Source: Collinsella sp. AF23-2
GTDB taxonomy: Bacteria > Actinomycetota > Coriobacteriia > Coriobacteriales > Coriobacteriaceae
DNA length: 64,000 nt
Reading direction: 5' to 3'
Assembly (NCBI RefSeq): GCF_003459245.1
Contig: NZ_QRVG01000012.1
Span: 6,580-70,579, forward strand
Translations under genes and position numbers: made by a program
The notes under the pieces: generated by a model
The model's input: only the letters and a program-made list of their open reading frames with translations
The model's database searches: none
Told to the model about the DNA's origin: nothing
Shown here: piece by piece, positions 1-64,000 of the stretch
How the letters are laid out: every line of letters begins with the position of its first letter
How positions within the stretch are numbered: position 1 is the first letter of the stretch

Positions 1-159
1 GAAGACGAGCTGGGTACGCTTGAGGTTGGCAAGCTTGCCGATATCTGCGTGCTCGATCGGGATGTGTTCGACCTCGATTATCGCGACGCACGCGATCTTG
101 CGGTTGACATGACGATGTCGGACGGACAAATCGTGTTCGATCGAAATAAGGAGGCATAA
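1..159 (+). CDS. amidohydrolase family protein, C-terminal end (partial)
   Basis: The reading frame is open from the first base and stops at 157-159, so only the last 52 residues are present. They include GTLEVGKLADICVLD and a short beta-rich tail (MTMSDGQIVFDR). This is the typical end of amidohydrolase-superfamily enzymes such as N-acetylglucosamine-6-phosphate deacetylase, D-aminoacylase or imidazolonepropionase, where the C-terminal strands close the small beta-sandwich domain. The stop lies one base before the ATG of the FrlC-like gene, so it is probably the upstream gene of that operon. A frame-internal AAGGAGG near 148-154 serves as the ribosome site of the next gene. The substrate cannot be told from this fragment. 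Confidence 0.75.
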   Translation, partial: EDELGTLEVGKLADICVLDRDVFDLDYRDARDLAVDMTMSDGQIVFDRNKEA

Positions 160-160
160 G

Positions 161-1012
161 ATGCCTGAATCCAAACCGACGCTGCGCCGCGAGCAGATTG
201 CGGGCATGAATATCCACTACATCATGTGGTCGCTCGATTACTTCCTTGATGTGCAGCAGCGCTTGGGCTTTGAGTCCATTGAGCTGTGGTGTGCGGAGCC
301 GCATGTGACGCTCGACCACACGGGCTACTTTGAGGCTGAGGTCCTGGCGAAAAAGGCTGCAGACCGTGGGCTTAGGTATCGTACTCTGTGCCCCGAGAAT
401 GTTGTCTATCCTTGGCAGTACTGCGCACGCAAACCGCTGCATGAACAGCGCAGCCTGGCGTACTTTAAGCACGGCATTGAGCTTGCCGAGGTACTTGGGT
501 GCGACCGTATGTCCGTCAACTCGGGCTGGGGCGACTGGGACGAGGACCGCGAGGAAGCCTGGAAGCGCAGCCGCGAGCACTTGTCCATTCTGGCGGAGTA
601 TGCCGGCGAGCACGGTCTGGTGCTTACGATGGAAAGTCTGCGTCCCGAGGAGAGCAACCTTGTGACGACGGTTTCCGATGCGAAGCGCATGATTGACGAG
701 GTCGCGAGCCCGTACTTACAGCCTATGGTTGATACAACCGCGATGGGCGTTGCAGGCGAGACGCTCGAGGACTGGTTTGCCGCCTTTGGTGATGGGGCAA
801 TTCACGAGATGCACTTTATCGACGGTGACCCGTATGGCCATCTGGTGTGGGGCGATGGCAAGCACGATATGGACGCCTTCGTCGCCACGCTCAACGCCCA
901 TGGTTTCGACGGCATGCTGGGCCAGGAAATCACGGACGGTCGTTACTACGATGATCCGGCGGCGGCAGATGCCAAGAACATGGCCGCATTCGAGAAATAT
1001 CTGATTGACTAA
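161..1012 (+). CDS. FrlC-like sugar epimerase (xylose isomerase-like TIM barrel)
   Basis: A 283-residue AP-endonuclease-2/xylose-isomerase-like TIM barrel. It shares the layout of fructoselysine 3-epimerase FrlC: a P-E-N-x-x-Y-P stretch near residue 80, an ESLRPEESN metal/substrate loop in the middle (compare E-x-L-x-P-x-E-S-N in E. coli FrlC), MVD after it, and a late HFIDGD plus a GQEITDG segment supplying metal ligands. The family isomerises or epimerises ketose or Amadori compounds using Mn/Co. Translation starts one base after the preceding stop with a strong AAGGAGG, so it is co-transcribed and probably coupled. The following deglycase and kinase support a role in Amadori-product use (for example psicoselysine to fructoselysine). 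Another keto-sugar epimerase specificity is possible. Confidence 0.7.
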   Translation: MPESKPTLRREQIAGMNIHYIMWSLDYFLDVQQRLGFESIELWCAEPHVTLDHTGYFEAEVLAKKAADRGLRYRTLCPENVVYPWQYCARKPLHEQRSLAYFKHGIELAEVLGCDRMSVNSGWGDWDEDREEAWKRSREHLSILAEYAGEHGLVLTMESLRPEESNLVTTVSDAKRMIDEVASPYLQPMVDTTAMGVAGETLEDWFAAFGDGAIHEMHFIDGDPYGHLVWGDGKHDMDAFVATLNAHGFDGMLGQEITDGRYYDDPAAADAKNMAAFEKYLID

Positions 1013-1073
1013 AACAACTATCGGCCACGCAGCCAACGTCATTGATTGCGGCCAAACAAGAAAGGAACTGGAT

Positions 1074-2042
1074 ATGAACGCACACGATCTGATCAAAGAG
1101 GCAATTGCCGAGAAGGGCAAGTTCGACAGCGTCTACTGGATTGCTTGCGGTGGCTCCATGATTGATTTGATCCCGGCCCATGAGCTTCTGCAGCGCGAGG
1201 CAACCACCTTCACTTCGTATATCTATACGGCTCGCGAGTTCGATATCATGCGTCCGCGTCGTCTGGGCGAGAAGTCCCTGGTCATCGCTTGTAGCCACAG
1301 TGGCAACACCCCTGAGGTCGTCGAGGGCTGCGAGATTGCCCTTGCTGCCGGCGCTACGGTGATCGCCCAGACCGACAACGCTGGATCTAAGATCGACACC
1401 GGTAAATGGACCACGTGGGTCTACCCGTGGGGCGAGGGCGTGCCGCAGGCCGAGGTCCCCGCTGGCATTTCGCTGTCGCTTGCGGCAGAGCTGCTCGATC
1501 AGCAGGAGGGTTACGCCGATCTTGCCGATATGTATGCCGGTATCGCCGAGATGGATAAGATTCTTCCCCCGGCACGCGAGAAGGTAAATGCCGAGCTGGG
1601 CGATCGCTTTGCCAAGCTTTGCCAGGAGCACGAGTTCTTCTATATTCTGGGCAGCGGTCCCAACTTTAGCCAGACCTACGGTTTCGCTATCTGCTCTCTT
1701 ATGGAGATGCAGTGGCAGCACTGCAGCTACATCCACTCTGCCGAGTACTTCCATGGCCCCTTCGAGGCTACTCAGGATGGCGTTTTTTACTTCCTGCAGA
1801 TGGGCTCCAGCGAGTGCCGTGCTATGGACGAGCGCGCCCTGGCGTTCCTTAAGACGCATACCGATACGCTGATGGTGCTCGATGCCAAGGAGTACGGTAT
1901 GGAAGCCGTGCCGGCGAGCGTCCGTGCCTATCTGGACCCGGTGCTGTTCTATGCCATGAACTGCGAGCTGCGTGCCGCACGCGGCAAGGTGTTTGATCAC
2001 GATCCCGATTTCCGTCGCTATATGGGTGTTGTCGAGTACTAG
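1074..2042 (+). CDS. frlB: fructoselysine-6-phosphate deglycase-like SIS protein (FrlB)
   Basis: A 322-residue protein with two SIS (sugar isomerase) domains. The first carries the CSHSGNTPE phosphosugar loop near residues 72-80. The second contains SAEYFHGPFE, which is highly typical of FrlB/GlmS-type isomerase domains and carries the catalytic Glu and His. FrlB splits fructoselysine 6-phosphate into glucose 6-phosphate and lysine in the cytoplasm. I place the start at the ATG at 1074, which has AAGGAA 7 bases upstream; the frame stays open upstream to 1005 but without a ribosome site. The gene sits between an FrlC-like epimerase and an FrlD-like kinase, the same set as the E. coli frl operon. 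The related glucoselysine deglycase (GfrF) or a fructosamine deglycase are alternatives. Confidence 0.8.
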   Translation: MNAHDLIKEAIAEKGKFDSVYWIACGGSMIDLIPAHELLQREATTFTSYIYTAREFDIMRPRRLGEKSLVIACSHSGNTPEVVEGCEIALAAGATVIAQTDNAGSKIDTGKWTTWVYPWGEGVPQAEVPAGISLSLAAELLDQQEGYADLADMYAGIAEMDKILPPAREKVNAELGDRFAKLCQEHEFFYILGSGPNFSQTYGFAICSLMEMQWQHCSYIHSAEYFHGPFEATQDGVFYFLQMGSSECRAMDERALAFLKTHTDTLMVLDAKEYGMEAVPASVRAYLDPVLFYAMNCELRAARGKVFDHDPDFRRYMGVVEY

Positions 2043-2056
2043 AAGGAGCAAAGGCC

Positions 2057-2920
2057 ATGGCATTTAACGTTAACGCGCTCGGATTTGGCGACAACGTCGT
2101 CGATCGCTACGAGCATATCCACACCATGTATCCCGGCGGCAATGCGGTGAACTTCGCCGTTTATGCCAAGAAATGCGGTGCCGCACGCTCTGCATACATG
2201 GGCATTTTTGGCAATGACGCCGCTGCCGAGCATGTCATTGCAAGCCTCGAGGATGAGGGTATCGAGCTTGACAAGTGCGAGCAGATGATTGGCGAGAACG
2301 GGGCGGCTCGCGTGACCGTCGTTGACGGTGACCGTGTCTTCCTTGGCTCCAACGAGGGCGGTATCCGTGGCGATGTGCGCTATGTCCTTGATCGCTTTGA
2401 CCTTGCGTACATGAAGCAGTTCGATGTGGTTCATTCGGGCAACTACTGCTTTACCGAGCGCGAGCTGCCCAAGTTGAAGGCTGCGGGCGTCACGGTCTCT
2501 TTTGACTTTTCGGACGACTCCACCGACGAGTACTACGAGCAGATTGCGCCCTACGTCGATTTCGCTTTCTTTAGTGCGGCGGATGCCGCGAGTGAGGACG
2601 AGATTCGCGAGCGTCTGGCATGGGTGAAGGGCCTGGGTCCGCGTTTTGTGTCGGCTACGGCGGGCGCCGAGGGCTGCATTGCTTACGACGGCGAGCGTTA
2701 TTACCGCCAGCTGGCTAAACCGGTAACGGACATGAAGGACACCATGGGGGCGGGCGACTCGTTCCTCACCTCGTTTTTGATGTGCTATCTCGATTCCGCC
2801 AAGCGTGGTGAGGATGGCGCCGAGGCCATCGAGCGCGCGCTCGACTTTGCTGCCGGGTTTGCCTCGACCGTGTGCGGCATGGAAGGTTCTTGGGGCCACG
2901 GAGCGCCAATCGTCGAATAG
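2057..2920 (+). CDS. frlD: fructoselysine 6-kinase-like PfkB kinase (FrlD)
   Basis: A 287-residue PfkB/ribokinase-family carbohydrate kinase. The N-terminal GDNVVDRY, the substrate loop PGGNAVNFAVYAKK (residues 31-44) and the C-terminal DTMGAGDSF motif with catalytic Asp (around 230-238) all match FrlD. HSGNYC and FDFSDDS lie between them as in the E. coli enzyme. It would phosphorylate fructoselysine at O6 with ATP, feeding the FrlB deglycase encoded 14 bases upstream. The ribosome site AGAAGGAGC precedes the ATG. FrlD fits better than a generic ribokinase because of the short lid region and the gene order. Confidence 0.8.
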   Translation: MAFNVNALGFGDNVVDRYEHIHTMYPGGNAVNFAVYAKKCGAARSAYMGIFGNDAAAEHVIASLEDEGIELDKCEQMIGENGAARVTVVDGDRVFLGSNEGGIRGDVRYVLDRFDLAYMKQFDVVHSGNYCFTERELPKLKAAGVTVSFDFSDDSTDEYYEQIAPYVDFAFFSAADAASEDEIRERLAWVKGLGPRFVSATAGAEGCIAYDGERYYRQLAKPVTDMKDTMGAGDSFLTSFLMCYLDSAKRGEDGAEAIERALDFAAGFASTVCGMEGSWGHGAPIVE

Positions 2921-2990
2921 CTTAAGAAAGCGTACGGCGGTCTGGCTATGAGGTCTTGGACAGCCGATGCAAAACAATAAGCAAAACGCG

Positions 2991-3024
2991 AAAAGGGGGC
3001 TCGCCATGTGGTGGGTCCCCTTTT
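2991..3024 (+). terminator. stem-loop between the two kinase genes
   Basis: AAAAGGGG at 2991-2998 pairs with CCCCTTTT at 3017-3024, giving an 8-bp stem and an 18-nt loop that ends in four T. It lies 70 bases after the frlD-like stop and only 6 bases before the ribosome site of the next kinase. It can act as a weak terminator or a processing/attenuation hairpin that lowers expression of the downstream genes. Confidence 0.5.
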
Positions 3025-3041
3025 GAACATTGGAGAAGACC

Positions 3042-3842
3042 ATGGGTATTAAAGCGTGCGCGGCTGGTTTTTGCTGCGCGGACGTCTATCAGAACATCGG
3101 CGTGTTCTATCCGACTGGTAACGGCATTGACTGGGGTATCCATCTTGCACGAATGGGCGTTTCGGTATCCGCCGTGTCGGTTGTCGGCAAGGACGAGTAC
3201 GGAGACAAGATGAGAGAGGCGCTGGCCGCTGAGGGGTTCGATATCTCACATCTGCGGGTGGAGGATGGCGACACCTCGGTGATGCTCATGGCATTGAAAG
3301 ACGGCGTCGATCGCGTGCATCTCGAGGCAATCGATGGCGTAATGGAGACATATCGTCCGAATGAAGATGACCGGGCGTTTATCCTAGAGCATGACATCAT
3401 TCATACCGACCTGTTTGGCAATTGTTTGGACCTCCTGCCCGAATGGCATGATGCGGGCAGGACGGTGGTTATGGACTTCTCGGTGTTCAGCCAGGATCCC
3501 GAATATGCATGCGAGGCTCATTTTCCTTACGTAGACTATGCGTTCATGTCGTTTGAAGAGGACACTCCGGAGCTGCGAGACTGGGTACGCCACGTGCAGG
3601 AATTGGGACCGCGCGTTGCGGTTGCCACGCTTGGCGAGAAGGGAAGCATTGCCTATGACGGTGAGCGCTTCTATGAGTGCGGGATCGTACCGGCGGAGAA
3701 GGTCGTTAATACCGTGGGTGCCGGCGACTCGTATATTGCCGGGTTTACCAAGGGCGTGATCGATGGCCTTGATATTCCGGCGTGTATGAAAGCGGGCGCT
3801 GAGCTGTCGTCCCGAGTGATTGGTTCGTTTGAGCCGTACTAG
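3042..3842 (+). CDS. second PfkB-family carbohydrate kinase
   Basis: A 266-residue PfkB kinase with an SVVGKDEYGDKM segment (around residues 46-57), VVMDFS in the middle, ATLGEKGSIAYDG, and the catalytic NTVGAGDSYIAGF motif near residues 224-236. I choose the ATG at 3042 because GGAGAAG lies 4 bases before it; a TTG at 3030 would overlap that site. It resembles FrlD in length and in its middle section, but the substrate loop is TGNGIDWGIHLARMG rather than GGNAVNFAVY, so its sugar is probably different. Candidates are another Amadori product or a different ketose. It is the fifth gene of the operon and is separated from frlD by a stem-loop. Confidence 0.75.
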   Translation: MGIKACAAGFCCADVYQNIGVFYPTGNGIDWGIHLARMGVSVSAVSVVGKDEYGDKMREALAAEGFDISHLRVEDGDTSVMLMALKDGVDRVHLEAIDGVMETYRPNEDDRAFILEHDIIHTDLFGNCLDLLPEWHDAGRTVVMDFSVFSQDPEYACEAHFPYVDYAFMSFEEDTPELRDWVRHVQELGPRVAVATLGEKGSIAYDGERFYECGIVPAEKVVNTVGAGDSYIAGFTKGVIDGLDIPACMKAGAELSSRVIGSFEPY

Positions 3843-3869
3843 GGTCAAATGCCTGGAAAGGAGTACGAA

Positions 3870-4730
3870 ATGGTTATCGACATGTTGGTCCATCCTATGC
3901 TCTACGGCGAGATCTGTAAGCCGGGTGATGAGCCTGATGGATTCGGCTTTTGGTCACGAGAATTTGGTATGGGGCATATGGGCCCCATGGATTGGGATGA
4001 GCTTCAAGTCGAGATGGACGTCTGCGATGTGCAGAAGAGCGTGCTCATGCCGCTCGATGTAACCACGGCATGCGGAGGACACTTTGGCACCAACGACCAG
4101 ATTGCCATGCTGGTTGCCGCGCATCCCGATCGTCTGTGGGGATTTGCGAGCGTAGACCCGCAGGTGAGCGGTGCCGCAGACGAATTGGAGCGCGCCTTTA
4201 CCGAGTTGGGGGCAAAGGGGCTTTGCCTGCATCCTGCAAAGCAGGGTTTTGCCCCCGATGATGCTGTGGCCGAGCCGCTTTACGAGCTGTGCGAGCGCTA
4301 TAACAAGCCGGTGGTTTTCCATGCCGGTATGTCTTGGGAGCCTGGCGCAGAGCTCTCGCGCAGTAACCCGCTTGCATTTGAGCACACAATCGCAACGCAT
4401 CCAAATGTGCGCTTTAGTTTGACTCACTTTGGCTGGCCCTGGGTGCGCGAGACCGTGGCGATGCTGCTCAAGTATCCCAACTGCTACACGGACACCTCTA
4501 TCACTTACATCGATTCGCCCGAGGAGATGATGCAGCGTCTTTTCACGGTCGATATGGGGCCGCTGTGGTATGAGCGTGCGCTATCGCATCAAGTGATGTT
4601 CGCCAGCAATACGCCGCGCTTCCGTGCGTTCAAACTCAAGCGGGCGCTCGATACCGTGTCCATGCGCGATGATGCGCGAGAAAGGCTCTACTGGGGTAAT
4701 GCCCTGCGTTTTCTTGAAGGGGATGAGTGA
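3870..4730 (+). CDS. amidohydrolase-2 family metal-dependent hydrolase
   Basis: A 286-residue TIM-barrel hydrolase of the amidohydrolase-2 (ACMSD/uronate-isomerase-like) type. Visible elements are GFASVDPQ, KGLCLHPAKQGF (strand 2), VVFHAGMSW with the metal-binding His (residues 147-155), SLTHFGWPW with the next His (184-192), and MFASNTPRF near the end, where most relatives have a G-S-D-x-P motif. The catalytic Asp is therefore replaced by Asn (SNTP), so the activity may differ from that of relatives. The ATG at 3870 follows AAAGGAG with 7-base spacing; the ATG at 3849 has no such site. It follows the second PfkB kinase by 27 bases. The substrate is unknown. Confidence 0.7.
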   Translation: MVIDMLVHPMLYGEICKPGDEPDGFGFWSREFGMGHMGPMDWDELQVEMDVCDVQKSVLMPLDVTTACGGHFGTNDQIAMLVAAHPDRLWGFASVDPQVSGAADELERAFTELGAKGLCLHPAKQGFAPDDAVAEPLYELCERYNKPVVFHAGMSWEPGAELSRSNPLAFEHTIATHPNVRFSLTHFGWPWVRETVAMLLKYPNCYTDTSITYIDSPEEMMQRLFTVDMGPLWYERALSHQVMFASNTPRFRAFKLKRALDTVSMRDDARERLYWGNALRFLEGDE

Positions 4731-5161
4731 ACATGGTGACGCTCGAGACATTGAGCTATCTATCGACTGCTCCGGACCAGTTCATCGATATTACCGAAGA
4801 CGTGCACGCTGCCATCGAACGCAGCTCGGTGACGAATGGCTTGGCAGCGATTATTTTGTCGCATACGACCTGTGGAATCGTGGTAAACGAGGGGCTGCCC
4901 TGCGTGGAGACGGATCTTATGGAGACGCTTGATCGCATCGCCCCACTCGATGCTCCCTATGCGCATGCACACTTCCTGCCGAGCTATGGAGCCACCGGCA
5001 ACAACTCCTGTGGGCATATCAAGAGCATGATTTGTGGAAACAGTTGCTTCTTTCCCGTCCAAGATGGCCACATCGTGTGCGGAGGTGCCCAGAACATCTA
5101 TCTTGCGGAGTTTGACGGTCCGCAGAAGCGAAAAGTGTACGTCGAGGTGCTGGGGGAATAA
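4727..5161 (+). CDS. YjbQ/UPF0047 family protein
   Basis: A 144-residue protein of the YjbQ (UPF0047) family, often named secondary thiamine-phosphate synthase. The family landmarks are ILSHTTCGIVVNE with a conserved His and Cys, HAHFLPSYG in the middle, and GTWQ/GGAQNIYLAEFDGP near the C-terminus. E. coli YjbQ has weak thiamine-phosphate synthase activity in vitro, but its physiological role is unsettled. The GTG at 4727 overlaps the preceding stop (GTGA). An ATG at 4733 is an equally good start, as AAGGGG lies 4 or 10 bases away. It ends this operon; the IS remnant begins 14 bases after the stop, so any genes that originally followed have been disrupted. Confidence 0.75.
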   Translation: MNMVTLETLSYLSTAPDQFIDITEDVHAAIERSSVTNGLAAIILSHTTCGIVVNEGLPCVETDLMETLDRIAPLDAPYAHAHFLPSYGATGNNSCGHIKSMICGNSCFFPVQDGHIVCGGAQNIYLAEFDGPQKRKVYVEVLGE

Positions 5162-5174
5162 CGTTCCTGCAATA

Positions 5175-5285
5175 ATGAGCTGCACCCCAAAACTTGGACG
5201 GCTTAAATAAGAACTACGCCGCAAGGGACTGGCTCCGGAACTCCTCCGGGGTCAGTCCCTTCAGTTTAGTCTGCGTCCTCTGCCA
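5175..5285 (-). mobile_element. IS3-family insertion sequence, terminal remnant
   Basis: The piece starts with TGAGCTGCACCCCAAAACTT at 5175, an end of the type found on IS150/IS3-group elements. On the minus strand a transposase C-terminus is readable from about 5285 down to a TAG at 5214-5216, including QTKLKGLTPEEFRSQS, the typical last segment of the IS3 orfB integrase domain. The rest of the element and its other end are absent. The right border is not exact because the fused sequence is also readable as the start of a BtpA-family gene from 5280. Confidence 0.75.
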
Positions 5286-5635
5286 GGTGATCCGTTGTAT
5301 TATCCGGGCGGAAGCGTGTCGCAAGTCGTGGAAGCCGCCAAGCGCAGTTCACGCGCTGCATTTTTTGCGGTGCCTGGGCCGGTGATCTCGGGCTGATTGA
5401 CCGAGATTTCACTCACACCATGCGTCGCAAGACGGCGCTGCGCCTGGACGACCTCAAGCTTTTTCACTTCATCACGAGCGAGGGGGGGGGAGGTTTATCT
5501 CGACGACCGCACGACTGCGGACATTGCCGATTCACTTCTCTTTAATTGTCTTCCAGATGCGATGGTCATCGGCAGTTCGGCTGCCGGTCGTGGTGCTTCG
5601 GGCGAGCTTGCCGATGAGGTCCGCGAGCGTCGCAG
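5280..5635 (+). pseudogene. BtpA/SgcQ-family protein remnant, several frame breaks
   Basis: Three pieces in different frames match the BtpA (photosystem I assembly/SgcQ-like) family. 5280-5360 reads LPGDPLYYPGGSVSQVVEAA, the family's N-terminal P-G-x-P-x-Y region. 5366-5482 reads FCGAWAGDLGLIDRDFTHTM and then LDDLKLFHFITSE. 5490-5635 reads GEVYLDDRTTADIADSLLFN followed by CLPDAMVIG. The first junction lacks roughly 70-90 residues expected in the family, and the second is a frameshift in a run of nine G (5482-5490). The true N-terminus is replaced by the IS3 end and the C-terminus by an FGGY-kinase fragment. BtpA-like proteins are often found beside sugar kinases, so this was probably part of the same catabolic operon. 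Confidence 0.7.
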
Positions 5636-5638
5636 CGT

Positions 5639-6487
5639 GCGGCTGAGGCGACGGGGCTCGCGGCAGGGACACCTGTCTTAGTGGGAACGGGCGACTCTGG
5701 TGCCGAGGCCATTTCGACGGGTGTATTCCGTCCCGGCGATATGATGATTCAGTTGGGGAGTACGGCGTATTTCATCTACCTAGCCGATCATATGATCGAT
5801 GATGCCCGCCTGTGGCCGGGGACGTTTATCATTCCCGGAACTTACGGGATCTGCGCGGGGACCAATACGGCGGGTGCACTCACATCGTGGCTGCGCCAAG
5901 AGCTGTATCGCGACGCCGTAGAGGCCGAGGACCACGGTGGCCCCGATGCATATTCGGTTATGGCGCATGATGCCGCCGATGTGGCGCCGGGTGCCGATGG
6001 GCTCCTGTGTCTGCCGTACTTTGCGGGGGAGCGTACTCCGCTCAACGATCCCGAGGCGCGTGGCGTCTTCTTTGGCCTGACCGGAAGGCATACGCGAGCC
6101 CATATGGTTCGCGCCGCCTTGGAAGGCGTCGCGTATACCGTTGCATCCCATGTCGACATTATCGAGCGAGAGCATGGACTGCCAATTGGGCGCATTATGC
6201 TTGTCGGAGGTGGAACCAAGAATCCAGTTTGGATGCAGGCTATCGCCGACGTATGCGGGCGCGAGGTCTCGGTTGCCAAGGTTACGGTGGGTGCATGCTT
6301 CGGTGATGCCATCATGGCAGCTCTCGCAGGTGGCGCCTATGCATCATGGGATGAGCTCGCCCAAGTCCTTGGCGTTGCGCAAACAATCGTGCCCGATATG
6401 GCTGCCCACGAGTTATATGCGTCGCGCCGTCATATCTTTGACGAATTGTATGCACGCAACCGTGATCTCATGCACGAATTGGTGTAA
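5639..6487 (+). pseudogene. FGGY-family carbohydrate kinase, C-terminal half only
   Basis: From 5639 the frame reads AAEATGLAAGTPVLVGTGDS, then YGICAGTNTAGALTSWLRQE, PYFAGERTPLNDPEARGVFF, and LVGGGTKNPVWMQAIADVCG. These are the second-domain landmarks of xylulokinase/gluconokinase-type FGGY kinases, including the adenosine-binding GGG. The family is about 500 residues and only about 280 remain; the sugar-binding N-terminal domain is missing, so it cannot be active as it stands. The start is fused out of frame to a BtpA-family remnant, which points to a deletion. The longest open frame with a start is 5681-6487 (GTG, 268 residues). Confidence 0.75.
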
Positions 6488-6566
6488 TGCTGCCGAATTG
6501 TACTGCCTACCAATAGGGACTGCGTTGTGCGATTCGCATGCCCCTTGGCATTTTTGCCCACAGGGG

Positions 6567-7349
6567 TTAGCGAAGGTCAAAAACAGAGTGCGCATTTGCT
6601 AAAACTACCGACTCGATGCGCTTTGCGTCACAGTTTTTGAGTGAGGCAATGCGCATCGAGGTCCTTGCGAGCGATCTGATGAGCGACTGCGCGCTTGTTT
6701 CTGTGTTTGGCTCGGCCGGCGCATCGGTCTCGAGCAGCAGGCGGTCGAGTGGAATCTGTCGTGCGTATTCGCGACCGCGCTTGGTCGCGAGCATGCGTTC
6801 GTTGACGGAAAAATAGCAGCCCGCATTACGCGCGCGGGCGAGTTCGTCCGAAGTGCCGCTAAACCAGTGGAAGATGATAGCGGGGGAGTCGGGGTTTGGG
6901 ATGAGTAGCCCATGCGATTCGAGGACGTCCAGTACGGCTCCTGCTGAACGAACGGCGTGAATTGATATCACGCGACCTGCAAGAGGATGCTGCACGAGGG
7001 CATTGCAGAGCCGGTCAAATGCCTGTATTTGTAGCGGTTCGCTTCCGGCAAAGCGCGCGGAAAAGTCGAGTCCTACCTCGCCGATATAGCGCTCTTGGTC
7101 AGCAACTTCGCAAAGCAGATTGACTTCGGCAGGACCGCAACGGCCGTCGGCGAGCCACCAGGGATGGAGGCCAGCGCCCGCGATAATGTTTGGGTAGCGG
7201 CTGGCCCGCTTTTTTGCTGCCGCGAAGTCGCGTGGGTCGACCCCGCAGTCAAAGAGCCCCAGATCCAACGCCGCCGACTCACTGGCTGCAGCATCGGGGC
7301 TGAGCATCAAATCAAGGTGACAATGCGTGTCAAAGAATCGCGGTTCCAT
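6567..7349 (-). CDS. TatD-family metal-dependent hydrolase
   Basis: A 260-residue TatD-type hydrolase. FFDTHCHLDLML at residues 5-16 supplies the first metal-binding His pair, GLHPWW and YIGEVGLDF supply further ligands including the bridging Glu, and LLLETDAPAE near residue 210 carries the catalytic Asp. The family are Mg-dependent 3'-5' DNases or D-aminoacyl-tRNA-deacylase-like enzymes. The length matches (about 255-265 residues). It lies 14 bases downstream of the tcdA-like gene in the same direction. The Gly-rich start codon region has only a weak ribosome site. Confidence 0.85.
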   Translation of the reverse strand: MEPRFFDTHCHLDLMLSPDAAASESAALDLGLFDCGVDPRDFAAAKKRASRYPNIIAGAGLHPWWLADGRCGPAEVNLLCEVADQERYIGEVGLDFSARFAGSEPLQIQAFDRLCNALVQHPLAGRVISIHAVRSAGAVLDVLESHGLLIPNPDSPAIIFHWFSGTSDELARARNAGCYFSVNERMLATKRGREYARQIPLDRLLLETDAPAEPNTETSAQSLIRSLARTSMRIASLKNCDAKRIESVVLANAHSVFDLR

Positions 7350-7363
7350 CGCAGGGCATCCTG

Positions 7364-8161
7364 CTAGTCCAGGCGCTGGCCATCGGAGCGTACGCGCTCA
7401 GTGCCGCGCCCGCTGATCTGGCGGATAACCTCGCCGGCAATCATCTGGCCCATGATGGGCGGCATAAAGCTGGCGGTGCCCAACTCGGTGCGCTCGTGGA
7501 TATTGGAAGGGTCGCGGGGCTGTGTCTTAACCGATTCCTCGCAGCTAAACAGTACATGTAGGCTCTTGATGCCGCGCTTCTTGCATTCTTTGCGCATGAT
7601 GCGGCTCATGGGGTCACGTACCGTATCGAAAATGTCGGCAAAGCGGAGGCACTCGGGATGGAGCTTGTTGGCCCCGCCCATGGAGCTAACCAAACGAATG
7701 CCGTGGTCCTGAGCATATTTGGCAATGGTGAGCTTGGCCGAGATGGTGTCGATGGCGTCGACGACGTAGTCGAGCTTGCCGTCTGTTTGCTCCAAAACGC
7801 TCGCGAAGAACTCGTCGATGTTGTCGCTCAGCAGGTATTCGGTGCGCTTGATAACGGTGGCGGCGGGATTGATATCGCGAATCATGGCTTCCATAACATC
7901 GACCTTGCGTTTGCCGACGGTGCTGTGAAAGGCGATAGCCTGGCGATTGATATTGCTGGGCGCGACGATGTCCTTGTCCAGAATGACGAAATGACCGATG
8001 CCGCCGCGGGCAAGTGCCTCGCAGCAGTTAGATCCCACGCCTCCGCAGCCGAGCACCAGCACCGTGGCATCAGCGAGCTTATCGAGTGCCTCGCGGCCCA
8101 TGATGATCTCGAGCTTGGTGTCGCGTGTCTCGTTGGGAGTTGCGGCTGTGGTTTCAGTCAT
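7364..8161 (-). CDS. tcdA: tRNA threonylcarbamoyladenosine dehydratase (TcdA/CsdL)
   Basis: A 265-residue ThiF/E1-like adenylating enzyme. The nucleotide motif VLVLGCGGVGSNCCEALARG is followed by VILDKDIVAPSNINRQ and a conserved VDAIDTISAK. TcdA cyclises t6A at position 37 of ANN-decoding tRNAs to ct6A using ATP. The start is decided by the ribosome site: GGAGG is directly joined to an ATG at 8167, which leaves no spacing, and sits 6 bases from the ATG at 8161, so 8161 is the likely start (MTETTAATPNE). It appears to be co-transcribed with the TatD-like gene. MoeB/ThiF-type sulfur carrier activation is the alternative, but no sulfur carrier gene is near. Confidence 0.85.
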   Translation of the reverse strand: MTETTAATPNETRDTKLEIIMGREALDKLADATVLVLGCGGVGSNCCEALARGGIGHFVILDKDIVAPSNINRQAIAFHSTVGKRKVDVMEAMIRDINPAATVIKRTEYLLSDNIDEFFASVLEQTDGKLDYVVDAIDTISAKLTIAKYAQDHGIRLVSSMGGANKLHPECLRFADIFDTVRDPMSRIMRKECKKRGIKSLHVLFSCEESVKTQPRDPSNIHERTELGTASFMPPIMGQMIAGEVIRQISGRGTERVRSDGQRLD

Positions 8162-8268
8162 AGACATCCTCCGATGGGGAAGTGAATCGTGTTCTAGCTA
8201 TCGCCATTATAGGTAATCGCCCATAGGCTGCGATGGCGTTTGCTTTGATGTGGTTTGAAGCATTGCGG

Positions 8269-8306
8269 TTAGATAGTTAGACAAACATCTAAATATCGAG
8301 TATAGT
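8269..8306 (+). promoter_or_regulatory. promoter and operator of the sdpR-sdpI pair
   Basis: TTAGAC at 8277-8282 and TATAGT at 8301-8306, with 18-bp spacing, form a good sigma-70 promoter 35 bases before the sdpR-like ATG. A 6-bp inverted repeat, TTAGAT (8269-8274) and ATCTAA (8287-8292), overlaps the -35 box. This is the expected arrangement for autorepression by an ArsR-type repressor. Confidence 0.6.
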
Positions 8307-8340
8307 GTGCGCGTCGAACGAAATGATGAGAGGAGGTCTT

Positions 8341-8619
8341 ATGCCGGGAGAGGGTTTTAAGGCGCTGGCCGATCCTACACGGCGTCACATTTTGGAACTG
8401 CTGCGCGAGGGCAATCGCACGGCCGGGGAGCTTGCCGAGCATTTTGACATCAGCAAGCCGTCGTTGAGCCATCACTTGGCGACGCTCAAAAACGCCGGGT
8501 TGGTGACCGACGAGCGCCATGGCCAAAACATCGTATACAGCTTAAATACCACCGTCATGCAGGATTTGATTGGTTGGTTTATGGGCTTTACAAACACGGA
8601 AGGTGATAAGGATGAATAA
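8341..8619 (+). CDS. ArsR-family autorepressor (SdpR-like)
   Basis: A 92-residue winged-helix protein. FKALADPTRRHILELLREG at residues 6-24 is the ArsR signature, and SKPSLSHHLATLKNAGLV (39-56) is the recognition helix region. No metal-binding Cys pair is seen, which agrees with SdpR-type rather than arsenic/zinc sensors. The ATG at 8341 has GAGGAGG with good spacing; the frame extends to 8305 without a ribosome site. The next gene, encoding an SdpI-like membrane protein, overlaps it by 8 bases. In Bacillus, SdpR represses the sdpRI operon and is titrated by SdpI at the membrane; the same logic is likely here. Confidence 0.85.
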   Translation: MPGEGFKALADPTRRHILELLREGNRTAGELAEHFDISKPSLSHHLATLKNAGLVTDERHGQNIVYSLNTTVMQDLIGWFMGFTNTEGDKDE

Positions 8620-9316
8620 CGAAAACAAGGGCATTCACGCCACGGGGGTATCGCGGCGTGTGTGGATTGCGCTGATCGCTCTGTGCGTCGCCAATGTCGT
8701 AGCGCACCTCATGGTGATGCCGAGCTTGCCTGGGCAGATTCCCACGCACTGGGGCGCGAACGGCGCCGTCGACGGTTGGGGTCCCAGCTGGATGGCCTCC
8801 GCGCTCGGCGTGCTGCCTCTGGTGCTTCTCGCAATGTTCTGCGTGGTGCCGCGCATCGATCCCAAAGGTGAGGCATATCGAACCTCGGGCAAGTTCTATC
8901 AGGGCTTCGTAATCGCCTTCACCTTGTTCATGTGCGCCGTAAGCTGGTTGGGTGAGCTTACGGTCTGGGGCGTGGTGCCGGCGGTCGGTTCGGTCAACGT
9001 GCTGATTTCCGGTGCTATCGGTTTGCTGTTCATCGGCGTAGGCAACTACTTGCCGCGTGTGAAGCAGAACTATACGCTCGGTATCAAGACGCCTTGGGCG
9101 CTTGCCGATCCCGAGAACTGGCGCCGTACGCAGCGCTTTGGCGGTGCCTGCTTTATGGTGCTGGGTGTTGGCCTGATTGCGATGGGCGTGGCAGGTGCGG
9201 TGCTTTCGAGTGAAGTCGTCGCCGCGGTGATTGCGGTTCTGGCGTTTGGTTCGGTCGGAGCCGTCTACGTCTACTCGTATCTGCTGTGGCGCAAATCTCA
9301 GCGGGCTGTTCGTTAA
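8612..9316 (+). CDS. sdpI: SdpI-family membrane protein
   Basis: A 234-residue membrane protein with about six hydrophobic segments. The N-terminal half has the DUF1648 motif PGQIPTHWGANGAVDGW (residues 35-51), and the C-terminal half has the SdpI motif GNYLPRVKQNYTLGIKTPWA followed by W-x-x-T-x-R. In Bacillus subtilis SdpI gives immunity to the SdpC killing peptide and sequesters SdpR. No sdpABC genes are visible here, so this is either orphan immunity or a general envelope-stress pair. The start at 8612 overlaps the repressor gene by 8 bases with GGAAGG upstream, so the two are coupled. Confidence 0.85.
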   Translation: MNNENKGIHATGVSRRVWIALIALCVANVVAHLMVMPSLPGQIPTHWGANGAVDGWGPSWMASALGVLPLVLLAMFCVVPRIDPKGEAYRTSGKFYQGFVIAFTLFMCAVSWLGELTVWGVVPAVGSVNVLISGAIGLLFIGVGNYLPRVKQNYTLGIKTPWALADPENWRRTQRFGGACFMVLGVGLIAMGVAGAVLSSEVVAAVIAVLAFGSVGAVYVYSYLLWRKSQRAVR

Positions 9317-9380
9317 GGTTGCGGAAAACTAGCGTACGCAGTTCATAGTGTGTCCCGGGGGACTTTTCCCAGGTAGTATT

Positions 9381-9409
9381 AGGGGGTGTGGGCAACCATG
9401 CCCCTTTTT
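9381..9409 (+). terminator. terminator after sdpI
   Basis: AGGGG (9381-9385) can pair with CCCCT (9401-9405), and inside it GGGCA pairs with TGCCC; a run of T follows. It separates sdpI from ettA. Confidence 0.5.
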
Positions 9410-9500
9410 CGCTAAGTTTCAGAGCCGGTTTCCTCATTTCGTTTCCACTAAAGCGAAACAAGAATATGGAAACAGCAGGTAGAAAGGATAAAACAGACAA

Positions 9501-11180
9501 ATGGCGGAGTTTATCTACCAGATGTATCAGGCTCGCAAGGCCCATGGCGACAAGGTAATCCTTGACGACGTGACCCTGAGCTTCTACCCCGGTGCCAAGA
9601 TCGGCGTCGTGGGCCCCAACGGTATGGGCAAGTCGACCCTGCTCAAGATCATGGCCGGCATCGAGGAGGTCTCCAACGGCGATGCCAGGCTCACCCCCGG
9701 CTACACCGTGGGTATCCTGCAGCAGGAGCCGCCGCTCGACGACGACAAGACCGTCATCGAGAACGTGCGCATGGCGTTTGGCGACATGATTGCCAAGGTC
9801 GATCGCTTCAACAAGATCGGCGAGGAGATGTGCGACCCGGACTGCGACATGGACGCCCTCATGGCCGAGATGGGCAAGCTCCAGGACGAGATCGACGCCG
9901 CTGACGGCTGGGATATCGATTCCAAGCTCGGCCAGGCCATGGACGCCCTGCAGCTGCCCGATTCCGACATGCCGGTTAACGTGCTTTCCGGCGGCGAGCG
10001 CCGCCGCGTGGCCCTGTGCAAGCTGCTGCTCGAGGCTCCCGACCTGCTGCTGCTCGACGAGCCCACGAACCACCTGGACGCCGAGTCGATCCTGTGGCTT
10101 GAGCATTTCCTGCACAACTACCAGGGCGCGGTGCTGGCCGTCACGCACGATCGCTACTTCCTGGATAACGTTGCCGAGTGGATCTGCGAGGTCGACCGCG
10201 GTCACCTTTATCCCTACAAGGGCAACTACTCCACGTATCTGGAGACCAAGGCCGCCCGTATCGAGGCGCAGGGCAACCGCGATGCCAAGCTTGCCAAGCG
10301 CATGGAGGCCGAGCTCGAGTGGGTACGCAGCTCGCCCAAAGCTCGCCAGGCAAAGAACAAGGCCCGTCTGGCTCGCTACGAGGAGATGGAGGCCGAGGCC
10401 CGCGCAAGCCAGAAGCTCGACTGGACCGACATCCGCATCCCTGTGGGCCCGCGTTTGGGCAACAAGGTGCTCGAGGCCCATCATCTGCACAAGGAGTTCG
10501 ATGGCCGCGTGCTCATCGACGACCTTTCTTTCACCCTGCCGCGTAACGGCATCGTGGGCGTCATCGGCCCCAACGGTGTGGGCAAGACTACGCTCTTCAA
10601 GACCATCGTGGGCCTGGAGCCGCTGACTTCGGGCGAGCTCGAGGTGGGCGAGACCGTCAAGATCTCCTATGTCGATCAGAACCGTTCCGGCATCGACCCC
10701 GACAAGAACCTGTGGGAGGTCGTCTCGGACGGCCTGGACCACATGATGGTCGGCGAGACCGAGGTTCCGAGCCGTGCTTATGTGGCGAGCTTTGGCTTTA
10801 AGGGCCAGGACCAGCAGAAACGCGCTGGCGTACTCTCCGGTGGCGAGCGCAACCGTCTGAACCTGGCGCTTACGCTCAAGCAGGGCGGCAACCTGCTGCT
10901 CCTCGACGAGCCCACGAACGACCTCGATGTCGAGACGCTGTCCTCGCTCGAAGCGGCGCTGCTCGAGTTCCCGGGCTGCTCGGTGGTCATTAGCCACGAC
11001 CGTATGTTCCTGGACCGCGTCGCCACGCACATTCTGGCGTGGGAGGGCACCGACGATAATCCGGGCAACTGGTATTGGTTCGAGGGCAACTTCGAGGCCT
11101 ATCAAGCCAACCGCATCGAGCGCCTGGGCGAGGACGCAGCCCAGCCGCATCGTATTCACCGCAAGCTGACGCGTGACTAG
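9501..11180 (+). CDS. ettA: energy-dependent translational throttle protein EttA (ABC-F)
   Basis: A 559-residue soluble ABC-F protein with two ATPase domains. The Walker A motifs are GPNGMGKST (residues 38-46) and GPNGVGKTT in the second half. The ABC signatures are LSGGERRRVALCKLL and LSGGERNRLNLALTL, each followed by LLLDEPTN. Between the domains lies the charged linker (KARQAKNKARLARYEEM). The length and the opening FIYQMYQARKAHGDKVILDD match E. coli EttA (555 residues), which binds the ribosomal E site and controls entry into elongation according to the ADP/ATP ratio. It is monocistronic, with a terminator right after it. An antibiotic-resistance ABC-F is less likely. Confidence 0.93.
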   Translation: MAEFIYQMYQARKAHGDKVILDDVTLSFYPGAKIGVVGPNGMGKSTLLKIMAGIEEVSNGDARLTPGYTVGILQQEPPLDDDKTVIENVRMAFGDMIAKVDRFNKIGEEMCDPDCDMDALMAEMGKLQDEIDAADGWDIDSKLGQAMDALQLPDSDMPVNVLSGGERRRVALCKLLLEAPDLLLLDEPTNHLDAESILWLEHFLHNYQGAVLAVTHDRYFLDNVAEWICEVDRGHLYPYKGNYSTYLETKAARIEAQGNRDAKLAKRMEAELEWVRSSPKARQAKNKARLARYEEMEAEARASQKLDWTDIRIPVGPRLGNKVLEAHHLHKEFDGRVLIDDLSFTLPRNGIVGVIGPNGVGKTTLFKTIVGLEPLTSGELEVGETVKISYVDQNRSGIDPDKNLWEVVSDGLDHMMVGETEVPSRAYVASFGFKGQDQQKRAGVLSGGERNRLNLALTLKQGGNLLLLDEPTNDLDVETLSSLEAALLEFPGCSVVISHDRMFLDRVATHILAWEGTDDNPGNWYWFEGNFEAYQANRIERLGEDAAQPHRIHRKLTRD

Positions 11181-11191
11181 TAGCAAGTAGA

Positions 11192-11220
11192 AAGGCCGCC
11201 AGCAAGGGCGGCCTTTCTTG
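11192..11220 (+). terminator. rho-independent terminator of ettA
   Basis: AAAGGCCGCC (11192-11201) pairs perfectly with GGCGGCCTTT (11208-11217) around a 6-nt loop, with T-rich sequence after it. It lies 12 bases after the ettA stop codon. Confidence 0.9.
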
Positions 11221-11380
11221 TAGCAATTGCACTGCAGCTATGCCCTGGCTGCTGGTTTGATTCATAATCAAAGTCATCTCTTTGGGATTAAAGCCCGTTT
11301 TTGCTATGAGTGATTTTCTAATTCCGTTTAAAACGTAAAGACGTATTGGGTTACAAGGACATAAGCGAATCGAATTGAAA

Positions 11381-11420
11381 TATAACCAGTGCTGTAACGT
11401 TACAAAAAAGGTTATAGAAT
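11381..11420 (+). promoter_or_regulatory. compound palindromic operator over the -10 region
   Basis: A perfect 12-bp palindrome TGTAACGTTACA (11393-11404) is framed symmetrically. TATAACC (11381-11387) lies 5 bases to its left and the inverted GGTTATA (11410-11416) lies 5 bases to its right. The right arm runs into a plausible -10 (TAGAAT, 11415-11420), 41 bases before the ATG of the Tat-exported protein. It looks like a binding site for a dimeric or tetrameric regulator that blocks this promoter. Confidence 0.6.
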
Positions 11421-11460
11421 AGGAGTATCTTATAAGTCGCTCCTCTAGAAAGAAGAACAT

Positions 11461-12588
11461 ATGCTTTCGCGTCGTCGTTTTCTGCAACTTGTCGCGTCTT
11501 CAATTGTCGCCTTAGCCGCACGTCCGAAAGAGGTTTTTGCTTCGACGGGCAATATTGATGGTGAGCAGATACAATTTACTTCTGAAATTGCGCAAGAGCT
11601 TGCCGATAAATATATAAAGGGACTCCTCGGCTCTTCGTATACGCCTTCTGACCCTATTCCTTTTGTAGACGTTGATGGGTCCCCGCTTGGTTACATTGTT
11701 CCGGTTGTGACATCCAATAGAGCCGCGGGCTATTTGGTTTTAGATGCTTCAGATGATGAAATACTTACGGGATATCGTTTTGGAGACGGCTTAGTCAGCC
11801 CTATGGATCGGGGAGGAGATCTTGGTGTCGAGCCTTATTCTTTCAATAACCCAGTCGTAATGATCAATCCATTCGAATTCGGCGTGCAATCTTTGGACGG
11901 TTCAATAACAACAAATTGCGGAAGAACAATCCCGGCTGTTTCCATAGAAGGACGGCCTGTCGTTTTATCGAATAAACCTTCAAGCTGGAACGATGTTGTA
12001 ATTTACGCAACTCAAATGCAGGATTACACAGTATCTGGATTTCGTTCCATTTCTCAGTTTATGTCATATGATGAAAGCGAGATTAAGAGGCTTACCGCCC
12101 ACTATGCTTGTATGGTGACAGCTTTTTCGAACGTTGCGGAACTGTATGGCATTGCCAATTTATATAGCGACCCTTCGCAATATATGCAGATATGGAATTA
12201 CACCAATACCCATGCTCTTTCCGATGAAGAACAGACTGTTCCCGGTGTTGTTTTGGGCGGAACGCCGATTTCAACCTGTGCAACGGGGTTTACAAATTAC
12301 TGCGCAAGCAGAGGGAGTAATCTTATCGCTCGCACTGTCTCCTCCCCGGCTATCGTGAACATTCAAAATGAGATTAACTCTAATAGACCGAATGTTTTAC
12401 ATGCGAGTTTGTACAACGGATCAGCCCATTCTGTAACAGCGGAGGCTTACGCCACACTTACTGGTAAGAAAACTGGAGAGACAAGGCAGATGATTGGCAT
12501 AGCGGACGGCTGGAATTCATCCTTATCCTTCCTGAAGTATGATCAGAGTTATTATGCGTGGACTTATGGAACGACTTTTTCGAAGTAG
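11461..12588 (+). CDS. Tat-exported putative papain-fold cysteine peptidase
   Basis: A 375-residue exported protein. SRRRFLQLVASSIVALAA at residues 3-20 is a twin-arginine signal (S-R-R-x-F-L), cut around 26-28. The N-terminal part (around 35-130) resembles the propeptide/inhibitor-like domain found before C10/C39-type peptidases. Candidate catalytic residues are Cys217 in YACMVTAFSNVAELYG, His323 in GSAHSVTAEAY, and Asp349/Asn352 in ADGWN, in the order of a papain-like triad. The DNA is clearly more AT-rich than its flanks, suggesting acquisition. The lipoprotein gene overlaps its end. Function as a peptidase is inferred from motif order only; an inactive binding protein cannot be ruled out. 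Confidence 0.55.
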   Translation: MLSRRRFLQLVASSIVALAARPKEVFASTGNIDGEQIQFTSEIAQELADKYIKGLLGSSYTPSDPIPFVDVDGSPLGYIVPVVTSNRAAGYLVLDASDDEILTGYRFGDGLVSPMDRGGDLGVEPYSFNNPVVMINPFEFGVQSLDGSITTNCGRTIPAVSIEGRPVVLSNKPSSWNDVVIYATQMQDYTVSGFRSISQFMSYDESEIKRLTAHYACMVTAFSNVAELYGIANLYSDPSQYMQIWNYTNTHALSDEEQTVPGVVLGGTPISTCATGFTNYCASRGSNLIARTVSSPAIVNIQNEINSNRPNVLHASLYNGSAHSVTAEAYATLTGKKTGETRQMIGIADGWNSSLSFLKYDQSYYAWTYGTTFSK

Positions 12589-12958
12589 GACGATTCGTTT
12601 AGTCCTGTCTTTGGTGTTGATGGCTTTATTGGTGAGCTGTTCAACAAAAGAAGAGATGCCGCGCGGAGATTCCGGAGAAATGTCTGTGACAAACTCAGAT
12701 TCATTGGAAATAGCTGGTGGGCATGCCGATGTGATGTTGCAAGGTAAAGGCATGCTTAGGTCGATTGATGCTGAAGACGCTGTCTGCTCAATAGAGGAAT
12801 TAAAGACAGGTGAAACTGCATCGTACCGTGTTTCAGATAATGCTGCGAATATGATTGAGTCGATACCGATTGGAGCACAAGTTTCTTTTAGGTATTTTGC
12901 TCCGCAACTTGAGGAGGAGCTTGCTTCTCTGGTGTCTATATGCGCCGATGACAACTAA
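12566..12958 (+). CDS. small putative lipoprotein
   Basis: About 130 residues. A basic start (ERLFRSRTIR) is followed by a hydrophobic stretch ending in the lipobox LLVSC, so the mature protein would be lipidated at that Cys and surface-bound. The mature part (about 100 residues) has no family I recognise and is acidic. The start is uncertain: 12566 (after GTGGA), 12554 and 12539 are in frame, and all overlap the end of the putative peptidase gene, so translation is coupled. It may be an accessory or inhibitor of that exported protein, judged only from the overlap. Base composition is AT-rich like its partner. Confidence 0.6.
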   Translation: MERLFRSRTIRLVLSLVLMALLVSCSTKEEMPRGDSGEMSVTNSDSLEIAGGHADVMLQGKGMLRSIDAEDAVCSIEELKTGETASYRVSDNAANMIESIPIGAQVSFRYFAPQLEEELASLVSICADDN

Positions 12959-12971
12959 AAGGCCTGAATTT

Positions 12972-13015
12972 AAACGGCCTCGGATGGTCAATTGGCTATC
13001 CGAGGCCGTTTTTTA
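12972..13015. terminator. bidirectional terminator
   Basis: AAACGGCCTCGGAT (12972-12985) pairs perfectly with ATCCGAGGCCGTTT (12998-13011) around a 12-nt loop, with T6 after it on the plus strand and an A-rich stretch before it. It ends the lipoprotein gene on the plus strand and the convergent gene (stop at 13013) on the minus strand. Confidence 0.9.
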
Positions 13016-14302
13016 CTCGACCGGGGCGTTGACCTTGTCGATGGTCCAGGCGGCTCCGAGGCCGCCGGTGGTGTTGCGGCGGATGCGCACGGTGACTTCG
13101 TGGCGCTCGCCTGCCTGCGTGTAACGCAGGGGGAAGCTTGCGCGGTTTCGCGCGGCCTCGATGGTACCGCGCTCGCGGGCGATCCAGTAGTACTCGCCGA
13201 CAATGCCGAGGGTATCGGCGCCGTAGGGGAGATAGGTCGACAGCTGGTGTAGCAATGGACCGGGGCAGAAGACCTCGGTTGCGAAATCGATGGGGAAGTC
13301 CTCGGGGATGGCGGGCGCTACGGGTGCGGGGGCCGGTACCATCGTCGGTGCGAAGGCCTGCTCATTGACGGGCGTCACCTCGATGACGGGCGCGGGTTCG
13401 GCGCCGAGTACTGATTCGGTGTCCGCTTTCGGCATCGCCGCGGAATCTGCGGGCTCGACGATGGCGGGTGCGTCTGCGGTCGCGGTGTCGAACTCGACTT
13501 GCGGAGCGCTCTGATTCTCGACGCTCGACTTTGCCTCGATGGGCGTGGAGGCCATGGTGGTGATGCCGGCGTTGGCGTTCTCGGGGTCATAGACGACCGT
13601 GAGCGAGATGGCAGGCTGCGGTGCCTCGGGCTCCGATGCCACCTCGGTAGCGTCCTGTTCTGCGGGCTCGCAAGGCTGATCGTCCTCGGCCTCGTCGCCA
13701 AAGACATCGCTGTTTTGGAACGCAGACGTCTCGGGCTGGTCGGCGGCTTCTTCGGTTGTCGACTTGGGAGCTTCGTTGAGCTCCGCAGTGGCTTCCTGCT
13801 CGGATATGACTTTGGGATCGGCCGTGGTGGCGATTTCGGTTTCGGCTTCTGCCGTTACCTCAATAGCGACTTCGATCTCGGGCTCGGGCTCGGGCACAGC
13901 TTCAACTACGGGCTCGGGACGCTTAACGTGCTTGGGACGCACGGCCTTGAGGTCCTTCTCACCGCGTTTTTTCTTTTTGTAGGACTGTTTAGCGCCCTTG
14001 GCTGCCTTGGGCTTGTCCTCGCCCTTGGCAAGGGCGGCATCCCAGGCATCGTTGGCGATGACGGTGGCATACAGGCGACCGCCCTTAAAGACGGTCAGCT
14101 TAATGCAGTCGTCGAGCTCCTCGAGCAGCTCGCGCGTGGACTCAAAGCCGAGGTCATAAGCGGCCATGTCACCAGCGGCGAGTGCCTCCTCGACCTGCGT
14201 CATAAACGTTTGCTTGCCGCATCCGATTGCATCGCGCAGCAGGCGATACAGATAGATGTGGTTGCCCAGCGAAAGCGTGGGCCTAACTATTGTCTTGCTC
14301 AT
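13013..14302 (-). CDS. hypothetical protein with acidic low-complexity linker
   Basis: A 429-residue protein with three parts. The N-terminal domain (around 1-90, MSKTIVRPTLSLGNHIYLYR) is predicted alpha/beta; a Lys-rich patch KQSYKKKKRGEK follows. A long Glu/Ala/Pro/Thr-rich linker (around 115-325) is very biased. The C-terminal domain (around 330-429) contains DFPIDFATEVFCPGPLLHQL and EVTVRIRRNTTGGLGAAWTI. There is no signal peptide or membrane segment, so it is cytoplasmic. I do not recognise a family. The start is at 14302, with GAGGAG 7 bases upstream; the frame continues to 14374 without a site. The following minus-strand protein at 14442 is also low-complexity. Confidence 0.7.
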   Translation of the reverse strand: MSKTIVRPTLSLGNHIYLYRLLRDAIGCGKQTFMTQVEEALAAGDMAAYDLGFESTRELLEELDDCIKLTVFKGGRLYATVIANDAWDAALAKGEDKPKAAKGAKQSYKKKKRGEKDLKAVRPKHVKRPEPVVEAVPEPEPEIEVAIEVTAEAETEIATTADPKVISEQEATAELNEAPKSTTEEAADQPETSAFQNSDVFGDEAEDDQPCEPAEQDATEVASEPEAPQPAISLTVVYDPENANAGITTMASTPIEAKSSVENQSAPQVEFDTATADAPAIVEPADSAAMPKADTESVLGAEPAPVIEVTPVNEQAFAPTMVPAPAPVAPAIPEDFPIDFATEVFCPGPLLHQLSTYLPYGADTLGIVGEYYWIARERGTIEAARNRASFPLRYTQAGERHEVTVRIRRNTTGGLGAAWTIDKVNAPVE

Positions 14303-14373
14303 GGCAAATCTCCTCTTTACACACCAAAGCATCTTACCATCGCACGGGGCGTGCCGCCTCGGCGCCCAAGGCA

Positions 14374-14407
14374 AACGGGCGCGAACCGCTTTCGATTCGC
14401 GCCCGTT
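14374..14407 (-). terminator. terminator-like hairpin
   Basis: AACGGGCGCGAA (14374-14385) pairs perfectly with TTCGCGCCCGTT (14396-14407) with a 10-nt loop. It lies just beyond the stop at 14442 of the minus-strand membrane protein and before the promoter region of the next minus-strand gene. The T run is short. Confidence 0.7.
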
Positions 14408-14441
14408 GTACAGGTCGGTTATCTATGAGAGACAAATGTGC

Positions 14442-15395
14442 TTAGTTGCCCGATGCCGTGCCTTGGCTCGAGTTGTCAGATGCCGTGCCGGAAGCGGTTC
14501 CGCTCGAGCTGTTGGTGTTGCTACTGTCTGCTGCGCCCGTTCCCGACGTGGTGTCGCTCGTTTGGTCGCCCGTGTTCGGCTGTGAACCGTCAGTCGTTTG
14601 GCTTGAGTCGGTCGTGCCGGACGGCGTGCCACTGTTGGCCGTAGAGGAATCGGTGCCCTGCGATTGGTTTTGGGTGTTCGAGGACGAATCGGCAGAGGTA
14701 GAACTGTCTTGCGTGCCGTCCGCCTGTGCCTGCTGATCCTGCGACTGGGTGTTGCCATTTGCATCGCTCTCGGTCGTGCGCGACGAAAGGATTGGCTCGG
14801 GGCGCTCGCCCAGACCCTCACCGGCGGTGGTTATAAGGATGGCGCCGGCGCAGGCGATGACCGCGACGATGGCGATGGCGATCGAGAAGACGATGACCTT
14901 CTTTTGCGTCTGGCTGCGCTCTGCCGCCGCCTTGGCGCGCAGACTGTCGGGAGCGACGCGCGCCGTGGTCGCGCGCCCCGCAATCTGGCGCATCTCCTGC
15001 GTAGTCGCGGCGCCGCCCAGGTGCTCCTCGGCATCAAGCTCAACGGGTTCATAGGCGCCGGCAGGGTAGTCGTCGGCGGTGTGTGTACCTTTGAGGGCTT
15101 CGGCGCTGGCAGAGATAAAGTGGCGGTAGACCTGCGAAGACACAACGGTGATGACCGAGCTCACGGCGGCGCCGATTACCGATCCGGCGATACCGATCTT
15201 GGAGGCAAGCGCGACGCTCGTGGCGGCGGCTGCGGCGCCGGCAATGATCTGAGGAATGGAAATGTCGTCGAACAGGCCCTTTTTGGGCGCGATGGCCATG
15301 GTCTGTCCGATGGAGTGGTTCTCGTGCACGCCGTTGTTGAGCGATGCCGGCGTCATAACGCGCGTGCGCGGCGCGTCAGTGTACTTGGTTGTCAT
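14442..15395 (-). CDS. membrane protein with Ser/Thr/Asn/Gly-rich tail
   Basis: A 317-residue protein, no recognised family. Residues around 45-85 form a small-residue hydrophobic region (GAAAAATSVALASKIGIAGS), and a clear membrane segment (VIVFSIAIAIVAVIACAGAI) lies near residues 175-195, after the charged stretch RAKAAAERSQTQKK. The last about 110 residues are almost only Ser, Thr, Asn, Gln, Gly and Asp, as in surface-exposed, possibly glycosylated stalks. The likely topology is a cytoplasmic N-terminal part and an extracellular tail. The ATG at 15395 has GGGAGG with 7-base spacing; the frame runs on to 15491 without one. A hairpin terminator follows. Confidence 0.7.
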   Translation of the reverse strand: MTTKYTDAPRTRVMTPASLNNGVHENHSIGQTMAIAPKKGLFDDISIPQIIAGAAAAATSVALASKIGIAGSVIGAAVSSVITVVSSQVYRHFISASAEALKGTHTADDYPAGAYEPVELDAEEHLGGAATTQEMRQIAGRATTARVAPDSLRAKAAAERSQTQKKVIVFSIAIAIVAVIACAGAILITTAGEGLGERPEPILSSRTTESDANGNTQSQDQQAQADGTQDSSTSADSSSNTQNQSQGTDSSTANSGTPSGTTDSSQTTDGSQPNTGDQTSDTTSGTGAADSSNTNSSSGTASGTASDNSSQGTASGN

Positions 15396-15570
15396 ACGGG
15401 GTCCTCCCGGTGTAAATCTGCTTCGTTTCGTGTAGCCATCAGGGTACCCACCAGATGTGAATCGTGCGTGACGTTTAACAGATACCATCAACTCATCAAG
15501 GGGGGCTTGCTGTCTTTGGCGAAATAGCTTGATGCTAAACTGGACTTACGATTGCGAGGTGGTTTACGTG

Positions 15571-15831
15571 ATGTACCCGTATATGACATTCGAAGACGGT
15601 ACCGAGGTCATTCATTCTGACCTGATTACAGATGTCGATGTCGAAAAGGTTATCGTGCATTTTGAACGACCGACGGCAGAGGGCTTCGACTCCGCTCGTT
15701 GTGAGTTGCCTTCCTGTTCGTGGACTGACTGGGAAGGGCATTTTACTCAGAGTGAAAAACGAGCTTTCGAAGAGTGTTTGAGCAAATTATTTAGATTAGT
15801 TCGAATAAAGAAGCTGAATGCGATGACCTAA
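15571..15831 (+). CDS. small conserved-looking protein, function unknown
   Basis: An 86-residue acidic protein starting MYPYMTFEDGTEVIHSDL, with VEKVIVHFERPTAEGFDSAR in the middle. Small proteins with this YPYMT/HFERP pattern are, as far as I recall, common in gut Firmicutes and Coriobacteria near mobile or toxin-antitoxin-like regions, but I cannot assign a function. The ATG at 15571 follows GAGGTGG at 8 bases; the frame is open from 15529 but without a site. It begins an AT-rich stretch that continues to about 17350. Confidence 0.55.
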   Translation: MYPYMTFEDGTEVIHSDLITDVDVEKVIVHFERPTAEGFDSARCELPSCSWTDWEGHFTQSEKRAFEECLSKLFRLVRIKKLNAMT

Positions 15832-15878
15832 AGCGTATGCATTTTTAGTATTAGATGCGTATGAAATGGAGGATGTGA

Positions 15879-16160
15879 ATGGATGAGCTAATAGACTTTA
15901 AAAAACGATTTCTCAAGAATGGCGAGCTGGTTTCAATTCCAAAAAAGGAAAGCTATAAAAGAATCATGCTGCTATGGGCCGTCTCTTTCTTTGAATTAAA
16001 TACAAGTTATACGGAGCTTCAGGTTAATCGTGTGCTTTCACAGCTCTATCCTGATTATGCCGTGTTGAGGCGGTATTTGGTTGATTATGGATTCCTATTA
16101 AGGGATGAACGAGGCCTGAAATACGAGGTTAATCGTGATGTTCACGGTATTGAGAGCTAG
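15879..16160 (+). CDS. DUF2087-domain protein
   Basis: A 93-residue protein. The segment LYPDYAVLRRYLVDYGFLLR followed by GLKYEV is the DUF2087 signature, a winged-helix-like domain often found at the end of ArsR/MerR-type regulators or on its own. The sequence before it (TELQVNRVLSQ) also fits this domain. The ATG at 15879 has TGGAGG 6 bases upstream. The MFS transporter gene starts 22 bases inside its end, so it probably regulates or is coupled to that exporter. DNA is AT-rich compared with the flanks. Confidence 0.75.
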   Translation: MDELIDFKKRFLKNGELVSIPKKESYKRIMLLWAVSFFELNTSYTELQVNRVLSQLYPDYAVLRRYLVDYGFLLRDERGLKYEVNRDVHGIES

Positions 16161-17322
16161 CCGTCCGGTTCGGGTCCTATATATTGCTAGAGGGATAAGC
16201 GAAATAGGCAATTGGTGTGCGAATATTGCTTTGCCAATGCTGATTTACGAGGTAACTCACGATGTTTCTGCAACTGCTTTGATGGTCTGCTGCAGATTTG
16301 CCCCCTCTCTGTTTTCAGTTGCGCTCGCGCAGCTGCCTCAGAAGATGGGTATCGGGACACTGCAGGCCATGAGATTGGCAGACTTAATTCGCGCGGGATT
16401 ATTCATTTGCTATATTTTTGTTGATAGTAAATGGAGTATGTTTGCTATTACGTGCGCGGTATCGCTTTGCCGAACGGTTGAAATGCCCTGCTTTTACTCG
16501 TTGTTAAGAGCCAATACGAATAGTATCAATCGCGACGTAATTAATAATTCGTTTGGGTTTCTGCAGAATTTGATGATGGTTCTGGGGCCAGTTGCCGGCG
16601 GTTTTGTTGTCGCTCAATTTGGGGCGGAGGCTGTTCTTGCATTAGACGCGCTATCTTTTGCCGCGTCGTTCTGGTTGCTGCGAGATGTTCCGTCGGTTAT
16701 CGAGGTTAATGATAAAGAGGGGATAAGCAAAAATGAAAAATACAGGACTGAATTTAGTGATCTTAGCGCGAAGCACTTGGCAATTGGTTTCCTATTAATC
16801 GATATTTCTAGTGGCGTGGCATTCGGCTCTCTGAATTCTCTTTTGCCAGCTATAGCGCAATTGCAATTTGACTCGTCATCGATACAATACGGATTCCTTC
16901 AGAGCAGTCTTACAATCGGACTGTTGTTCGGAAATACAATATATGGTCGTTTAATCAGTGGTTCCGATTGCGTTAAATCATATTGTTTTGTGACGTATCT
17001 TGCGCTCGGTGCGTATCTGGCGTTTGGCTATCGCTATGCGTCTGGGATATCGTTTATTTTCCTTTTTATCGTCGGTGCCGGAAACGCCATTCAAGATGTG
17101 CTTCTCATAACATCGCTGCAGGATTTGGCGAGAGACGGATCTGAATCGATAGGCCTGTTTTCAATTAGGGAGTCTTTGCAATCGGTTGCTGTTGTTATTT
17201 CAACACTCCTTGTTTCGCTGTTCACGAGCATCGCGATGTTCTCAATTCTCGTTACAGGACTTGGTGTATTTTCAATTATGATGGTAGTTGTGTTTCAATT
17301 GAATTATTTGCGAAAGATGTGA
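16138..17322 (+). CDS. MFS transporter, macrolide-efflux (MefA/MFS_3) type
   Basis: A 394-residue protein with about 12 membrane segments. The opening VLRASRPVRVLYIARGISEI, the GNWCANIALPMLIYEVTHDV loop, and the second half starting near residue 215 (HLAIGFLLIDISSGVAFGSL) fit the MFS_3 group of drug and metabolite exporters. The ATG at 16138 overlaps the DUF2087 gene by 23 bases; a GTG lies just before. Codon use and GC are lower than in the neighbours, so horizontal gain is likely. Its stop codon lies inside a perfect 19-bp tandem duplication. The substrate cannot be assigned. Confidence 0.8.
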   Translation: MFTVLRASRPVRVLYIARGISEIGNWCANIALPMLIYEVTHDVSATALMVCCRFAPSLFSVALAQLPQKMGIGTLQAMRLADLIRAGLFICYIFVDSKWSMFAITCAVSLCRTVEMPCFYSLLRANTNSINRDVINNSFGFLQNLMMVLGPVAGGFVVAQFGAEAVLALDALSFAASFWLLRDVPSVIEVNDKEGISKNEKYRTEFSDLSAKHLAIGFLLIDISSGVAFGSLNSLLPAIAQLQFDSSSIQYGFLQSSLTIGLLFGNTIYGRLISGSDCVKSYCFVTYLALGAYLAFGYRYASGISFIFLFIVGAGNAIQDVLLITSLQDLARDGSESIGLFSIRESLQSVAVVISTLLVSLFTSIAMFSILVTGLGVFSIMMVVVFQLNYLRKM

Positions 17323-17352
17323 CGTTGATATGCAGATGTGACGTTGATATGC
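17315..17352. repeat. perfect 19-bp tandem duplication over the MFS stop
   Basis: AGATGTGACGTTGATATGC occurs at 17315-17333 and again, directly adjacent, at 17334-17352. The first copy contains the TGA stop of the MFS gene. It is probably a slippage or insertion/excision footprint. Confidence 0.9.
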
Positions 17353-17390
17353 CTTAATTTTGAAATACATGCTCTTAGCACAGGTTGGCC

Positions 17391-17416
17391 TCTCAGTAAA
17401 CTGGGAGGTTGCTTTG
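17391..17416 (+). terminator. hairpin after the MFS gene
   Basis: CCTCTCAG, a TAAA loop and CTGGGAGG make an 8-bp stem with one G-T pair, followed by TTGCTTT. It lies between the AT-rich block and nadE and probably terminates the MFS transcript. Confidence 0.5.
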
Positions 17417-17475
17417 GCTAGTTAGAGATATGTGAACGTCCGTTAGACTGAATCTCAGGGTAGAAGGGGCCTCCA

Positions 17476-19476
17476 GTGTCCAGATCAACAAAGCAATGCT
17501 GCGTTTCGGCTAATAAGAACGATGGCTTTTTGCGTGTGGCGGCGGCGTCGCCGCGGATTCGCGTGGCCGATGTCGAGGGCAATGCCGAGGTTGCGCTGGC
17601 GGCCGTTCGCGAGGCTGCCGAGCGCGGCGTTCGTGCTCTGGTTTTGCCCGAGCTTAATCTGACTGGCTATACCGCGGCCGATCTGTTCCATAACCGCACA
17701 TTACTGCATGCCTGCGAGACCGCACTGGCACATATTCTCGATGAAACCCGCGGGCTGCCGATTGTCTTTACCATCGGTCTTCCCGTTGCAGTTGCCGAGA
17801 GTATCTACAACTGCGCCGCCGTGTGCTGCGCGGGCGAGCTTTTGGGCCTCACGGCCAAAAAGTATCTGCCCAATTACGGTGAGTTTTATGAGCGCCGCTG
17901 GTTTGCTCCGGCGCCCGTAGATTCTGTGTGGGTCGAGTTTGCCGGTCAGGGTCCGGTTCCGCTGGGTTCGGGGCTTGTCTACCGCTGCTGTGATGAAGGT
18001 GCCGAGGATATGGTGCTGGGCGTTGAGGTCTGCGAGGACCTGTGGGTGCCGGCGCCCCCTTCGACCGAGATGGCGCTTGCCGGTGCGACGGTGATCCTCA
18101 ATCCGTCGGCTTCGGACGAGATTATCGGTAAGGCGGATTACCGACGCAGCCTCATATCCAACCAGAGCGCGCGCCTGTACTGCGCCTATGCCTATGCGGA
18201 CGCGAGTGAGGGCGAGTCCACGACCGATATGGTCTTTGCGGGCGAGAACCTCGTCTACGAAAACGGCTCCAAGCTCGCCGCGACCAAACTGCTTACCTGC
18301 GATATGGCCATCGCCGACGTTGACCTTGACCGCCTGGTTGCCGAGCGCCGTCGCTCGACGACGTGGGCGCGCGCGGACGATGCGCCGGAGGCCACGACCG
18401 TTGAGTTTTCGTTTGAGGGCGTGCTGGCCAAAGAGCCTGTTCTGCGCGATGCCTGCGATATCGACCGCGTTTTCCCTCGCGCGCCTTTTGTGCCGGCCGA
18501 CCACGGCGACCTGGCCGAGCGCTGCGAGACCATCCTCGACCTGCAGACTGCCGGCCTCAAGACCCGCCTTGCCCATACGGGTACCAAGGCTGCAGTCATC
18601 GGTCTTTCGGGCGGCCTGGACTCCACGCTGGCACTGCTTGTAGCCGTGCGTGCCTTCGATGCACTGGGGCTGCCGCGCACGGGCATCACGGCAGTCTCCA
18701 TGCCCGGCTTTGGCACGACGCACCGCACTAAGTCGAATGCCGAGTCGCTCGCCCGCGACTTGGGTGTGAGCTTCCGCGAGGTTTCGATCCACGCGGCTGT
18801 GGAGCAGCACTTCAAGGACATTGAGCACGATCCGGCCGTGCAGGACGTAACCTACGAGAACAGCCAGGCGCGCGAACGTACGCAGATTCTGATGGACCTG
18901 GCCAACCAGGCTGGCGGTTTTGTCATTGGCACGGGCGACCTGTCGGAGCTGGCGCTCGGCTGGGCTACCTATAACGGCGACCACATGAGCATGTACGCCG
19001 TCAACGCGAGCGTGCCCAAGACGCTTGTGCGCCATCTGGTGCGCTATGCCGCCGATGTCTTTGGCGGGCGCATTGCCGAGGTCTTGCTCGATATCCTCGA
19101 TACGCCGGTGTCCCCCGAGCTTCTGCCGCCCACGGGCGACGGCGAGATTGCGCAGAAGACCGAGGATTTGGTGGGCCCATACGAGTTGCACGACTACTTC
19201 CTCTACTACCTGCTGCGTTTTGGCTTTGAGCCGGCCAAGATCTACCGCATGGCGCTCAAGAGCTTTGAGGGCGTCTACGATGTCAAGACCGTCCACACAT
19301 GGCTACGTACGTTCTACCGTCGCTTCTTTGCCCAGCAGTTTAAGCGCAGCTGCCTGCCCGATGGTCCCAAGGTGGGTTCGGTGACGCTCAGCCCGCGCGG
19401 CGATTGGCGTATGCCGAGTGACGCAAGCTCACGTCTGTGGCTCGCGCAGATCGACGCCCTCAATCCAATTGACTAA
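17476..19476 (+). CDS. nadE: glutamine-dependent NAD+ synthetase
   Basis: A 666-residue two-domain enzyme. The N-terminal nitrilase-type glutaminase domain has its catalytic triad as Glu59 (LVLPELNLTG), Lys128 (GLTAKKYLPNYG) and Cys186 (GVEVCEDLW). The C-terminal synthetase domain has the PP-loop GLSGGLDST at 376-384 and the later IGTGDLSELALGW segment. It makes NAD+ from deamido-NAD+, ATP and glutamine. The start is the GTG at 17476 with AAGGGG 6 bases before it; there is no later good start before the conserved RVAAASPRIRVADVEGN. The length agrees with the long actinobacterial NadE form. It has its own terminator. Confidence 0.93.
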   Translation: MSRSTKQCCVSANKNDGFLRVAAASPRIRVADVEGNAEVALAAVREAAERGVRALVLPELNLTGYTAADLFHNRTLLHACETALAHILDETRGLPIVFTIGLPVAVAESIYNCAAVCCAGELLGLTAKKYLPNYGEFYERRWFAPAPVDSVWVEFAGQGPVPLGSGLVYRCCDEGAEDMVLGVEVCEDLWVPAPPSTEMALAGATVILNPSASDEIIGKADYRRSLISNQSARLYCAYAYADASEGESTTDMVFAGENLVYENGSKLAATKLLTCDMAIADVDLDRLVAERRRSTTWARADDAPEATTVEFSFEGVLAKEPVLRDACDIDRVFPRAPFVPADHGDLAERCETILDLQTAGLKTRLAHTGTKAAVIGLSGGLDSTLALLVAVRAFDALGLPRTGITAVSMPGFGTTHRTKSNAESLARDLGVSFREVSIHAAVEQHFKDIEHDPAVQDVTYENSQARERTQILMDLANQAGGFVIGTGDLSELALGWATYNGDHMSMYAVNASVPKTLVRHLVRYAADVFGGRIAEVLLDILDTPVSPELLPPTGDGEIAQKTEDLVGPYELHDYFLYYLLRFGFEPAKIYRMALKSFEGVYDVKTVHTWLRTFYRRFFAQQFKRSCLPDGPKVGSVTLSPRGDWRMPSDASSRLWLAQIDALNPID

Positions 19477-19544
19477 GGTTGGCTAAATTGAACCAATACG
19501 GGGGTTGTAAGCGTTACACTTTTGAAATCTGATGGCCCGTATCG

Positions 19545-19576
19545 CGCGGCGCTCTTGTCGGAGCGCCGCGTTTTTT
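19545..19576 (+). terminator. rho-independent terminator of nadE
   Basis: CGCGGCGCTC (19545-19554) pairs with GAGCGCCGCG (19561-19570) around a 6-nt loop, followed by six T. It sits only 7 bases before the ribosome site of the aminotransferase, so the two genes are transcribed largely separately unless there is read-through. Confidence 0.9.
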
Positions 19577-19594
19577 ATATCGAAAGGTGGCACC

Positions 19595-20758
19595 ATGCAG
19601 GCATCGCAGCGTCTCGACCGCTTTGGCGCGGAGGTCTTCGCCTCGCTCAACAATAAGCTTCTCGCGCTGAAGGCTCAGGGCAAGACCATTTACAACATGA
19701 GCGTGGGCACGCCCGACTTTAAGCCGTACGACCACGTGGTCGAGGCGCTCACGCAGGCAGCCCAAGATCCCGAGATGTGGAAGTATGCCCTGCGCGACCT
19801 GCCCGAACTCAAGCAAGCCGTGTGCGATTACTATGAGCGCCGCTTTGGCGTTTCGGGCATTACGCCGTCCATGGTGCAGTCGTGCAACGGCACACAGGAG
19901 GGCGTGGGCCATTTGGGCCTGGCCCTGCTCGATCCGGGTGACACCATTCTGGTTCCCGATCCGTGCTACCCGGTCTTTGAGGCAGGTGCCAAGATCGCCG
20001 ATGCCAAGCTCGAGTACTATCCGTTGGTTGCCGAGCATAATTACCTGCCCTATGTGGCGGGTATCGATCCCGAGGTTGCCGACCGTGCCAAGTATATGAT
20101 CGTGTCGCTGCCCGCGAACCCGGTCGGCTCGGTGGGCACGCCCGAGGTCTACGAGGAGATCATCGCTTTCGCCCGCGAGCACGATCTGCTCATCGTCCAT
20201 GACAACGCGTACTCCGACATCGTGTTCGACGGCGAGCCGGGTGGCAGCTTCTTGCAGTATCCCGGCGCGCTCGAGGTGGGCGTGGAGTTCTTCTCGCTCT
20301 CCAAGTCGTTTAACGTCACCGGTGCGCGTATCGGCTTTTTGGTCGGCCGCGAGGACGTGGTCTCTGCCTTTGCCAAGCTGCGCGGCCAGATCGACTTTGG
20401 TATGTTCTTCCCGATCCAGAAGGCTGCTATCGCCTGCCTGAACGGTCCGCGCGATGAGGTCGAGGCGCAGCGTCTGAAGTACCAGGAACGCCGCGATGCC
20501 CTGTGCGACGGTCTTGAGGGCCTGGGCTGGGAGCGTCCCAACGCGCATGGCTCTATGTTTGTGTGGGCCAAGCTTCCCGGTGGTCGCACCGATTCCATGG
20601 CGTTTTGCGAGGAGCTTATGGAGAAGGCCGGCGTTGTGGTGACGCCGGGCGCGAGCTTTGGCCCTTCGGGCGAGGGGCACGTGCGTATGGCACTGGTCTT
20701 GCCGCCCGATCAGATCGCTTTGGCTGTCGAGGCCATTCGCGAGGCTGGCCTGTATTAG
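19595..20758 (+). CDS. class I/II aminotransferase, DapL/PatA-like
   Basis: A 387-residue fold-type I PLP enzyme. SVGTPDFKPYDHV is the N-terminal substrate loop, ANPVGSVGTPEVY corresponds to the N-P-T-G motif (with the Thr replaced by Val), and FFSLSKSFNVTGARIGFLVG carries the PLP lysine in SLSKS. HDNAYSDIVFDG matches the H-D-x-A-Y-x-x-I-x-F-D-G pattern of LL-diaminopimelate aminotransferase-like enzymes. Because DapH and an M20 deacetylase are encoded at 24-30 kb, an N-acetyl-LL-DAP aminotransferase role (PatA-like) is possible. The ATG at 19595 follows AAAGGTGG. A general alanine or aromatic aminotransferase is the alternative. Confidence 0.7.
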   Translation: MQASQRLDRFGAEVFASLNNKLLALKAQGKTIYNMSVGTPDFKPYDHVVEALTQAAQDPEMWKYALRDLPELKQAVCDYYERRFGVSGITPSMVQSCNGTQEGVGHLGLALLDPGDTILVPDPCYPVFEAGAKIADAKLEYYPLVAEHNYLPYVAGIDPEVADRAKYMIVSLPANPVGSVGTPEVYEEIIAFAREHDLLIVHDNAYSDIVFDGEPGGSFLQYPGALEVGVEFFSLSKSFNVTGARIGFLVGREDVVSAFAKLRGQIDFGMFFPIQKAAIACLNGPRDEVEAQRLKYQERRDALCDGLEGLGWERPNAHGSMFVWAKLPGGRTDSMAFCEELMEKAGVVVTPGASFGPSGEGHVRMALVLPPDQIALAVEAIREAGLY

Positions 20759-20901
20759 AAACCTATTTCGACCCGTCAATAGCTCGAAACCGATTTCGTG
20801 CAGTTATTTTACGAATTCTGCAAACAATTTCGGTAAACGGTCGATTTTTGGCTGCGAATAGGGGCATAATCAAAGTCCCGATTGGATGTATTGGGATTAC
20901 G

Positions 20902-20934
20902 ACAAGCCGCTCGGGTCGTTCCCGGGCGGCTTGT
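20902..20934 (+). terminator. strong hairpin in the ldh leader
   Basis: A 14-bp stem with one G-T pair: ACAAGCCGCTCGGG (20902-20915) pairs with CCCGGGCGGCTTGT (20921-20934), with a 5-nt loop and T's within and after the 3' arm. It ends 26 bases before the ldh ATG. It terminates read-through from the aminotransferase gene, or attenuates ldh if the promoter lies upstream (a CATAAT box is at 20865-20870). Confidence 0.65.
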
Positions 20935-20959
20935 TTGTGGAGAGAGATGGGAGTTTCTA

Positions 20960-21910
20960 ATGGTTAACGAGAAGAAGGTCGCTATTGTCGGCTGCGGTTT
21001 CGTCGGTTCGTCTTCGGCGTTCGCACTGATGCAGAGTGGTCTGTTCTCCGAGATGGTCCTCATCGACGTGGACAAGAACCGTGCCGAGGGTGAGGCCCTG
21101 GATATCGCGCACGGCATGACGTTTGCCGAGCCGATGAAGATCTACGCCGGCGATTATTCCGATGTCGCCGACGCCGCCATGATCGTCGTCACTGCTGGCG
21201 CTGCCCAGAAGCCCGGTGAGACCCGCCTGGACCTGGTCAACAAGAACGTCAGCATCTTCAAGTCCATTATTCCCGAGATTAAGAAGTCCGGCTTCGACGG
21301 CATTCTGTTAATCGTCTCCAACCCGGTCGATGTTCTGACCTACGCCGCCATCAAGATGTCCGGCCTGCCCGAGGGCCACGTCATCGGTTCCGGTACCGTG
21401 CTCGACACCGGCCGCCTGCAGCAGATGCTTGGTGCCCACGTCGAGGTTGACCCGCGCGATGTCCAGGCCTATGTCATGGGTGAGCACGGCGACTCCGAGT
21501 TCGTCGCTTGGTCCAGCGCTCAGGTTGCCGGCGTTCCGCTGAACACCTTCTGTGAGCTTCACGGCCACCTGGAGCATGAGGCTGCCGAGAAGCGTATCGC
21601 CGAGGACGTCAAGAACTCCGCCTACACCATCATCGAGAAGAAGCACGCCACCTACTATGGCGTCGCCATGGCCGTCAAGCGCATCTGCACCGCCGTCATG
21701 CGCGATGAGCAGACCGTTCTGCCCGTCTCCTCGCTCATGGTGGGCGAGTATGGCCTGTCCGATCTCGCCATCTCCATGCCGACTGTCGTTGGCCGCGACG
21801 GCGTTGTCTGCCGCGTCCCCGTCCCGCTGGACGATGACGAGCAGCATGAGCTCACCGCTTCCGCCAAGGCCCTCAAGGACATCATCGACAGCGTCGACTT
21901 CTCCTGCTAA
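20960..21910 (+). CDS. ldh: L-lactate dehydrogenase
   Basis: A 316-residue NAD-dependent dehydrogenase. The Rossmann motif VAIVGCGFVGSS is at residues 6-17. TAGAAQKPGETRLDLV near residues 80-95 has Gln in the specificity position, as in lactate and not malate dehydrogenases, with the catalytic-loop Arg. VSNPVDVLTYAA and GEHGDSEFVAWS with the catalytic His follow. It reduces pyruvate to L-lactate to regenerate NAD+ in fermentation. The ATG at 20960 has GGGAG 7 bases upstream. It is monocistronic between two hairpins. An LDH of this type is often allosterically controlled by fructose 1,6-bisphosphate, which I cannot verify here. Confidence 0.92.
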   Translation: MVNEKKVAIVGCGFVGSSSAFALMQSGLFSEMVLIDVDKNRAEGEALDIAHGMTFAEPMKIYAGDYSDVADAAMIVVTAGAAQKPGETRLDLVNKNVSIFKSIIPEIKKSGFDGILLIVSNPVDVLTYAAIKMSGLPEGHVIGSGTVLDTGRLQQMLGAHVEVDPRDVQAYVMGEHGDSEFVAWSSAQVAGVPLNTFCELHGHLEHEAAEKRIAEDVKNSAYTIIEKKHATYYGVAMAVKRICTAVMRDEQTVLPVSSLMVGEYGLSDLAISMPTVVGRDGVVCRVPVPLDDDEQHELTASAKALKDIIDSVDFSC

Positions 21911-21943
21911 ATCAAGCTCGCCAGAGCGAAAAGCTACAATGAA

Positions 21944-21977
21944 GGCGTCCGGGTCCACACGGCCCGGGCGCCTTTTT
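21944..21977 (+). terminator. rho-independent terminator of ldh
   Basis: GGCGTCCGGG (21944-21953) pairs with CCCGGGCGCC (21963-21972) with one G-T pair, followed by five T. It lies 33 bases past the ldh stop. Confidence 0.9.
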
Positions 21978-22007
21978 GGTGCAAAGTAACCTGACCTCAA
22001 TGCACCA
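21977..22007. repeat. intergenic GGTGCA...TGCACC repeat, copy A
   Basis: A 31-nt element with 7-bp inverted ends TGGTGCA/TGCACCA around AAGTAACCTGACCTCAA. A closely related copy lies at 23190-23220. The two copies bracket the DUF2974 gene, this one 18 bases before its ATG. Confidence 0.75.
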
Positions 22008-22024
22008 TAGTTGATGGGAGGGCC

Positions 22025-23185
22025 ATGTCGGATTCGCCTAATTTTTTGACCTATGCCCAGACGGCGTTTGATCCGTTTGAGGAGCGGCCGTTCTGCGCGG
22101 TGGATAGCCTGGTCTTTGCGTGGCTGTCCTATTTGCGTTTGCCGGGTGATATGGCGGAGCTGACGGACTGGCAGGGCCTAGACGTACGCGAGCTGCTGCG
22201 TGCCGAGTGCTACCGGGACATGATTGACGACTTGTGGGACCCAGAGGGGAGCAGGGCCTTGTTGGAGGCCGTGGCAGCAAGCCCTCGCTACCGTGGCGTG
22301 CACGTTTGCGGCTATCGTGCCGTGAGCGATGTGGTGGCGACAGAGCAGTTTGCAGCCATGGCGTTCCGGTTTCCGGCGGGGTTTAGCTATCTTTCCTTCC
22401 GGGGGACCGACAGCACGATTGTGGGCTGGAAAGAGGACTTTAACATGGCGTTCCGGTGTCCTGTGCCGGCCCAGGAATCCGCGACGCGTTATGTGGACGA
22501 GGCGGCGGATGCGATTGACGGGCCGCTTTTGTGCGGAGGTCATTCCAAGGGTGGAAACCTTGCGGTGTACGGTGCGGCGATGTGCCCCGATGTCGCCCGT
22601 GAGCGAATCGAACGGGCGTATTCCCATGATGGTCCGGGCTTCGTCGAGGAGTTTCTGAGCGGCAACGCCTTCGCCGACCTATCCGGTCGAATCGACAAGA
22701 CGCTACCTCGGTCGTCGATCTTTGGCATGATTTTCGAGACACAGGAGGACTATGCCATCGTTGAGAGCACCGAGTTCAGCCTGCTTCAGCATAATCCCTT
22801 TAGCTGGGTGGTTGATGGTCGCGACTTCGTGTACTGTGAGCGCCTGTCCGCCGGTGCTCGATACGTTGATGGCTCCATTCGCGAGATGCTGCTTGCGGTG
22901 TCGCCTAGCGAGCGCGAGCGTTTTGTAGATGCGTTGTTCTCCGTGCTTGAGGCTACGGGTGCTGAGCGGTTTGCGGATATCGCTGGGAATCTGCGCGAGA
23001 GCCTGCCCGTGATGCTCCAGGCTGCGCAAGGCTTTGACAAGGATACACGACGCTTTGTCTCGCAGACTATCGTTGCGATTCTTAAGTGTGCGCTTCTGCC
23101 CAAACGTCCCCAGATCGACATGCCCGCTGCCGGCAAGAGCTTGGCAGAACAGCTCGAGGCTTGGCAGTCCGAGCTCCTGCGCTAA
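22025..23185 (+). CDS. DUF2974 (Mbeg1-like) alpha/beta-hydrolase
   Basis: A 386-residue cytoplasmic protein of the Mbeg1-like DUF2974 family. FSYLSFRGTDSTIVGWKEDF (around 120-140) and GGHSKGGNLAVYGA (around 170-183) give the lipase-type oxyanion and nucleophile motifs (G-H-S-K-G with Ser as nucleophile), followed by SHDGPGF. The fold suggests a serine hydrolase or lipase; its natural substrate is unknown in bacteria. There is no signal peptide. The ATG at 22025 has GGGAGG at a good distance. It is flanked by two copies of a small hairpin repeat and stands alone. Confidence 0.8.
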   Translation: MSDSPNFLTYAQTAFDPFEERPFCAVDSLVFAWLSYLRLPGDMAELTDWQGLDVRELLRAECYRDMIDDLWDPEGSRALLEAVAASPRYRGVHVCGYRAVSDVVATEQFAAMAFRFPAGFSYLSFRGTDSTIVGWKEDFNMAFRCPVPAQESATRYVDEAADAIDGPLLCGGHSKGGNLAVYGAAMCPDVARERIERAYSHDGPGFVEEFLSGNAFADLSGRIDKTLPRSSIFGMIFETQEDYAIVESTEFSLLQHNPFSWVVDGRDFVYCERLSAGARYVDGSIREMLLAVSPSERERFVDALFSVLEATGAERFADIAGNLRESLPVMLQAAQGFDKDTRRFVSQTIVAILKCALLPKRPQIDMPAAGKSLAEQLEAWQSELLR

Positions 23186-23189
23186 CCAT

Positions 23190-23220
23190 TGGTGCAAAGC
23201 AACCTGTCCCCGATGCACCA
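23190..23220. repeat. intergenic GGTGCA...TGCACC repeat, copy B
   Basis: TGGTGCA/TGCACCA ends around AAGCAACCTGTCCCCGA. It matches copy A (21977-22007) at most positions in the same orientation and same length. It starts 4 bases after the DUF2974 stop codon. Confidence 0.75.
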
Positions 23221-23296
23221 ATCTTCGATGCGCCTGGGGCGGGATCGACCGCTATACTGGTTCGTGCCGAAATCGATCTAGAACGGAATGCCGTAT

Positions 23297-24301
23297 ATGA
23301 AAATCAATCACGCGATTCTGCATATCCTGGACTTTGACTCTGCCGTCAACGTCATGAGCCAGCGCGAGCTCGATATCGAAAGTCGTACCGTGCGCAATTT
23401 CGTAACCACGCATCTGCGCCGCGCACGCACCTCGGCCGACAATAAACGCGCCACGTTTGCCGAGAACTCTGCGTTCGGCGGCGAGCTCAAGGGCTATTTC
23501 TTTGGCGAGCGCGAATTCGTGGACCTGTCGCAGCAGATTGCGGAGTTTATCTCCTCCGAGCTCACCAAAGCCGAGAAAGCCGAGTCTACCGATGTGCTCG
23601 TGGCTGATTTTGACGACGATGAGGATGCCCGCTGGTTTGCCGTGATGCTGCTGGGCTCCAAGCAGGCTTTTATGCACGAGGTGGGCCGCGAGGAAGGGGA
23701 GGTACGCAACGACATCGCGCGCCACTACGCTATTCTGCCGAATCCCTCGCAAAAGGTGCCAAGCTATGCCATCGTGCGCGCGAGCACCATGGAGATCGGC
23801 TACGTGGACAAGAAGCGCAAGATTGCCGGCGAGGATCGTATGCTTATCCCCGATGGCCTGCTGCAGTGCGACACGGGCGTATCGGGTAAGGAGGTCATCG
23901 ACACCGTGACGCGTGTGGTCGAGGAAGTCGCCGAGGAACACGGTGCCAATACGGCCGTAGCGCTCGCTAAGGTTAAGGCTGCCGTTGCCGAGAAGGTCGA
24001 GGATGACGAGGAGCTGCCGCCTTGGGATATCGTCGATGAGGTCTTTGAGGACGAGCCGGTCATCAAAGAGAGCGTGCGCGCGGCACTGACCGAGGAGAAG
24101 GTTCCTGAGCGCGTTCCTGTGGAGCGCAAGCAGGTCGAGCGCGCGGCCGTGCGCAATCACAAGATTCGTACCGATACGGGCATCGAGATCAGCTTCCCGG
24201 CCGAGATGGGTTCGAATTCCGAGTACATTGAGTTCGTCAATGAGCCCAACGGCCTCATCTCCATCGAACTCAAGAATATCGGCAGCATCGAGAATCGATA
24301 A
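23297..24301 (+). CDS. nucleoid-associated protein (NdpA/YejK family)
   Basis: A 334-residue NdpA-like protein: MKINHAILHILDFDSAVNVM at the start, FVTTHLRRARTSADNKRATF, then ADFDDDEDARWFAVMLLGSK and YVDKKRKIAGEDRMLIPDGL. NdpA/YejK associates with the nucleoid and, in E. coli, affects topoisomerase IV; some homologues sit near phage or plasmid genes. The usual opening M-K-I-N-H-A-I-L-H and GGA upstream favour the ATG at 23297 over 23288. The length is typical (about 335). The gene stands alone, convergent with dapH and separated from it by a shared terminator. Confidence 0.85.
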   Translation: MKINHAILHILDFDSAVNVMSQRELDIESRTVRNFVTTHLRRARTSADNKRATFAENSAFGGELKGYFFGEREFVDLSQQIAEFISSELTKAEKAESTDVLVADFDDDEDARWFAVMLLGSKQAFMHEVGREEGEVRNDIARHYAILPNPSQKVPSYAIVRASTMEIGYVDKKRKIAGEDRMLIPDGLLQCDTGVSGKEVIDTVTRVVEEVAEEHGANTAVALAKVKAAVAEKVEDDEELPPWDIVDEVFEDEPVIKESVRAALTEEKVPERVPVERKQVERAAVRNHKIRTDTGIEISFPAEMGSNSEYIEFVNEPNGLISIELKNIGSIENR

Positions 24302-24329
24302 GTTGCGTTACGTCTACAGCGAGAAAGCA

Positions 24330-24359
24330 AAGGCCGAAGCTCTTTGGGGCTTCGGCCTT
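24330..24359. terminator. bidirectional terminator
   Basis: AAGGCCGAAGC (24330-24340) pairs perfectly with GCTTCGGCCTT (24349-24359) around an 8-nt loop, with T-rich sequence after it on the plus strand. It serves the ndpA-like gene and, from the other side, the lysine operon that ends at 24435. Confidence 0.85.
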
Positions 24360-24434
24360 CTTGTTTGGGGATGAATTGCCCCGCAGGTTGAGCATAAGTC
24401 AGCGAAAACGCGGTTTGTCAAAACCGCGTAACTA

Positions 24435-25154
24435 TTAAAGTTGACGTAAGCCCTCTTCCAGGCCGGTCTTGCTGTCGGTCTTCTCGTCGCGCATCTTGAT
24501 GACGCGGGCGGGGACACCGGCCACGACCGCACCGGCGGGGACGTCCTCGACGCACACGGCGCCGGCGGCAACGACAGCGCCCTTGCCTACGTGCACGCCC
24601 TCCAGAACCACGGCGTTGGCGCCGATCATGACATCGTCCTCGATGATGACGGGCGTGGCGCTGGCGGGCTCCACGACGCCTGCCAGCACGGTGCCGGCGC
24701 CGATGTGGCAGTTCTTACCCACGGTGGCGCGACCGCCCAGCACGGCGCCCATATCGATCATGGAACCCTCGCCGATAACGGAGCCGATGTTGATGATGGC
24801 GCCCATCATGATGACGGCACGGTCGCCAATCTCGACGCGGTCGCGGATGATCGCGCCCGGCTCGATGCGGGCGTTGATGCCCTTAAGGTCGAGCATGGGC
24901 ACGGCGGAGTTGCGGCAATCGTTTTCAACGTCGTAGTAATCGATGGAGTCGGCGTTGGCGTCCAGGATGGCCTTAAGCTCATCCCAGTCGCCAAAGACGG
25001 TCTTGCCACGACGACCGCCGTAGACATGTGCGTCGCCCCAGGCAACCTTCATGCCCGGCTTCTCGCGCACGTACAGCTTGACGGGCGTCTTTTTGGGCGC
25101 GGTGGCGATGTAGTTGATAATCTCCTGTGCATCCATCTCGGCTGCGTTGCTCAT
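24435..25154 (-). CDS. dapH: tetrahydrodipicolinate N-acetyltransferase
   Basis: A 239-residue left-handed beta-helix acetyltransferase. The opening [20 protein letters not shown] and the hexapeptide repeats ([20 protein letters not shown], then [20 protein letters not shown]) match DapH, which transfers acetyl from acetyl-CoA to L-2,3,4,5-tetrahydrodipicolinate. This marks the acetylated branch of the diaminopimelate pathway. It is the last gene of the operon, 39 bases after dapB, with AGGAGA before the ATG. The length equals that of Bacillus DapH (236). Control would come from the lysine riboswitch at the operon start. Confidence 0.95.
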
Positions 25155-25193
25155 TTGCTATCTCTCCTTTGGGTGGATTCGGTTGATACCTGG

Positions 25194-25934
25194 TTAGGCA
25201 AACATGACCTGGTCGAACGTATAGAAGCCGGGTTCGCGGGCGACGAGCTTCTGCGCGGCTGCCAGGGCGCCGTTGACAAAGATCTGACGGCTCGTGGCGC
25301 GGTGGGTGAGCGTGACTTCCTCGTCCTGGCCAAAGAAACCCACCTCGTGCACGCCGGCTACGGTGCCGCCGCGCAGCGAGTGCATACCGATTTCCTTGGG
25401 GTCGCGCGCGCCGCACATGCCCTCGCGGCCATAGACGGGGTGGTAGCCTGCCTCGGGCTCGGCCTCGACGACGGCGTCGAGCAACAACTTGGCAGTGCCG
25501 CTGGGGGCGTCGACCTTTTGGTTGTGGTGCGTCTCGACGATCTCGCAGTCAAAGCCGGGCAGCTCGCGTGTGGCCTGGGCCACCAGATGACGCAGGGCGG
25601 CGATGCCGATGGAGTAGTTGCCCGAGTGCATGACGCGGGCGTTCTGACCCAGCTCGCGCAGGCGGTCCATCTGCTCGGGGGTGTAGCCTGTGGTGCCTGA
25701 GACCAACGCCGCGCCCGTGCGCTCGACATAGGCGACGACGGCATCGAAGGTCACGACGTTCGAGAAGTCGATAATCACATCGGCTGCCGGGGCGCTCTCG
25801 AGCCCGGACAGATCAAAACCGATCTGGGCGACGATATCAAAAACGGGCTGCCCGCCGGCGTCGACAATGCCTTCGGCGGTAGTGCGGATGAGCGAGCCCA
25901 TGCGGCCCGTTCCCATAATGACGGTCTTAATCAA
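25194..25934 (-). CDS. dapB: 4-hydroxy-tetrahydrodipicolinate reductase
   Basis: A 246-residue NAD(P)H-dependent reductase. VIMGTGRMGSLI is the nucleotide motif (shorter than the G-x-x-G-x-M-G consensus spacing but functional in appearance). IDFSNV, GTTGY, and the catalytic EIVETHHNQKVDAPSGTA (with His-His and Lys) are clear. It reduces the DapA product in lysine/DAP synthesis. The start codon is TTG at 25934, overlapping the dapA stop by 8 bases, with AAGGGAGC upstream; there is no ATG before the Rossmann motif. A TTG start and overlap suggest translational coupling to dapA. Confidence 0.93.
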   Translation of the reverse strand: MIKTVIMGTGRMGSLIRTTAEGIVDAGGQPVFDIVAQIGFDLSGLESAPAADVIIDFSNVVTFDAVVAYVERTGAALVSGTTGYTPEQMDRLRELGQNARVMHSGNYSIGIAALRHLVAQATRELPGFDCEIVETHHNQKVDAPSGTAKLLLDAVVEAEPEAGYHPVYGREGMCGARDPKEIGMHSLRGGTVAGVHEVGFFGQDEEVTLTHRATSRQIFVNGALAAAQKLVAREPGFYTFDQVMFA

Positions 25935-26817
25935 GCAGACCAGCTCCCTTCAGAGCATCGGTAAGTGCGGCTCGCGTGTCGTCTGCCATGGGGCACAGCG
26001 GCATACGGTAGTTTGCCTCGATCATGCCCATCTGGGCGAGCGCTTCCTTGACGGGGATGGGGTTGACCTCGCTAAAGAGGGCGTTGATGAGCGGCTGGCC
26101 GGCAATCTGGATATCGCGGGCGCGCGCTACGTCGCCGTCCAGATAAGCGCGGCACATGTCGTGTACGAGCTGCGGCTGCACGTCGGCCCACACGCTGATG
26201 GTGCCCGAAGCGCCCAGGCTCATGAGCGGCACTGTGAGTGCATCCTCGCCCGAGTACATGCGGAAGTCATCGGACAGCAGGTGGGCGATCTTGGCCGCGT
26301 AGGCGACGTTGCCCGAGGCCTCCTTGATGCCCATGATGTTGGGGTGCGCGGCTAGGCGCTCTACGTTGCGCTCGCTGATACCGCAGCCGCAGCGGCCGGG
26401 GATGTTGTACAGGATGCAGGGGATGTCAACGGCATCGGCGACGGTCTTAAAGTGCTGATAGATACCCTCTTCATTGGACTTGTTGTAGTAGGGGGTGATG
26501 AGCAGCAGACCGTCGGCGCCCAGGCCCTGATAGGTGAGCGACTTGGTGAGCATGGTCTGCGTGGAGTTGGAGCCCGAGCCGGCGATGACGGGGACGCGTC
26601 CTGCAACATGCTTGACCACGGCGGCGACGACGGAGTTGTCCTCGTCATCGGTCATCGTGGCACTCTCACCGGTGGTGCCCAGGGTGAGGATGGCGTCGGT
26701 GCCGTTTTGCAGGTGGAAATCGATAAGGCGCTCGAGCGCGTCAAAGTCGACGCTGCCGTCCTTTTTAAACGGCGTAACTAGGGCGACGATTGAGCCCTCG
26801 AGAGTGCGGATGTCCAT
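25927..26817 (-). CDS. dapA: 4-hydroxy-tetrahydrodipicolinate synthase (internal start in the LysA frame)
   Basis: 296 residues if started at the ATG at 26817, which has AAGGAG 6-7 bases before it (CTCCTT at 26824-26829). It begins MDIRTLEGSIVALVTPFKKD and shows TLGTTGESATM (pyruvate site region), ILYNIPGRCGCG with the catalytic Tyr, and IMGIKEASGN with the Schiff-base Lys. It condenses pyruvate with aspartate semialdehyde. The length equals that of free-standing DapA, so this start is credible. It is in frame with lysA upstream with no stop between, and overlaps dapB downstream by 8 bases. Confidence 0.88.
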   Translation of the reverse strand: MDIRTLEGSIVALVTPFKKDGSVDFDALERLIDFHLQNGTDAILTLGTTGESATMTDDEDNSVVAAVVKHVAGRVPVIAGSGSNSTQTMLTKSLTYQGLGADGLLLITPYYNKSNEEGIYQHFKTVADAVDIPCILYNIPGRCGCGISERNVERLAAHPNIMGIKEASGNVAYAAKIAHLLSDDFRMYSGEDALTVPLMSLGASGTISVWADVQPQLVHDMCRAYLDGDVARARDIQIAGQPLINALFSEVNPIPVKEALAQMGMIEANYRMPLCPMADDTRAALTDALKGAGLLD

Positions 26818-28236
26818 GTTCTTCTCCTTCGCCTTCGCGATCTGGATGCGTTTGTTCCATTGAGCTGCGACTGCTAGGCGCTCGTCTTGGGCGCGACGGC
26901 GGGCACTTTCGGCGCGCGACTTGGCCAGCAGCTCTCGGCCGCACGGCAGCACGTCGAGCGTGGCAAAGTAATCGCCCGGGCGCTCAGAGCGTCGAATGAG
27001 GTCGGCCGAGCCATCGGGGCGCAGCAGGACCTCGGCGGAGCGCAGGCGGCCGTTGTAGTTGTAGCCCATAGAGTAGCCATGCGCACCGGTGTCGTGAATC
27101 ACGAGCAGGTCGCCCATTTCGATATGCGGCAGCTCGCGGTCGATGGCGAACTTGTCATTGTTCTCGCACAGATTGCCCGTGATGTCGTAGGTGTCTGTGA
27201 CGGGCGCTGTGGTCTTGTCGTCGCCACCCGGCTGGCCCATCACCGTAATGTGGTGGTAAGCGCCGTACATGGCAGGGCGGATCAGGTCGACGGCGCTTGC
27301 ATCGACACCGATATAGTCCTTGTAAATCTGCTTCTCGTGAATGGCCTTGGTGACCAGGCAGCCGTAGGGACCCATCATAAAGCGACCCATCTCGGTGCAG
27401 ATGGCCACATCGCCCATGCCGGCAGGAACCAGGATCTCGTCGTAGGCAGCGTGTACCCCCTCGCCGATGGCGTGAATGTTGTTGGCCTGTTGCTCGGGCT
27501 GATAGGGAATGCCGACGCCGCCGGACAGATTGATGAAGGCGACGTGCGCGCCGGTCTCGCGCTCCAGGCGTGCGGCAAGCTCAAAGAGGATGCGTGCGAG
27601 CTTGGGGTAGTAGTCGTTGGTGACGGTGTTGCTGGCAAGGAATGCGTGGATGCCAAAGTTTTCGGCGCCCTTGGCCTTGAGCATGCGGAAGGCCTCGAAG
27701 AGCTGCTCGGTGGTCATGCCATATTTGGAGTCGCCCGGGTTGTCCATGATGCCGTTGGAGAGCTGGAACAGACCGCCTGGATTAAAGCGGCAGCTGACCG
27801 TTTTGGGGATGGGCCCCGCAACGCGCTCAAAGAACTCGATGTGGCTGATGTCGTCAAAGTTGACGATGGCGCCCAGCTTGTCGGCGAGCTCAAAGTCGGC
27901 AGCCGGCGTATCGTTGGACGAGAACATGATGTCGTGTCCCGTGATACCCAGCGAGCGGGCGATCATGAGCTCGGTATAGCTCGAGCAATCGCAGCCGCAG
28001 CCGTATTTGTTGAGAATGGAGATGAGCGCCGGGTTGGGGTTGGCCTTGACGGCAAAGTATTCCTTAAAGCCCGGGTTCCATGCAAAGGCGTCGCACACTT
28101 CTTGCATGTTGCGGCGGATGCCCGCCTCGTCGTATAGATGAAACGGCGTGGGGAACTGCTCGACGATATGCTCGAGTGTCTCCTTGTCCACAAACGGCTG
28201 CTTGGCCGCATATGCCTCGTTGGGGGTCAATGCCAT
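25927..28236 (-). CDS. lysA: LysA-DapA fusion frame: diaminopimelate decarboxylase plus DHDP synthase
   Basis: One 769-residue frame without stop joins two enzymes. Residues 1-430 are diaminopimelate decarboxylase: PLP Lys64 in EYFAVKANPNPA, the HAFLASN segment, the phosphate-binding LSGGVGIPY, CTEMGRFMM, and CENNDKFAIDREL with the usual C-terminal Cys. Residues 431-473 are an Arg/Ala/Lys-rich helix-like linker (RAESARRRAQDERLAVAAQW) not normally found in LysA. Residues 474-769 are dihydrodipicolinate synthase. The start (28236) follows the riboswitch leader. Either a bifunctional protein is made, or LysA is translated through and DapA is also made separately from its own internal site. Pairing the last and first dedicated enzymes of the pathway on one chain is unusual. 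Confidence 0.85.
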   Translation of the reverse strand: MALTPNEAYAAKQPFVDKETLEHIVEQFPTPFHLYDEAGIRRNMQEVCDAFAWNPGFKEYFAVKANPNPALISILNKYGCGCDCSSYTELMIARSLGITGHDIMFSSNDTPAADFELADKLGAIVNFDDISHIEFFERVAGPIPKTVSCRFNPGGLFQLSNGIMDNPGDSKYGMTTEQLFEAFRMLKAKGAENFGIHAFLASNTVTNDYYPKLARILFELAARLERETGAHVAFINLSGGVGIPYQPEQQANNIHAIGEGVHAAYDEILVPAGMGDVAICTEMGRFMMGPYGCLVTKAIHEKQIYKDYIGVDASAVDLIRPAMYGAYHHITVMGQPGGDDKTTAPVTDTYDITGNLCENNDKFAIDRELPHIEMGDLLVIHDTGAHGYSMGYNYNGRLRSAEVLLRPDGSADLIRRSERPGDYFATLDVLPCGRELLAKSRAESARRRAQDERLAVAAQWNKRIQIAKAKEKNMDIRTLEGSIVALVTPFKKDGSVDFDALERLIDFHLQNGTDAILTLGTTGESATMTDDEDNSVVAAVVKHVAGRVPVIAGSGSNSTQTMLTKSLTYQGLGADGLLLITPYYNKSNEEGIYQHFKTVADAVDIPCILYNIPGRCGCGISERNVERLAAHPNIMGIKEASGNVAYAAKIAHLLSDDFRMYSGEDALTVPLMSLGASGTISVWADVQPQLVHDMCRAYLDGDVARARDIQIAGQPLINALFSEVNPIPVKEALAQMGMIEANYRMPLCPMADDTRAALTDALKGAGLLD

Positions 28237-28249
28237 GTCCCGTAAACCT

Positions 28250-28314
28250 CGCTATCCAGACGGCGCCATCTGCGCATCGAATCCGCATAGCGTGGACCCA
28301 ATGTCCGGATAGCG
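28250..28314 (-). promoter_or_regulatory. putative expression-platform stem of the lysine riboswitch
   Basis: On the transcript, the 12 nt copied from 28303-28314 and the 12 nt copied from 28250-28261 (GTCTGGATAGCG) are complementary with a single G-U pair. The 3' arm touches the GAGG that precedes the lysA ATG. Formation of this stem would mask the ribosome site region, so control may be at translation initiation; no clear T-run terminator is present. Confidence 0.5.
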
Positions 28315-28324
28315 CTCCCGCATT

Positions 28325-28472
28325 GCTGCAGACAGTCCTGTGGGTGTTTCCCACAGGCCCACCAGGTTGTTCGTGCCCGAAAAACCCAGTTCGGCGGGTT
28401 TCGCCTCCCCACGGGGTCAAAGCCTGCTGGCTCGCCCGCGGCTCTTCGTGCCCGCGCCTCTATCAAGTGGTA
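28325..28472 (-). promoter_or_regulatory. lysine riboswitch (L box)
   Basis: The minus-strand leader of lysA contains the conserved L-box blocks in order: GATAGAGGCGCGG at the 5' side (28464 downward), ACGAAGAGC, GGCGAAACCCGCCGAACTGGG in the middle (28382-28402 on the plus strand as its complement), and a P5-like hairpin CCTGTGGG/CCCACAGG that ends with GACTGTC near 28328. These are the signature bases of the RF00168-type aptamer. It precedes lysA-dapA-dapB-dapH, its classic target. Lysine binding is expected to turn the operon off. Confidence 0.85.
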
Positions 28473-28615
28473 AAGACCCTATCACGTTGCACTTTACCAA
28501 ACAAGAGTATTCGTATATAACGTTTAAAAAATGCAGGGATATGCTGGAAATAAGGGTATGGCAATCTTGCGGCACAATAGATAGCAACCGGCGCACACCA
28601 ATGAAAGGAACCTCT

Positions 28616-29803
28616 ATGACCGAGCTCCAAGAACTCCGTCGCTATCGTCGCGACTTGCACAGGATCCCGGAGCTCGACTTCGATCTTCCGCAGACGATCG
28701 CCTATATCGAGGGCGTGTTGGCGTCGCTTGCCTGCGAGGTGACCCATCCGTGCCCCAGCTGCGTCTGCGCTTTCTTTGACGCTGGCGTTGGTGCCACGCA
28801 TGCCACGGCGATTCGTGCGGATATGGATGCGCTGCCCATTGCCGAGGCGACGGGTGCGGCCTTCGCCTCGTCTCATCCCGGCAAGATGCACGCTTGCGGG
28901 CACGACGGACACATGGCCATGGCGCTCGCCGCCGCGACGTATGTCGACCGCACGATTCGCGAGCAGCCGGGTTCACTTAAACGCAACGTGCTTTTTGTGT
29001 TCCAGCCGGCCGAGGAAACGACCGGTGGTGCCAAGACGGTATGCGAGAGTGGTGTGTTCGAGCGCTATGGGGCCGACCGCATTTTTGGCTTCCATGTGTG
29101 GCCCGATCTGTCTGCCGGCACGCTGGCGAGTTGTTCTGGTCCGCTGCTGGCGCGTTCGAGCGAGACGCATATCCATATTCACGGTGCGAGTATCCATATT
29201 GCTAAGACTTATGGTGTGCCGGTTGAGGAGTCACACGATGCCGCGTTGGCGGCAGCGAAGTTTTTGGTTACCGAGCGCGAGCTGATGGACGAACTGGGCA
29301 CCGACGAGCCCTGTATCGGCAAGTTTGGCCTGCTGCAGGCCGGTACCGTCTGCAACGCGGTGGCGGGGGAGGCCCATGTGGCCGGCAGCTTGCGTGTGTT
29401 TACGGACGGCATGTTCGACCGTGCACGCGAGGGTGTGCGCCGCGTGCTTGATGAGGCATGCACTGCAACGGGCTGCACGTACGATCTCGACTTTGCCGAG
29501 GGCTATCCGCCGGTCGACAACGATCCCGAGTTGTTTGATCGAATCGCGCCTGCTCTGCCCGAGTTACAGCTCGTGGACGAGCCGCTGCTGATTGCCGAGG
29601 ATTTCGCGTTCTATCAACGCCATCTGCCGGGCGTATTTTTCCTGCTGGGCACGGGTATGCCAGAGGACCAAGACAACCCGAGTGATTCGGATGGCTGCCC
29701 CGCCTATGCCACAAGCGCTCTGCATACCGATAGCATGCTCTTCGACGAGGAAATCCTACTCAAAGGCCTCGATGTCTACAAACGATTGCTTGGCTTGGAG
29801 TGA
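28616..29803 (+). CDS. M20-family amidohydrolase, probable N-acetyl-diaminopimelate deacetylase
   Basis: A 395-residue M20D metallopeptidase. RRDLHRIPELDFDLPQT is the family opening. RADMDALPI, KMHACGHDGHMAM (metal-binding Cys and His), FVFQPAEETTGGA with catalytic Glu-Glu, and FGFHVWPDL follow; the dimerisation domain is in the middle and SALHTDSM near the end. Relatives include hippurate hydrolase and N-acetyl-LL-DAP deacetylase. Being divergent from the dapH-containing lysine operon, the DAP deacetylase role is the most likely. The ATG at 28616 has AAAGGA at 8 bases; an ATG at 28601 lies inside that region. Confidence 0.75.
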   Translation: MTELQELRRYRRDLHRIPELDFDLPQTIAYIEGVLASLACEVTHPCPSCVCAFFDAGVGATHATAIRADMDALPIAEATGAAFASSHPGKMHACGHDGHMAMALAAATYVDRTIREQPGSLKRNVLFVFQPAEETTGGAKTVCESGVFERYGADRIFGFHVWPDLSAGTLASCSGPLLARSSETHIHIHGASIHIAKTYGVPVEESHDAALAAAKFLVTERELMDELGTDEPCIGKFGLLQAGTVCNAVAGEAHVAGSLRVFTDGMFDRAREGVRRVLDEACTATGCTYDLDFAEGYPPVDNDPELFDRIAPALPELQLVDEPLLIAEDFAFYQRHLPGVFFLLGTGMPEDQDNPSDSDGCPAYATSALHTDSMLFDEEILLKGLDVYKRLLGLE

Positions 29804-29805
29804 CG

Positions 29806-30129
29806 ATGGAACGACGCCGACGGTCTGCCGTATATAGCCCGGGTGGATGCGGATGCGGTTTGCTGCTGCTTCCGGTCATCGCTGTGAGCATTGGCGTGAT
29901 GTTTGTGCTTGCTGGGCTGGCTGCGGCGGCACTCGTACTGTTTATCACTGCCATCGGCGTGACGATTTGGCTTTATCGCAGTCGCGGGCAGCGCCGCGCC
30001 GACGGTAAGGCCAATGTTGGATGGACCATCTTTTTAGTCGTCGCCTACCTATTGAGCATCAGCTACCTGGTGTTCTTTGTTCTAATGATGATCAGTGCCT
30101 TTACCGGGAAATCCGTCATGGTGGGTTGA
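29806..30129 (+). CDS. small three-segment membrane protein
   Basis: A 107-residue protein. A basic start (MERRRRSAVYS) and a Gly-Cys patch PGGCGCG precede three hydrophobic segments: LLLLPVIAVSIGVMFVLAGL, ALVLFITAIGVTIWLY and WTIFLVVAYLLSISYLVFF. No family is recognised. GGAG lies 5 bases before the ATG and 3 bases before the end of the upstream M20 gene, so it is translated as part of the same transcript. A GTG at 29800 is an alternative start. Confidence 0.6.
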   Translation: MERRRRSAVYSPGGCGCGLLLLPVIAVSIGVMFVLAGLAAAALVLFITAIGVTIWLYRSRGQRRADGKANVGWTIFLVVAYLLSISYLVFFVLMMISAFTGKSVMVG

Positions 30130-30293
30130 TGCGCTGCCAGCAGACGGTCACGCAAAGTGCGTTTGCTCGGCGTCTGGATAGCTGCATTGGCCGTTTACCG
30201 CAACCTTAGCTCTCAGCTAATGAATTCAAGTTCAATCCTTTCTACGATGTGCTGTGTGCCGGCACGGTAGCCGGATCGTAGGAAGGATGAATA

Positions 30294-30737
30294 ATGGCAA
30301 AAGAGGGAAAGAAGCCGATCGGCAAGATTGTCCTAGGCGTCATCGTGGTGCTGATTATCGTCGGTGCCGTGGGTTCTATGGGTGGCAATTCAACCGATTC
30401 GTCTGCGAGCGATTCGGCAAAACCTGCCGAGGCGACACAGCAGGCTGAGGAGCAAAAAGAACCGCAAGAACCGTATACCATTGCTGACGAGGCTGAAGAC
30501 ACCTCCAGTCAGTTTGCCTATAAGATCACGGGCACGCTGACCAATAACACGGACAAGGAAAAGAGCTACATTCAGATTGAGTATGTTCTGTATGATGCCG
30601 ATGGCAACCAGGTTGGAACGGCTCTTGCAAACACCAACCATCTGAAGGCGGGCGGCTCCTGGAAGTTCGAGGCACTGGGTACGGTGTCTCCCGACCAGGT
30701 TGCTAGCTGGGAGCGTTCGGACGTAAGCGGTTTCTAG
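30294..30737 (+). CDS. membrane-anchored FxLYD-domain protein
   Basis: A 147-residue protein with an N-terminal membrane anchor (IGKIVLGVIVVLIIVGAVGS) followed by a Ser/Ala/Glu/Gln-rich spacer. The C-terminal about 80 residues carry the FxLYD-type pattern (ITGTLTNNTDKEKSYIQIEY, then VLYDADGNQVG and a closing W-K-F strand). FxLYD domains are small extracellular beta-sandwiches of unknown binding partner. No lipobox is seen. GGAAGG precedes the ATG. It lies ahead of an HTH protein and a membrane kinase, with a 33-base gap. Confidence 0.75.
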   Translation: MAKEGKKPIGKIVLGVIVVLIIVGAVGSMGGNSTDSSASDSAKPAEATQQAEEQKEPQEPYTIADEAEDTSSQFAYKITGTLTNNTDKEKSYIQIEYVLYDADGNQVGTALANTNHLKAGGSWKFEALGTVSPDQVASWERSDVSGF

Positions 30738-30769
30738 CATGTTGCATGCACTGGGGGAGGTGAAGTCGT

Positions 30770-31192
30770 ATGCCCGATAAAAAGCTGACCGAGGAGTTGC
30801 TCAATGAGCTTCTCGATGCGCCGAACATCGATGGCTATATCAGGGAGCACGACTTTGCCGCCCCGTCGCTTTCGGACTACCTGAAGCAGCTGCTGCAGGA
30901 AAAGGGCTTGGAGCGCTCGCGCGTGGTTCGTATGGCCGATCTCAATGAGACCTTTGGCTATCAGATCTTTACCGGTGCGCGTCACCCGAGTCGCAATAAG
31001 GTGCTGCAGATTGCCTTTGCGATGGCGCTGACGCTCAAAGAGGCCAACCGTGCACTGACGGCTGCCGGGGTAAGCGTCCTCAACTGCAAGGATCGCCGTG
31101 ATGCGATTATCATCTTTTGCATCGATCGCGGGTGCAGCCTCCAAAAGGTCAACGAGGAGCTGTATCGCTTTGGCGAGGAGACGGTGAGTTAG
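30770..31192 (+). CDS. putative helix-turn-helix regulator
   Basis: A 140-residue protein. LSDYLKQLLQEKGLERSRVV, then ADLNETFGYQIFTGARHPSR and KVLQIAFAMALTLKEANRAL, resemble an XRE-type helix-turn-helix domain (helix, turn, recognition helix followed by a third helix pattern of lambda-repressor-like proteins). The C-terminal part (NCKDRRDAIIIFCIDRGCSL) is not a known domain. GGGAGGTG lies 8 bases before the ATG. The kinase gene begins about 100 bases later, so it may act in the same pathway, possibly as a kinase target; this is from position only. Confidence 0.65.
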   Translation: MPDKKLTEELLNELLDAPNIDGYIREHDFAAPSLSDYLKQLLQEKGLERSRVVRMADLNETFGYQIFTGARHPSRNKVLQIAFAMALTLKEANRALTAAGVSVLNCKDRRDAIIIFCIDRGCSLQKVNEELYRFGEETVS

Positions 31193-31290
31193 CGACTGAT
31201 ATCTGAGCCGGCGGGGCTGCCGAACAACGATGCAAGCGAACGGGGCGCGGATGCCATGGGGTGTCTGCGCCCTGCGCTATGATGGAGGCT

Positions 31291-32670
31291 ATGGATACTC
31301 AGACCCCAACATATTTCGATGACGAGCTGACCGCAGCACTTGCCGAACATCTGGCGTCGCTCGATCGCGACGACAGCTATCGCGTGGAGCGTGTGCTTAA
31401 GCGCTCGTCCGTTGAAACAACCGAGCTCGTGTACTTTGAAGGAACCGGTGGTGGTTCGCTCGGCCCCTTTGTCCGTAAGCGCATCGATGCCTCGGCTCAA
31501 ATCGGCGGGGCATACGAGCGTCTGTTTGCCGCCCAGCGGACAGGCAGGCGTTTTGAGCACCTGCCCAGAATCGTCGATTGTCGTCGTGTGGGCGACGAGC
31601 TCAACGTGGTTATGGAATACATCGAAGGGGAGACGCTCGGGGCGCTGGTGGACCGTCTGGGAGCCACCCCCGATTATGCGCACGAAATGTATCCTGCCCT
31701 ATGCGATGCCGTGGGCGAGCTCCATGCCGGTTTTGCAATGGCGGGGGAGACGTCGGCGCCGGTGATCCATCGCGACCTCAAACCGTCGAATATCATCGTG
31801 ACGGGTGCCAACTATACGTCTGATGACGGCCTGACGTTTTCGTCGCTGGTGATTATCGACTTGGGGATCGCGCGCGTATGGCGCGATGGCGCCGATGCCG
31901 ACACCGTCAAGTTTGGCACGCGACCCTATGCGCCGCCCGAGCAGTATGGGTTTGGGCAGACGAGTGTGCGCAGCGACGTCTACGCACTTGGCGCCCTGTT
32001 GTTCTTCTGCTTGACGGGAGTCGACCCTAAACCAGGGCTCGACATGCGCGAGCAATGCGAGGCGCGTGGCATTCCCACTCCACTTGCCGATGCCGTCTGC
32101 ATGTCGATGGCGCTCGACCCGGCCAAGCGTTTTGCGAGTGCGGAGGCATTGGGACGGGCGACGCGCGCGGCATACGACCTGAGTCGCCCCGTGCGGCCCC
32201 CTGCGCCTGCGCCTGTCCGTAATCCGGCATCGGAGACGGAGCTGACGCCCCAAGGGCTCCAGAACCCCGCAGGGCTTCCTAGGCCTGCCGCCTCCGCTGC
32301 ATGCGGTCTGCTCTCTCGCGTTCCGGAGTCTCTGGGGCGCATTTGGAATACGCTTGTCTGCTTCTCGCTGCTTGTGTTCTTTGCCGGAAGTCACTTTGCC
32401 GTCTTTCACCCCACGGGAGCAAACCAAAGCTACCCGACGTGGCTTCTCGTAATCGAGTATTTTTTCTTTGTCGATGGCCTTATGGTGCTTATGCATTTTG
32501 CGCTGCTCGATAAGCGCCGTCTTCGTCGGCGATTCGCACTGCTCGACAGCTATCGCGGCAAGAAACTCGCGAAACTCTGGCTCAAGGCATTGGGTGTGCT
32601 GCTCCTATGCATGATCGTCATAGTCGCGGTTGCCAATGCGACCGGCGTCGTCGATACCTCCGCTACCTAA
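31291..32670 (+). CDS. membrane-bound Ser/Thr protein kinase (Hanks type)
   Basis: A 459-residue kinase. The N-terminal lobe is short and lacks the usual G-x-G-x-x-G loop; EGTGGGSLGPFVRKRI holds the likely ATP-binding Lys. HRDLKPSN (His160, Arg161, Asp162), IIDLGIARV in place of D-F-G, and GTRPYAPPEQYG are intact, so it should be active. After the kinase domain comes a Pro/Ala-rich linker and three C-terminal hydrophobic segments (VCFSLLVFFAGSHFAVF, LLVIEYFFFVDGLMVLMHFA, LGVLLLCMIVIVAVANAT). There is no PASTA domain. Starts at 31279, 31282 and 31291 are possible; GGAGG lies just before 31291 but only 2 bases away. Confidence 0.8.
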   Translation: MDTQTPTYFDDELTAALAEHLASLDRDDSYRVERVLKRSSVETTELVYFEGTGGGSLGPFVRKRIDASAQIGGAYERLFAAQRTGRRFEHLPRIVDCRRVGDELNVVMEYIEGETLGALVDRLGATPDYAHEMYPALCDAVGELHAGFAMAGETSAPVIHRDLKPSNIIVTGANYTSDDGLTFSSLVIIDLGIARVWRDGADADTVKFGTRPYAPPEQYGFGQTSVRSDVYALGALLFFCLTGVDPKPGLDMREQCEARGIPTPLADAVCMSMALDPAKRFASAEALGRATRAAYDLSRPVRPPAPAPVRNPASETELTPQGLQNPAGLPRPAASAACGLLSRVPESLGRIWNTLVCFSLLVFFAGSHFAVFHPTGANQSYPTWLLVIEYFFFVDGLMVLMHFALLDKRRLRRRFALLDSYRGKKLAKLWLKALGVLLLCMIVIVAVANATGVVDTSAT

Positions 32671-32674
32671 AAGA

Positions 32675-32697
32675 AAAGGGCCCCATTGGGGCCCTTT
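32675..32697. terminator. bidirectional terminator
   Basis: AAAGGGCCCC (32675-32684), ATT, GGGGCCCTTT (32688-32697): a perfect 10-bp stem between the kinase gene and the convergent minus-strand gene ending at 32708. Confidence 0.9.
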
Positions 32698-32707
32698 GCA
32701 GTTGCGC

Positions 32708-33841
32708 TTAGATGCGGTTCATCTGAGCGGCGACTTTGTTGTACCAGTCCTGCCACGTGGGCGGGCAGTACTTTTTGGCCGCTGCCGGGGTAAGGGTGGA
32801 GCCGTAGTTGGCGCCCAGATAGGCAACGTGAGCGGAGATGCCCTCGCTCCAGCTGCCAAAGCTGCGCCAACCGCCGCCACGGGCACTCCAGCCCCAGGCG
32901 TTGTAAGAATTGGCGCAATAAGCACCCTTGGTGCTCTCGATGCAGGCGATGGCGGGGGACCAACGGGGGTCGACACCGGTATTCCAAGCGGCGACGGCAA
33001 AGTTATAGCCCTGGCCTGCCATGGGGGAGCCGGCGAGATAATTGTCGATGCGGCTCGTCCACTCATTGATGAACGAATCGTAATCGGAGCTACCGGTATT
33101 GGCGTTGTTCACCGTGGTGTCGATGGTGGTGTTGGTGTTGGTGGCCTGGCTGCTGGAATTGCTGCCGCTTACGCCCTCGCCCGAGAGCTTCTCGGCGGCA
33201 GCGGCCTTATCGGCCTCAAGCTTGGCAAGCTCGGCGGCATTTTCCTGCTCGGCTTTTGCCTGCGCCTCGCTGCGGAGCTGCTGGGCCTGAGCCAACGCAT
33301 CCTCGGCGTTTTTCTGCTCTGTCTCAAGCTGAGACTTGGCCTGCTGGAGCTCAGCCTTGTTCTGCTCGAGTTCGGTTTGCATGTTATTGAGCTGTTCGAT
33401 CTCGTCGACGCTCGAGCTCGTGATCTGGTTGGTGTATTTACAGGTCGTGATGAACTCACCTAGGCTCTGCGCGTTGACCAGGAAGCTCACAATGGGATTG
33501 GTGCCCTTCTGATACTTGTACAGATCGCGCATGGCGGAGCTTGCCTTGGCCTGCTGCTCGGGAAGCTTAGCCTCGATTTCCTCGATGCTCGCCTCATTGG
33601 AGTCAATCTGCTTTTGCAGGTCATCGAGTTTGGTGCGGGCCTCGTTGTAGGCGCTCGTGGCGGCTTCAATCTTCTGCTGGGCTGCGGAAAGCTGGTCCTG
33701 CGTTGCCTGCGAGGCGGCATACGCCGCAACGGGGGAGAGCATCGGCGTGGCCGTCAGCGCAACGGCGAGCGCGGCGCTCGTGATGATACGAGCCGGCTTC
33801 GACGCAATGAGCGCTGCGGTGCGATGATTCGAATGCTGCAT
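32708..33841 (-). CDS. secreted coiled-coil cell-wall protein, PcsB-like N-terminus with lysozyme-like C-terminus
   Basis: A 377-residue exported protein. The signal peptide runs to about residue 43 (LAVALTATPMLSPVAAYAAS). A long coiled coil (around 44-220; QLSAAQQKIEAATSAYNEAR, SQLETEQKNAEDALAQAQQL) resembles PcsB/CwlO-type hydrolase regulators. A Ser/Thr/Asn linker leads to a C-terminal domain of about 115 residues: SPAIACIESTKGAYCANSYN has a Glu in the position of a lysozyme/transglycosylase catalytic acid, and Cys residues may pair. It is probably a peptidoglycan hydrolase acting at division. The ATG at 33841 has AGGG 5 bases before it. The upstream frame to 33856 is short and lacks a site. 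Confidence 0.75.
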   Translation of the reverse strand: MQHSNHRTAALIASKPARIITSAALAVALTATPMLSPVAAYAASQATQDQLSAAQQKIEAATSAYNEARTKLDDLQKQIDSNEASIEEIEAKLPEQQAKASSAMRDLYKYQKGTNPIVSFLVNAQSLGEFITTCKYTNQITSSSVDEIEQLNNMQTELEQNKAELQQAKSQLETEQKNAEDALAQAQQLRSEAQAKAEQENAAELAKLEADKAAAAEKLSGEGVSGSNSSSQATNTNTTIDTTVNNANTGSSDYDSFINEWTSRIDNYLAGSPMAGQGYNFAVAAWNTGVDPRWSPAIACIESTKGAYCANSYNAWGWSARGGGWRSFGSWSEGISAHVAYLGANYGSTLTPAAAKKYCPPTWQDWYNKVAAQMNRI

Positions 33842-34075
33842 CCAGTCCCTCTGCAATCAATCGTAGGTTATGGTTCGAACGGTATTCTACTACTGCTTTC
33901 GACCTCAACTTGAACCTTAAAGGTTCCAAAGGGTAAAGTTGAACTTGAGGCTTTGGCTTTGACCTGCAGTTATGATGAATTGTTGAGAAACCATAGAGTT
34001 CAACTTTAACGTTACAGAGCCCTGTTTGAGAGGTGTTTTGGGCTGTAAAAGCTATCTCAACGTGGGGTTTTACAA

Positions 34076-34708
34076 CTACAGCGTGCCCTCCTGACGAGCC
34101 CGCTCAATCTCTTCGAGGGCCTCGGCAGGGGTGAACGAGCAGGTGCCGTCGCCGAACTTGACCACCTGGATGTCGTCGCCGATATGGACCTCTCCGCCCT
34201 TTAGTACCACGCCAAAAACGCCCTCGTGGGGAAAGATGCAGTCGCCGGCGAGATAGTAGACGGCACAGCGTGTGTGGCAGACCTTGCCGATTTGGCTGAT
34301 TTCGACAAGCACCTCGCTGCCAAGCTTGAGCTGCGTGCCCAAGGGGAGCGAGAGTAGATTGATGCCTTGCGTGGTGAAATTCTCCCCAAAGTCACCCTGG
34401 CGCACATCGAGTCCGCGGGCCTGCGCCGTCTGGATGGACTCTTCGGCCAAAAAGGAAACCTGACGGTGCCAATGCCCGGCGTGTGCGTCGGAGGCGAGGC
34501 CAAATTGCTCTGTAACGGTGTCGTGTCCATCCGCGACGGGCGACTTGCGCGTGCCCTTGCGCGCCGACGTGTTGATCGAGACAATGCGGGCGAGCCTGTC
34601 GTAGGCATCGTTTGCTGTGCGTAGGGGAACGGCCGTTTGTGCGCGTTCCGCCAGCTCGCGCTTCGCGGCATTGAGGATGGGGTTATCGGTCGGATGGTCT
34701 TGGGGCAC
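34076..34708 (-). CDS. MOSC-domain protein
   Basis: A 210-residue MOSC (molybdenum-cofactor sulfurase C-terminal) protein. Landmarks are GLASDAHAGHWHRQVSFLAE, GDFGENFTTQGINLLSLPLG and ISQIGKVCHTRCAVYYLAGD with the conserved Cys, followed by PHEGVFGVVLKGG. Single-domain MOSC proteins bind or transfer sulfur/molybdopterin or detoxify N-hydroxylated bases (YiiM/YcbX type). The N-terminal 40 residues are outside the domain. No molybdenum cofactor genes are in the window. It stands alone, divergent from the ATP-grasp gene. Confidence 0.85.
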   Translation of the reverse strand: MPQDHPTDNPILNAAKRELAERAQTAVPLRTANDAYDRLARIVSINTSARKGTRKSPVADGHDTVTEQFGLASDAHAGHWHRQVSFLAEESIQTAQARGLDVRQGDFGENFTTQGINLLSLPLGTQLKLGSEVLVEISQIGKVCHTRCAVYYLAGDCIFPHEGVFGVVLKGGEVHIGDDIQVVKFGDGTCSFTPAEALEEIERARQEGTL

Positions 34709-34844
34709 GTGCGCGCCTTTCGTTTGAGGATGTCAATACGCTGAATCCTACAACAATGGTAGGTTCATTGCCCATTGTCATACAACGGTGAGCGCCGTCT
34801 TCATGCTGGACGATTACGTCGATTGCCATAGATACGGTGGAGCT

Positions 34845-34874
34845 TTGGGCGCCGGCGGCTTGGCACGCTAGAAT
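34845..34874 (+). promoter_or_regulatory. promoter of the ATP-grasp gene
   Basis: TTGGGC (34845-34850) and TAGAAT (34869-34874) with 18-bp spacing, 56 bases before the ATG at 34931. Confidence 0.45.
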
Positions 34875-34930
34875 AAATCAGTTGCGCAAAGACCGCCCGT
34901 TGTGTGGGCAGTTCATGATAGGAAGTTTCC

Positions 34931-36187
34931 ATGGCATTGCAATTTACAGAGCGCGAGTTCATTCCCGTGCTGCTCGGTGGCGACATCAACGCCTATTCGG
35001 TGGCGCGCGCCTTCTACGAGGAGTACCAGGTCAAGAGTCTGGTCTTTGGCAAGTACCAGACGGGTCCCGCGTACCGCAGCCAGATTATCGACTACACGCC
35101 CAACGTGGATATCGATACCATGCCCGTGATGCTCAGGACCGTCAACGGCATTGCCCAAGCGCATGCCGATAAGACGATTGTCCTTGTGGGCTGTGGCGAT
35201 AACTATGTTGCCCTCGTGGCTCAGGCCAAGGATGCCCATGAGTTGGCGGATAATATCGTCGCGCCTTACGCTCCCTATAGCATGCTTGAGCAGTGTCAGA
35301 AGAAGGAGATCTTCTACGAGCTGTGCGAGAAGCATGGCGTGCCCTATCCGCATACCTTTACCTTCACCATGGCGATGCTCAACGCCAAAGGCGAGGCGCC
35401 TGCCGAAGTGCTCGACCAGATCGACTTCCCTTATCCGATGATTCTGAAGCCTTCTGACGGCATCATGTGGTGGCAGCACGAGTTCGAGGGCCAGAAAAAG
35501 GCCTATGAGATTGCCGACCGTGCCGAGCTGGAACAGGTCATTCGCGACTCGTATGCCAGCGGCTACACCGACGACCTGATCTTGCAGGATCGCGTGCCCG
35601 GCAACGACGAGTACATGCGCGTGCTCACCAGTTATTCCGACCGCAACGGCAAGGTGCGCATGATGTGCTTGGGTCACGTGCTGCTCGAGGAGCATCAGCC
35701 TCACGGTGTCGGCAACCACGCCTGTATCATCACCGAGCCCAATGACGAGCTCATGGGCGGCGTGCGCAAGTTGCTCGAGGACCTTCACTTTGTGGGCTAT
35801 TCCAACTTTGACGTTAAGTACGACGAGCGCGACGGCTCGTTTAAGTTCTTCGATTTCAACACGCGCCAAGGTCGCAGCAACTACTACGTCACTAACAGCG
35901 GCTTTAACGTTGCCAAGTATGTGGTGGACGAGTATGTGTTCAACCGCCCGTTTGAGCCGGAATTTGTGACGGCGCAGGACGAGGCGCTGTGGATGGTCGT
36001 CCCCATGGGCGTCGTCGACAAGTACGTCAAGGATCCCGAGCTGCGCGCTAAGGTGCATCGCCTGGACAAGGAAGGCAAGGGCGCCGACCCTTCGTTTATG
36101 AAGGGCGACTTTGTCTTTAACCGCTGGCTGCGCATGTGGCACACCAAGCTGCGCCACTTTAAGCTGTTCAAGACGTATTACAAGTAG
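34931..36187 (+). CDS. ATP-grasp ligase, D-aspartate-ligase-like
   Basis: A 418-residue ATP-grasp enzyme. The N-terminal alpha/beta domain has VLLGGDINAYSVARAFYEEY. The ATP-binding region has FPYPMILKPSDGIMWWQHEF with the ATP Lys, and FVGYSNFDVKYDERDGSFKF followed by FDFNTRQGRSNYYV provides the metal-binding residues. This matches carboxylate-amine ligases such as D-aspartate ligase (Aslfm), which adds D-Asp to the lysine or ornithine of peptidoglycan precursors. The next gene, 84 bases on, is an Asp/Glu racemase that would supply D-Asp, which supports this role. The ATG at 34931 has GGAAG before it. L-amino-acid ligase activity is the alternative. Confidence 0.75.
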   Translation: MALQFTEREFIPVLLGGDINAYSVARAFYEEYQVKSLVFGKYQTGPAYRSQIIDYTPNVDIDTMPVMLRTVNGIAQAHADKTIVLVGCGDNYVALVAQAKDAHELADNIVAPYAPYSMLEQCQKKEIFYELCEKHGVPYPHTFTFTMAMLNAKGEAPAEVLDQIDFPYPMILKPSDGIMWWQHEFEGQKKAYEIADRAELEQVIRDSYASGYTDDLILQDRVPGNDEYMRVLTSYSDRNGKVRMMCLGHVLLEEHQPHGVGNHACIITEPNDELMGGVRKLLEDLHFVGYSNFDVKYDERDGSFKFFDFNTRQGRSNYYVTNSGFNVAKYVVDEYVFNRPFEPEFVTAQDEALWMVVPMGVVDKYVKDPELRAKVHRLDKEGKGADPSFMKGDFVFNRWLRMWHTKLRHFKLFKTYYK

Positions 36188-36271
36188 ATGAGTGCGGCGC
36201 CCGTCCGGTTTACATCGGGCGGGCGCGGGTATGATACGCGCAATTGCGCAAGCGTCACCAAGGAGGCGGCG

Positions 36272-37018
36272 ATGGAAAAGCTGGGAGTTATCGGCGGCAT
36301 GGGCGCCGAGGCCACGTCGTATTACTACGACCAGGTAGTGCGTCATACGGCTGCTGCCTGCGATCAGGAACATATCGACATGGTGGTGCTCTCCAAGTCG
36401 ACCATGCCCGACCGCACGCTGGCCATTAAGACCGGCGAGCACGCCAAGCTGCTGGCGACCATGAAAGAGTGTGCCCAGGCACTCGAGTCGCTGGGCTGTG
36501 CGCACATTGCCATTCCCTGCAACACGTCACACTACTTCTACGACCAGATCCAGTCGTTTACGAAGGTGCCGATTATCCACATGCCGCGTGAGTCGGTGCG
36601 CTATGCCCTTGCGGGTGCGGTGATGGGGGAGTGCGAGTTCGACCCCAACCTGAGTATGCCGGCCGAGCCGGTGCGCAAGATTGGCATCATGGGCACCGAC
36701 GGAACCGTGGGCGCGGGCGTCTACGGCCGCGAATGCGAGGCTGCGGGTGTTGAGGTCGTCTATCCCAGCGAGAAACGTCAGAACGATGTGATGTCGCTTA
36801 TCTACGATGATGTGAAAGCCGGACGTGAGCCCGATATGGATAAGTTCGACCGCGTGATGTGGGAGTTCGCCCGTAGCGGCTGCGACCGTGTCATTCTGGC
36901 CTGCACCGAGCTATCGGTGCTGCAGAAGTATCGAGAGATGCCCGAGATCACCCTCGATGCCATGGATGTCCTGGTGCGCGAATCCATCATCCGCAGCGGC
37001 GCCCCCTACCGCCTCTAG
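36272..37018 (+). CDS. aspartate/glutamate racemase family protein
   Basis: A 248-residue PLP-independent racemase. The opening LGVIGGMGAEATSYYYDQVV, the first catalytic Cys in IPCNTSHYFYDQI (near residue 85) and the second in ILACTELSVL (near residue 212) match the aspartate racemase group (YgeA-like), as does GTDGTVGAGVY for the domain hinge. It converts L-Asp to D-Asp, or acts on glutamate. AGGAGG lies 5 bases before the ATG at 36272; the longer frame from 36188 is not needed. It probably shares a transcript with the D-aspartate-ligase-like gene. Confidence 0.85.
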   Translation: MEKLGVIGGMGAEATSYYYDQVVRHTAAACDQEHIDMVVLSKSTMPDRTLAIKTGEHAKLLATMKECAQALESLGCAHIAIPCNTSHYFYDQIQSFTKVPIIHMPRESVRYALAGAVMGECEFDPNLSMPAEPVRKIGIMGTDGTVGAGVYGRECEAAGVEVVYPSEKRQNDVMSLIYDDVKAGREPDMDKFDRVMWEFARSGCDRVILACTELSVLQKYREMPEITLDAMDVLVRESIIRSGAPYRL

Positions 37019-37077
37019 CTTCCGACCTGTCAAAAAGGGACAGGTTAATTTTGGTAGGTTTTATCTGGTGAAACAGT

Positions 37078-37114
37078 AAAGGCCTCGGCTCGTTTGGTGC
37101 GAGCCGAGGCCTTT
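37078..37114. terminator. bidirectional terminator
   Basis: AAAGGCCTCGGCTCG (37078-37092) pairs perfectly over 15 bp with CGAGCCGAGGCCTTT (37100-37114). It lies between the racemase gene and the convergent ecfT. Just before it, ACCTGTC/GGACAGGT at 37025-37045 forms another small hairpin. Confidence 0.9.
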
Positions 37115-37143
37115 TGCGTTGGGCGGTTGCTGTCGGTAGCGAA

Positions 37144-37890
37144 CTAGAACAGGAAGCCGATGGCGATGAGGGCGATGCTGACGATGAGTACGGCGATGTC
37201 CAGGCCCTTGATGGGGTAGCGCTTGTACGAGCTGACGCGTGTACGCAGATAGAAGCCGCGCTGTTCTGCCGCCAAGGCTGTGGCATCGGTCTTGCCCACG
37301 CTCGAGATGAGCAGTGGCACGCACAGTGGCAGCATGAGCTTAAGCTTCTTGATGGGGTTCTTGGTGTCGTACTCGACGCCGCGTGCGGTCTGCGCCTCCA
37401 TGATGGCGTTCATCTCCTGACCAAACACCGGAACAAAGCGCAGCGCCGTGGTAAAGGTGAAGGCATAGCGATACGGTACGTGCAGCACCTCGACGCAGGC
37501 GTTGGCAAGGTCGTTGAGCTTGGTCACCATGAGCATGAGGATGAGTGGCAGCGCCACGCCCAGCAGGCGCAGACAGGCCTTCGATCCTGTGATGAGGCCC
37601 GTGTCGGTGATAAAGCCCCACACCACGTTGCCATCGCGCATAAAGGCTAGCTGGAGTACCAGCATGATAAGCGCGAGCGGAATCAGCAACTTGAGCAGCG
37701 AGAACAGACGGTCGACGACACCGGCATAGGCACCCAGTGCAAGGGTGAGTGCCAAAAAGCCCAGCAGCGCCACGTAGGTGTCGGACAAGAAGATGCCGAC
37801 GATGATGGCGGCGGCGAGGCCCAGTTTGACGACGGGGTTCAGGCGATGCAGTAGCGTATCGCCTGGCATGTAGTCGATGACGTTAACCAC
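37144..37890 (-). CDS. ecfT: ECF transporter T component
   Basis: A 248-residue membrane protein with about six segments. VNVIDYMPGDTLLHRLNPVV is the usual T-component opening. LMLMVTKLNDLANACVEVLH and FTTALRFVPVFGQEMNAIME (with the A-R-G signature in AQTARGVEY) are the cytoplasmic coupling helices that contact the ATPases. It energises uptake with the double ATPase and the S component encoded upstream. The GTG at 37890 is favoured, as AAGGAG lies 10 bases before it inside the end of the ATPase gene, and the overlap is 8 bases; the frame extends upstream to 37923. Confidence 0.85.
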   Translation of the reverse strand: MVNVIDYMPGDTLLHRLNPVVKLGLAAAIIVGIFLSDTYVALLGFLALTLALGAYAGVVDRLFSLLKLLIPLALIMLVLQLAFMRDGNVVWGFITDTGLITGSKACLRLLGVALPLILMLMVTKLNDLANACVEVLHVPYRYAFTFTTALRFVPVFGQEMNAIMEAQTARGVEYDTKNPIKKLKLMLPLCVPLLISSVGKTDATALAAEQRGFYLRTRVSSYKRYPIKGLDIAVLIVSIALIAIGFLF

Positions 37891-39634
37891 GGCGGACCAT
37901 CTCCTTGGTAATGCGAACGACATCGGTGACCTCGCTCACCTGCGCAAAAGCGGGCGAGACGGAAGATGCCAGACGGCGCGAGAGTTCAATAACCTGGGGC
38001 GGCTCAACATAGGCACGCTGCATGAGATCGATGTTCGAGAATAGCTCGTGCGTGCGGCCGCGGTCGAGGATGCAACCGTCGGCCATTACCACAATGCGCT
38101 CGGCAAAATCCGAGACGACTTCCATATCGTGGCAGACCATAATCACGGCGCAGCCGCGCTCGGCCATGGTGCGCACCGTTTCCATGACGGTCATGCACTC
38201 GCGGTAATCAAGGCCGCTCGTGGGCTCGTCGAGCACGACGATCTTGGGCTCAACCACTACGACGGAGGCAAGCGCCACCATTTGTCGCTGGCCGCGCGAA
38301 AGTGAGAAAGGTGCCTCATCGGCAGGCAGGCCAAAGCGGTCGATAACGAGTTGAGCACGACGCAGAGCCTCGGCACGGTCGATGCCGGCAAGCTCCAGGC
38401 CAAAAGCGACCTCGTCGAGTACGGTATCCTTGCAGATCTGGCGGTCGGGGTTTTGGAAGAGCGTTGCGACTTCGCGGGCGATGCGGCTCGTGGGAACGGC
38501 CGCGGTATCCAGTCCCGTGACGCGCACGCTGCCCGAGGCGGGCTTGAGCAGGCCTGTGAGCAGCTTGGTGAGCGTGGTCTTGCCGGCACCGTTTTGGCCG
38601 ACGATGCCCACGAGCTCGCCGGGATAGAGCGTCAGGTTGAGGTCGTGTACGGCGGCGCCGCCATTGGGATAGGCAAACTCAACATGGTCGAAGGTGAGTA
38701 CGGGTTCGGCGTCCTTGGCATGAGGGCGCAACGACGGTGCGTGCGGTGAGCCGGCGGGCGCCTGGGCTTCGCTGGCCGCGTGTGCGGGGTCGACGATGCC
38801 CGAAATCAGGCGCTCGGCCTCATCGACATCCAAGCAAGGGGTACCGCTTACCAGGCCATCGGCCTCGAGGCTATTGAAGATACGCGTGACGCGAGGGCAG
38901 TCGACGCCGATGGCACGGAGCTCGTCGGTATGCGCGAAGACCTCGTGTGGTTCGCCCTGCAGCGCGATTTCGCCATGGTTGAGCACGAGCACGCGGTTGC
39001 AGTACTCCGAGAGCAGGGCGACCTTTTGCTCAACGACGACGATGGTGATTCCAAGTGTGCGGTTTGCCTCACGCAGCGTCTCGAAGACCAACGTGGAGCT
39101 GGCGGGGTCGAGTGCCGCGGTGGGCTCGTCGAGAACCAAGACGCGCGGACGCATGGCTAGGATGGCGGCGATGGCTACCTTTTGCTTCTGTCCGCCCGAG
39201 AGGGTGGCGATCTCGCGGTCGCGCAGGTCGCTGATGCCGACGGTCTCGAGCGTTTCGCTCACGCGCTGCTCGATCTGGTCGTGGGGAACGCCAAAGTTCT
39301 CGAGGCCAAAGAGCATCTCGTCCTCGACGACCGAGGCGACCATCTGCGTGTCGATATCCTGCAGCACGCTGCCGACGATTTGCGACACGTCGGTGAGCGA
39401 GGCTTCGCAGGTGTCGTGGCCGTCAACCATGACGGACCCAAAGAACGTGCCGGTGTAGTGGTGGGGCACGGCACCCGACAGGCAGGCGGCAAGCGTGGAC
39501 TTGCCGGCGCCCGAGGGCCCGATGATGCCGATGAAATCTCCCTTGTTCACGCTGAGCGAGATGTGGCTGAGCGCCTGCTCGGTCTGCGTGCCATAGGAGA
39601 ACGAGACATCGTCGACGTTGATGATCGTTTCCAT
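37883..39634 (-). CDS. ecfA: ECF transporter double ATPase (fused EcfA domains)
   Basis: A 583-residue protein of two ABC ATPases in tandem. The first has Walker A GPSGAGKST (residues 39-47), signature LSGGQKQKVAIAAIL and VLDEPTAALDP; the second has GQNGAGKTT, SRGQRQMVALAS (a degenerate signature where L-S-G-G is S-L-S-R-G) and VLDEPTSGLD. The linker is at about 270-310. It would power the T component and the S component next to it. Most ECF systems have two separate ATPase genes; the fusion is also known in actinobacteria. Start codon ATG at 39634 with GAAAGG upstream. It follows a 200-base stretch with two hairpins. Confidence 0.92.
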   Translation of the reverse strand: METIINVDDVSFSYGTQTEQALSHISLSVNKGDFIGIIGPSGAGKSTLAACLSGAVPHHYTGTFFGSVMVDGHDTCEASLTDVSQIVGSVLQDIDTQMVASVVEDEMLFGLENFGVPHDQIEQRVSETLETVGISDLRDREIATLSGGQKQKVAIAAILAMRPRVLVLDEPTAALDPASSTLVFETLREANRTLGITIVVVEQKVALLSEYCNRVLVLNHGEIALQGEPHEVFAHTDELRAIGVDCPRVTRIFNSLEADGLVSGTPCLDVDEAERLISGIVDPAHAASEAQAPAGSPHAPSLRPHAKDAEPVLTFDHVEFAYPNGGAAVHDLNLTLYPGELVGIVGQNGAGKTTLTKLLTGLLKPASGSVRVTGLDTAAVPTSRIAREVATLFQNPDRQICKDTVLDEVAFGLELAGIDRAEALRRAQLVIDRFGLPADEAPFSLSRGQRQMVALASVVVVEPKIVVLDEPTSGLDYRECMTVMETVRTMAERGCAVIMVCHDMEVVSDFAERIVVMADGCILDRGRTHELFSNIDLMQRAYVEPPQVIELSRRLASSVSPAFAQVSEVTDVVRITKEMVRRG

Positions 39635-39652
39635 GGATACCTTTCATAGTCA

Positions 39653-39696
39653 TTGGGGACGTTCTTTAATGACTAGTCGTTTGAGAACGTCCCCAA
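39653..39696. repeat. hairpin repeat, GGGGACGTTCT type
   Basis: TTGGGGACGTTCT (39653-39665) pairs perfectly over 13 bp with AGAACGTCCCCAA (39684-39696), with an 18-nt loop. It lies 19 bases upstream of the ecfA start codon, inside the operon. Confidence 0.85.
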
Positions 39697-39739
39697 GAGC
39701 TAGTTGTTTGGGACAGTCTTTGGTGGTGGAGCACGGATA

Positions 39740-39840
39740 CGGCTTTACGAGGGGCCCCAGGTTGGCGCGAAAGAGGAGCGAAGCGTACTTGGGTACGCGA
39801 GCGACGAATGAACGCCAAGATGGGGTGGCTCGTAAAGCCG
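39740..39840. repeat. large imperfect hairpin element
   Basis: CGGCTTTACGAG (39740-39751) and CTCGTAAAGCCG (39829-39840) are perfect 12-bp inverted ends. Inside, CCCCAGGTTGGCG and CGCCAAGATGGGG continue the pairing, and the tip GCGTACTTGGGTACGC forms a further stem. The total is about 100 nt, ending 6 bases before the trpP-like stop. It looks like an intergenic repeat or an mRNA-stabilising structure between trpP and ecfA. Confidence 0.8.
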
Positions 39841-39846
39841 AGTGGG

Positions 39847-40419
39847 TTAGTTGAGCTTCAGGGCCTTCTGAATGGGCAGGTAGAGGGCACCGACCAGAAT
39901 GGCGTTAAAGACGGCGGTCATGGCGACGACGGGCAGCATGGCGGCGGCGAGCTCGCCGACCACGCCGAGCATGGCCATCTTGATGACCATGAAGATGACA
40001 CCTGAGACAAAGGTGGTCAGGAAGGTTGCGACAATGGCGATGGCGGGCTTGACCTGACCGTTCTTGCCGGCGGCGTTGACGATGCCGGCCATGAGCATGG
40101 CGGCGATGCCCTCAGCGGCAAAATCGACGAACGGCGAAGTGGTGGTGATCTGGATCACGGCAGCCGAGATGAGGCCAATGACGAGCGCCTGGCCGATATT
40201 GGGGCGAACGACTAGGATGGTGAGGCAGAAGGCCGAGATGATGAACTCGGGGCTGATCATGCCGCCCGAGATGCCCGAGATTGCCTTGCCGACGGTGAAG
40301 TTGAGGATGAAGCCGGCGGCGAGCAGGATGGCGAGCAGGACGAGGGCGCGGACATCGAGTTTGCCACGGTCGGCGGTCTGGACGGTGCGGGGCTGGGTGG
40401 CGGTGGTGTTCTGAGACAT
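39847..40419 (-). CDS. trpP: ECF transporter S component, TrpP-like tryptophan transporter
   Basis: A 190-residue integral membrane protein with about 5-6 segments. LDVRALVLLAILLAAGFILN, then MISPEFIISAFCLTILVVRP, and AVIQITTTSPFVDFAAEGIA fit the TrpP family of tryptophan transporters; the I-T-T-T-x-P motif is also in Bacillus TrpP. The leader peptide upstream contains three Trp codons in a row, which independently points to tryptophan as substrate. It is the first structural gene of the operon with ecfA and ecfT. ATG at 40419 with AAAGGA 8 bases upstream. Confidence 0.85.
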   Translation of the reverse strand: MSQNTTATQPRTVQTADRGKLDVRALVLLAILLAAGFILNFTVGKAISGISGGMISPEFIISAFCLTILVVRPNIGQALVIGLISAAVIQITTTSPFVDFAAEGIAAMLMAGIVNAAGKNGQVKPAIAIVATFLTTFVSGVIFMVIKMAMLGVVGELAAAMLPVVAMTAVFNAILVGALYLPIQKALKLN

Positions 40420-40495
40420 GGTGAAAATCCTTTCGGAAGGGGATTGCAAGGGAAAAGCGGAGGCGCGTGATGCGAATGCGATTGGGCTCGAGATA

Positions 40496-40526
40496 GAAAA
40501 AGGCCCCCGGTCGAAACCGGAGGCCT
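40496..40526 (-). terminator. intrinsic terminator of the Trp attenuator
   Basis: On the minus strand AGGCCTCCGGT (40526-40516), TTCG-type loop, ACCGGGGGCCT (40511-40501) pair over 11 bp with one G-U, followed by five T (40500-40496). It lies 38 bases after the leader-peptide stop and about 75 bases before the trpP ATG. Its loop and 3' arm (40508-40514) can alternatively pair with the 7 nt at 40570-40576 in the leader-peptide gene. Confidence 0.85.
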
Positions 40527-40563
40527 TCCAATCACCTAGAGCGCAAAAACAGGCGTGAGGGAC

Positions 40564-40632
40564 TCACTGTCGACCGATCGTATTCGCATCACGCCACCAC
40601 CAGTTGTTGAGAGACTTCATCGTGTTCTTCAT
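40564..40632 (-). CDS. tryptophan leader peptide (attenuator)
   Basis: A 22-codon frame starting at ATG 40632 and ending with TGA at 40564-40566. It has AAAGGAG about 8 bases upstream. Residues 11-13 are three consecutive Trp (TGG TGG TGG, 40602-40594), in the context LNNWWWRDAN, followed by TIGRQ. This is the hallmark of a ribosome-mediated attenuator. Codons 19-21 contain CGGTCGA, which is exactly complementary to TCGACCG in the downstream terminator. So when a ribosome stalls on the Trp codons this segment is free to form an antiterminator, and when it reads on to the stop the segment is covered and the terminator forms. Confidence 0.88.
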   Translation of the reverse strand: MKNTMKSLNNWWWRDANTIGRQ

Positions 40633-40690
40633 GTTGGTGGCTCCTTTCGTGATGCCGTGGCGCGGTCGCACCTAGTTGCTGTTGCGCTGC

Positions 40691-40740
40691 ACTATAGCAC
40701 AGCGAAGTGTGTGCGGGGAAATCTTTTTTAAAAAGATTTC
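40691..40740 (-). promoter_or_regulatory. promoter and palindrome upstream of the Trp leader
   Basis: ACTATA at 40691-40696 is a TATAGT -10 on the minus strand, about 60 bases before the leader ATG. The -35 region overlaps a near-perfect 23-nt palindrome at 40718-40740 (GAAATCTTTTT then TAAAAAGATTTC) which could be an operator or the end of another transcript. Confidence 0.5.
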
Positions 40741-40774
40741 AGGTGGGTTTCCCGTCGGTCAAAAGAGCGGGCTA

Positions 40775-40808
40775 AGCGGGCGAGGCTGCCATTGCTGCCT
40801 CGCCCGCT
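40775..40808 (-). terminator. terminator of the C69 dipeptidase gene
   Basis: AGCGGGCGAGG (40775-40785) and CCTCGCCCGCT (40798-40808) form a perfect 11-bp stem 11 bases beyond the stop at 40820, followed on the minus strand by a T-rich stretch. Confidence 0.75.
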
Positions 40809-40819
40809 CAGCTAAGACG

Positions 40820-42781
40820 TTACTCCTTATTGCGACGGTAGAGGAAGTAACCGCCTGCGGAGATGACGGCAACGCCAGCGATGGCGAATGCAGCCACCAC
40901 GCGGCCATCAAAACGATCACCGGTGGTGGGCAGGCCGCCCTTGGTGTTCGTCTTGTTGGTGGTTACTGTGGTCGTGGTGTCGGACTTGCCAGGCTTCTCG
41001 GGCTTGGTGGTGGGCTGCTCGGGCTTAGCGGGCTGCTCGGGCTTAGCGGGCTGCTCGGGGGTACCGGGCTGCTCAGGAGTACCAGGCTGCTCGGGGGTGC
41101 CAGGCTGATCCGGGGTTACCGGGTCGGTGGCAAGAGCGTCCTTGGCGTAGGTGATGGACACCTTGAGGCCGTTGGTCTCGGTGTTCAGGTCGCTCGGGGT
41201 GAAGGGCGTGCTGAAATCCTCAGCCTTCAGATAAGCGCGCATCTCCTGGAGAAGGGCCTTGCACTTGACGTAGGTGTTCTCAGTGGCAGCCTTGCCGGCC
41301 TTGTTTGCCAGGGCGGTGCGGCCCTCAGTGGTGGTCTCGGCCTGCATAGCAGCATCGACCTCAAGGTTCTGCTCGATGAGCTCGTTCTGGAGAGCGTCGA
41401 GGTAGGCGCGAACGCCGGTGCCGAGCTGCTCGCGGTGCTCGTAGCAGAGGGAACTAATGTCCATGAGGACGTAGTTGATGGAGTTCTCGGGCTCCTCGTT
41501 GTTCACGATGTCCGTCTCTTCGCAGTGATCGTAGGAGACATCCTGATTGCTGAAGTAGGGGCTGACCTCGGTGAGCAGTGCAGAGTACAGAGGAATAGCG
41601 ACGGAGTAGGCGGCGCGGGAGAGCATCTCCCACTGAATGGTCGCGATCTCGGGGTCCATGCCCTGACGGATCTGGAAGAGGTTGGTCTCGGTGCTTCTTT
41701 CGGTGCCGATGGCGTAGACACCGTCGGTGTTGGCGTTGAGGCCGGGGACATTTTCGCCGCGGTTGCCAAATGCACGGATCATCTCAAAGGTGTTCCAGTC
41801 GGACTTGCCGGGCTTGAAGAACAGGGGCTGGATCTCGCTGACCATGGCTCCGATTTGGTCGGGGCCTTTTTCCGGTTTAACCGTGACGATGTCGTAATCT
41901 GCACCCTTGGTCAACGGGGCCATGAAGTAATCGCGGCCCTGGACATAGCGAGTCCACTGATGAACGCCGGAATCGGCGACGCTTTTGCCATAGGTCTTGG
42001 CAACGTCGAACTTGCCGTCGGTGTACTCGGCGAAGCCATTTTTCTCGGGCATGGTCTGGATGCCCTCGGAGTGGAGGCAGTTCTCGGCGTCATCAAGGTT
42101 GACATCGTAATTGAGTCCGCCGATGTTGGGGTTGAGTGAGGCGACGTCATCGGCGAGCTTCATGGCGATCCACTGGTGGCCGGAAAGTGCGGCAAACAGC
42201 CAAGTCTCGTTGCTGTCGGCGATGATAATCTGATCGTTGCCGTTGGCGCCCTGCTCGTCGATGATCTTGCCGAGGAGCTCGACACCCTCACGTGCTTTGG
42301 CACTTTCGCCTAAGATAACGCTGCCGTAGCTATACTCGCCAATGCCAGTGTCGGTCAGGGGGTCTGCCTTGGCGGCTTTATCGTTCATGTTGGTGGTCAG
42401 CGTTGCGGAGCAGGACACGCCCTTCTCGTTGATGCCTGCCTCAGAGTAGGCATCATAGCGCCCGTGCCACTGCGAAGGATGATCGCGCACGTAGCTATAA
42501 CGATATGTAGTCTTGGTCGACCTGTATGAGAAGTCGGACTCGTCTGAGCCGTAGGTATACCCGGGGGCATGCGACGGCTCAATGCCAAAGTGCTTGAGGT
42601 AGCGCGGGCCAAAGTCCTCGGCGCGACCATAATATGTGTTGCCGTCGGCTGTTAGGTTTTTGCCCATGTACATCTGCGTGCAGGCGAGCGCAGATGTCGG
42701 CATGGACATGATGGTCGCAGCTCCAAAGGCGAGGCCTATGCCTAGCTTCTTGAGCGCGTTGACGGGGCGAGTTTTCCTCAT
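40820..42781 (-). CDS. cell-wall-anchored C69-family dipeptidase
   Basis: A 653-residue surface protein. A signal peptide ends at ALA before Cys34 (CTQMYMGKNLTADG), which becomes the N-terminal nucleophile typical of C69 (PepD/U34) dipeptidases. NTYYGRAEDFGPRYLKHFG and IIIADSNETWLFAALSGHQW are family motifs. Around 560-600 is a P-E-Q-P-G-T / P-E-Q-P-A-K repeat stalk, then LPTTG at 617-621, a hydrophobic segment and RRNKE: a sortase signal. The enzyme would hydrolyse dipeptides at the cell surface and feed amino acid uptake. The ATG has GGGAGGG nearby. A hairpin lies in its leader. Confidence 0.9.
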   Translation of the reverse strand: MRKTRPVNALKKLGIGLAFGAATIMSMPTSALACTQMYMGKNLTADGNTYYGRAEDFGPRYLKHFGIEPSHAPGYTYGSDESDFSYRSTKTTYRYSYVRDHPSQWHGRYDAYSEAGINEKGVSCSATLTTNMNDKAAKADPLTDTGIGEYSYGSVILGESAKAREGVELLGKIIDEQGANGNDQIIIADSNETWLFAALSGHQWIAMKLADDVASLNPNIGGLNYDVNLDDAENCLHSEGIQTMPEKNGFAEYTDGKFDVAKTYGKSVADSGVHQWTRYVQGRDYFMAPLTKGADYDIVTVKPEKGPDQIGAMVSEIQPLFFKPGKSDWNTFEMIRAFGNRGENVPGLNANTDGVYAIGTERSTETNLFQIRQGMDPEIATIQWEMLSRAAYSVAIPLYSALLTEVSPYFSNQDVSYDHCEETDIVNNEEPENSINYVLMDISSLCYEHREQLGTGVRAYLDALQNELIEQNLEVDAAMQAETTTEGRTALANKAGKAATENTYVKCKALLQEMRAYLKAEDFSTPFTPSDLNTETNGLKVSITYAKDALATDPVTPDQPGTPEQPGTPEQPGTPEQPAKPEQPAKPEQPTTKPEKPGKSDTTTTVTTNKTNTKGGLPTTGDRFDGRVVAAFAIAGVAVISAGGYFLYRRNKE

Positions 42782-42800
42782 TTTCCCTCCCAGCGTGCGA

Positions 42801-42824
42801 AAGCCCTCTGTCGCCAGAGGGCTT
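42801..42824 (-). other. 5'-leader hairpin of the dipeptidase gene
   Basis: AAGCCCTCTG (42801-42810) and CAGAGGGCTT (42815-42824) form a perfect 10-bp stem with a 4-nt loop, about 20-43 bases upstream of the dipeptidase ATG and just before its ribosome site. It may stabilise the mRNA or modulate translation. Confidence 0.6.
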
Positions 42825-43018
42825 CAGCCAATAAAGACACCTCATTAGCGTAACGAACTGGAAACAATATTCATCTATGAAAGAAGCTTACTCGATAAGC
42901 GTGATGAAATATGCGATGAACGGTTAATCGTACTCAGTTTGCAGCTTTACTTTAATAAAGACGCCCTGTAATTACTGTAGCCGAATAAAGTAGCTGGGAA
43001 TGCCCGAAATGAAAATCC

Positions 43019-43049
43019 CCCGCTGTTTGACGAATGCATAAACAGCGGG
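43019..43049 (-). terminator. terminator after the lipid kinase/small peptide unit
   Basis: CCCGCTGTTT (43019-43028) and AAACAGCGGG (43040-43049) form a perfect 10-bp stem, followed on the minus strand by GGATTTTCATTT. The minus-strand stop at 43088 is 39 bases upstream. Confidence 0.75.
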
Positions 43050-43087
43050 AGAGTCGATAACTGGATGAATATCATACCAATGTGGAT

Positions 43088-43180
43088 TTACTTCTTTCGG
43101 CGGTGAATCACGTTGATGGCGTAACCGACGAGCATGGCCAAGACGATGACAATAAAGCCGATCAGGGGATTGTCGTTCAT
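43088..43180 (-). CDS. 30-residue single-pass membrane peptide
   Basis: A 30-codon frame, ATG at 43180, TAA at 43088-43090. Residues 7-25 (IGFIVIVLAMLVGYAINVI) are a membrane helix, with MNDNPL before and HRRKK after it, so the C-terminus should face the cytoplasm. Its ribosome site TAGGAGG contains the TAG stop of the lipid kinase gene, 9 bases upstream, so translation is coupled. It may be a small partner of the lipid kinase; no known family fits. Confidence 0.6.
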   Translation of the reverse strand: MNDNPLIGFIVIVLAMLVGYAINVIHRRKK

Positions 43181-43189
43181 GGGGTCCTC

Positions 43190-44107
43190 CTATTTTCCGA
43201 GCGGGGAGAATTCGTCGACGATGAGGTCGAGGCATTGCGGAAGCGCGCGGGCTCCAAAGACGCCCGAATTGCTGGAGATAATCTCGCCATCGAACTGCAT
43301 GCCCAGTGACGGGGTGCAGGTGATCTTGGCTTCCTTGGTCTGGATGATCTTGAACTGTGGGCGCCCGAGTACCTTGCCGGCGGGGTCAAGCGCAGCGGTG
43401 ATCACGGTAGGCAGCAGCTGCACGGTGCGCACGGGCTCGATGACCGCGATGTCGACCATGCCGTCGTTCATGCGGCAATCGGGGAACAGGTTGATGTCGT
43501 TTTGGATGACCGAGGTGTTGCCGGCCATGCAGCAGATGCCATCGAGCTCCTCGACAATGCCGTCATGCTCGATGGTAAAGTGCGCCACCGTGGGGTTGGG
43601 CGTGGCGAGCGCGGAGAGGAAGTAGGCGATCTCGCCGATGTCGTTTTTGGTGGGGGCGGCCTTCATCATGATCTCGGCGTCGAAGCCCGAGCCGGCGATG
43701 ATGATAAAGCCGTGGCGCTTCTCGTTGCCGTTCTCGTCGAGCCAAAAGAGCTCGCCCATGTCTACTTTGACCGTGCGACCGGCGCGGCAGGCCTTGGCAA
43801 GTGCCGCTGCCTCGGGGGCATTACCGATGTTATTGAAGAACAGGCAGGCCGTACCGGAGGGGAAGACGAGCGTGGGGACGCCGCATCCGCGCATTTGGTC
43901 GAGCACGTTGGAGACGGTGCCGTCGCCGCCCGAAATCACCACGCGATCAAACTCGCGCACGTCCGCCACGGCGTCCTCGGGTTCCATGCCATCGCCGATA
44001 AAACGCATCACGACCTCGTCGCCGCCCTGCGCGAGGGCGTGCGTGAACGCGTAGATTTCATCTGAGCTGGGGCCCGATGCCGGGTTGTGGATGATAAGGC
44101 AGCGCAT
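43190..44107 (-). CDS. diacylglycerol/lipid kinase family protein (YegS/DgkB-like)
   Basis: A 305-residue DAGK-catalytic-domain protein. IIHNPASGPSSDEIYAFTHA at the start, VVISGGDGTVSNVLDQM (G-G-D-G-T ATP-binding loop near residues 60-64), and FPSGTACLFFNNIGNA are diagnostic. The C-terminal beta-rich half has the CTPSLGMQFDGEI region. It phosphorylates diacylglycerol or a related lipid (in phospholipid or undecaprenol recycling). ATG at 44107. The small membrane peptide gene follows, coupled through the stop codon. RNase D is divergent. Confidence 0.88.
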   Translation of the reverse strand: MRCLIIHNPASGPSSDEIYAFTHALAQGGDEVVMRFIGDGMEPEDAVADVREFDRVVISGGDGTVSNVLDQMRGCGVPTLVFPSGTACLFFNNIGNAPEAAALAKACRAGRTVKVDMGELFWLDENGNEKRHGFIIIAGSGFDAEIMMKAAPTKNDIGEIAYFLSALATPNPTVAHFTIEHDGIVEELDGICCMAGNTSVIQNDINLFPDCRMNDGMVDIAVIEPVRTVQLLPTVITAALDPAGKVLGRPQFKIIQTKEAKITCTPSLGMQFDGEIISSNSGVFGARALPQCLDLIVDEFSPLGK

Positions 44108-44205
44108 ACTTACGTTCCCGTTCTGTGACTAACCGAGTATAGTTGTAAGGCAATGCCGATATCCTACCCGTGTTTTTCGGGCCTAACCTTATTCGATGGG
44201 TTGAT

Positions 44206-45339
44206 ATGTACATTTCCACACATCAGGCTCTACTCGACTTTTGCCAGCGCGCCCGTGAGTTCGACGCGATTGCCGTCGATACCGAGTTTTTGCGCGAGCG
44301 CACGTTCCATCCGCGTCTGTGCCTGGTCCAGATTGCCACCCCTGCCGAGAGCGTAGCGGTCGATCCCCTGGTAATCGACGACCTTTCGCCGCTGGCCGAG
44401 CTTATGGCCGATGAGAGCGTGACCAAGGTCTTCCACGCTTGCTCGCAGGATATGGAGGTCATGCTTCATACCGTGGGCGCGCTGCCGCGTCCGATTTTTG
44501 ACACGCAGGTCGCCGCCGCCTTTTTGGGCGAGCGCCAGCAGATTTCCTACGGTGCGCTCGTGCAGACGTTCTGCGGCGTTTCGTTGCCTAAGACCGAGTC
44601 GCTGACCGACTGGTCGCGCCGCCCGCTGACCGATAAGCAGATTGAGTACGCGATCGATGACGTCAAGTATCTGATCGTTGCCTATACCGAGATGATGAGC
44701 CGCCTGCGCGAGCTGGGCCGTGTGGATTGGGTGCTCGATGAGCTGCGCCCGCTGGCAGACGAGTCGCACTACCGCGCCGACCGCCATGAGGCATTCCGCA
44801 AGGTCAAGCGCATCAACTCGTGCAGCCGCCATCAGCTGGGCATTGCGCGCGAGCTCGCCGCCTGGCGCGAGGACCGCGCCGAGCGCCGCAACATCCCGCG
44901 CAAGTGGGTCATGTCCGACGATACGCTGCTGGCGCTCGTCAAGCGCAATCCCGTTCGCGTTGAGGAGTTCCGTAGCATCCGCGGTACCGATCAGCTGGGG
45001 GAGCGCGACGTGGACGGCGCGCTCATGGCCATCAAGCGCGGCGCAAGCTGCCCGCACGATCGCCTGCCGCTCATGGTGCGCGGGCATCGCCAGATTTCGC
45101 CGGAGCTTGAGAGCGTGACGGACCTGATGTATGCGCTTATTCGCTTGGTTGCCGAGCGCTCGGGGGTGGCGACCTCGGTCATTGCCTCGCGCGATGATCT
45201 GGCCGATTACATCGAGCATCCTGAGCAAAGCCCCCTGCGCGAAGGCTGGCGTTTTGAGCTTGTGGGTTCGCGCCTGGACGATTTACTCTCGGGCAATATG
45301 GGGTTGACGGTCAAAGATGGCAAAATTGAATTGCTGTAA
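44206..45339 (+). CDS. rnd: ribonuclease D
   Basis: A 377-residue 3'-5' exoribonuclease of the DEDD family. DTEFLRER (Asp25, Glu27) is Exo I, HACSQDMEVM is Exo II, and YAIDDVKYL is Exo III with the conserved Asp. An HRDC domain lies around 200-285 (ARELAAWREDRAERRNIPRK, then RGTDQLGERDVDGALMAI). It trims tRNA 3' ends. The ATG at 44206 is chosen because the family begins about 20 residues before Exo I; a GTG frame continues to 44170. It is divergent from the lipid kinase. Confidence 0.92.
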   Translation: MYISTHQALLDFCQRAREFDAIAVDTEFLRERTFHPRLCLVQIATPAESVAVDPLVIDDLSPLAELMADESVTKVFHACSQDMEVMLHTVGALPRPIFDTQVAAAFLGERQQISYGALVQTFCGVSLPKTESLTDWSRRPLTDKQIEYAIDDVKYLIVAYTEMMSRLRELGRVDWVLDELRPLADESHYRADRHEAFRKVKRINSCSRHQLGIARELAAWREDRAERRNIPRKWVMSDDTLLALVKRNPVRVEEFRSIRGTDQLGERDVDGALMAIKRGASCPHDRLPLMVRGHRQISPELESVTDLMYALIRLVAERSGVATSVIASRDDLADYIEHPEQSPLREGWRFELVGSRLDDLLSGNMGLTVKDGKIELL

Positions 45340-45403
45340 GGAAGCCTAGCCGCTTGAGTGGGTAAAATGCCTCCAACGTGTAACTCGATTTGGAGGAATT
45401 CGC

Positions 45404-46108
45404 ATGCCCTATTACTATGGATATGGCTTTGGCATCGACCCGCTGTACCTGCTGGTTGTGCTTGTCTGCACGGTGCTTGGCCTTGCCGCGCAGAGCTATA
45501 TCAATTCGACGTACAAGACGTGGTCCAAGGTTCGCTCGGACGGCGACACGGGCGCCAGGGTCGCTCGCCGCATGCTCGACGCCAACGGCTGCAATGCCGT
45601 GGGTATCAAGGGTGTTGCCGGTGAGCTCACTGACCATTACAACCCGCAGGACAACAACCTGTATCTGTCGGATTCCAACCGTTCGGGCGGCTCGGTCGCA
45701 AGCGTTGCTGTCGCTTGTCACGAGGCAGGCCATGCCACGCAGCGTCAAAGCGGCTATGCCATGATGAAGGTACGTACCGCCCTCGTGCCGGTCGTCAACT
45801 TTACCCAGAACACCTGGACCATCGTGTTGCTCTTGGGCCTGTTTATGAACATCGCGGGACTCACGACCCTCGCGCTGATCTTCTTCTCGTTTAGCGTGCT
45901 GTTCCAGCTCGTTACGCTGCCGGTCGAGATTGACGCCAGCCGCCGCGCCGTGGCGTATATCGAGCAGTCGGGCATGAGTTCCAAGCAGGTCAACGGTGCC
46001 AAGAAGGTGCTGACGGCCGCCGCGCTTACCTATGTTGCCGCTGCGCTCACCTCGATTATTCAGCTGCTCTATCTTATGGCTCGCTACAACAGAAACTCCA
46101 ACCGATAA
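45404..46108 (+). CDS. membrane zinc metallopeptidase (YugP/Zn_peptidase_2)
   Basis: A 234-residue membrane protein of the Zn_peptidase_2 (YugP) family. The N-terminal segment LYLLVVLVCTVLGLAAQSYI anchors it. VAVACHEAGHATQ (His106, Glu107, His110) is the zinc site H-E-x-G-H. Two further membrane helices lie around 135-170 (FTQNTWTIVLLLGLFMNIAG) and the last one around 210-228. PVEIDASRRAV holds the likely third ligand. The role is unknown; membrane quality control is usually proposed. GGAGGAATTCGC precedes the ATG. It lies upstream of xseA. Confidence 0.88.
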   Translation: MPYYYGYGFGIDPLYLLVVLVCTVLGLAAQSYINSTYKTWSKVRSDGDTGARVARRMLDANGCNAVGIKGVAGELTDHYNPQDNNLYLSDSNRSGGSVASVAVACHEAGHATQRQSGYAMMKVRTALVPVVNFTQNTWTIVLLLGLFMNIAGLTTLALIFFSFSVLFQLVTLPVEIDASRRAVAYIEQSGMSSKQVNGAKKVLTAAALTYVAAALTSIIQLLYLMARYNRNSNR

Positions 46109-46223
46109 CAAATGGGACAGGCAGGCGCCGCGGGGATTCGTGTCCTCGCGGCGCTGTACTATGTGTTGGACTTGAATTTGCGCAGGGCCGGAGCCCTTAT
46201 GCACGATGACGAAAGGAGGCTGC

Positions 46224-47675
46224 GTGGCAGGCTGGAATCTAACCGGCAATGCCGTTTCCGCCGAGTTCGACGGTTCGGACGAGCAGGAGCGTAAGGAGCT
46301 CAGCGTGAGCCAGGCGGTAGAGATCGCCGCCGGTGCGCTCGATGCCATTCCGCAGCTGAGTGTCCTGGGCGAGGTCACGGGTTTCCGTGGTCCCAACGCC
46401 CGAAGCGGCCACTGCTACTTCCAGATTAAAGACGACTCGGCCGCCGTTGACTGCATCATCTGGAAGGGCGCCTACCTTAAGCGCACCTTCGACTTGCGCG
46501 ACGGCATGCAGGTAAGCTTTAAGGGCAGCTTCAATCTCTATAAGGCCACGGGCCGCATGAGCTTTGTCGCTCGCTCGTTTTCGCTGGCGGGGGAGGGTCT
46601 GCTGCGTCAACAAGTGGCGCAACTGGCCGAAAAGCTACGCCGCGAGGGCCTGATGGACGAAGCGCGCAAGCGCCGCATCCCGGTGTTCTGCTCGCGCGTG
46701 GCGGTCGTCACCTCGCTTTCGGGTGCCGTAATCGACGACGTCAAGCGTACATTGCGTCGTCGCAACCCGCTCGTCGAGCTCGTTTGCGTGGGCGCCAAGG
46801 TTCAAGGCGAGGGTGCGCCGGCCGAGCTCATTGAGGGCTTGCGCCGCGCCGCTTCCATTACGCCGGCGCCCGACTGTATTTTGCTGGTGCGCGGCGGCGG
46901 TTCCTTTGAGGACCTCATGACCTTTAATGACGAGGAGCTTGCCCGCGCGGTGGCGGCTTGTCCTGTGCCCGTGGTGACCGGCATTGGCCATGAGCCCGAT
47001 ACCTCGATTTGCGACATGGTGAGCGACCGACGCGCCTCCACGCCCACGGCGGCGGCAGAATCGGTGGCGCCGGCTATGACGGAGTTGGCCGATGTGCTCG
47101 AGGCGCGCCATCAGCGTCTGGGTGCCGCGATGGCATCGATGATTGGGTCGGCCCAGGTCGACCTGGAGATGCTCGATCAGCGCGGTCGCCGTGCCTGGGA
47201 TACCTATACGGCTCGCTTGGGTGATGCGCTCGATGCCGCTGCGTGTCGCCCGTGCCTCAACGACCCCACATTTATGGTCGAGCGTCGCGAATCGGAGCTT
47301 GCGCTGACTGCCGATCGCCTGTCGGGCGCCATAGTACGCTCGGTCGGGACATTCCGCTCCAACTTTGAGCGCTTTCCCGAGCGTCTGATTACAAGCACCT
47401 CGGGGCTCGATGGTAAGCGCCATGCGCTCACGCTTGCGAGTTCCCGCCTAGAGCATCAAGGGCGCACGATGCTCAGCAAGCCAGCGTCCGACCTGAGCCG
47501 TGCGGCAGCGTCGCTCGATGCCCTGTCGCCGCTCAAAGTGCTTGCTCGCGGCTATTCCATCGCGTACAGCGATGATGGTGTGGCTACGAGTGCCAAGACC
47601 TTTAAGCCTGGCGACGCCATTCGCGTGCGCATGGCAGACGGCAACGTGGCAGCAACGGTCGATACGGTCGAGTAG
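46224..47675 (+). CDS. xseA: exodeoxyribonuclease VII large subunit
   Basis: A 483-residue protein. An OB-fold lies around 35-130 (LSVLGEVTGFRGPNARSGHC, then KDDSAAVDCIIWKGAYLKRT). The XseA core begins with IPVFCSRVAVVTSLSGAVID and contains LVRGGGSFEDLMTFNDEELA, then TGIGHEPDTSICDMVSDRRA. Coiled-coil segments follow and LKVLARGYSIAY near the end is the family signature. It degrades single-stranded DNA in both directions with XseB. The GTG at 46224 has AAAGGAGG 5 bases upstream and is better than the ATG at 46206. xseB lies 42 bases downstream. Confidence 0.95.
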   Translation: MAGWNLTGNAVSAEFDGSDEQERKELSVSQAVEIAAGALDAIPQLSVLGEVTGFRGPNARSGHCYFQIKDDSAAVDCIIWKGAYLKRTFDLRDGMQVSFKGSFNLYKATGRMSFVARSFSLAGEGLLRQQVAQLAEKLRREGLMDEARKRRIPVFCSRVAVVTSLSGAVIDDVKRTLRRRNPLVELVCVGAKVQGEGAPAELIEGLRRAASITPAPDCILLVRGGGSFEDLMTFNDEELARAVAACPVPVVTGIGHEPDTSICDMVSDRRASTPTAAAESVAPAMTELADVLEARHQRLGAAMASMIGSAQVDLEMLDQRGRRAWDTYTARLGDALDAAACRPCLNDPTFMVERRESELALTADRLSGAIVRSVGTFRSNFERFPERLITSTSGLDGKRHALTLASSRLEHQGRTMLSKPASDLSRAAASLDALSPLKVLARGYSIAYSDDGVATSAKTFKPGDAIRVRMADGNVAATVDTVE

Positions 47676-47717
47676 ACCGCGTTTCGCAGTGATAGACCCT
47701 TAGGAAAGGAAACAGAT

Positions 47718-47984
47718 ATGGCAGAGAAGACCCCGGTAGAGCAGCTTACGTACAAGCAGGCCTCGCAGGAGCTGGAGCTCATCATCCGCAGCCTTGAGTC
47801 GGGCGATATGGAGCTCGAGGAGTCGCTCGAGAGCTACACCCGCGGCGTCGAGCTCCTCAAAAGCCTGCGCACCCGCCTGTCCGATGCCGAGCAGAAGGTC
47901 TCGGTGCTCCTTAAGGACGTCGACGGCAACGACGTGCTCGCCGACGGCGAGGCCGCCAACACCGATGATAACCTTTCGTTCTAA
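47718..47984 (+). CDS. xseB: exodeoxyribonuclease VII small subunit
   Basis: An 88-residue XseB: ASQELELIIRSLESGDMELE followed by ESLESYTRGVELLKSLRTRL is the helical core that wraps the large subunit's coiled coil. Several copies bind each XseA. AAAGGAAA precedes the ATG. Length is usual (75-90). It follows xseA in the same operon. Confidence 0.95.
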   Translation: MAEKTPVEQLTYKQASQELELIIRSLESGDMELEESLESYTRGVELLKSLRTRLSDAEQKVSVLLKDVDGNDVLADGEAANTDDNLSF

Positions 47985-48033
47985 GCATCTCGACCAAATA
48001 TAATTACCTTGGTCTGTAAGAAAGGAACCAGCT

Positions 48034-48369
48034 ATGTGCGATTGCATCTTCTGTAAAATTGCCAACCACGAGATCCCCTCGACCGTTGTCTATGAGGACG
48101 ACCAGGTCATCGCCTTCGACGACCTCAACCCGCAGGCGCCGGTCCACACGCTCGTGATCCCCAAGAAGCACTACAGCGACATCGCCGACAACGTGCCTGC
48201 CGAGACCATGGGCGCCATGGCTCACGCCATCCAGGAGGTCGCCAAGGCCAAGGGACTGGAGGACGGTTTCCGCGTCATCTCCAACAAGGGCGTTAACGCC
48301 GGCCAGACCGTCATGCACTTCCACATGCACGTCCTCGGTGGCAAGAGCCTGGGCGAGAACCTCATCTGA
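48034..48369 (+). CDS. HIT-family nucleotide hydrolase (HinT-like)
   Basis: A 111-residue HIT protein. CIFCKIANHEIPSTVVYEDD is the opening with a zinc-binding Cys pair, LNPQAPVHTLVIPKKH is the middle, and TVMHFHMHVLGG provides the catalytic H-x-H-x-H triad. It would hydrolyse adenosine phosphoramidates. The length is typical for HinT. AAAGGAACC precedes the ATG. It lies 49 bases after xseB, probably in the same transcript. Confidence 0.93.
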   Translation: MCDCIFCKIANHEIPSTVVYEDDQVIAFDDLNPQAPVHTLVIPKKHYSDIADNVPAETMGAMAHAIQEVAKAKGLEDGFRVISNKGVNAGQTVMHFHMHVLGGKSLGENLI

Positions 48370-48410
48370 GGACGCGTAGCCCGTCGACTTGGCTGCCTTT
48401 GGAGTAATCT

Positions 48411-49301
48411 ATGCAGCTTTCTCAACTCGAATACCTTCAAGCGGTAGCGAACTATGGCGGCGTGCGCAAAGCAGCTCGCGCCGTTCATGTGAGTCCGCAG
48501 GCCGTTTCGTCGGCAATCAAAAAGTTGGAATCTGAGTATCAGATTGTTTTGCTCGACCGATCGGCGGGGGAGGCTGTTTTGTCTCCGGCGGGCAGAGAAT
48601 TTGCGCGTCGTGCACGCGTGATCCTGACACAAGTCGACGATCTCAAAAAGTACGCTCAATCGAGGGGCGACGGCGTTTCGCCCGATGGCCACTTTCGTCT
48701 TTACGCCCCCTGCCTTCATGGGCGGGGGCGCCTTTTTGCCGAAAGCTGGTATGACTCGTTTGAACGCTCGCACCCTCAGATTCACCTTGATGTGTGGCAT
48801 CAGCCAACGGCTACATGCTTTGAATCACTTGTGCTCGGCATTTCGGATGCGGCTATCTCATTCGAGGAACCACGGGACAGCGTCCTTTCTTCAAAATATT
48901 TGGGTGAAAAGGAGCTCAAGGTTCTTTCATGCCCAGCGGGTCATCAATCTGTGGGCGCCATGACCATTCGCGAGTTACTGGGCGGCAGGCTCGCTGTTCC
49001 CATTAATTTGTCACCCTGTCTCAATGCAATCAATCAATGTCCCGAAGCCCAGCTCGTCAATTTTCGCTTCCGTGATGTTGAATACGGAAGCAGGGCTCAG
49101 ACTGAGTTTCTTCAAGCCGGGGGATTGATATTGAGTTTGTCTGGGTCCTCTCTCGCATCGGATGGGTCAGAAGTGAGTGAGTGCTCCATTGAAGGTTCGC
49201 GTGATGTAACCTTGCCTATCTACTTTTGCTATCGGCAAAATTCCTGGACTGATCGACACCAGACGGTTTTTCTGCACCTATTGCGTCATCTTGCTTCGTG
49301 A
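48411..49301 (+). CDS. LysR-family transcriptional regulator
   Basis: A 296-residue LysR regulator. The N-terminal winged helix is QLEYLQAVANYGGVRKAARA with HVSPQAVSSAIKKLESEYQI as recognition helix. A substrate-binding domain starts around residue 90 (HFRLYAPCLHGRGRLFAESW). The effector-binding domain is less typical than the DNA-binding domain. TTGGAG precedes the ATG. An MFS exporter gene lies 119 bases downstream in the same direction, so it may control it. Confidence 0.85.
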   Translation: MQLSQLEYLQAVANYGGVRKAARAVHVSPQAVSSAIKKLESEYQIVLLDRSAGEAVLSPAGREFARRARVILTQVDDLKKYAQSRGDGVSPDGHFRLYAPCLHGRGRLFAESWYDSFERSHPQIHLDVWHQPTATCFESLVLGISDAAISFEEPRDSVLSSKYLGEKELKVLSCPAGHQSVGAMTIRELLGGRLAVPINLSPCLNAINQCPEAQLVNFRFRDVEYGSRAQTEFLQAGGLILSLSGSSLASDGSEVSECSIEGSRDVTLPIYFCYRQNSWTDRHQTVFLHLLRHLAS

Positions 49302-49420
49302 GATTAATTGGCTTCGAGGCATCAAGTGATTATTGACGCCTTGTAACACATAGCTGACAGCTTTGCCCTCATGCTTTTCCAAGATTCCGATTTAGATTGC
49401 TGACTCTTGGAGGGCGGAGC

Positions 49421-50581
49421 ATGAAAAACCGTACGGTTTTGCTTTATATGACGTTCGTTTTTCTGTCGAACTTCAGCACCATCTTGTATTTTCTAACTGT
49501 CTACCTTGAGTTCGTCGGACTTTCGATGGTATCGATTTCTAGCATGATGATTGCATATCAAGTGAGCAAGTTCATCCTTGAAGTTCCCACTGGCTATATT
49601 GCTGATAGGTTTGGACGAAAGACAAGCGGTTTCGTTGGCGTCGCGGGAATGCTTGGATACTACGCCGCCCTGCTTCTCGTCCGTTCTCCCCTGCTTTTAA
49701 TCGGTGCGTTCGCTCTCAAGGGTTTTGCCGTTGCGTGTGTGAGCGGATCCATCGAAGCGATTTACATTGACAGCGTCTCTCATGACCAGCTCGTAAGACT
49801 TAATGTCGTTGAGCGATTTGTTTTCTATGCCTCTTATGCCATCTCCGCTTGCGTGGGCGGTTTCATTTCGTCCGTCGGTGCATATCTCATTGGTCTTTCG
49901 GCAGATATCATCGCAATGGTGTTGACGTTGGTTGTCGTTGTCTGCATTCCTGAGATGCGAAGAGGGGGCACTGCGACGACACCTGAACATGGGATTAGCC
50001 CGAAGATGATCGGTGCCGCTATTACGGGTAATGGCATTCTTCGTTCAGCGTTCATCATGGACTGTTCTCAGGCATTTGCTTTTGTCGCCCTGGAAGACTT
50101 TTTCTCACTGCTGCTTGCGGGTCGCGGAATGAATGCCGTCGCTTCGGGTGTGACCATTGCGGTCCAGCTCCTTGCCTCGGCCTCCATGGGACTTATTGTG
50201 CCCTGTGCGATTGCTCATGTCGACAAGGGCCGCTTTGCGCGTATTTGCGGCATCGTGCGCCTTTTCCTGACAGCTTTGTTTTTGATTCCCCTTACTCCGG
50301 CTAATTTGCTGCCCGTGTTCTATGTGCTGCAGACGGTTGCGTACTCGTTATTTGCTCCAATTAAATACTCAATTTTTCAAAAAGCAGCCGATTCTTCGAT
50401 GCGCTGTTCACTGATTTCGGTTCAAAGCCAGATGGTGGCGGTGGGCGCCATCCTTTTCTATCTGTTCAATGCTGTGTTGAGCAGCATCGCGGGCATTCGA
50501 GTCATATTGCTTGTCGCACTCGGAATCTCTTCTTTGGTGTATATCCCCGCGCTCTTTCGTCTTACAAGCCAAAGGACATGA
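49421..50581 (+). CDS. MFS transporter
   Basis: A 386-residue protein with about 12 membrane segments. YQVSKFILEVPTGYIADRFG followed by RKTSGFVGVAGMLGYYAALL (residues 45-85) contains the MFS loop 2-3 motif G-x-x-A-D-R-x-G-R-K. The second half begins around 200. The type is similar to multidrug and sugar exporters; no substrate can be named. The ATG at 49421 follows GGAGGGCGGAGC; the frame is open from 49397. It stands behind a LysR gene and has its own terminator. Confidence 0.82.
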   Translation: MKNRTVLLYMTFVFLSNFSTILYFLTVYLEFVGLSMVSISSMMIAYQVSKFILEVPTGYIADRFGRKTSGFVGVAGMLGYYAALLLVRSPLLLIGAFALKGFAVACVSGSIEAIYIDSVSHDQLVRLNVVERFVFYASYAISACVGGFISSVGAYLIGLSADIIAMVLTLVVVVCIPEMRRGGTATTPEHGISPKMIGAAITGNGILRSAFIMDCSQAFAFVALEDFFSLLLAGRGMNAVASGVTIAVQLLASASMGLIVPCAIAHVDKGRFARICGIVRLFLTALFLIPLTPANLLPVFYVLQTVAYSLFAPIKYSIFQKAADSSMRCSLISVQSQMVAVGAILFYLFNAVLSSIAGIRVILLVALGISSLVYIPALFRLTSQRT

Positions 50582-50614
50582 GTATTTAGACACCGATAAC
50601 ATATATATCAACGC

Positions 50615-50648
50615 AATAAACCCGAGCGCGAGGGCGTTTGGGTTTATT
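50615..50648 (+). terminator. terminator of the MFS gene
   Basis: AATAAACCC and GGGTTTATT form a 9-bp stem around GAGCGC/GGCGTTT, 34 bases after the stop, with T/A-rich sequence after it. Confidence 0.6.
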
Positions 50649-50701
50649 ATTGAAGCGTATGTAACCTGGCGGCGCCACACCGCCTGTTAGTAGGGAGACA
50701 C

Positions 50702-51880
50702 ATGAACGTTCTGGTCGTCAACGCAGGATCTTCGACCCTTAAGTATCAGGTCATCGATACCAAGTCCCATAAGGTGTCCGCAAAGGGCTCCTGCGAGCGC
50801 GTCTGCTTTACCGGCGGCACTTTCACCCATGCTGCCAACGGCTCCAAGAAGGTGACCGAGAACATCGAGTTCCCCGACCACAAGGTCGCCATCGAGGTTG
50901 TCCTGAAGGACCTCGAGGCCAACGGCGTCAAGATCGAGGGTATCGGCCACCGTATCGTTCAGGGCGGTTGGTACTTTGGCGATTCCTCCCTCGTCGACGA
51001 GGATGTCCTCGCCAAGATCCGCGAGGTCGCTCCGCTCGCCCCGCTGCACAACAACCCCGAGGCCAACGTTATCGAGTACTGCCTGGAGCAGTATCCCGAC
51101 CTGCCCAACGTCACGGTTTACGACACCGCTTTCCACTTCAACATGCCCGAGGTCGCCAAGACTTACGCCCTGCCCAAGGACGTCTGCGACAAGCTGCACA
51201 TCCGTAAGTACGGCGCCCACGGCACCAGCTACCGTTACATCTCCAAGAAGGTCGCCGAGATGACCAACGGCGAGGCCCGCAAGGTCGTCGTGTGCCATAT
51301 CGGCTCCGGCGCTTCCCTGTGCGCCATCGAGGACGGCAAGTGCATGGACACCACCATGGGCTTGACGCCGCTCGACGGCGTTATGATGGGCACCCGCTGC
51401 GGCTCCATCGACCCGGCTACCGTGTGCTACCTGCAGCGCGAGGGCGGCTACACCTTCGACGAGGTCGACGAGATGATGAACAAGAAGTCCGGCCTTTTGG
51501 CTGTGACCGGCGGCAAGACCAACGACTGTCGCAACGTCGAGGAGCTCGCCGCTGCCGGTGACCCCGAGGCCCAGCTCGCCTTCGATATGTTCGTCTACAA
51601 GATTGCCGCCAAGGCTGCCGAGATGGCCGCCTCCATGTGCGGTATGGACACCCTGGTCTTCACTGCCGGCATCGGTGAGCACGCTCCTGCCGTCCGCGCC
51701 GGCGTGGCCGACCGCCTGGCCTTTATGGGCGTCAAGATGGATCATGCCCGCAACGCCCTGCGTGGTGACGGCGCATGGTGCCTGTCTGCCAAGGATTCCA
51801 AGGTTAAGATTTTCGTTATCCCCACGGACGAGGAGTTCATGATCGCTTCCGACGTCGAGCGCATCGTCAACGGCAAGTAA
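50702..51880 (+). CDS. ackA: acetate kinase, copy 1
   Basis: A 392-residue acetate kinase. MNVLVVNAGSSTLKYQVIDT, GHRIVQGGWYF, the catalytic region NVTVYDTAFHFNMPEVAKTY, IRKYGAHGTSYRYI, and MDTTMGLTPLDGVMMGTRCG are all signature blocks. It converts acetyl phosphate and ADP to acetate and ATP. The tandem copy lies 164 bases downstream; the two proteins share most motifs. GTAGGGAGACAC is near the ATG at 50702. It is monocistronic between two hairpins. Confidence 0.95.
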   Translation: MNVLVVNAGSSTLKYQVIDTKSHKVSAKGSCERVCFTGGTFTHAANGSKKVTENIEFPDHKVAIEVVLKDLEANGVKIEGIGHRIVQGGWYFGDSSLVDEDVLAKIREVAPLAPLHNNPEANVIEYCLEQYPDLPNVTVYDTAFHFNMPEVAKTYALPKDVCDKLHIRKYGAHGTSYRYISKKVAEMTNGEARKVVVCHIGSGASLCAIEDGKCMDTTMGLTPLDGVMMGTRCGSIDPATVCYLQREGGYTFDEVDEMMNKKSGLLAVTGGKTNDCRNVEELAAAGDPEAQLAFDMFVYKIAAKAAEMAASMCGMDTLVFTAGIGEHAPAVRAGVADRLAFMGVKMDHARNALRGDGAWCLSAKDSKVKIFVIPTDEEFMIASDVERIVNGK

Positions 51881-51891
51881 TTGCAAAAGGG

Positions 51892-51930
51892 GAGGGGCTG
51901 GACGACCGAGCGCCGTTCGGCCCCTCTTTT
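51892..51930 (+). terminator. terminator of ackA copy 1
   Basis: GAGGGGC (51892-51898) and GCCCCTC (51920-51926) form a perfect stem, followed by four T, with a long loop that can pair within itself. Confidence 0.8.
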
Positions 51931-52044
51931 GTGCTCGTTGGGCGATATGCCTGATAGTTATTTATTAAGTTGTGATAACTTCTTATTAACATGCGGCCGC
52001 CTTAAGGGGTCTGCGCCGACCGTATCGCACTGCAAAGGAGTCTC

Positions 52045-53223
52045 ATGAACGTACTTGTTGTCAACGCCGGTAGCTCAAGCCTTAAATATCAGCTTTTGGA
52101 TACCGATACCCGCGAGGTTTTCGCCAAGGGCAACTGCGAACGTATCGGTTCGGACATGGGCATCTTTGGCCACTCCGAGAACGGTGGCGCCAAGCAAACC
52201 GAGGAGGTCCCCTTCCCGGACCACCGTTCGGCTATCGCACGTGTGCTCGAGGAGCTCGAGAAGACCGACTTTACGATCGATGGCATTGGGCATCGTATCG
52301 TTCAGGGTGGCTGGTACTTTGACGATTCCGCGGTCGTCGACGATGAGGTCATGGCTAAGATTCTCGAGGTGGCACCGCTTGCCCCGCTGCACAACTACGG
52401 CGAGGCAGCGGCAATCGAGTATTGTCGCGAGAAGTATCCGGAGCTGCCCAACGTGGCCGTCTTCGACACCTCGTTCCACATGACTATGCCCGAGGTCGCC
52501 TACACCTACGCCCTGCCCAAGGACGTGTGTGACAAGTACCACGTGCGCAAGTACGGCGCCCACGGTACGAGCCACCGCTACGAGTGGATGATGGCCAAGG
52601 AGATCCTGGGTTCGCGCTGCCACCGTCTGCTTTCGTGTCATCTGGGCAACGGCGCTTCGCTCGCCGCCATTGAGGACGGTGTATGCCGCGATACCACGAT
52701 GGGCCTCACGCCGCTCGACGGCCTGATGATGGGCACCCGTTGTGGTTCCATTGACCCGGCTACCGTGTGCTACCTGCAGCGCGAGGGCGGCTACAGCTAC
52801 CAGGAAGTCGATGACATGATGAACAAGCAGTCTGGTCTGCTTGCCATCTCGGGCATCTCCAACGACGCCCGTGACATCCGTACGCGCGCCTCCGAGGGCG
52901 ACGAGCGCTGCCTGCTCGCCTTCGATATGTTCGCCTACAAGGCCATGCAGCAGGCCGGCTCCATGATCGCTTCAATGGCGGGCGTGGACACCATTACCTT
53001 TACCGCCGGCATTGGCGAGAACGACTGGTCGATCCGCAAGGCTTTCTGCGACTGCTTCGAGTGGCTGGGCGTGCGCATCGACAACAACAAGAACCGCGAG
53101 GCCGTGGGTAACGGCCCGCAGGTCATCAGCGCCGCCGGCTCTTCCGTCACGGTCATGGTCATTCCCACCGACGAGGAATACATGATCGCCCACGACGTCG
53201 AGCGTCTGACCAAGAACAACTAA
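52045..53223 (+). CDS. ackA: acetate kinase, copy 2
   Basis: Also 392 residues, with the same signature blocks: MNVLVVNAGSSSLKYQLLDT, GHRIVQGGWYFDDS, FDTSFHMTMPEVAYTYALPK, VRKYGAHGTSHRYEWMMAKE and RDTTMGLTPLDGLMMGTRCG. It differs from copy 1 in several loops (YEWMMAKEILGSRCHRLLSC compared with YISKKVAEMTNGEARKVVVC), so the two are paralogues and not a recent duplicate. AAGGAG precedes the ATG; it has its own leader and terminator. The pta gene is convergent just beyond. Confidence 0.95.
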   Translation: MNVLVVNAGSSSLKYQLLDTDTREVFAKGNCERIGSDMGIFGHSENGGAKQTEEVPFPDHRSAIARVLEELEKTDFTIDGIGHRIVQGGWYFDDSAVVDDEVMAKILEVAPLAPLHNYGEAAAIEYCREKYPELPNVAVFDTSFHMTMPEVAYTYALPKDVCDKYHVRKYGAHGTSHRYEWMMAKEILGSRCHRLLSCHLGNGASLAAIEDGVCRDTTMGLTPLDGLMMGTRCGSIDPATVCYLQREGGYSYQEVDDMMNKQSGLLAISGISNDARDIRTRASEGDERCLLAFDMFAYKAMQQAGSMIASMAGVDTITFTAGIGENDWSIRKAFCDCFEWLGVRIDNNKNREAVGNGPQVISAAGSSVTVMVIPTDEEYMIAHDVERLTKNN

Positions 53224-53243
53224 CGCATTCGTCTGTAATTGAC

Positions 53244-53280
53244 AAAAAGGCCTCCAGAGCAACAGCCCGGAGGCCTTTTT
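53244..53280. terminator. terminator of ackA copy 2
   Basis: AAAAAGGCCTCC (53244-53255) and GGAGGCCTTTTT (53269-53280) form a perfect 12-bp stem with T5. The pta gene lies convergent beyond about 170 bases in which I see no gene. Confidence 0.9.
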
Positions 53281-53450
53281 ACTAGCAGGCGGAAATTCCA
53301 GTTCCAAAGTGATCATCGCCGGCAACGCCTGCGCTCCCAGCAACGTCACCCATTCGTTCAGATCCTCAGCCCCAGCTCGTAGCCAAGCCGCCGCCCACTC
53401 CAGATTCCCTGACTGCTGCGTGACGGCAGGGTCCCGAGGGGATATGTAAG

Positions 53451-54431
53451 CTATTCAGCCATCTGAGCCTGGACGGCGGTGATGGCCACGACACCCACGA
53501 TGTCGTCGGCAGAGCAGCCGCGCGAAAGGTCATTGACCGGCTTGGCGATGCCCTGCAGGATGGGGCCGTAGGCGTCGGCACCAGCGAAGCGCTGAACCAG
53601 CTTGTAGCCGATGTTGCCGGCCTCGAGGTCGGGGAACACGAGCACGTTGGCCTTGCCAGCAACGGAGGAGCCGGGAGCCTTGAGCTGGGCGACGGTGGGG
53701 ACGATAGCAGCATCGAGCTGCAGGTCGCCGTCGATGGCGAGCTCGGGTGCCTTCTCCTTGCAGAACTTCACGGCCTCCTGGACCTTCTTGGCGACCTCGC
53801 CGCCAGCGGAGCCCATGGTGGAGTAGGAGAGCATGGCCACGTGCGGCTCAACATTGCCCATGAAGGTGGACCAGGAGTGAGCGGAGGCGATGGCGATCTC
53901 GGAGAGTTCGTCGGAGGACGGGTTGATGTTGAGGCCGCAGTCGGCGAAGATCAGCGTGCCGTCGGTGCCGAACTGCGGGGTGTCGGTGCACATCACGAAG
54001 AAGGCCGAGACCAGCTTGGTGCCTGGGGCGGTCTTGAGGATCTGCAGCGCGGGGCGCAGGGTGTCGGCGGTGGAGTGGCAGGCACCGGAGACCAGGCCAT
54101 CGGCGTCGCCCATCTTGACCATCATGGTGCCAAAGTAGGTGGCGTCCATCACCTGGGCGCGAGCCTGTTCGATGGTAACGCCCTTCTTGGCGCGGAGCTC
54201 AGCAAACTTCTGTGCGTACTCCTCGTGCTTCTCGGCGTTGCGCGGATCGATGACGGTGGCGCCGGGGACGTTGATCTCGTTGGGATCGCCCAGGATGACG
54301 ATGTTGGCCAGGCCTTCCTCGATGATCTTGTTGGCCGCGACGATGGTGCGCGGATCCTCGCCCTCGGGCAGGACGATGGTCTTAAGGTCGGCCTTGGCGG
54401 CAGACTTCATACGGTTTAGGAAATCGCTCAT
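53451..54431 (-). CDS. pta: phosphate acetyltransferase
   Basis: A 326-residue PTA (short form, as in Methanosarcina/Bacillus). IVLPEGEDPRTIVAANKIIE is the opening; DADGLVSGACHSTADTLRPA, IFADCGLNINPSSDELSEIA, and MLSYSTMGSAGGEVAKKVQE are catalytic blocks; VLVFPDLEAGNIGYKLVQRF is the last. It forms acetyl phosphate from acetyl-CoA, upstream of acetate kinase. AAGGAG lies before the ATG (complement of about 54436-54441). It is convergent with the two acetate kinases. Confidence 0.95.
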   Translation of the reverse strand: MSDFLNRMKSAAKADLKTIVLPEGEDPRTIVAANKIIEEGLANIVILGDPNEINVPGATVIDPRNAEKHEEYAQKFAELRAKKGVTIEQARAQVMDATYFGTMMVKMGDADGLVSGACHSTADTLRPALQILKTAPGTKLVSAFFVMCTDTPQFGTDGTLIFADCGLNINPSSDELSEIAIASAHSWSTFMGNVEPHVAMLSYSTMGSAGGEVAKKVQEAVKFCKEKAPELAIDGDLQLDAAIVPTVAQLKAPGSSVAGKANVLVFPDLEAGNIGYKLVQRFAGADAYGPILQGIAKPVNDLSRGCSADDIVGVVAITAVQAQMAE

Positions 54432-54558
54432 GTTACTCCTTACAAGCGTTTCGCTAAGCTCCAGGCGCCCGGCTGTTCACGAATAAACCCGCTGCTAGCG
54501 GGTCTACCTTTCAATTATGTTCGCCGCTGTGCTTGAGCTTTCCTTGTGTGGCAAGCTC

Positions 54559-54584
54559 ATTATAGGACGCATTAGCGCTATAAT
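54559..54584. promoter_or_regulatory. divergent promoter -10 boxes for pta and glf
   Basis: TATAAT at 54579-54584 on the plus strand (for glf) and ATTATA at 54559-54564, which is TATAAT on the minus strand (for pta). The two face away from each other with only 14 bases between. No good -35 boxes are seen, so this is tentative. Confidence 0.4.
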
Positions 54585-54662
54585 CGCTCTGATAAATATG
54601 TCTCGAAGAATGTTCGAGAAAAGCCCAGCTAACGAGCCCGTGGCTTTTGACAAGGAGTATCG

Positions 54663-55865
54663 ATGCAGATTACCTCAGGCCTGCCTGAAGGCTTTAACGC
54701 CGGCGCGTACGACATGATTGTCGTCGGTGCTGGATATGCCGGTGCCGTTTGCGCCCGCCGTCTTGCCGAGACTATCGGCTATCGTGTTGCCGTTTTGGAG
54801 CGCCGTAGCCACATTGCGGGCAATGCCTATGACTGCACTGACGAGGCCGGAATCCTGATCCACGAGTACGGTCCGCATATCTATCACACCTTTAACGAGC
54901 GCGTGCACAATTTCCTGTCGCGCTTTACCAAGTGGACGGATTATCAGCACAAGGTGCTCGCCAACATCAACGGTACCCTTATGCCCGTGCCCTTCAACCA
55001 TGCGAGTCTCAAGCTCGCCTTTGGTGATGAGCGCGGCGAGGAGCTGTATCAGAAGCTCGTGGAGACCTTTGGCAAGGATGTCAAGGTGCCCATTATGGAG
55101 CTGCGTAAGAAGAACGACCCCGACTTGGCCGAGGTCGCCGATTACGTCTACGAGAACGTCTTTTTGCATTACACCATGAAGCAGTGGGGCCAGACGCCCG
55201 ACCAGATCGATCCCTCGATCACCGGTCGCGTTCCCGTCTTTGTGGGCGACGATGACCACTATTTCCCGCAGGCTCCCTTCCAGGGTATGCCGCAGGACGG
55301 CTACACGGCGCTGTTCGAGCATATGCTCGACCACGACCTGATCGACGTGTTCTGCGACGTGGACGCCCGCGATCTCTTTGAGATCGACGAGACCACCGTC
55401 AAGATCGGTGGCAAGGTCTACGGCGGCGAGATCGTCTATACCGGTCCGCTCGATGAGCTGTTTGGCCTTGATCTGGGCGCTCTTCCGTACCGTACGCTCG
55501 ATATGAAGTTCGAGACGCTCGATATGGATCAGTTCCAGCCCGTGGGTACCGTCAACTACACCACGAGCGAGGACTACACGCGCATTACCGAGTTCAAGAA
55601 CATGACTGGTCAGGTCCTGCCCGGCAAGACCACCATCATGAAGGAGTACTCCAAGGCCTATACGCCCGGCTCGGGCGAGACGCCGTATTACGCCATTCTT
55701 GAGCCCGAGAACCGTGAGCTCTATGAGCGCTATCTTGAGCGCGTCCAGAACCTGACAAACTTCCACCCGGTGGGTCGTCTGGCCGAGTATCGTTACTACG
55801 ATATGGATGCCGTGACCAATTCCGCCCTCGATCTTTCGGATGAGATTATCGCCTGCCATGCATAA
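54663..55865 (+). CDS. glf: UDP-galactopyranose mutase
   Basis: A 400-residue FAD enzyme. MIVVGAGYAGAVCARRLAET is the dinucleotide motif, followed by VLERRSHIAGNAYD. EAGILIHEYGPHIYHTFNER holds the substrate-site His, and PVPFNHASLKLAF, IDPSITGRVPVFVGDDDHYF and QPVGTVNYTTSEDYTRITEF are family blocks. It converts UDP-galactopyranose to UDP-galactofuranose for a surface glycan. AAGGAG precedes the ATG at 54663. The GT2 gene overlaps its end by 8 bases. Confidence 0.95.
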   Translation: MQITSGLPEGFNAGAYDMIVVGAGYAGAVCARRLAETIGYRVAVLERRSHIAGNAYDCTDEAGILIHEYGPHIYHTFNERVHNFLSRFTKWTDYQHKVLANINGTLMPVPFNHASLKLAFGDERGEELYQKLVETFGKDVKVPIMELRKKNDPDLAEVADYVYENVFLHYTMKQWGQTPDQIDPSITGRVPVFVGDDDHYFPQAPFQGMPQDGYTALFEHMLDHDLIDVFCDVDARDLFEIDETTVKIGGKVYGGEIVYTGPLDELFGLDLGALPYRTLDMKFETLDMDQFQPVGTVNYTTSEDYTRITEFKNMTGQVLPGKTTIMKEYSKAYTPGSGETPYYAILEPENRELYERYLERVQNLTNFHPVGRLAEYRYYDMDAVTNSALDLSDEIIACHA

Positions 55866-56889
55866 AGTCATAACATTCGGTATTCCCTCGTATAACGCCG
55901 CTAAGGACATGGACCATTGCATCACCTCCATCTTGGAGGGGAGCAATTATGCCACCGATATCGAGATTATCGTGGTGGACGACGGCTCCAAGGATGAGAC
56001 GGCCGCCAAGGCCGACGAGTGGGAGGCCCGTTATCCTGGAATCATCCGCGCGGTGCACCAGGAGAATGGCGGCCACGGTATTGCCGTCCTTTCGGGTCTG
56101 CGCGAGGCGCAGGGCACCTACTACAAGGTTGTCGACTCGGACGACTGGCTTGACGGCGCTGCCCTTTCGACCATGCTGTCGATTCTGCGCGGCTTTGAAG
56201 AGCGCGACCAGCGCGTTGACCTGTTTATCTCGAACTACGTGTACGAGAAGGTTTACGAGGGTACGCATACGGCCATTGGTTACAAGTTTGCCCTGCCTCG
56301 AAAAAAGATCTTTACCTGGGACCAGATCGGCCATTTCCGTTTGGATCAGAATCTGCTCATGCACAGCCTGTGCTATCGCACGGATGTGCTGCGCGAGTCC
56401 AACCTGCCCATGCCGCCGCACACGTTCTATGTGGACAACATCTACGCCTACGTGCCGCTGCCGCGTTGCAAGACCATGTACTACGCCGACATCGACCTCT
56501 ATCGCTACTTTATCGGTCGCGAGGGCCAGAGTGTCAACGAGGCCACGATGGTCAAGCGTCTGGACCAGCAGTTCCGTGTTACGCGTATCATGATGGAGTC
56601 GTACCACCTGTACAGCGATGTCGAGTCGTCGCGTTTGCGTTCGTACATGATGGGCTACTTCACCATGATGATGGCGATCTGCTCGGTGCTCACCAAGCTT
56701 TCCGACGAGGATTGCGCCGACGAGCGCCTGAAGACGCTGTGGAATGATTTGAAGGCCTACGACGAGCGCATGTATCGTCGTGCCCGCTACGGTGTGGTCG
56801 GGTTCTTCACTAACCTCCGCGGTCGTGCCGGAGACAAAACCACACTCGGCCTATACCGTCTTGCCTCAAAGATCTTCAAATTCAACTAG
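55858..56889 (+). CDS. family 2 glycosyltransferase
   Basis: A 343-residue GT2 enzyme. VITFGIPSYNAAKDMDHCIT opens the fold, IEIIVVDDGSKDET is the nucleotide-binding D-D-G-S, and YYKVVDSDDWLDGAALSTML is the metal-binding D-x-D region; RLDQNLLMHSLCYRTDVLRE and FYVDNIYAYVPLPRCKTMYY follow. No membrane segment. Overlap with glf suggests that it uses UDP-galactofuranose, but that is from context only. The ATG at 55858 lies inside glf. Its C-terminal end ASKIFKFN has an inverted relative at 57057-57101. Confidence 0.88.
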   Translation: MHKVITFGIPSYNAAKDMDHCITSILEGSNYATDIEIIVVDDGSKDETAAKADEWEARYPGIIRAVHQENGGHGIAVLSGLREAQGTYYKVVDSDDWLDGAALSTMLSILRGFEERDQRVDLFISNYVYEKVYEGTHTAIGYKFALPRKKIFTWDQIGHFRLDQNLLMHSLCYRTDVLRESNLPMPPHTFYVDNIYAYVPLPRCKTMYYADIDLYRYFIGREGQSVNEATMVKRLDQQFRVTRIMMESYHLYSDVESSRLRSYMMGYFTMMMAICSVLTKLSDEDCADERLKTLWNDLKAYDERMYRRARYGVVGFFTNLRGRAGDKTTLGLYRLASKIFKFN

Positions 56890-56921
56890 CTGCTGAGTAA
56901 TCGCTGCTGATAGGTTGACTG

Positions 56922-57031
56922 GGCCCCTTGGCCTTTAGTTTGCTACTGCGAACAGTCCTGCTCGCACGGAAAGCACATTAAGTGCTTTCCGGCTCGTGCG
57001 GAACTTGTAGCAAACTAAAGGCCAAGGGGCC
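56922..57031. repeat. inverted-repeat element 1
   Basis: Perfect 25-bp inverted arms (56922-56946 and 57007-57031, starting GGCCCCTTGGCC) enclose a 60-bp core. The core has a nested hairpin: CGCACG-GAAAGCAC (56963-56976), loop ATTAA, GTGCTTTC and CGTGCG. The core is homologous, in reverse orientation, to that of the element at 57125-57254 (shared blocks ACAGTCCT, CACATTAAGTG and TGCGGAACT) while the arms differ. Confidence 0.9.
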
Positions 57032-57056
57032 TCTGCTATAAGAATCGATTGTCAGG

Positions 57057-57101
57057 TTATTTGAATTTGAAGATCTTCGACGCGCGGTACACAGGGCCCT
57101 G
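57057..57101 (-). pseudogene. tail fragment of an inverted glycosyltransferase
   Basis: The minus strand from 57101 to the TAA at 57057-57059 reads QGPVYRASKIFKFK. This matches the end of the GT2 gene at 56889 (LYRLASKIFKFN), and the DNA shares AAGATCTTCAAATTCAA. It is too short for a gene and starts in nothing recognisable, so it is a relic of a paralogous glycosyltransferase in opposite orientation. Confidence 0.6.
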
Positions 57102-57124
57102 GGCTGAAAAGAATTAGATTGGAA

Positions 57125-57254
57125 GTCGGTCGGAGGCGGGCGGGCATTACGTTTGTCGCGAGTTCCGCATGCAAAGAAGGCCACTTAATGTGGCCTTCGT
57201 CTTGCAATAGGACTGTAGAGCAGCAAACGTAATGCCCGCCCGCCTCCGACCGAC
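57125..57254. repeat. inverted-repeat element 2
   Basis: Perfect 31-bp inverted arms (57125-57155 and 57224-57254, starting GTCGGTCGGAGG) enclose a 68-bp core with a nested hairpin GAAGGCCAC, TTAAT, GTGGCCTTC (57176-57198). Its reverse complement shares the blocks ACAGTCCT, CACATTAAGTG and TGCGGAACT with element 1. It ends 13 bases before the stop of the convergent peptidase gene and could terminate it. Confidence 0.9.
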
Positions 57255-57266
57255 GGTCGAGTGAGA

Positions 57267-58268
57267 TTACTTTGCGGCGCCGGGGATGCCGTGGGAGGTT
57301 TTGGCGGTTTTGGCTCCGTTTACGATGGCGGTTTGCAAAGCCCTTACGGCGAGCATGCCCAGCAGGTCTAGGGGAACGGCGGCGCTTGCCTGGGCGCCCA
57401 GTTTGCCGCTGGCGAGGGTGTAGATGGTGTCGCCGTCGTTGGTGGTGTGCGTGGGACGGATGGCGTGTGCGTAGGCGTCTGCGGCCATCTGGGAGACCTT
57501 GGTGGCTTGTGCCTTAGTGAGTTCCACGTTGGTGACGATGCAGCTGATGGTGGTGTTGGTGCGGTCGAGCGGCATCTGCATGGATCCGGCGGCGGCAAAG
57601 GCTGCGAGTTCCATGTCGACGATCTGGTCGCTATCGGCTGAGGCGCGCATGCCGGCGACCCACTCGCCGGTGAGGGGGTCGACAACGTTGCCGCAGGCGT
57701 TGACCGAGACCACGGCGCCCACCTTGATGGGGCCGAGCGCCACGGCGGCAGCGCCAAGGCCGGCCTTCATGCAGGTGGCGGGGCCCATGAGCTTACCCAC
57801 GGTAGCGCCCGTGCCGGCGCCTACGTTGCCCTGTTCGAGCTTGGTGGGGGTGTGGTCGAGCGCCTCGCGCACGGCGGCGATGCCGGCCTCAATGTCGGGG
57901 CGAACGGTGGGGTCGCCAAAGGCAAGGTCGAAGATACAGCTGGAGCACACGATGGGCACCTGCGTGGGGCCGACGGGCAGACCAATGCCGCGGCTCTCGA
58001 GTTCGCGGGCCACGCCGCTTGCAGCCTCGAGACCAAAGGCCGATCCGCCCGAAAGGCAGACGGCGTGGACCTTATCGACGGTGTTTTCGGGACGCAGCAG
58101 GTCGGTCTCACGCGAAGCGGGGGCGCCACCACGTACGTCAACGCCGCCGGTGGCACCCCCGGGCGCCACGATTACGGTGCAGCCGGTGCCAGCCTCCTCG
58201 TCCGTATAGTTGCCAAAGCAAAAGCCATCGACATTGCAAACATCGATGGCTTCGAGCAGTGTGTCCAT
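57267..58268 (-). CDS. P1-family peptidase (DmpA-like aminopeptidase)
   Basis: A 333-residue protein of the P1/DmpA N-terminal nucleophile family. The substrate-side segment CTVIVAPGGATGGVDVRGGA is followed by GGSAFGLEAASGVARELESR and GNVGAGTGATVGKL. RTNTTISCIVTNVELTK is the region in which the precursor is cut before a Ser or Thr nucleophile to give two chains. DmpA-type enzymes release N-terminal residues from L- or D-amino-acid amides or beta-peptides. The start at 58268 follows TAGGAGAAC; the frame extends to 58553 without a site. Confidence 0.85.
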   Translation of the reverse strand: MDTLLEAIDVCNVDGFCFGNYTDEEAGTGCTVIVAPGGATGGVDVRGGAPASRETDLLRPENTVDKVHAVCLSGGSAFGLEAASGVARELESRGIGLPVGPTQVPIVCSSCIFDLAFGDPTVRPDIEAGIAAVREALDHTPTKLEQGNVGAGTGATVGKLMGPATCMKAGLGAAAVALGPIKVGAVVSVNACGNVVDPLTGEWVAGMRASADSDQIVDMELAAFAAAGSMQMPLDRTNTTISCIVTNVELTKAQATKVSQMAADAYAHAIRPTHTTNDGDTIYTLASGKLGAQASAAVPLDLLGMLAVRALQTAIVNGAKTAKTSHGIPGAAK

Positions 58269-58368
58269 GTGTTCTCCTATCGGTTTTCCGCCGGGCCTTA
58301 TGCCCGGTCGGGATCCGTACGGTACGGCAAAATTGTAGGCGCTGGGGGATACCCAGCGCCAGATGCAA

Positions 58369-58950
58369 TTACGAGAGTTTTTGAATCGCGCGTGCGACGC
58401 GAGCGATGGGCAAGCCCACCACGTTGTAGAAGTCACCCGAAATATCGTGCACAAGCATGCGGCCGCCTGTGCCTTGGATTCCGTAGGCCCCGGCCTTGTC
58501 CATGGGTTCGCCGGAGGCAACATAGCGCTCGATCTGCTCTTCGGTAAGCTCATAGAACGTCACGTCGGTCACATCGACAAACGACAGGCTCTCGGCGGCA
58601 TGCGGAGCGGCCGTGTCGCCTGCCTTAACGATGCAGACGCCGGTTGCGACCTGGTGCGTGCGGCCCGAAAGCTCGCGGAGCATGGTGCGCGCCTCGTCCT
58701 CGGTTGCCGGCTTGCCCAGAATCTTGCCATCGAAGGTGACAATAGTATCGGCCGCGACGGTCAGTTCGTTGGGCTCGGCATGCTCGGCGGCAACGGCGGC
58801 GGCTTTGGCGCGTGCTAAGCGTTCAACGAGCGTAAGCGGGGCCTCGCCATCAAAAGGCGTTTCGTCGATATCTGCGGGAATCACGCGAATGTCATAGCCT
58901 GCCTCGCGCATCAACTCGATGCGGCGCGGTGATTGCGAAGCCAAAATCAT
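58369..58950 (-). CDS. maf: Maf-family nucleotide pyrophosphatase
   Basis: A 193-residue Maf protein: LASQSPRRIELMREAGYDIR opens it, TVAADTIVTFDGKILGKPAT is the substrate loop, and AYGIQGTGGRMLVHDISGDF followed by YNVVGLPI is the C-terminal signature. It hydrolyses dTTP/UTP or modified pyrimidine nucleotides. Its ATG (58950) overlaps the stop of the DJ-1/PfpI gene (ATGA, 4 bases), so the two are coupled. Length is typical. Confidence 0.93.
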   Translation of the reverse strand: MILASQSPRRIELMREAGYDIRVIPADIDETPFDGEAPLTLVERLARAKAAAVAAEHAEPNELTVAADTIVTFDGKILGKPATEDEARTMLRELSGRTHQVATGVCIVKAGDTAAPHAAESLSFVDVTDVTFYELTEEQIERYVASGEPMDKAGAYGIQGTGGRMLVHDISGDFYNVVGLPIARVARAIQKLS

Positions 58951-59489
58951 AGCTGAATGCCCTCGGCGACCTTCTCGACGGCCTTGTCGCCGGCGAGTGT
59001 GCGCAGCAGCTCAAGCGCAAAGGGGAGCGACTGGGCCATGCCGCTGGCGGTGATGATGTTGCCGTCTTGCGTAACCTTCTCGCCGGTATAGGCGCCTTCG
59101 GGGAAGCTTTTCTCAAAGCCAGGGAAGCACGTGGCCTGGCGCCCCTCGAGTAGGTCGAGCTCGCCCAGGATAAACGGGGCGGCGCAGATGGCGGCAACGT
59201 GCTTGGTCGCGGCGAACTCGCAGACCACGTCGCAGACGCGCTGATCGGCGCGCAGGTTGGTGGCACCGGGCAGGCCGCCGGGCAGCACGACGCAGTCGTA
59301 CTCGTCAAAGTTGATCTCATCAAAGAGCGCATCGCAGGTCACGGGGATCTGCAGCGAGCTTACGACCTCACGCGTGGGCATGATCGAGACGAGCGTGGCA
59401 CGCACGCCGCCGCGACGCATGACATCGACCATGGTCAAGCATTCAATAGTTTCAAAGCCATCGGCGGCGAGAACGGCAACGCTGGGCAT
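58947..59489 (-). CDS. DJ-1/PfpI-family protein
   Basis: A 180-residue DJ-1/PfpI-superfamily protein. SVAVLAADGFETIECLTMVD is the opening with the conserved Glu; VVLPGGLPGATNLRADQRVC and AAICAAPFILGELDLL contain the nucleophile-elbow Cys (A-I-C-A-A-P). This fits DJ-1/YajL deglycase or chaperone-like proteins. The start at 59489 has AAAGGA 6 bases upstream. The gene overlaps maf. Confidence 0.9.
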   Translation of the reverse strand: MPSVAVLAADGFETIECLTMVDVMRRGGVRATLVSIMPTREVVSSLQIPVTCDALFDEINFDEYDCVVLPGGLPGATNLRADQRVCDVVCEFAATKHVAAICAAPFILGELDLLEGRQATCFPGFEKSFPEGAYTGEKVTQDGNIITASGMAQSLPFALELLRTLAGDKAVEKVAEGIQL

Positions 59490-59595
59490 GAGGGTTCCTT
59501 TCATAGGCGGCATACAATTAGCCGTCTTATACCCCGAAGACCTCCGCTTGCCACGCTCGATTTCCCAATGATTTTTCTGAGCAATGATTAAGTGG

Positions 59596-60909
59596 CTAGT
59601 TGCGCCTAAGGTGGACGACGGTCTCGCAGTGGAAGGTTTGTGGGAACAGGTCGACTGGCGTGATCTTTACGGGGGAGAAGGTGCCTTCTTCGACAAAGCG
59701 TTTGAGATCGCGCGCCAGGGTGGCCGGGTCGCAGCTCACGTAGGCGACATCGCGAGCACTCGTGCTGGCGATAAGGTCGATCGCCTCGGGGGCGAGGCCT
59801 GCGCGCGGCGGGTCGACCACCAAGACGTCGGCATCCTGGTCGGGGAACTCGCGCACCGCGTCTCCGCCAATGACGTCGACGTTATCGAGCTTGTTGATCT
59901 CCAGGTTACGGCGCAGGTCGCGCACGGCGGGGCCGTAGGCCTCGACGGCGGCGACAAAGTCGCAGCGGCGGGCGAGCGGCAGGGTAAAGGTGCCGGCACC
60001 GCAGTACAGGTCCACGGCAAGCTCGTCTTCCTGCGGGTCGAGCGCTTCCATGACAAGCTCGATCAAAATATCGGCGCCCTTGGTGTTGACCTGGAAAAAA
60101 GACGGGGCAGACAAGCGCATCTGGCCATCGGCGATGTTCTCGGTCCAGGAGCCCTCGCCGGCGAGCATCTCAACCTTGGAGACGCGACGGGCCTTCTTCT
60201 CGCCCTTGCTCATCACACGCACGATGCTCGTGGGATGAGCGGCGTCCGCCAGCACGCGGGAGACTTGCGAGCGCGGAAAAGAGCCTGTGGGTGTCCAGAG
60301 TGCGACCTCGAGTGCCTTGGTGCGGCGTGATGCGCGAATGCCCACGCGTTCGAGCCCTAAGTCATGGCCGCCGCTTAGATAGTTGAGTGCGCCGACGACC
60401 GATTTGAGCGCCTTCGGGAAGCGCTTATCGAACAGCGGGCACGCATCGACGGTCACGATTTTGCTGGGGTCGACACCGTGCATGCCAAGGCGCACGCGAC
60501 CGTTGACGACGGTCGGTTCGAGCTCGATTTTATTGCGGTAGCCCCAGTCGTCCTTGGTGTGGCAGATGGGCTGTACCAACTTATCGACCTGCTCAGGAGC
60601 GAACTTGCCGATGCGCTCGAGCGTGGAGCGCAGGTTTTGCTCCTTGGCGGCGAGCTGCGCCGTGCGTGAGAGATTGCCCCACGAACAACCGCCGCAGATG
60701 CCAACGAAGGGGCAGGGGGGCTGAATGCGATCGGGGCTCGGCTCCAGAATCTCGGTCGTGCGGGCGCGCATGAACGACTTGCCGTCCTGTACGACCTCGG
60801 CCTCGACGGTGTCGCCTGCCACGGCGCCCTGCACAAAGACGGCCTTGCCGTTGTCGGCGTGCGCCAGCCCGTCGGCGCCGTAGGTCATCGATTCTATAGT
60901 GAGCTTCAT
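59596..60909 (-). CDS. rlmD: 23S rRNA (uracil-5-)-methyltransferase, RlmD/TrmA family
   Basis: A 437-residue methyltransferase. An N-terminal TRAM domain (TIESMTYGADGLAHADNGKA) is followed by the Fe-S cluster Cys motif PPCPFVGICGGCSWGN. VDLYCGAGTFTLPLARRCDF is the SAM motif, VDPPRAGL the substrate motif, and YVSCDPATLARDLKRF holds the catalytic Cys. The family methylates U1939/U747 of 23S rRNA or U54 of tRNA. I choose RlmD from the Fe-S motif, but RlmCD-type dual activity is possible. The start 60909 has AGGAAT; the frame runs on to 60945. Confidence 0.88.
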   Translation of the reverse strand: MKLTIESMTYGADGLAHADNGKAVFVQGAVAGDTVEAEVVQDGKSFMRARTTEILEPSPDRIQPPCPFVGICGGCSWGNLSRTAQLAAKEQNLRSTLERIGKFAPEQVDKLVQPICHTKDDWGYRNKIELEPTVVNGRVRLGMHGVDPSKIVTVDACPLFDKRFPKALKSVVGALNYLSGGHDLGLERVGIRASRRTKALEVALWTPTGSFPRSQVSRVLADAAHPTSIVRVMSKGEKKARRVSKVEMLAGEGSWTENIADGQMRLSAPSFFQVNTKGADILIELVMEALDPQEDELAVDLYCGAGTFTLPLARRCDFVAAVEAYGPAVRDLRRNLEINKLDNVDVIGGDAVREFPDQDADVLVVDPPRAGLAPEAIDLIASTSARDVAYVSCDPATLARDLKRFVEEGTFSPVKITPVDLFPQTFHCETVVHLRRN

Positions 60910-61022
60910 ATTCCTGCCTGTCATTCGTGTTGTTGTTCGCACCATGGTAGCAGGGAAAAGCGCCCCGCATCCGAGGCTTTCCTCAAATGCGGGGCGCTTC
61001 TACAAACTGCTTCTACAAACGA

Positions 61023-63425
61023 TTATTTCGTCTTGCCGGTAATGAGCGTCTTAAGACCCAGGCCGATCAGGCCCAAGCCCATGCGCACACGACCGGGGCG
61101 ATGGCGCTCGATGACCTTGGTCTTGCCAGCGGGCTTATCGTGACGGGCGCTCGTCTCGGGTGCGGGCTTGGTGACCTGCGGCTCGGGCTGAGGTGCAGGT
61201 GCGGGCTCGGGCTCAATGACGGTCGCCTGGACCTTTTGGACCTTGGGTGCTACCGGCTGCGGCTCGGGCTCGGGGGCGGGTTTCGCCTCAATGACGGGCT
61301 CGGGCGCGGCCTCGGCGTTGCGATAGGCACGCTCCAGCAGGGCTTCCTGCGAGTTGAAGGGTTTCTCACCCCCTGTACGCTCCACGGGAACCCAGGTGCC
61401 GTCACTTGTCAGGCTGCGGGCTTTCACGTTGTCGCGCAGCTGCATGCCCATGTACTCGTGCACCAGGGCGCGGCAGGTGGGGTCGAGCACGGGGAAGGCG
61501 ATCTCCACGCGGTGCTCGGTGTTGCGCGTCATCATGTCGGCCGAGCTCAGGTAGATCATGTCCGAGTCCACGCCAAAGGCGTAAACGCGCGCATGCTCCA
61601 AAAAGCGTCCGACGATAGAACGGACATGCACGTTTTCGGTCTTGCCAGGAACGCCCGGCTTGAGGCACGAGATGCCGCGGATGATCATGTCCACGCGGAC
61701 TCCTGCGCACGATGCCTCGGCGATCTTGTCGATGACCTCGCGGTCGGTGAGCGAGTTGAGTTTAAAGAACACGCGGGCGGGCTCGCCAGCGAGAGCGCGC
61801 TGAATCTCGCGATCCAGACCGCGCATGATGAGCGGCTTGAGGCCTACGGGCGCCACACCCAGGAAGCGGTAATCGCCGCGCAGATTGCCCAGCGACAGGT
61901 TGCGGAAGAACAGGTTGGCGTCCTCGCCGATGCCGGGGTGGGCGGTCATGAGCATAAAGTCGCTGTAGAGTTTGGCCGTCTTCTCGTTAAAGTTGCCGGT
62001 GCCCAGCAGCGTCAGACGCGTTAGCGCCATGCCTTCGCGATAGGTGAGCTGGCAGATCTTGGAGTGGCACTTAAAGCCCTCGGAGCCGTAGATGACGGTG
62101 CAGCCGGCCTCTTCCAGGCGCTCGGCCCACTCGATGTTGTTCTGCTCGTCAAAGCGCGCGCGGAGCTCCATGAGCACCGTGACTTCTTTGCCGTTCTCGG
62201 CGGCATCGATCAGTGACTCGCACAGGCGGCTCTGCTTGGCCACGCGGTAGAGCGTGATGCGCAGCGAGATGCACTCGGGGTCGTAGGCGGCCTCGTGCAC
62301 CAGGTCCAAGAACGGATTCATGGCCTCGTAAGGGTAAAAGAGCAGCTTGTCGTGCTGCAGCACCTGCTCGCGGATGGAGCGGGTCATATCGATGGTGGGG
62401 TTGGGCTGCGGCTTAAACGGCGTAAAGAGCAGCTCGTTGCGCAGGTGCTCGGGAATCTTGCCCTCAATGCCGAAGACGTAGCCCAGGTCGAGCGGGATAT
62501 CGCAGGTAAAGACCGAGCGGCGAGAAAGCTCGAGCGCCTTGCGGATGGTCTTGAGCGTCGCCTTCTCGAGCGACCCCGAGACCGCGAGCACTACCGGCTG
62601 CAGACGCAGGCGCTTCTTGAGGATGCGCTTCATGTGCTGGCGGTAGTCCTCTTCCTCCTCGACGCCCTCGCCGTCCGGATCGATGTCGGCGTTGCGGGTG
62701 ACGCGGATGAGCGCGCGGTCGAGCGGCTTATAGGAGCCAAAGCAGCTGTCCAGGCAGGCGAGGATGACGTCCTCGAGCAGAATGTAGGAGTAGGTGCCGG
62801 TGGGCGAGGGGATCTCGACCACGCGGTTCATCGAGGCGGGGATCTCGATAAGGCCCAGCAGGCTCTCCTCGTCGGTGACGCCGTCCAGGCCACAAGCCAG
62901 ATAGAGTGCACCGTTGCGCAGGTTGGGGAAGGGATGGCGCGGGTCAATGACCAACGGCGAGATGACCGGCGACACGTAGGCCTGGAAGTAGCGGGTTACA
63001 AAGGTGCGCTCCTCGGGCGTAAGCGAATCAACACGCGCGCGGTGAACGCCCAGGGTGTCGAGCTTGCCCTCGATGCTCTTAAAGATGGACTCCCATCGGG
63101 TAAGGAGCCCGGGCATTTCGGCCATGACAGCATCGACCTGTTCGGAGGCGGTCATATTGCTCTTGTTGTCGACAGGCTGTTTTTTGAGCTCTGCCAGATC
63201 GGACAGGCCGCCCACGCGCACCATGAGAAACTCGTCGAGGTTAGACTCGAAAATCGACACGAACTTTAGACGCTCGAACAGCGGAACGGTCTCGTCGAAG
63301 GCTTCGTCAAGCACACGGTTGTCAAAGCGCAGCCAGCTGAGCTCTCGGTTCTGCGTGTACGAGAAGTCGCGCGGCGGTTTGCGCAGCTTTGCGGCGGCTT
63401 GCTTTTTTTCGATTTTGCTCGGCAT
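61023..63425 (-). CDS. ppk1: polyphosphate kinase
   Basis: An 800-residue PPK1. NRELSWLRFDNRVLDEAF is the typical N-terminal block. The phospholipase-D-like halves contain the phosphorylated His in FKCHSKICQLTY and later ISCLKPGVPGKTENV. PPK1 is normally about 690-720 residues; here about 95 extra C-terminal residues form a Pro/Glu/Ala-rich, then basic, then hydrophobic tail (PGRVRMGLGLIGLGLKTLIT). It makes polyphosphate from ATP at the membrane. Starts at 63425 or 63431 are equally possible; a GTCCCC/GGGGAC hairpin (63443-63457) lies just upstream in the leader. Confidence 0.93.
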   Translation of the reverse strand: MPSKIEKKQAAAKLRKPPRDFSYTQNRELSWLRFDNRVLDEAFDETVPLFERLKFVSIFESNLDEFLMVRVGGLSDLAELKKQPVDNKSNMTASEQVDAVMAEMPGLLTRWESIFKSIEGKLDTLGVHRARVDSLTPEERTFVTRYFQAYVSPVISPLVIDPRHPFPNLRNGALYLACGLDGVTDEESLLGLIEIPASMNRVVEIPSPTGTYSYILLEDVILACLDSCFGSYKPLDRALIRVTRNADIDPDGEGVEEEEDYRQHMKRILKKRLRLQPVVLAVSGSLEKATLKTIRKALELSRRSVFTCDIPLDLGYVFGIEGKIPEHLRNELLFTPFKPQPNPTIDMTRSIREQVLQHDKLLFYPYEAMNPFLDLVHEAAYDPECISLRITLYRVAKQSRLCESLIDAAENGKEVTVLMELRARFDEQNNIEWAERLEEAGCTVIYGSEGFKCHSKICQLTYREGMALTRLTLLGTGNFNEKTAKLYSDFMLMTAHPGIGEDANLFFRNLSLGNLRGDYRFLGVAPVGLKPLIMRGLDREIQRALAGEPARVFFKLNSLTDREVIDKIAEASCAGVRVDMIIRGISCLKPGVPGKTENVHVRSIVGRFLEHARVYAFGVDSDMIYLSSADMMTRNTEHRVEIAFPVLDPTCRALVHEYMGMQLRDNVKARSLTSDGTWVPVERTGGEKPFNSQEALLERAYRNAEAAPEPVIEAKPAPEPEPQPVAPKVQKVQATVIEPEPAPAPQPEPQVTKPAPETSARHDKPAGKTKVIERHRPGRVRMGLGLIGLGLKTLITGKTK

Positions 63426-63479
63426 ATGCATCTGTCCGTTCAGTCCCCGCAGGGGACGGTTGCCTAACACTATTCACTA

Positions 63480-63983
63480 TTGTCTCAATTTAGTCGACCT
63501 ATGGCACGGACGTATCGCGTGAACGGTATCTTTACCTACTTCTTACGCTGACAAGCCATAGAGCTGACGCCCGTCGCGTTGTGAAAAACGGTCTATATCC
63601 TCACTCAACTGGTGAGTATGTGTGAATAAGAATGATAGGTAGCTGAATATCATCGAATACAGACAGAAACACGAACAAGCGTCATTTATATACATAAAAC
63701 CGTTTTAGATATGCAGTTCTTAATCGAAAGATTGGAGTTGTAATTGCGAATGATTTTTGAGAAAAAAGAGCGTTTACCTTAGAAAAGTTACTTTAGAACG
63801 CCGAAGTACATCATGGGGGAATCACATGCGATATACCGTTCATCGCACTTTGTTGACCGTTCGGGGGCGAGGTGGAATTGCGGGTGATTTTTGGATATAA
63901 CTAGAGCTGTCAGCAAGCAGCGTCCCATATGGAGGGGCGCTGATACATTCGGCCAGTAAGGCCCGAAAGAAAGGTAGGAGGCC
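63480..63983. other. AT-rich intergenic region without a supported gene
   Basis: About 500 bases between the ppk1 leader and the gene starting at 63984. No supported open frame; a short minus-strand frame (63788-63985) lacks a ribosome site. It contains a pair of similar direct repeats at about 63738-63760 and 63871-63894. It probably holds the promoters for ppk1 (minus) and the next gene (plus). Confidence 0.5.
63738..63894. repeat. spaced direct-repeat pair
   Basis: AATTGCGAATGATTTTTGA near 63741-63760 and AATTGCGGGTGATTTTTGGA near 63876-63895 match at most positions, about 134 bases apart. They may be two copies of an operator or a promoter-duplication relic. Confidence 0.5.
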
Positions 63984-64000
63984 ATGACGAAAGGTCTGCA
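63984..64000 (+). CDS. start of an unidentified gene (partial)
   Basis: ATG at 63984 with AGGAGG 7 bases upstream begins MTKGL and runs off the window. Nothing can be said about function. Confidence 0.5.

Follow-up and report, generated by a model that had tools for sequence, protein, structure and literature searches.

What controls an importer operon that is preceded by a short reading frame with three consecutive Trp codons and by an intrinsic terminator is the question raised by the locus described here. It lies on the minus strand of the window, as we call the whole stretch of 64,000 nucleotides of Collinsella sp. AF23-2 DNA that was analysed. The initial annotation had proposed a Trp leader attenuator acting on an ECF uptake operon, and this interpretation is supported by the Trp codons, their spacing and the pairing that is kept in relatives. 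The leader very probably switches a tryptophan importer on when tryptophan is short, and relatives of two families appear to carry the same switch.

Organization of the leader region

The leader peptide would be translated from a 22-codon open reading frame, MKNTMKSLNNWWWRDANTIGRQ (40564..40632; all features of the window given here are on the minus strand), recognized by its sequence and its conservation in relatives. It is preceded by the ribosome binding site AAAGGAG (40641..40647) and harbors three tandem Trp codons, TGGTGGTGG (40594..40602), likewise found in relatives, as the putative regulatory codons; frame, ribosome site and Trp codons are present where the initial annotation had placed them. 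A -10-like TATAGT (40691..40696) may belong to the leader promoter. A TATA[AG]T hexamer occurs at most 120 nt 5' of the leader frame in 59 of 87 distinct leaders, a count that has no control set, and a consensus promoter scan detected no promoter. Further upstream (40820-42781) lies the gene of a peptidase of the C69 family that has a proline-rich tail and contains GLPTTGD, which we take to be an LPxTG-like motif; an inverted repeat follows.

Several segments of the leader RNA are complementary to one another. Segment A, GCGUGAUGCGAAU (40582..40594), starts in the last Trp codon and is complementary both to segment B, CUCACGCC (40552..40559), located after the leader stop, and to strand D', AUUCGCAUCACGC (40465..40477), located between the terminator and trpP; A is delimited by folding, partner swaps and relatives, B by folding and swaps, and D' by its covariation in relatives. 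The candidate antiterminator strand, (U)CGGUCGA (40570..40577), falls within the last leader codons and is defined by its pairing and by codon conservation. The intrinsic terminator, a hairpin followed by a T run (40497..40528), was found by terminator scan and by folding, and its loop and 3' arm contain UCGACCG (40508..40514), the complement of the antiterminator strand. The match of CGGTCGA (40570-40576) to TCGACCG is exact, as had been claimed; the terminator and its T run are also there, but the stem of 11 bp first assigned to it was too short, as RNAfold gives 14 pairs. As a whole, the leader of the window folds barely better than shuffled sequences (z -1.27, with 16 of 200 shuffles as good).

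The importer operon

Behind the leader, the ribosome binding site GAAAGGA (40428..40434) precedes trpP (39847..40419), which encodes a TrpP-like ECF S component of 190 aa. Its score against PF17099 is 22.8 bits, below the cut-off of 27.2, and the precomputed PF17099 label is carried by 39 of 120 listed relatives. The predicted structural model has six helices (pLDDT 78), and the five top-listed Foldseek matches to it are all chains of ECF S components or of CbiM (probability 0.91-1.00, E at least 0.075); against the PDB the best matches are ECF S components, none of them with E below 0.001. The model thus predicts a six-helix S-component fold, encoded next to ECF A and T genes. These are a fused double ECF ATPase of 583 aa with two ABC domains (37883..39634; TIGR04520, 459.9 bits, cut-off 315) and a T component of the CbiQ family (37144..37923; PF02361, 92.7 bits, cut-off 25; TIGR02454, 61.2 bits, below its cut-off of 111.8). 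The trpP-ecfA-ecfT operon proposed at the outset is therefore borne out in its three components; the system does have ATPase domains of its own, both in one fused gene.

This organization is shared by relatives. TrpP is 98-99% identical in 13 named or MAG records (nine of C. aerofaciens, the others of Collinsella), and a single cluster of TrpP-like importer components represents 9095 member sequences. Among the loci with 3 kb of downstream DNA, an ATPase gene follows trpP in 88 of 88 and a T gene in 85 of 88, the gene orders being P-A-T (68), P-P-A-T (17), P-A (2) and P-P-A (1). The second, tandem trpP-like gene of 18 of these 88 operons (for example L044, L067 and L087) is 43-50% identical to the first.

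Conservation of the leader in relatives

Relatives were searched around the nearest genome, G001. TrpP is present in 63 of 65 genomes of the family, and in 57 of 57 of good quality; a contig collection provided 62 further TrpP loci. In all, 149 loci were oriented, or 150 with the window, some genomes being counted twice. A leader was defined as an open reading frame with NWWW, KWWW or, in L104, NWW, at most 400 nt 5' of trpP. Such a leader was found in 147 of the 150 loci, in the form of 87 distinct sequences. Since 26 of the 150 loci had been fetched by the leader pattern AAYTGGTGGTGGCG itself, the count was repeated without them, and a Trp leader is present in 121 of the remaining 124 loci (71 distinct sequences, some genomes again counted twice). 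The three exceptions are L119, where the leader reads W-A-W and the RNA parts are unchanged; L084, where the contig begins 24 nt upstream of trpP; and L090, where an FtsW-like frame stands upstream of a Collinsella-like trpP. This last contig is labelled Lachnospiraceae, and with a Collinsella-like trpP right behind the FtsW-like frame it is perhaps chimeric. Another 19 exact-pattern hits away from trpP (L124-L127, L239-L253) were rejected, as they appear to have arisen by chance in coding DNA or in other frames; no leader is among them.

WWW is kept in nearly all leaders, with WW in L104 and L176 and W-A-W in L119. The frame and its ribosome site are retained across loci, the frame beginning with TTG in L208 and L209. 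Besides WWW, mostly the N before it and the R after it are conserved, and the other residues vary. Counted from the first Trp codon, the stop is at +36 in 84 of the 87 distinct leaders; two others have it at +30, and the single leader with two Trp codons has it at +33. The alignment of relatives that the initial annotation had called for therefore speaks for its proposal, as the Trp codons are conserved and their distance to the antiterminator strand, measured from the first of them, is fixed.

In Atopobiaceae, the leader is present in 26 of 28 fetched loci (L234 standing for L180, and G348 lying outside the set), or in 18 of 20 once eight loci picked from pattern hits are set aside. It is absent from two loci, L177 and L178, of genomes G201 and G206, where the terminator with GACC is retained. 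Loss of the Trp codons with the terminator kept was the pattern expected to speak against an attenuator if found in close relatives. These two genomes match it in both respects, but they are distant: they are not close relatives (47% identity in TrpP), and each has a trpB gene and, upstream of it, a T-box.

Pairing of the leader with the terminator

Conservation at the RNA level is seen in the last leader codons and in the terminator. The codon at +27 is GGT in all 87 distinct leaders, followed by C in 85 and by T in two, against a background of 109 GGT among 1214 Gly codons (9%) in the trpP genes. An intrinsic terminator, detected independently of the leader sequence, lies between the leader frame and the first gene in all 87, and at the border of its loop and 3' arm it carries G[AG]CC in every case (GACC in 83), whereas among the other terminators in these loci the motif occurs in 10 of 58. 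Of the 10 control terminators with CC at the start of the 3' arm, three have a loop that ends in GA.

Among 49 sequences below 85% identity, positions +26 to +30 of the leader pair with the terminator in every one, and +25 in 46. One-sided changes preserve the antiterminator pair (C-G to U-G, U-A to U-G), and in three loci both strands have been replaced with pairing kept: ACUCUGA/UCAGAGU in L204, pairing at +25, and CGGAUCA/UGAUCCG in L209 and CGGAUUA/UAAUCCG in L208, both at +26, the last two differing by one change on each side. The covariation that had been named as a check on the alternative stems is thus found, as two-sided changes, in these three loci; among near relatives no two-sided change is seen because the antiterminator core hardly varies there. 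The frame ends earlier in L129, L130, L204, L208 and L209 (at +21 in the last three), with the RNA strand unchanged in position; since the frame ends move and the strand stays, it is the RNA strand and not the end of the peptide that is conserved.

For 24 diverse loci picked by hand, the longest run of complementary bases averages 8.46 when the terminator is that of the locus itself, a value that none of 2000 shuffles equalled, and 7.34 when terminators are swapped; in the 49 sequences the duplex energy of the own antiterminator was reached by 3 of 1000 shuffles. Relatedness is ignored in these swap and shuffle tests, and through their common ancestry the 87 leaders are not independent of one another. 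Taken singly, only 31 of the 49 sequences beat the median swap. Pairing is also imperfect in places, with a C-A mismatch in the core of L179, a mismatch at +26 in L185, no more than five antiterminator pairs in L088 and L171, and in L211 a pairing that requires a bulged base, the longest run falling there in another register.

The hairpins formed by A with B and by B with the linker are weaker claims than the antiterminator pairing. None of 1000 shuffles was as good as the own partners in the 49 sequences, while 30 of 49 (A:B) and 34 of 49 (B:linker) single sequences beat the median swap. RNAalifold, applied to a MAFFT alignment in which the linker is hard to align, recovered the terminator only in part, together with two short pairings in the leader. 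The lowest-energy fold of the window leader with a stalled ribosome still contains the terminator, and as the partner of the antiterminator strand lies in the loop and 3' arm, antitermination would need to be kinetic.

Proposed mechanism and alternatives

From the parts, their conservation, their spacing and their complementarity we infer ribosome stalling, read-through, a response to tryptophan and the substrate of the importer. With high confidence, the leader is a ribosome-mediated transcription attenuator that would make the expression of the tryptophan ECF importer depend on charged tRNA-Trp. The leading edge of a ribosome lies about 12-14 nt past its A-site codon. With that footprint, a ribosome stalled at any one of the three Trp codons would leave positions +25 to +32 uncovered and one at the stop would cover them, even in L204, L208 and L209, where the stop is at +21; with the strand beginning at +25 to +27 and the stops at +21 to +36, it seems well placed to be freed or covered by the ribosome. 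When tryptophan is ample, the ribosome would reach the stop at +36 and cover CGGUCGA (+26 to +32), so that the terminator forms. When tryptophan is scarce, it would stall on the Trp codons with its leading edge before +25, and the freed CGGUCGA would pair with the terminator loop and 3' arm, allowing transcription to continue into trpP-ecfA-ecfT. The antiterminator would have to prevail during the emergence of the terminator's 3' arm, the 5' arm being already made. In an untranslated leader, the A:B hairpin, holding the antiterminator strand in its loop, may cause termination by default.

Other readings of the region fare poorly. It is very improbable that the leader peptide is incidental and the region is recognized by a factor acting in trans, either a TRAP-like protein or a DNA-binding repressor. 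No Rfam match near the gathering score was found in positions 38000-43000 of the window and no T-box in 11 loci of the leader type, and a protein site would be expected to retain its letters, whereas here both strands change and the pairing is kept. It is hardly credible that the nascent leader peptide arrests in response to free tryptophan and that tryptophan thereby induces the operon, although a Trp-containing leader peptide before a transporter gene does recall tnaC, which stands before tnaA and tnaB. Induction by tryptophan would suit an importer badly in organisms without trpB over the cut-off; of the peptide, besides WWW, mostly the N before and the R after are kept, its Gly-Arg close to the end being explained by the RNA strand; and the stop shifts from +36 to +21 in L204, L208 and L209. 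That the short frame is translated and the terminator constitutive, merely lowering operon expression without regulation, as the leaderless terminators of G201 and G206 could suggest, is scarcely plausible in view of the Trp codons, spacing and complementarity of 87 of 87 distinct leaders and of the replacement of both strands in L204, L208 and L209.

Leader peptide, T-box and tryptophan biosynthesis

In Coriobacteriaceae, trpB is found over the curated cut-off in 1 of 64 genomes, compared with 13 of 14 controls; uptake thus seems to replace biosynthesis in this family. A trpB match of any score occurs in 36 of the 64, and the six long ones, at about 130 bits (cut-off near 380), may be other or TrpB2-like enzymes. 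In the one genome with trpB, G027, a T-box whose specifier was read as UGG (L158, 1501-1759, minus strand) lies 4.7 kb upstream of trpB and precedes a TrpE-like frame. Among Atopobiaceae, trpB exceeds the cut-off in 11 of 61 genomes with TrpP, and 20 genomes have trpB and no TrpP match. Ten of the eleven genomes with both pathways were covered (G201 and G206 included, G330 left out), and all ten have a T-box on the strand of trpB, 4.7-5.3 kb ahead of that gene, its specifier being read as UGG in the two that were aligned.

In Eggerthellaceae, another sensor is found at trpP itself. A TrpP match occurs in 69 genomes, and 34 loci were examined, the remaining 35 being mostly weaker matches. An RF00230 T-box precedes trpP in 29 of the 34 (19 of 20 and 10 of 13 in two scans), with scores below the Rfam gathering score of 93 and E values of 2.1e-9 or better, and reading the specifier gave UGG in each of the 10 alignments shown. 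Four loci carry a Trp leader, namely L208 (recognized by eye), L209, L211 and L189, the last with a Collinsella-like trpP and with L052 as the named counterpart scanned for a T-box. Neither element was found in L225, for which 364 nt upstream are available, nor in L213, from another family. Conversely, no RF00230 T-box was detected in positions 38000-43000 of the window, and none at E 0.01 in 11 loci of the leader type, ten with the leader and one that has lost it. Two RNA sensors are therefore found at one gene, a T-box in most Eggerthellaceae examined and a leader peptide in Coriobacteriaceae and Atopobiaceae. That two unrelated Trp-specific control elements precede trpP points to tryptophan as the likely substrate of the importer. 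Neither this T-box in a related family nor the third strand behind the terminator was part of the initial annotation.

A third strand behind the terminator

Strand D' appears to be a feature of the Coriobacteriaceae-type leaders. A partner for A above the set threshold is present in 42 of 48 distinct leaders of this type and in 100 of 960 shuffled trials, and a Watson-Crick A/D' run of at least 8 in 34 of the 48 and in none of 39 Atopobiaceae leaders; a Slackia copy whose trpP is Collinsella-like has D' as well. Pairs are changed on both sides at +10, +11, +13, +14, +15 and +17; as the register was picked to maximize pairing from +8 to +16, pairing is favoured by this choice within that range but not at +17. 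In a tree of trpP inspected by eye, two-sided states sit on different branches, amid sequences that have the common state. As D' is made after the terminator, it cannot act on it. That D' hides the trpP ribosome site was considered and rejected, the mean unpaired probability being 0.56 without a ribosome, 0.50 with one at the Trp codons and 0.55 with one at the stop (44 of 48 sequences). It is conceivable, if rather doubtful, that the place of the ribosome on the Trp codons controls two outputs, with D':A pairing, once tryptophan is back, ending translation of the uptake mRNA already present or destabilizing it. In the full-length message such pairing might form in cis after the ribosome leaves, or in trans by means of the terminated leader RNA.

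Comparison with known systems

Some apparent precedents concern other systems: as far as the consulted portions of these papers go, TrpP of C. glutamicum is a different, SdpI-like protein (PMC11995493), and the Chlamydia trp leaders precede trpB (PMC3937554). The initial annotation knew of no WWW-leader attenuator on an ECF S-component operon, and the matches listed, with subscription literature mostly outside them, likewise include no report of a Trp leader from Coriobacteriia or before an uptake operon, whether of the ECF type or not; the accessible text of PMC8546594 describes no Trp leader on an ECF uptake operon, and that of PMC2494555 does not name TrpP, Collinsella or Atopobium. Trp leaders on biosynthesis genes or trpS, exchange of T-box and leader peptide, and T-boxes on uptake genes are known, and it is the leader of an ECF importer that is undescribed among those matches.

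In E. coli trpL, region 2 pairs with region 3, which forms the 5' arm of the terminator, whereas here the partner lies in the loop and 3' arm in most loci and the target is transport. As described for trpL in the accessible part of PMC8546594, the position of the ribosome on the Trp codons would decide between terminator and read-through. The same text reports that the terminated trp leader RNA of Sinorhizobium meliloti, rnTrpL, base-pairs in trans, a possible model for a hypothetical in trans action of A/D'.

The consulted parts of PMC1262725 place Trp leaders of Actinobacteria (Corynebacterium, Streptomyces) on biosynthetic operons, and in some Streptomyces also before trpS. With these the present leader shares a short frame with two or three UGG codons, a GC-rich terminator with a U run, and an alternative antiterminator. 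It differs in its target, an ECF uptake operon instead of biosynthesis or a synthetase, and in its pairing, GGUC of the last leader codons with the terminator loop and 3' arm instead of a gGCC-rGCy-GGCC triple. His-leader attenuators in Gram-positives, and the exchange of T-box and leader peptide at one gene, are reported in the available sections of PMC9413887 and PMC2965389; amino acid leader peptides outside Proteobacteria and sensors exchanged at one gene are thus common to both cases, while the amino acid, genes and clades there are others, and no ECF S-component operon figures in those sections. The Trp T-box of TrpX in S. suis (PMC9382623, as partly available) resembles the present system in that charging of tRNA-Trp controls tryptophan uptake, but a T-box senses the tRNA directly, with no leader peptide, and here it is at trpP of Eggerthellaceae that a T-box is found. 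The leader described here would thus be a textbook tryptophan attenuator moved from synthesis to import, in bacteria that, among the Coriobacteriaceae examined, nearly all lack trpB over the cut-off.
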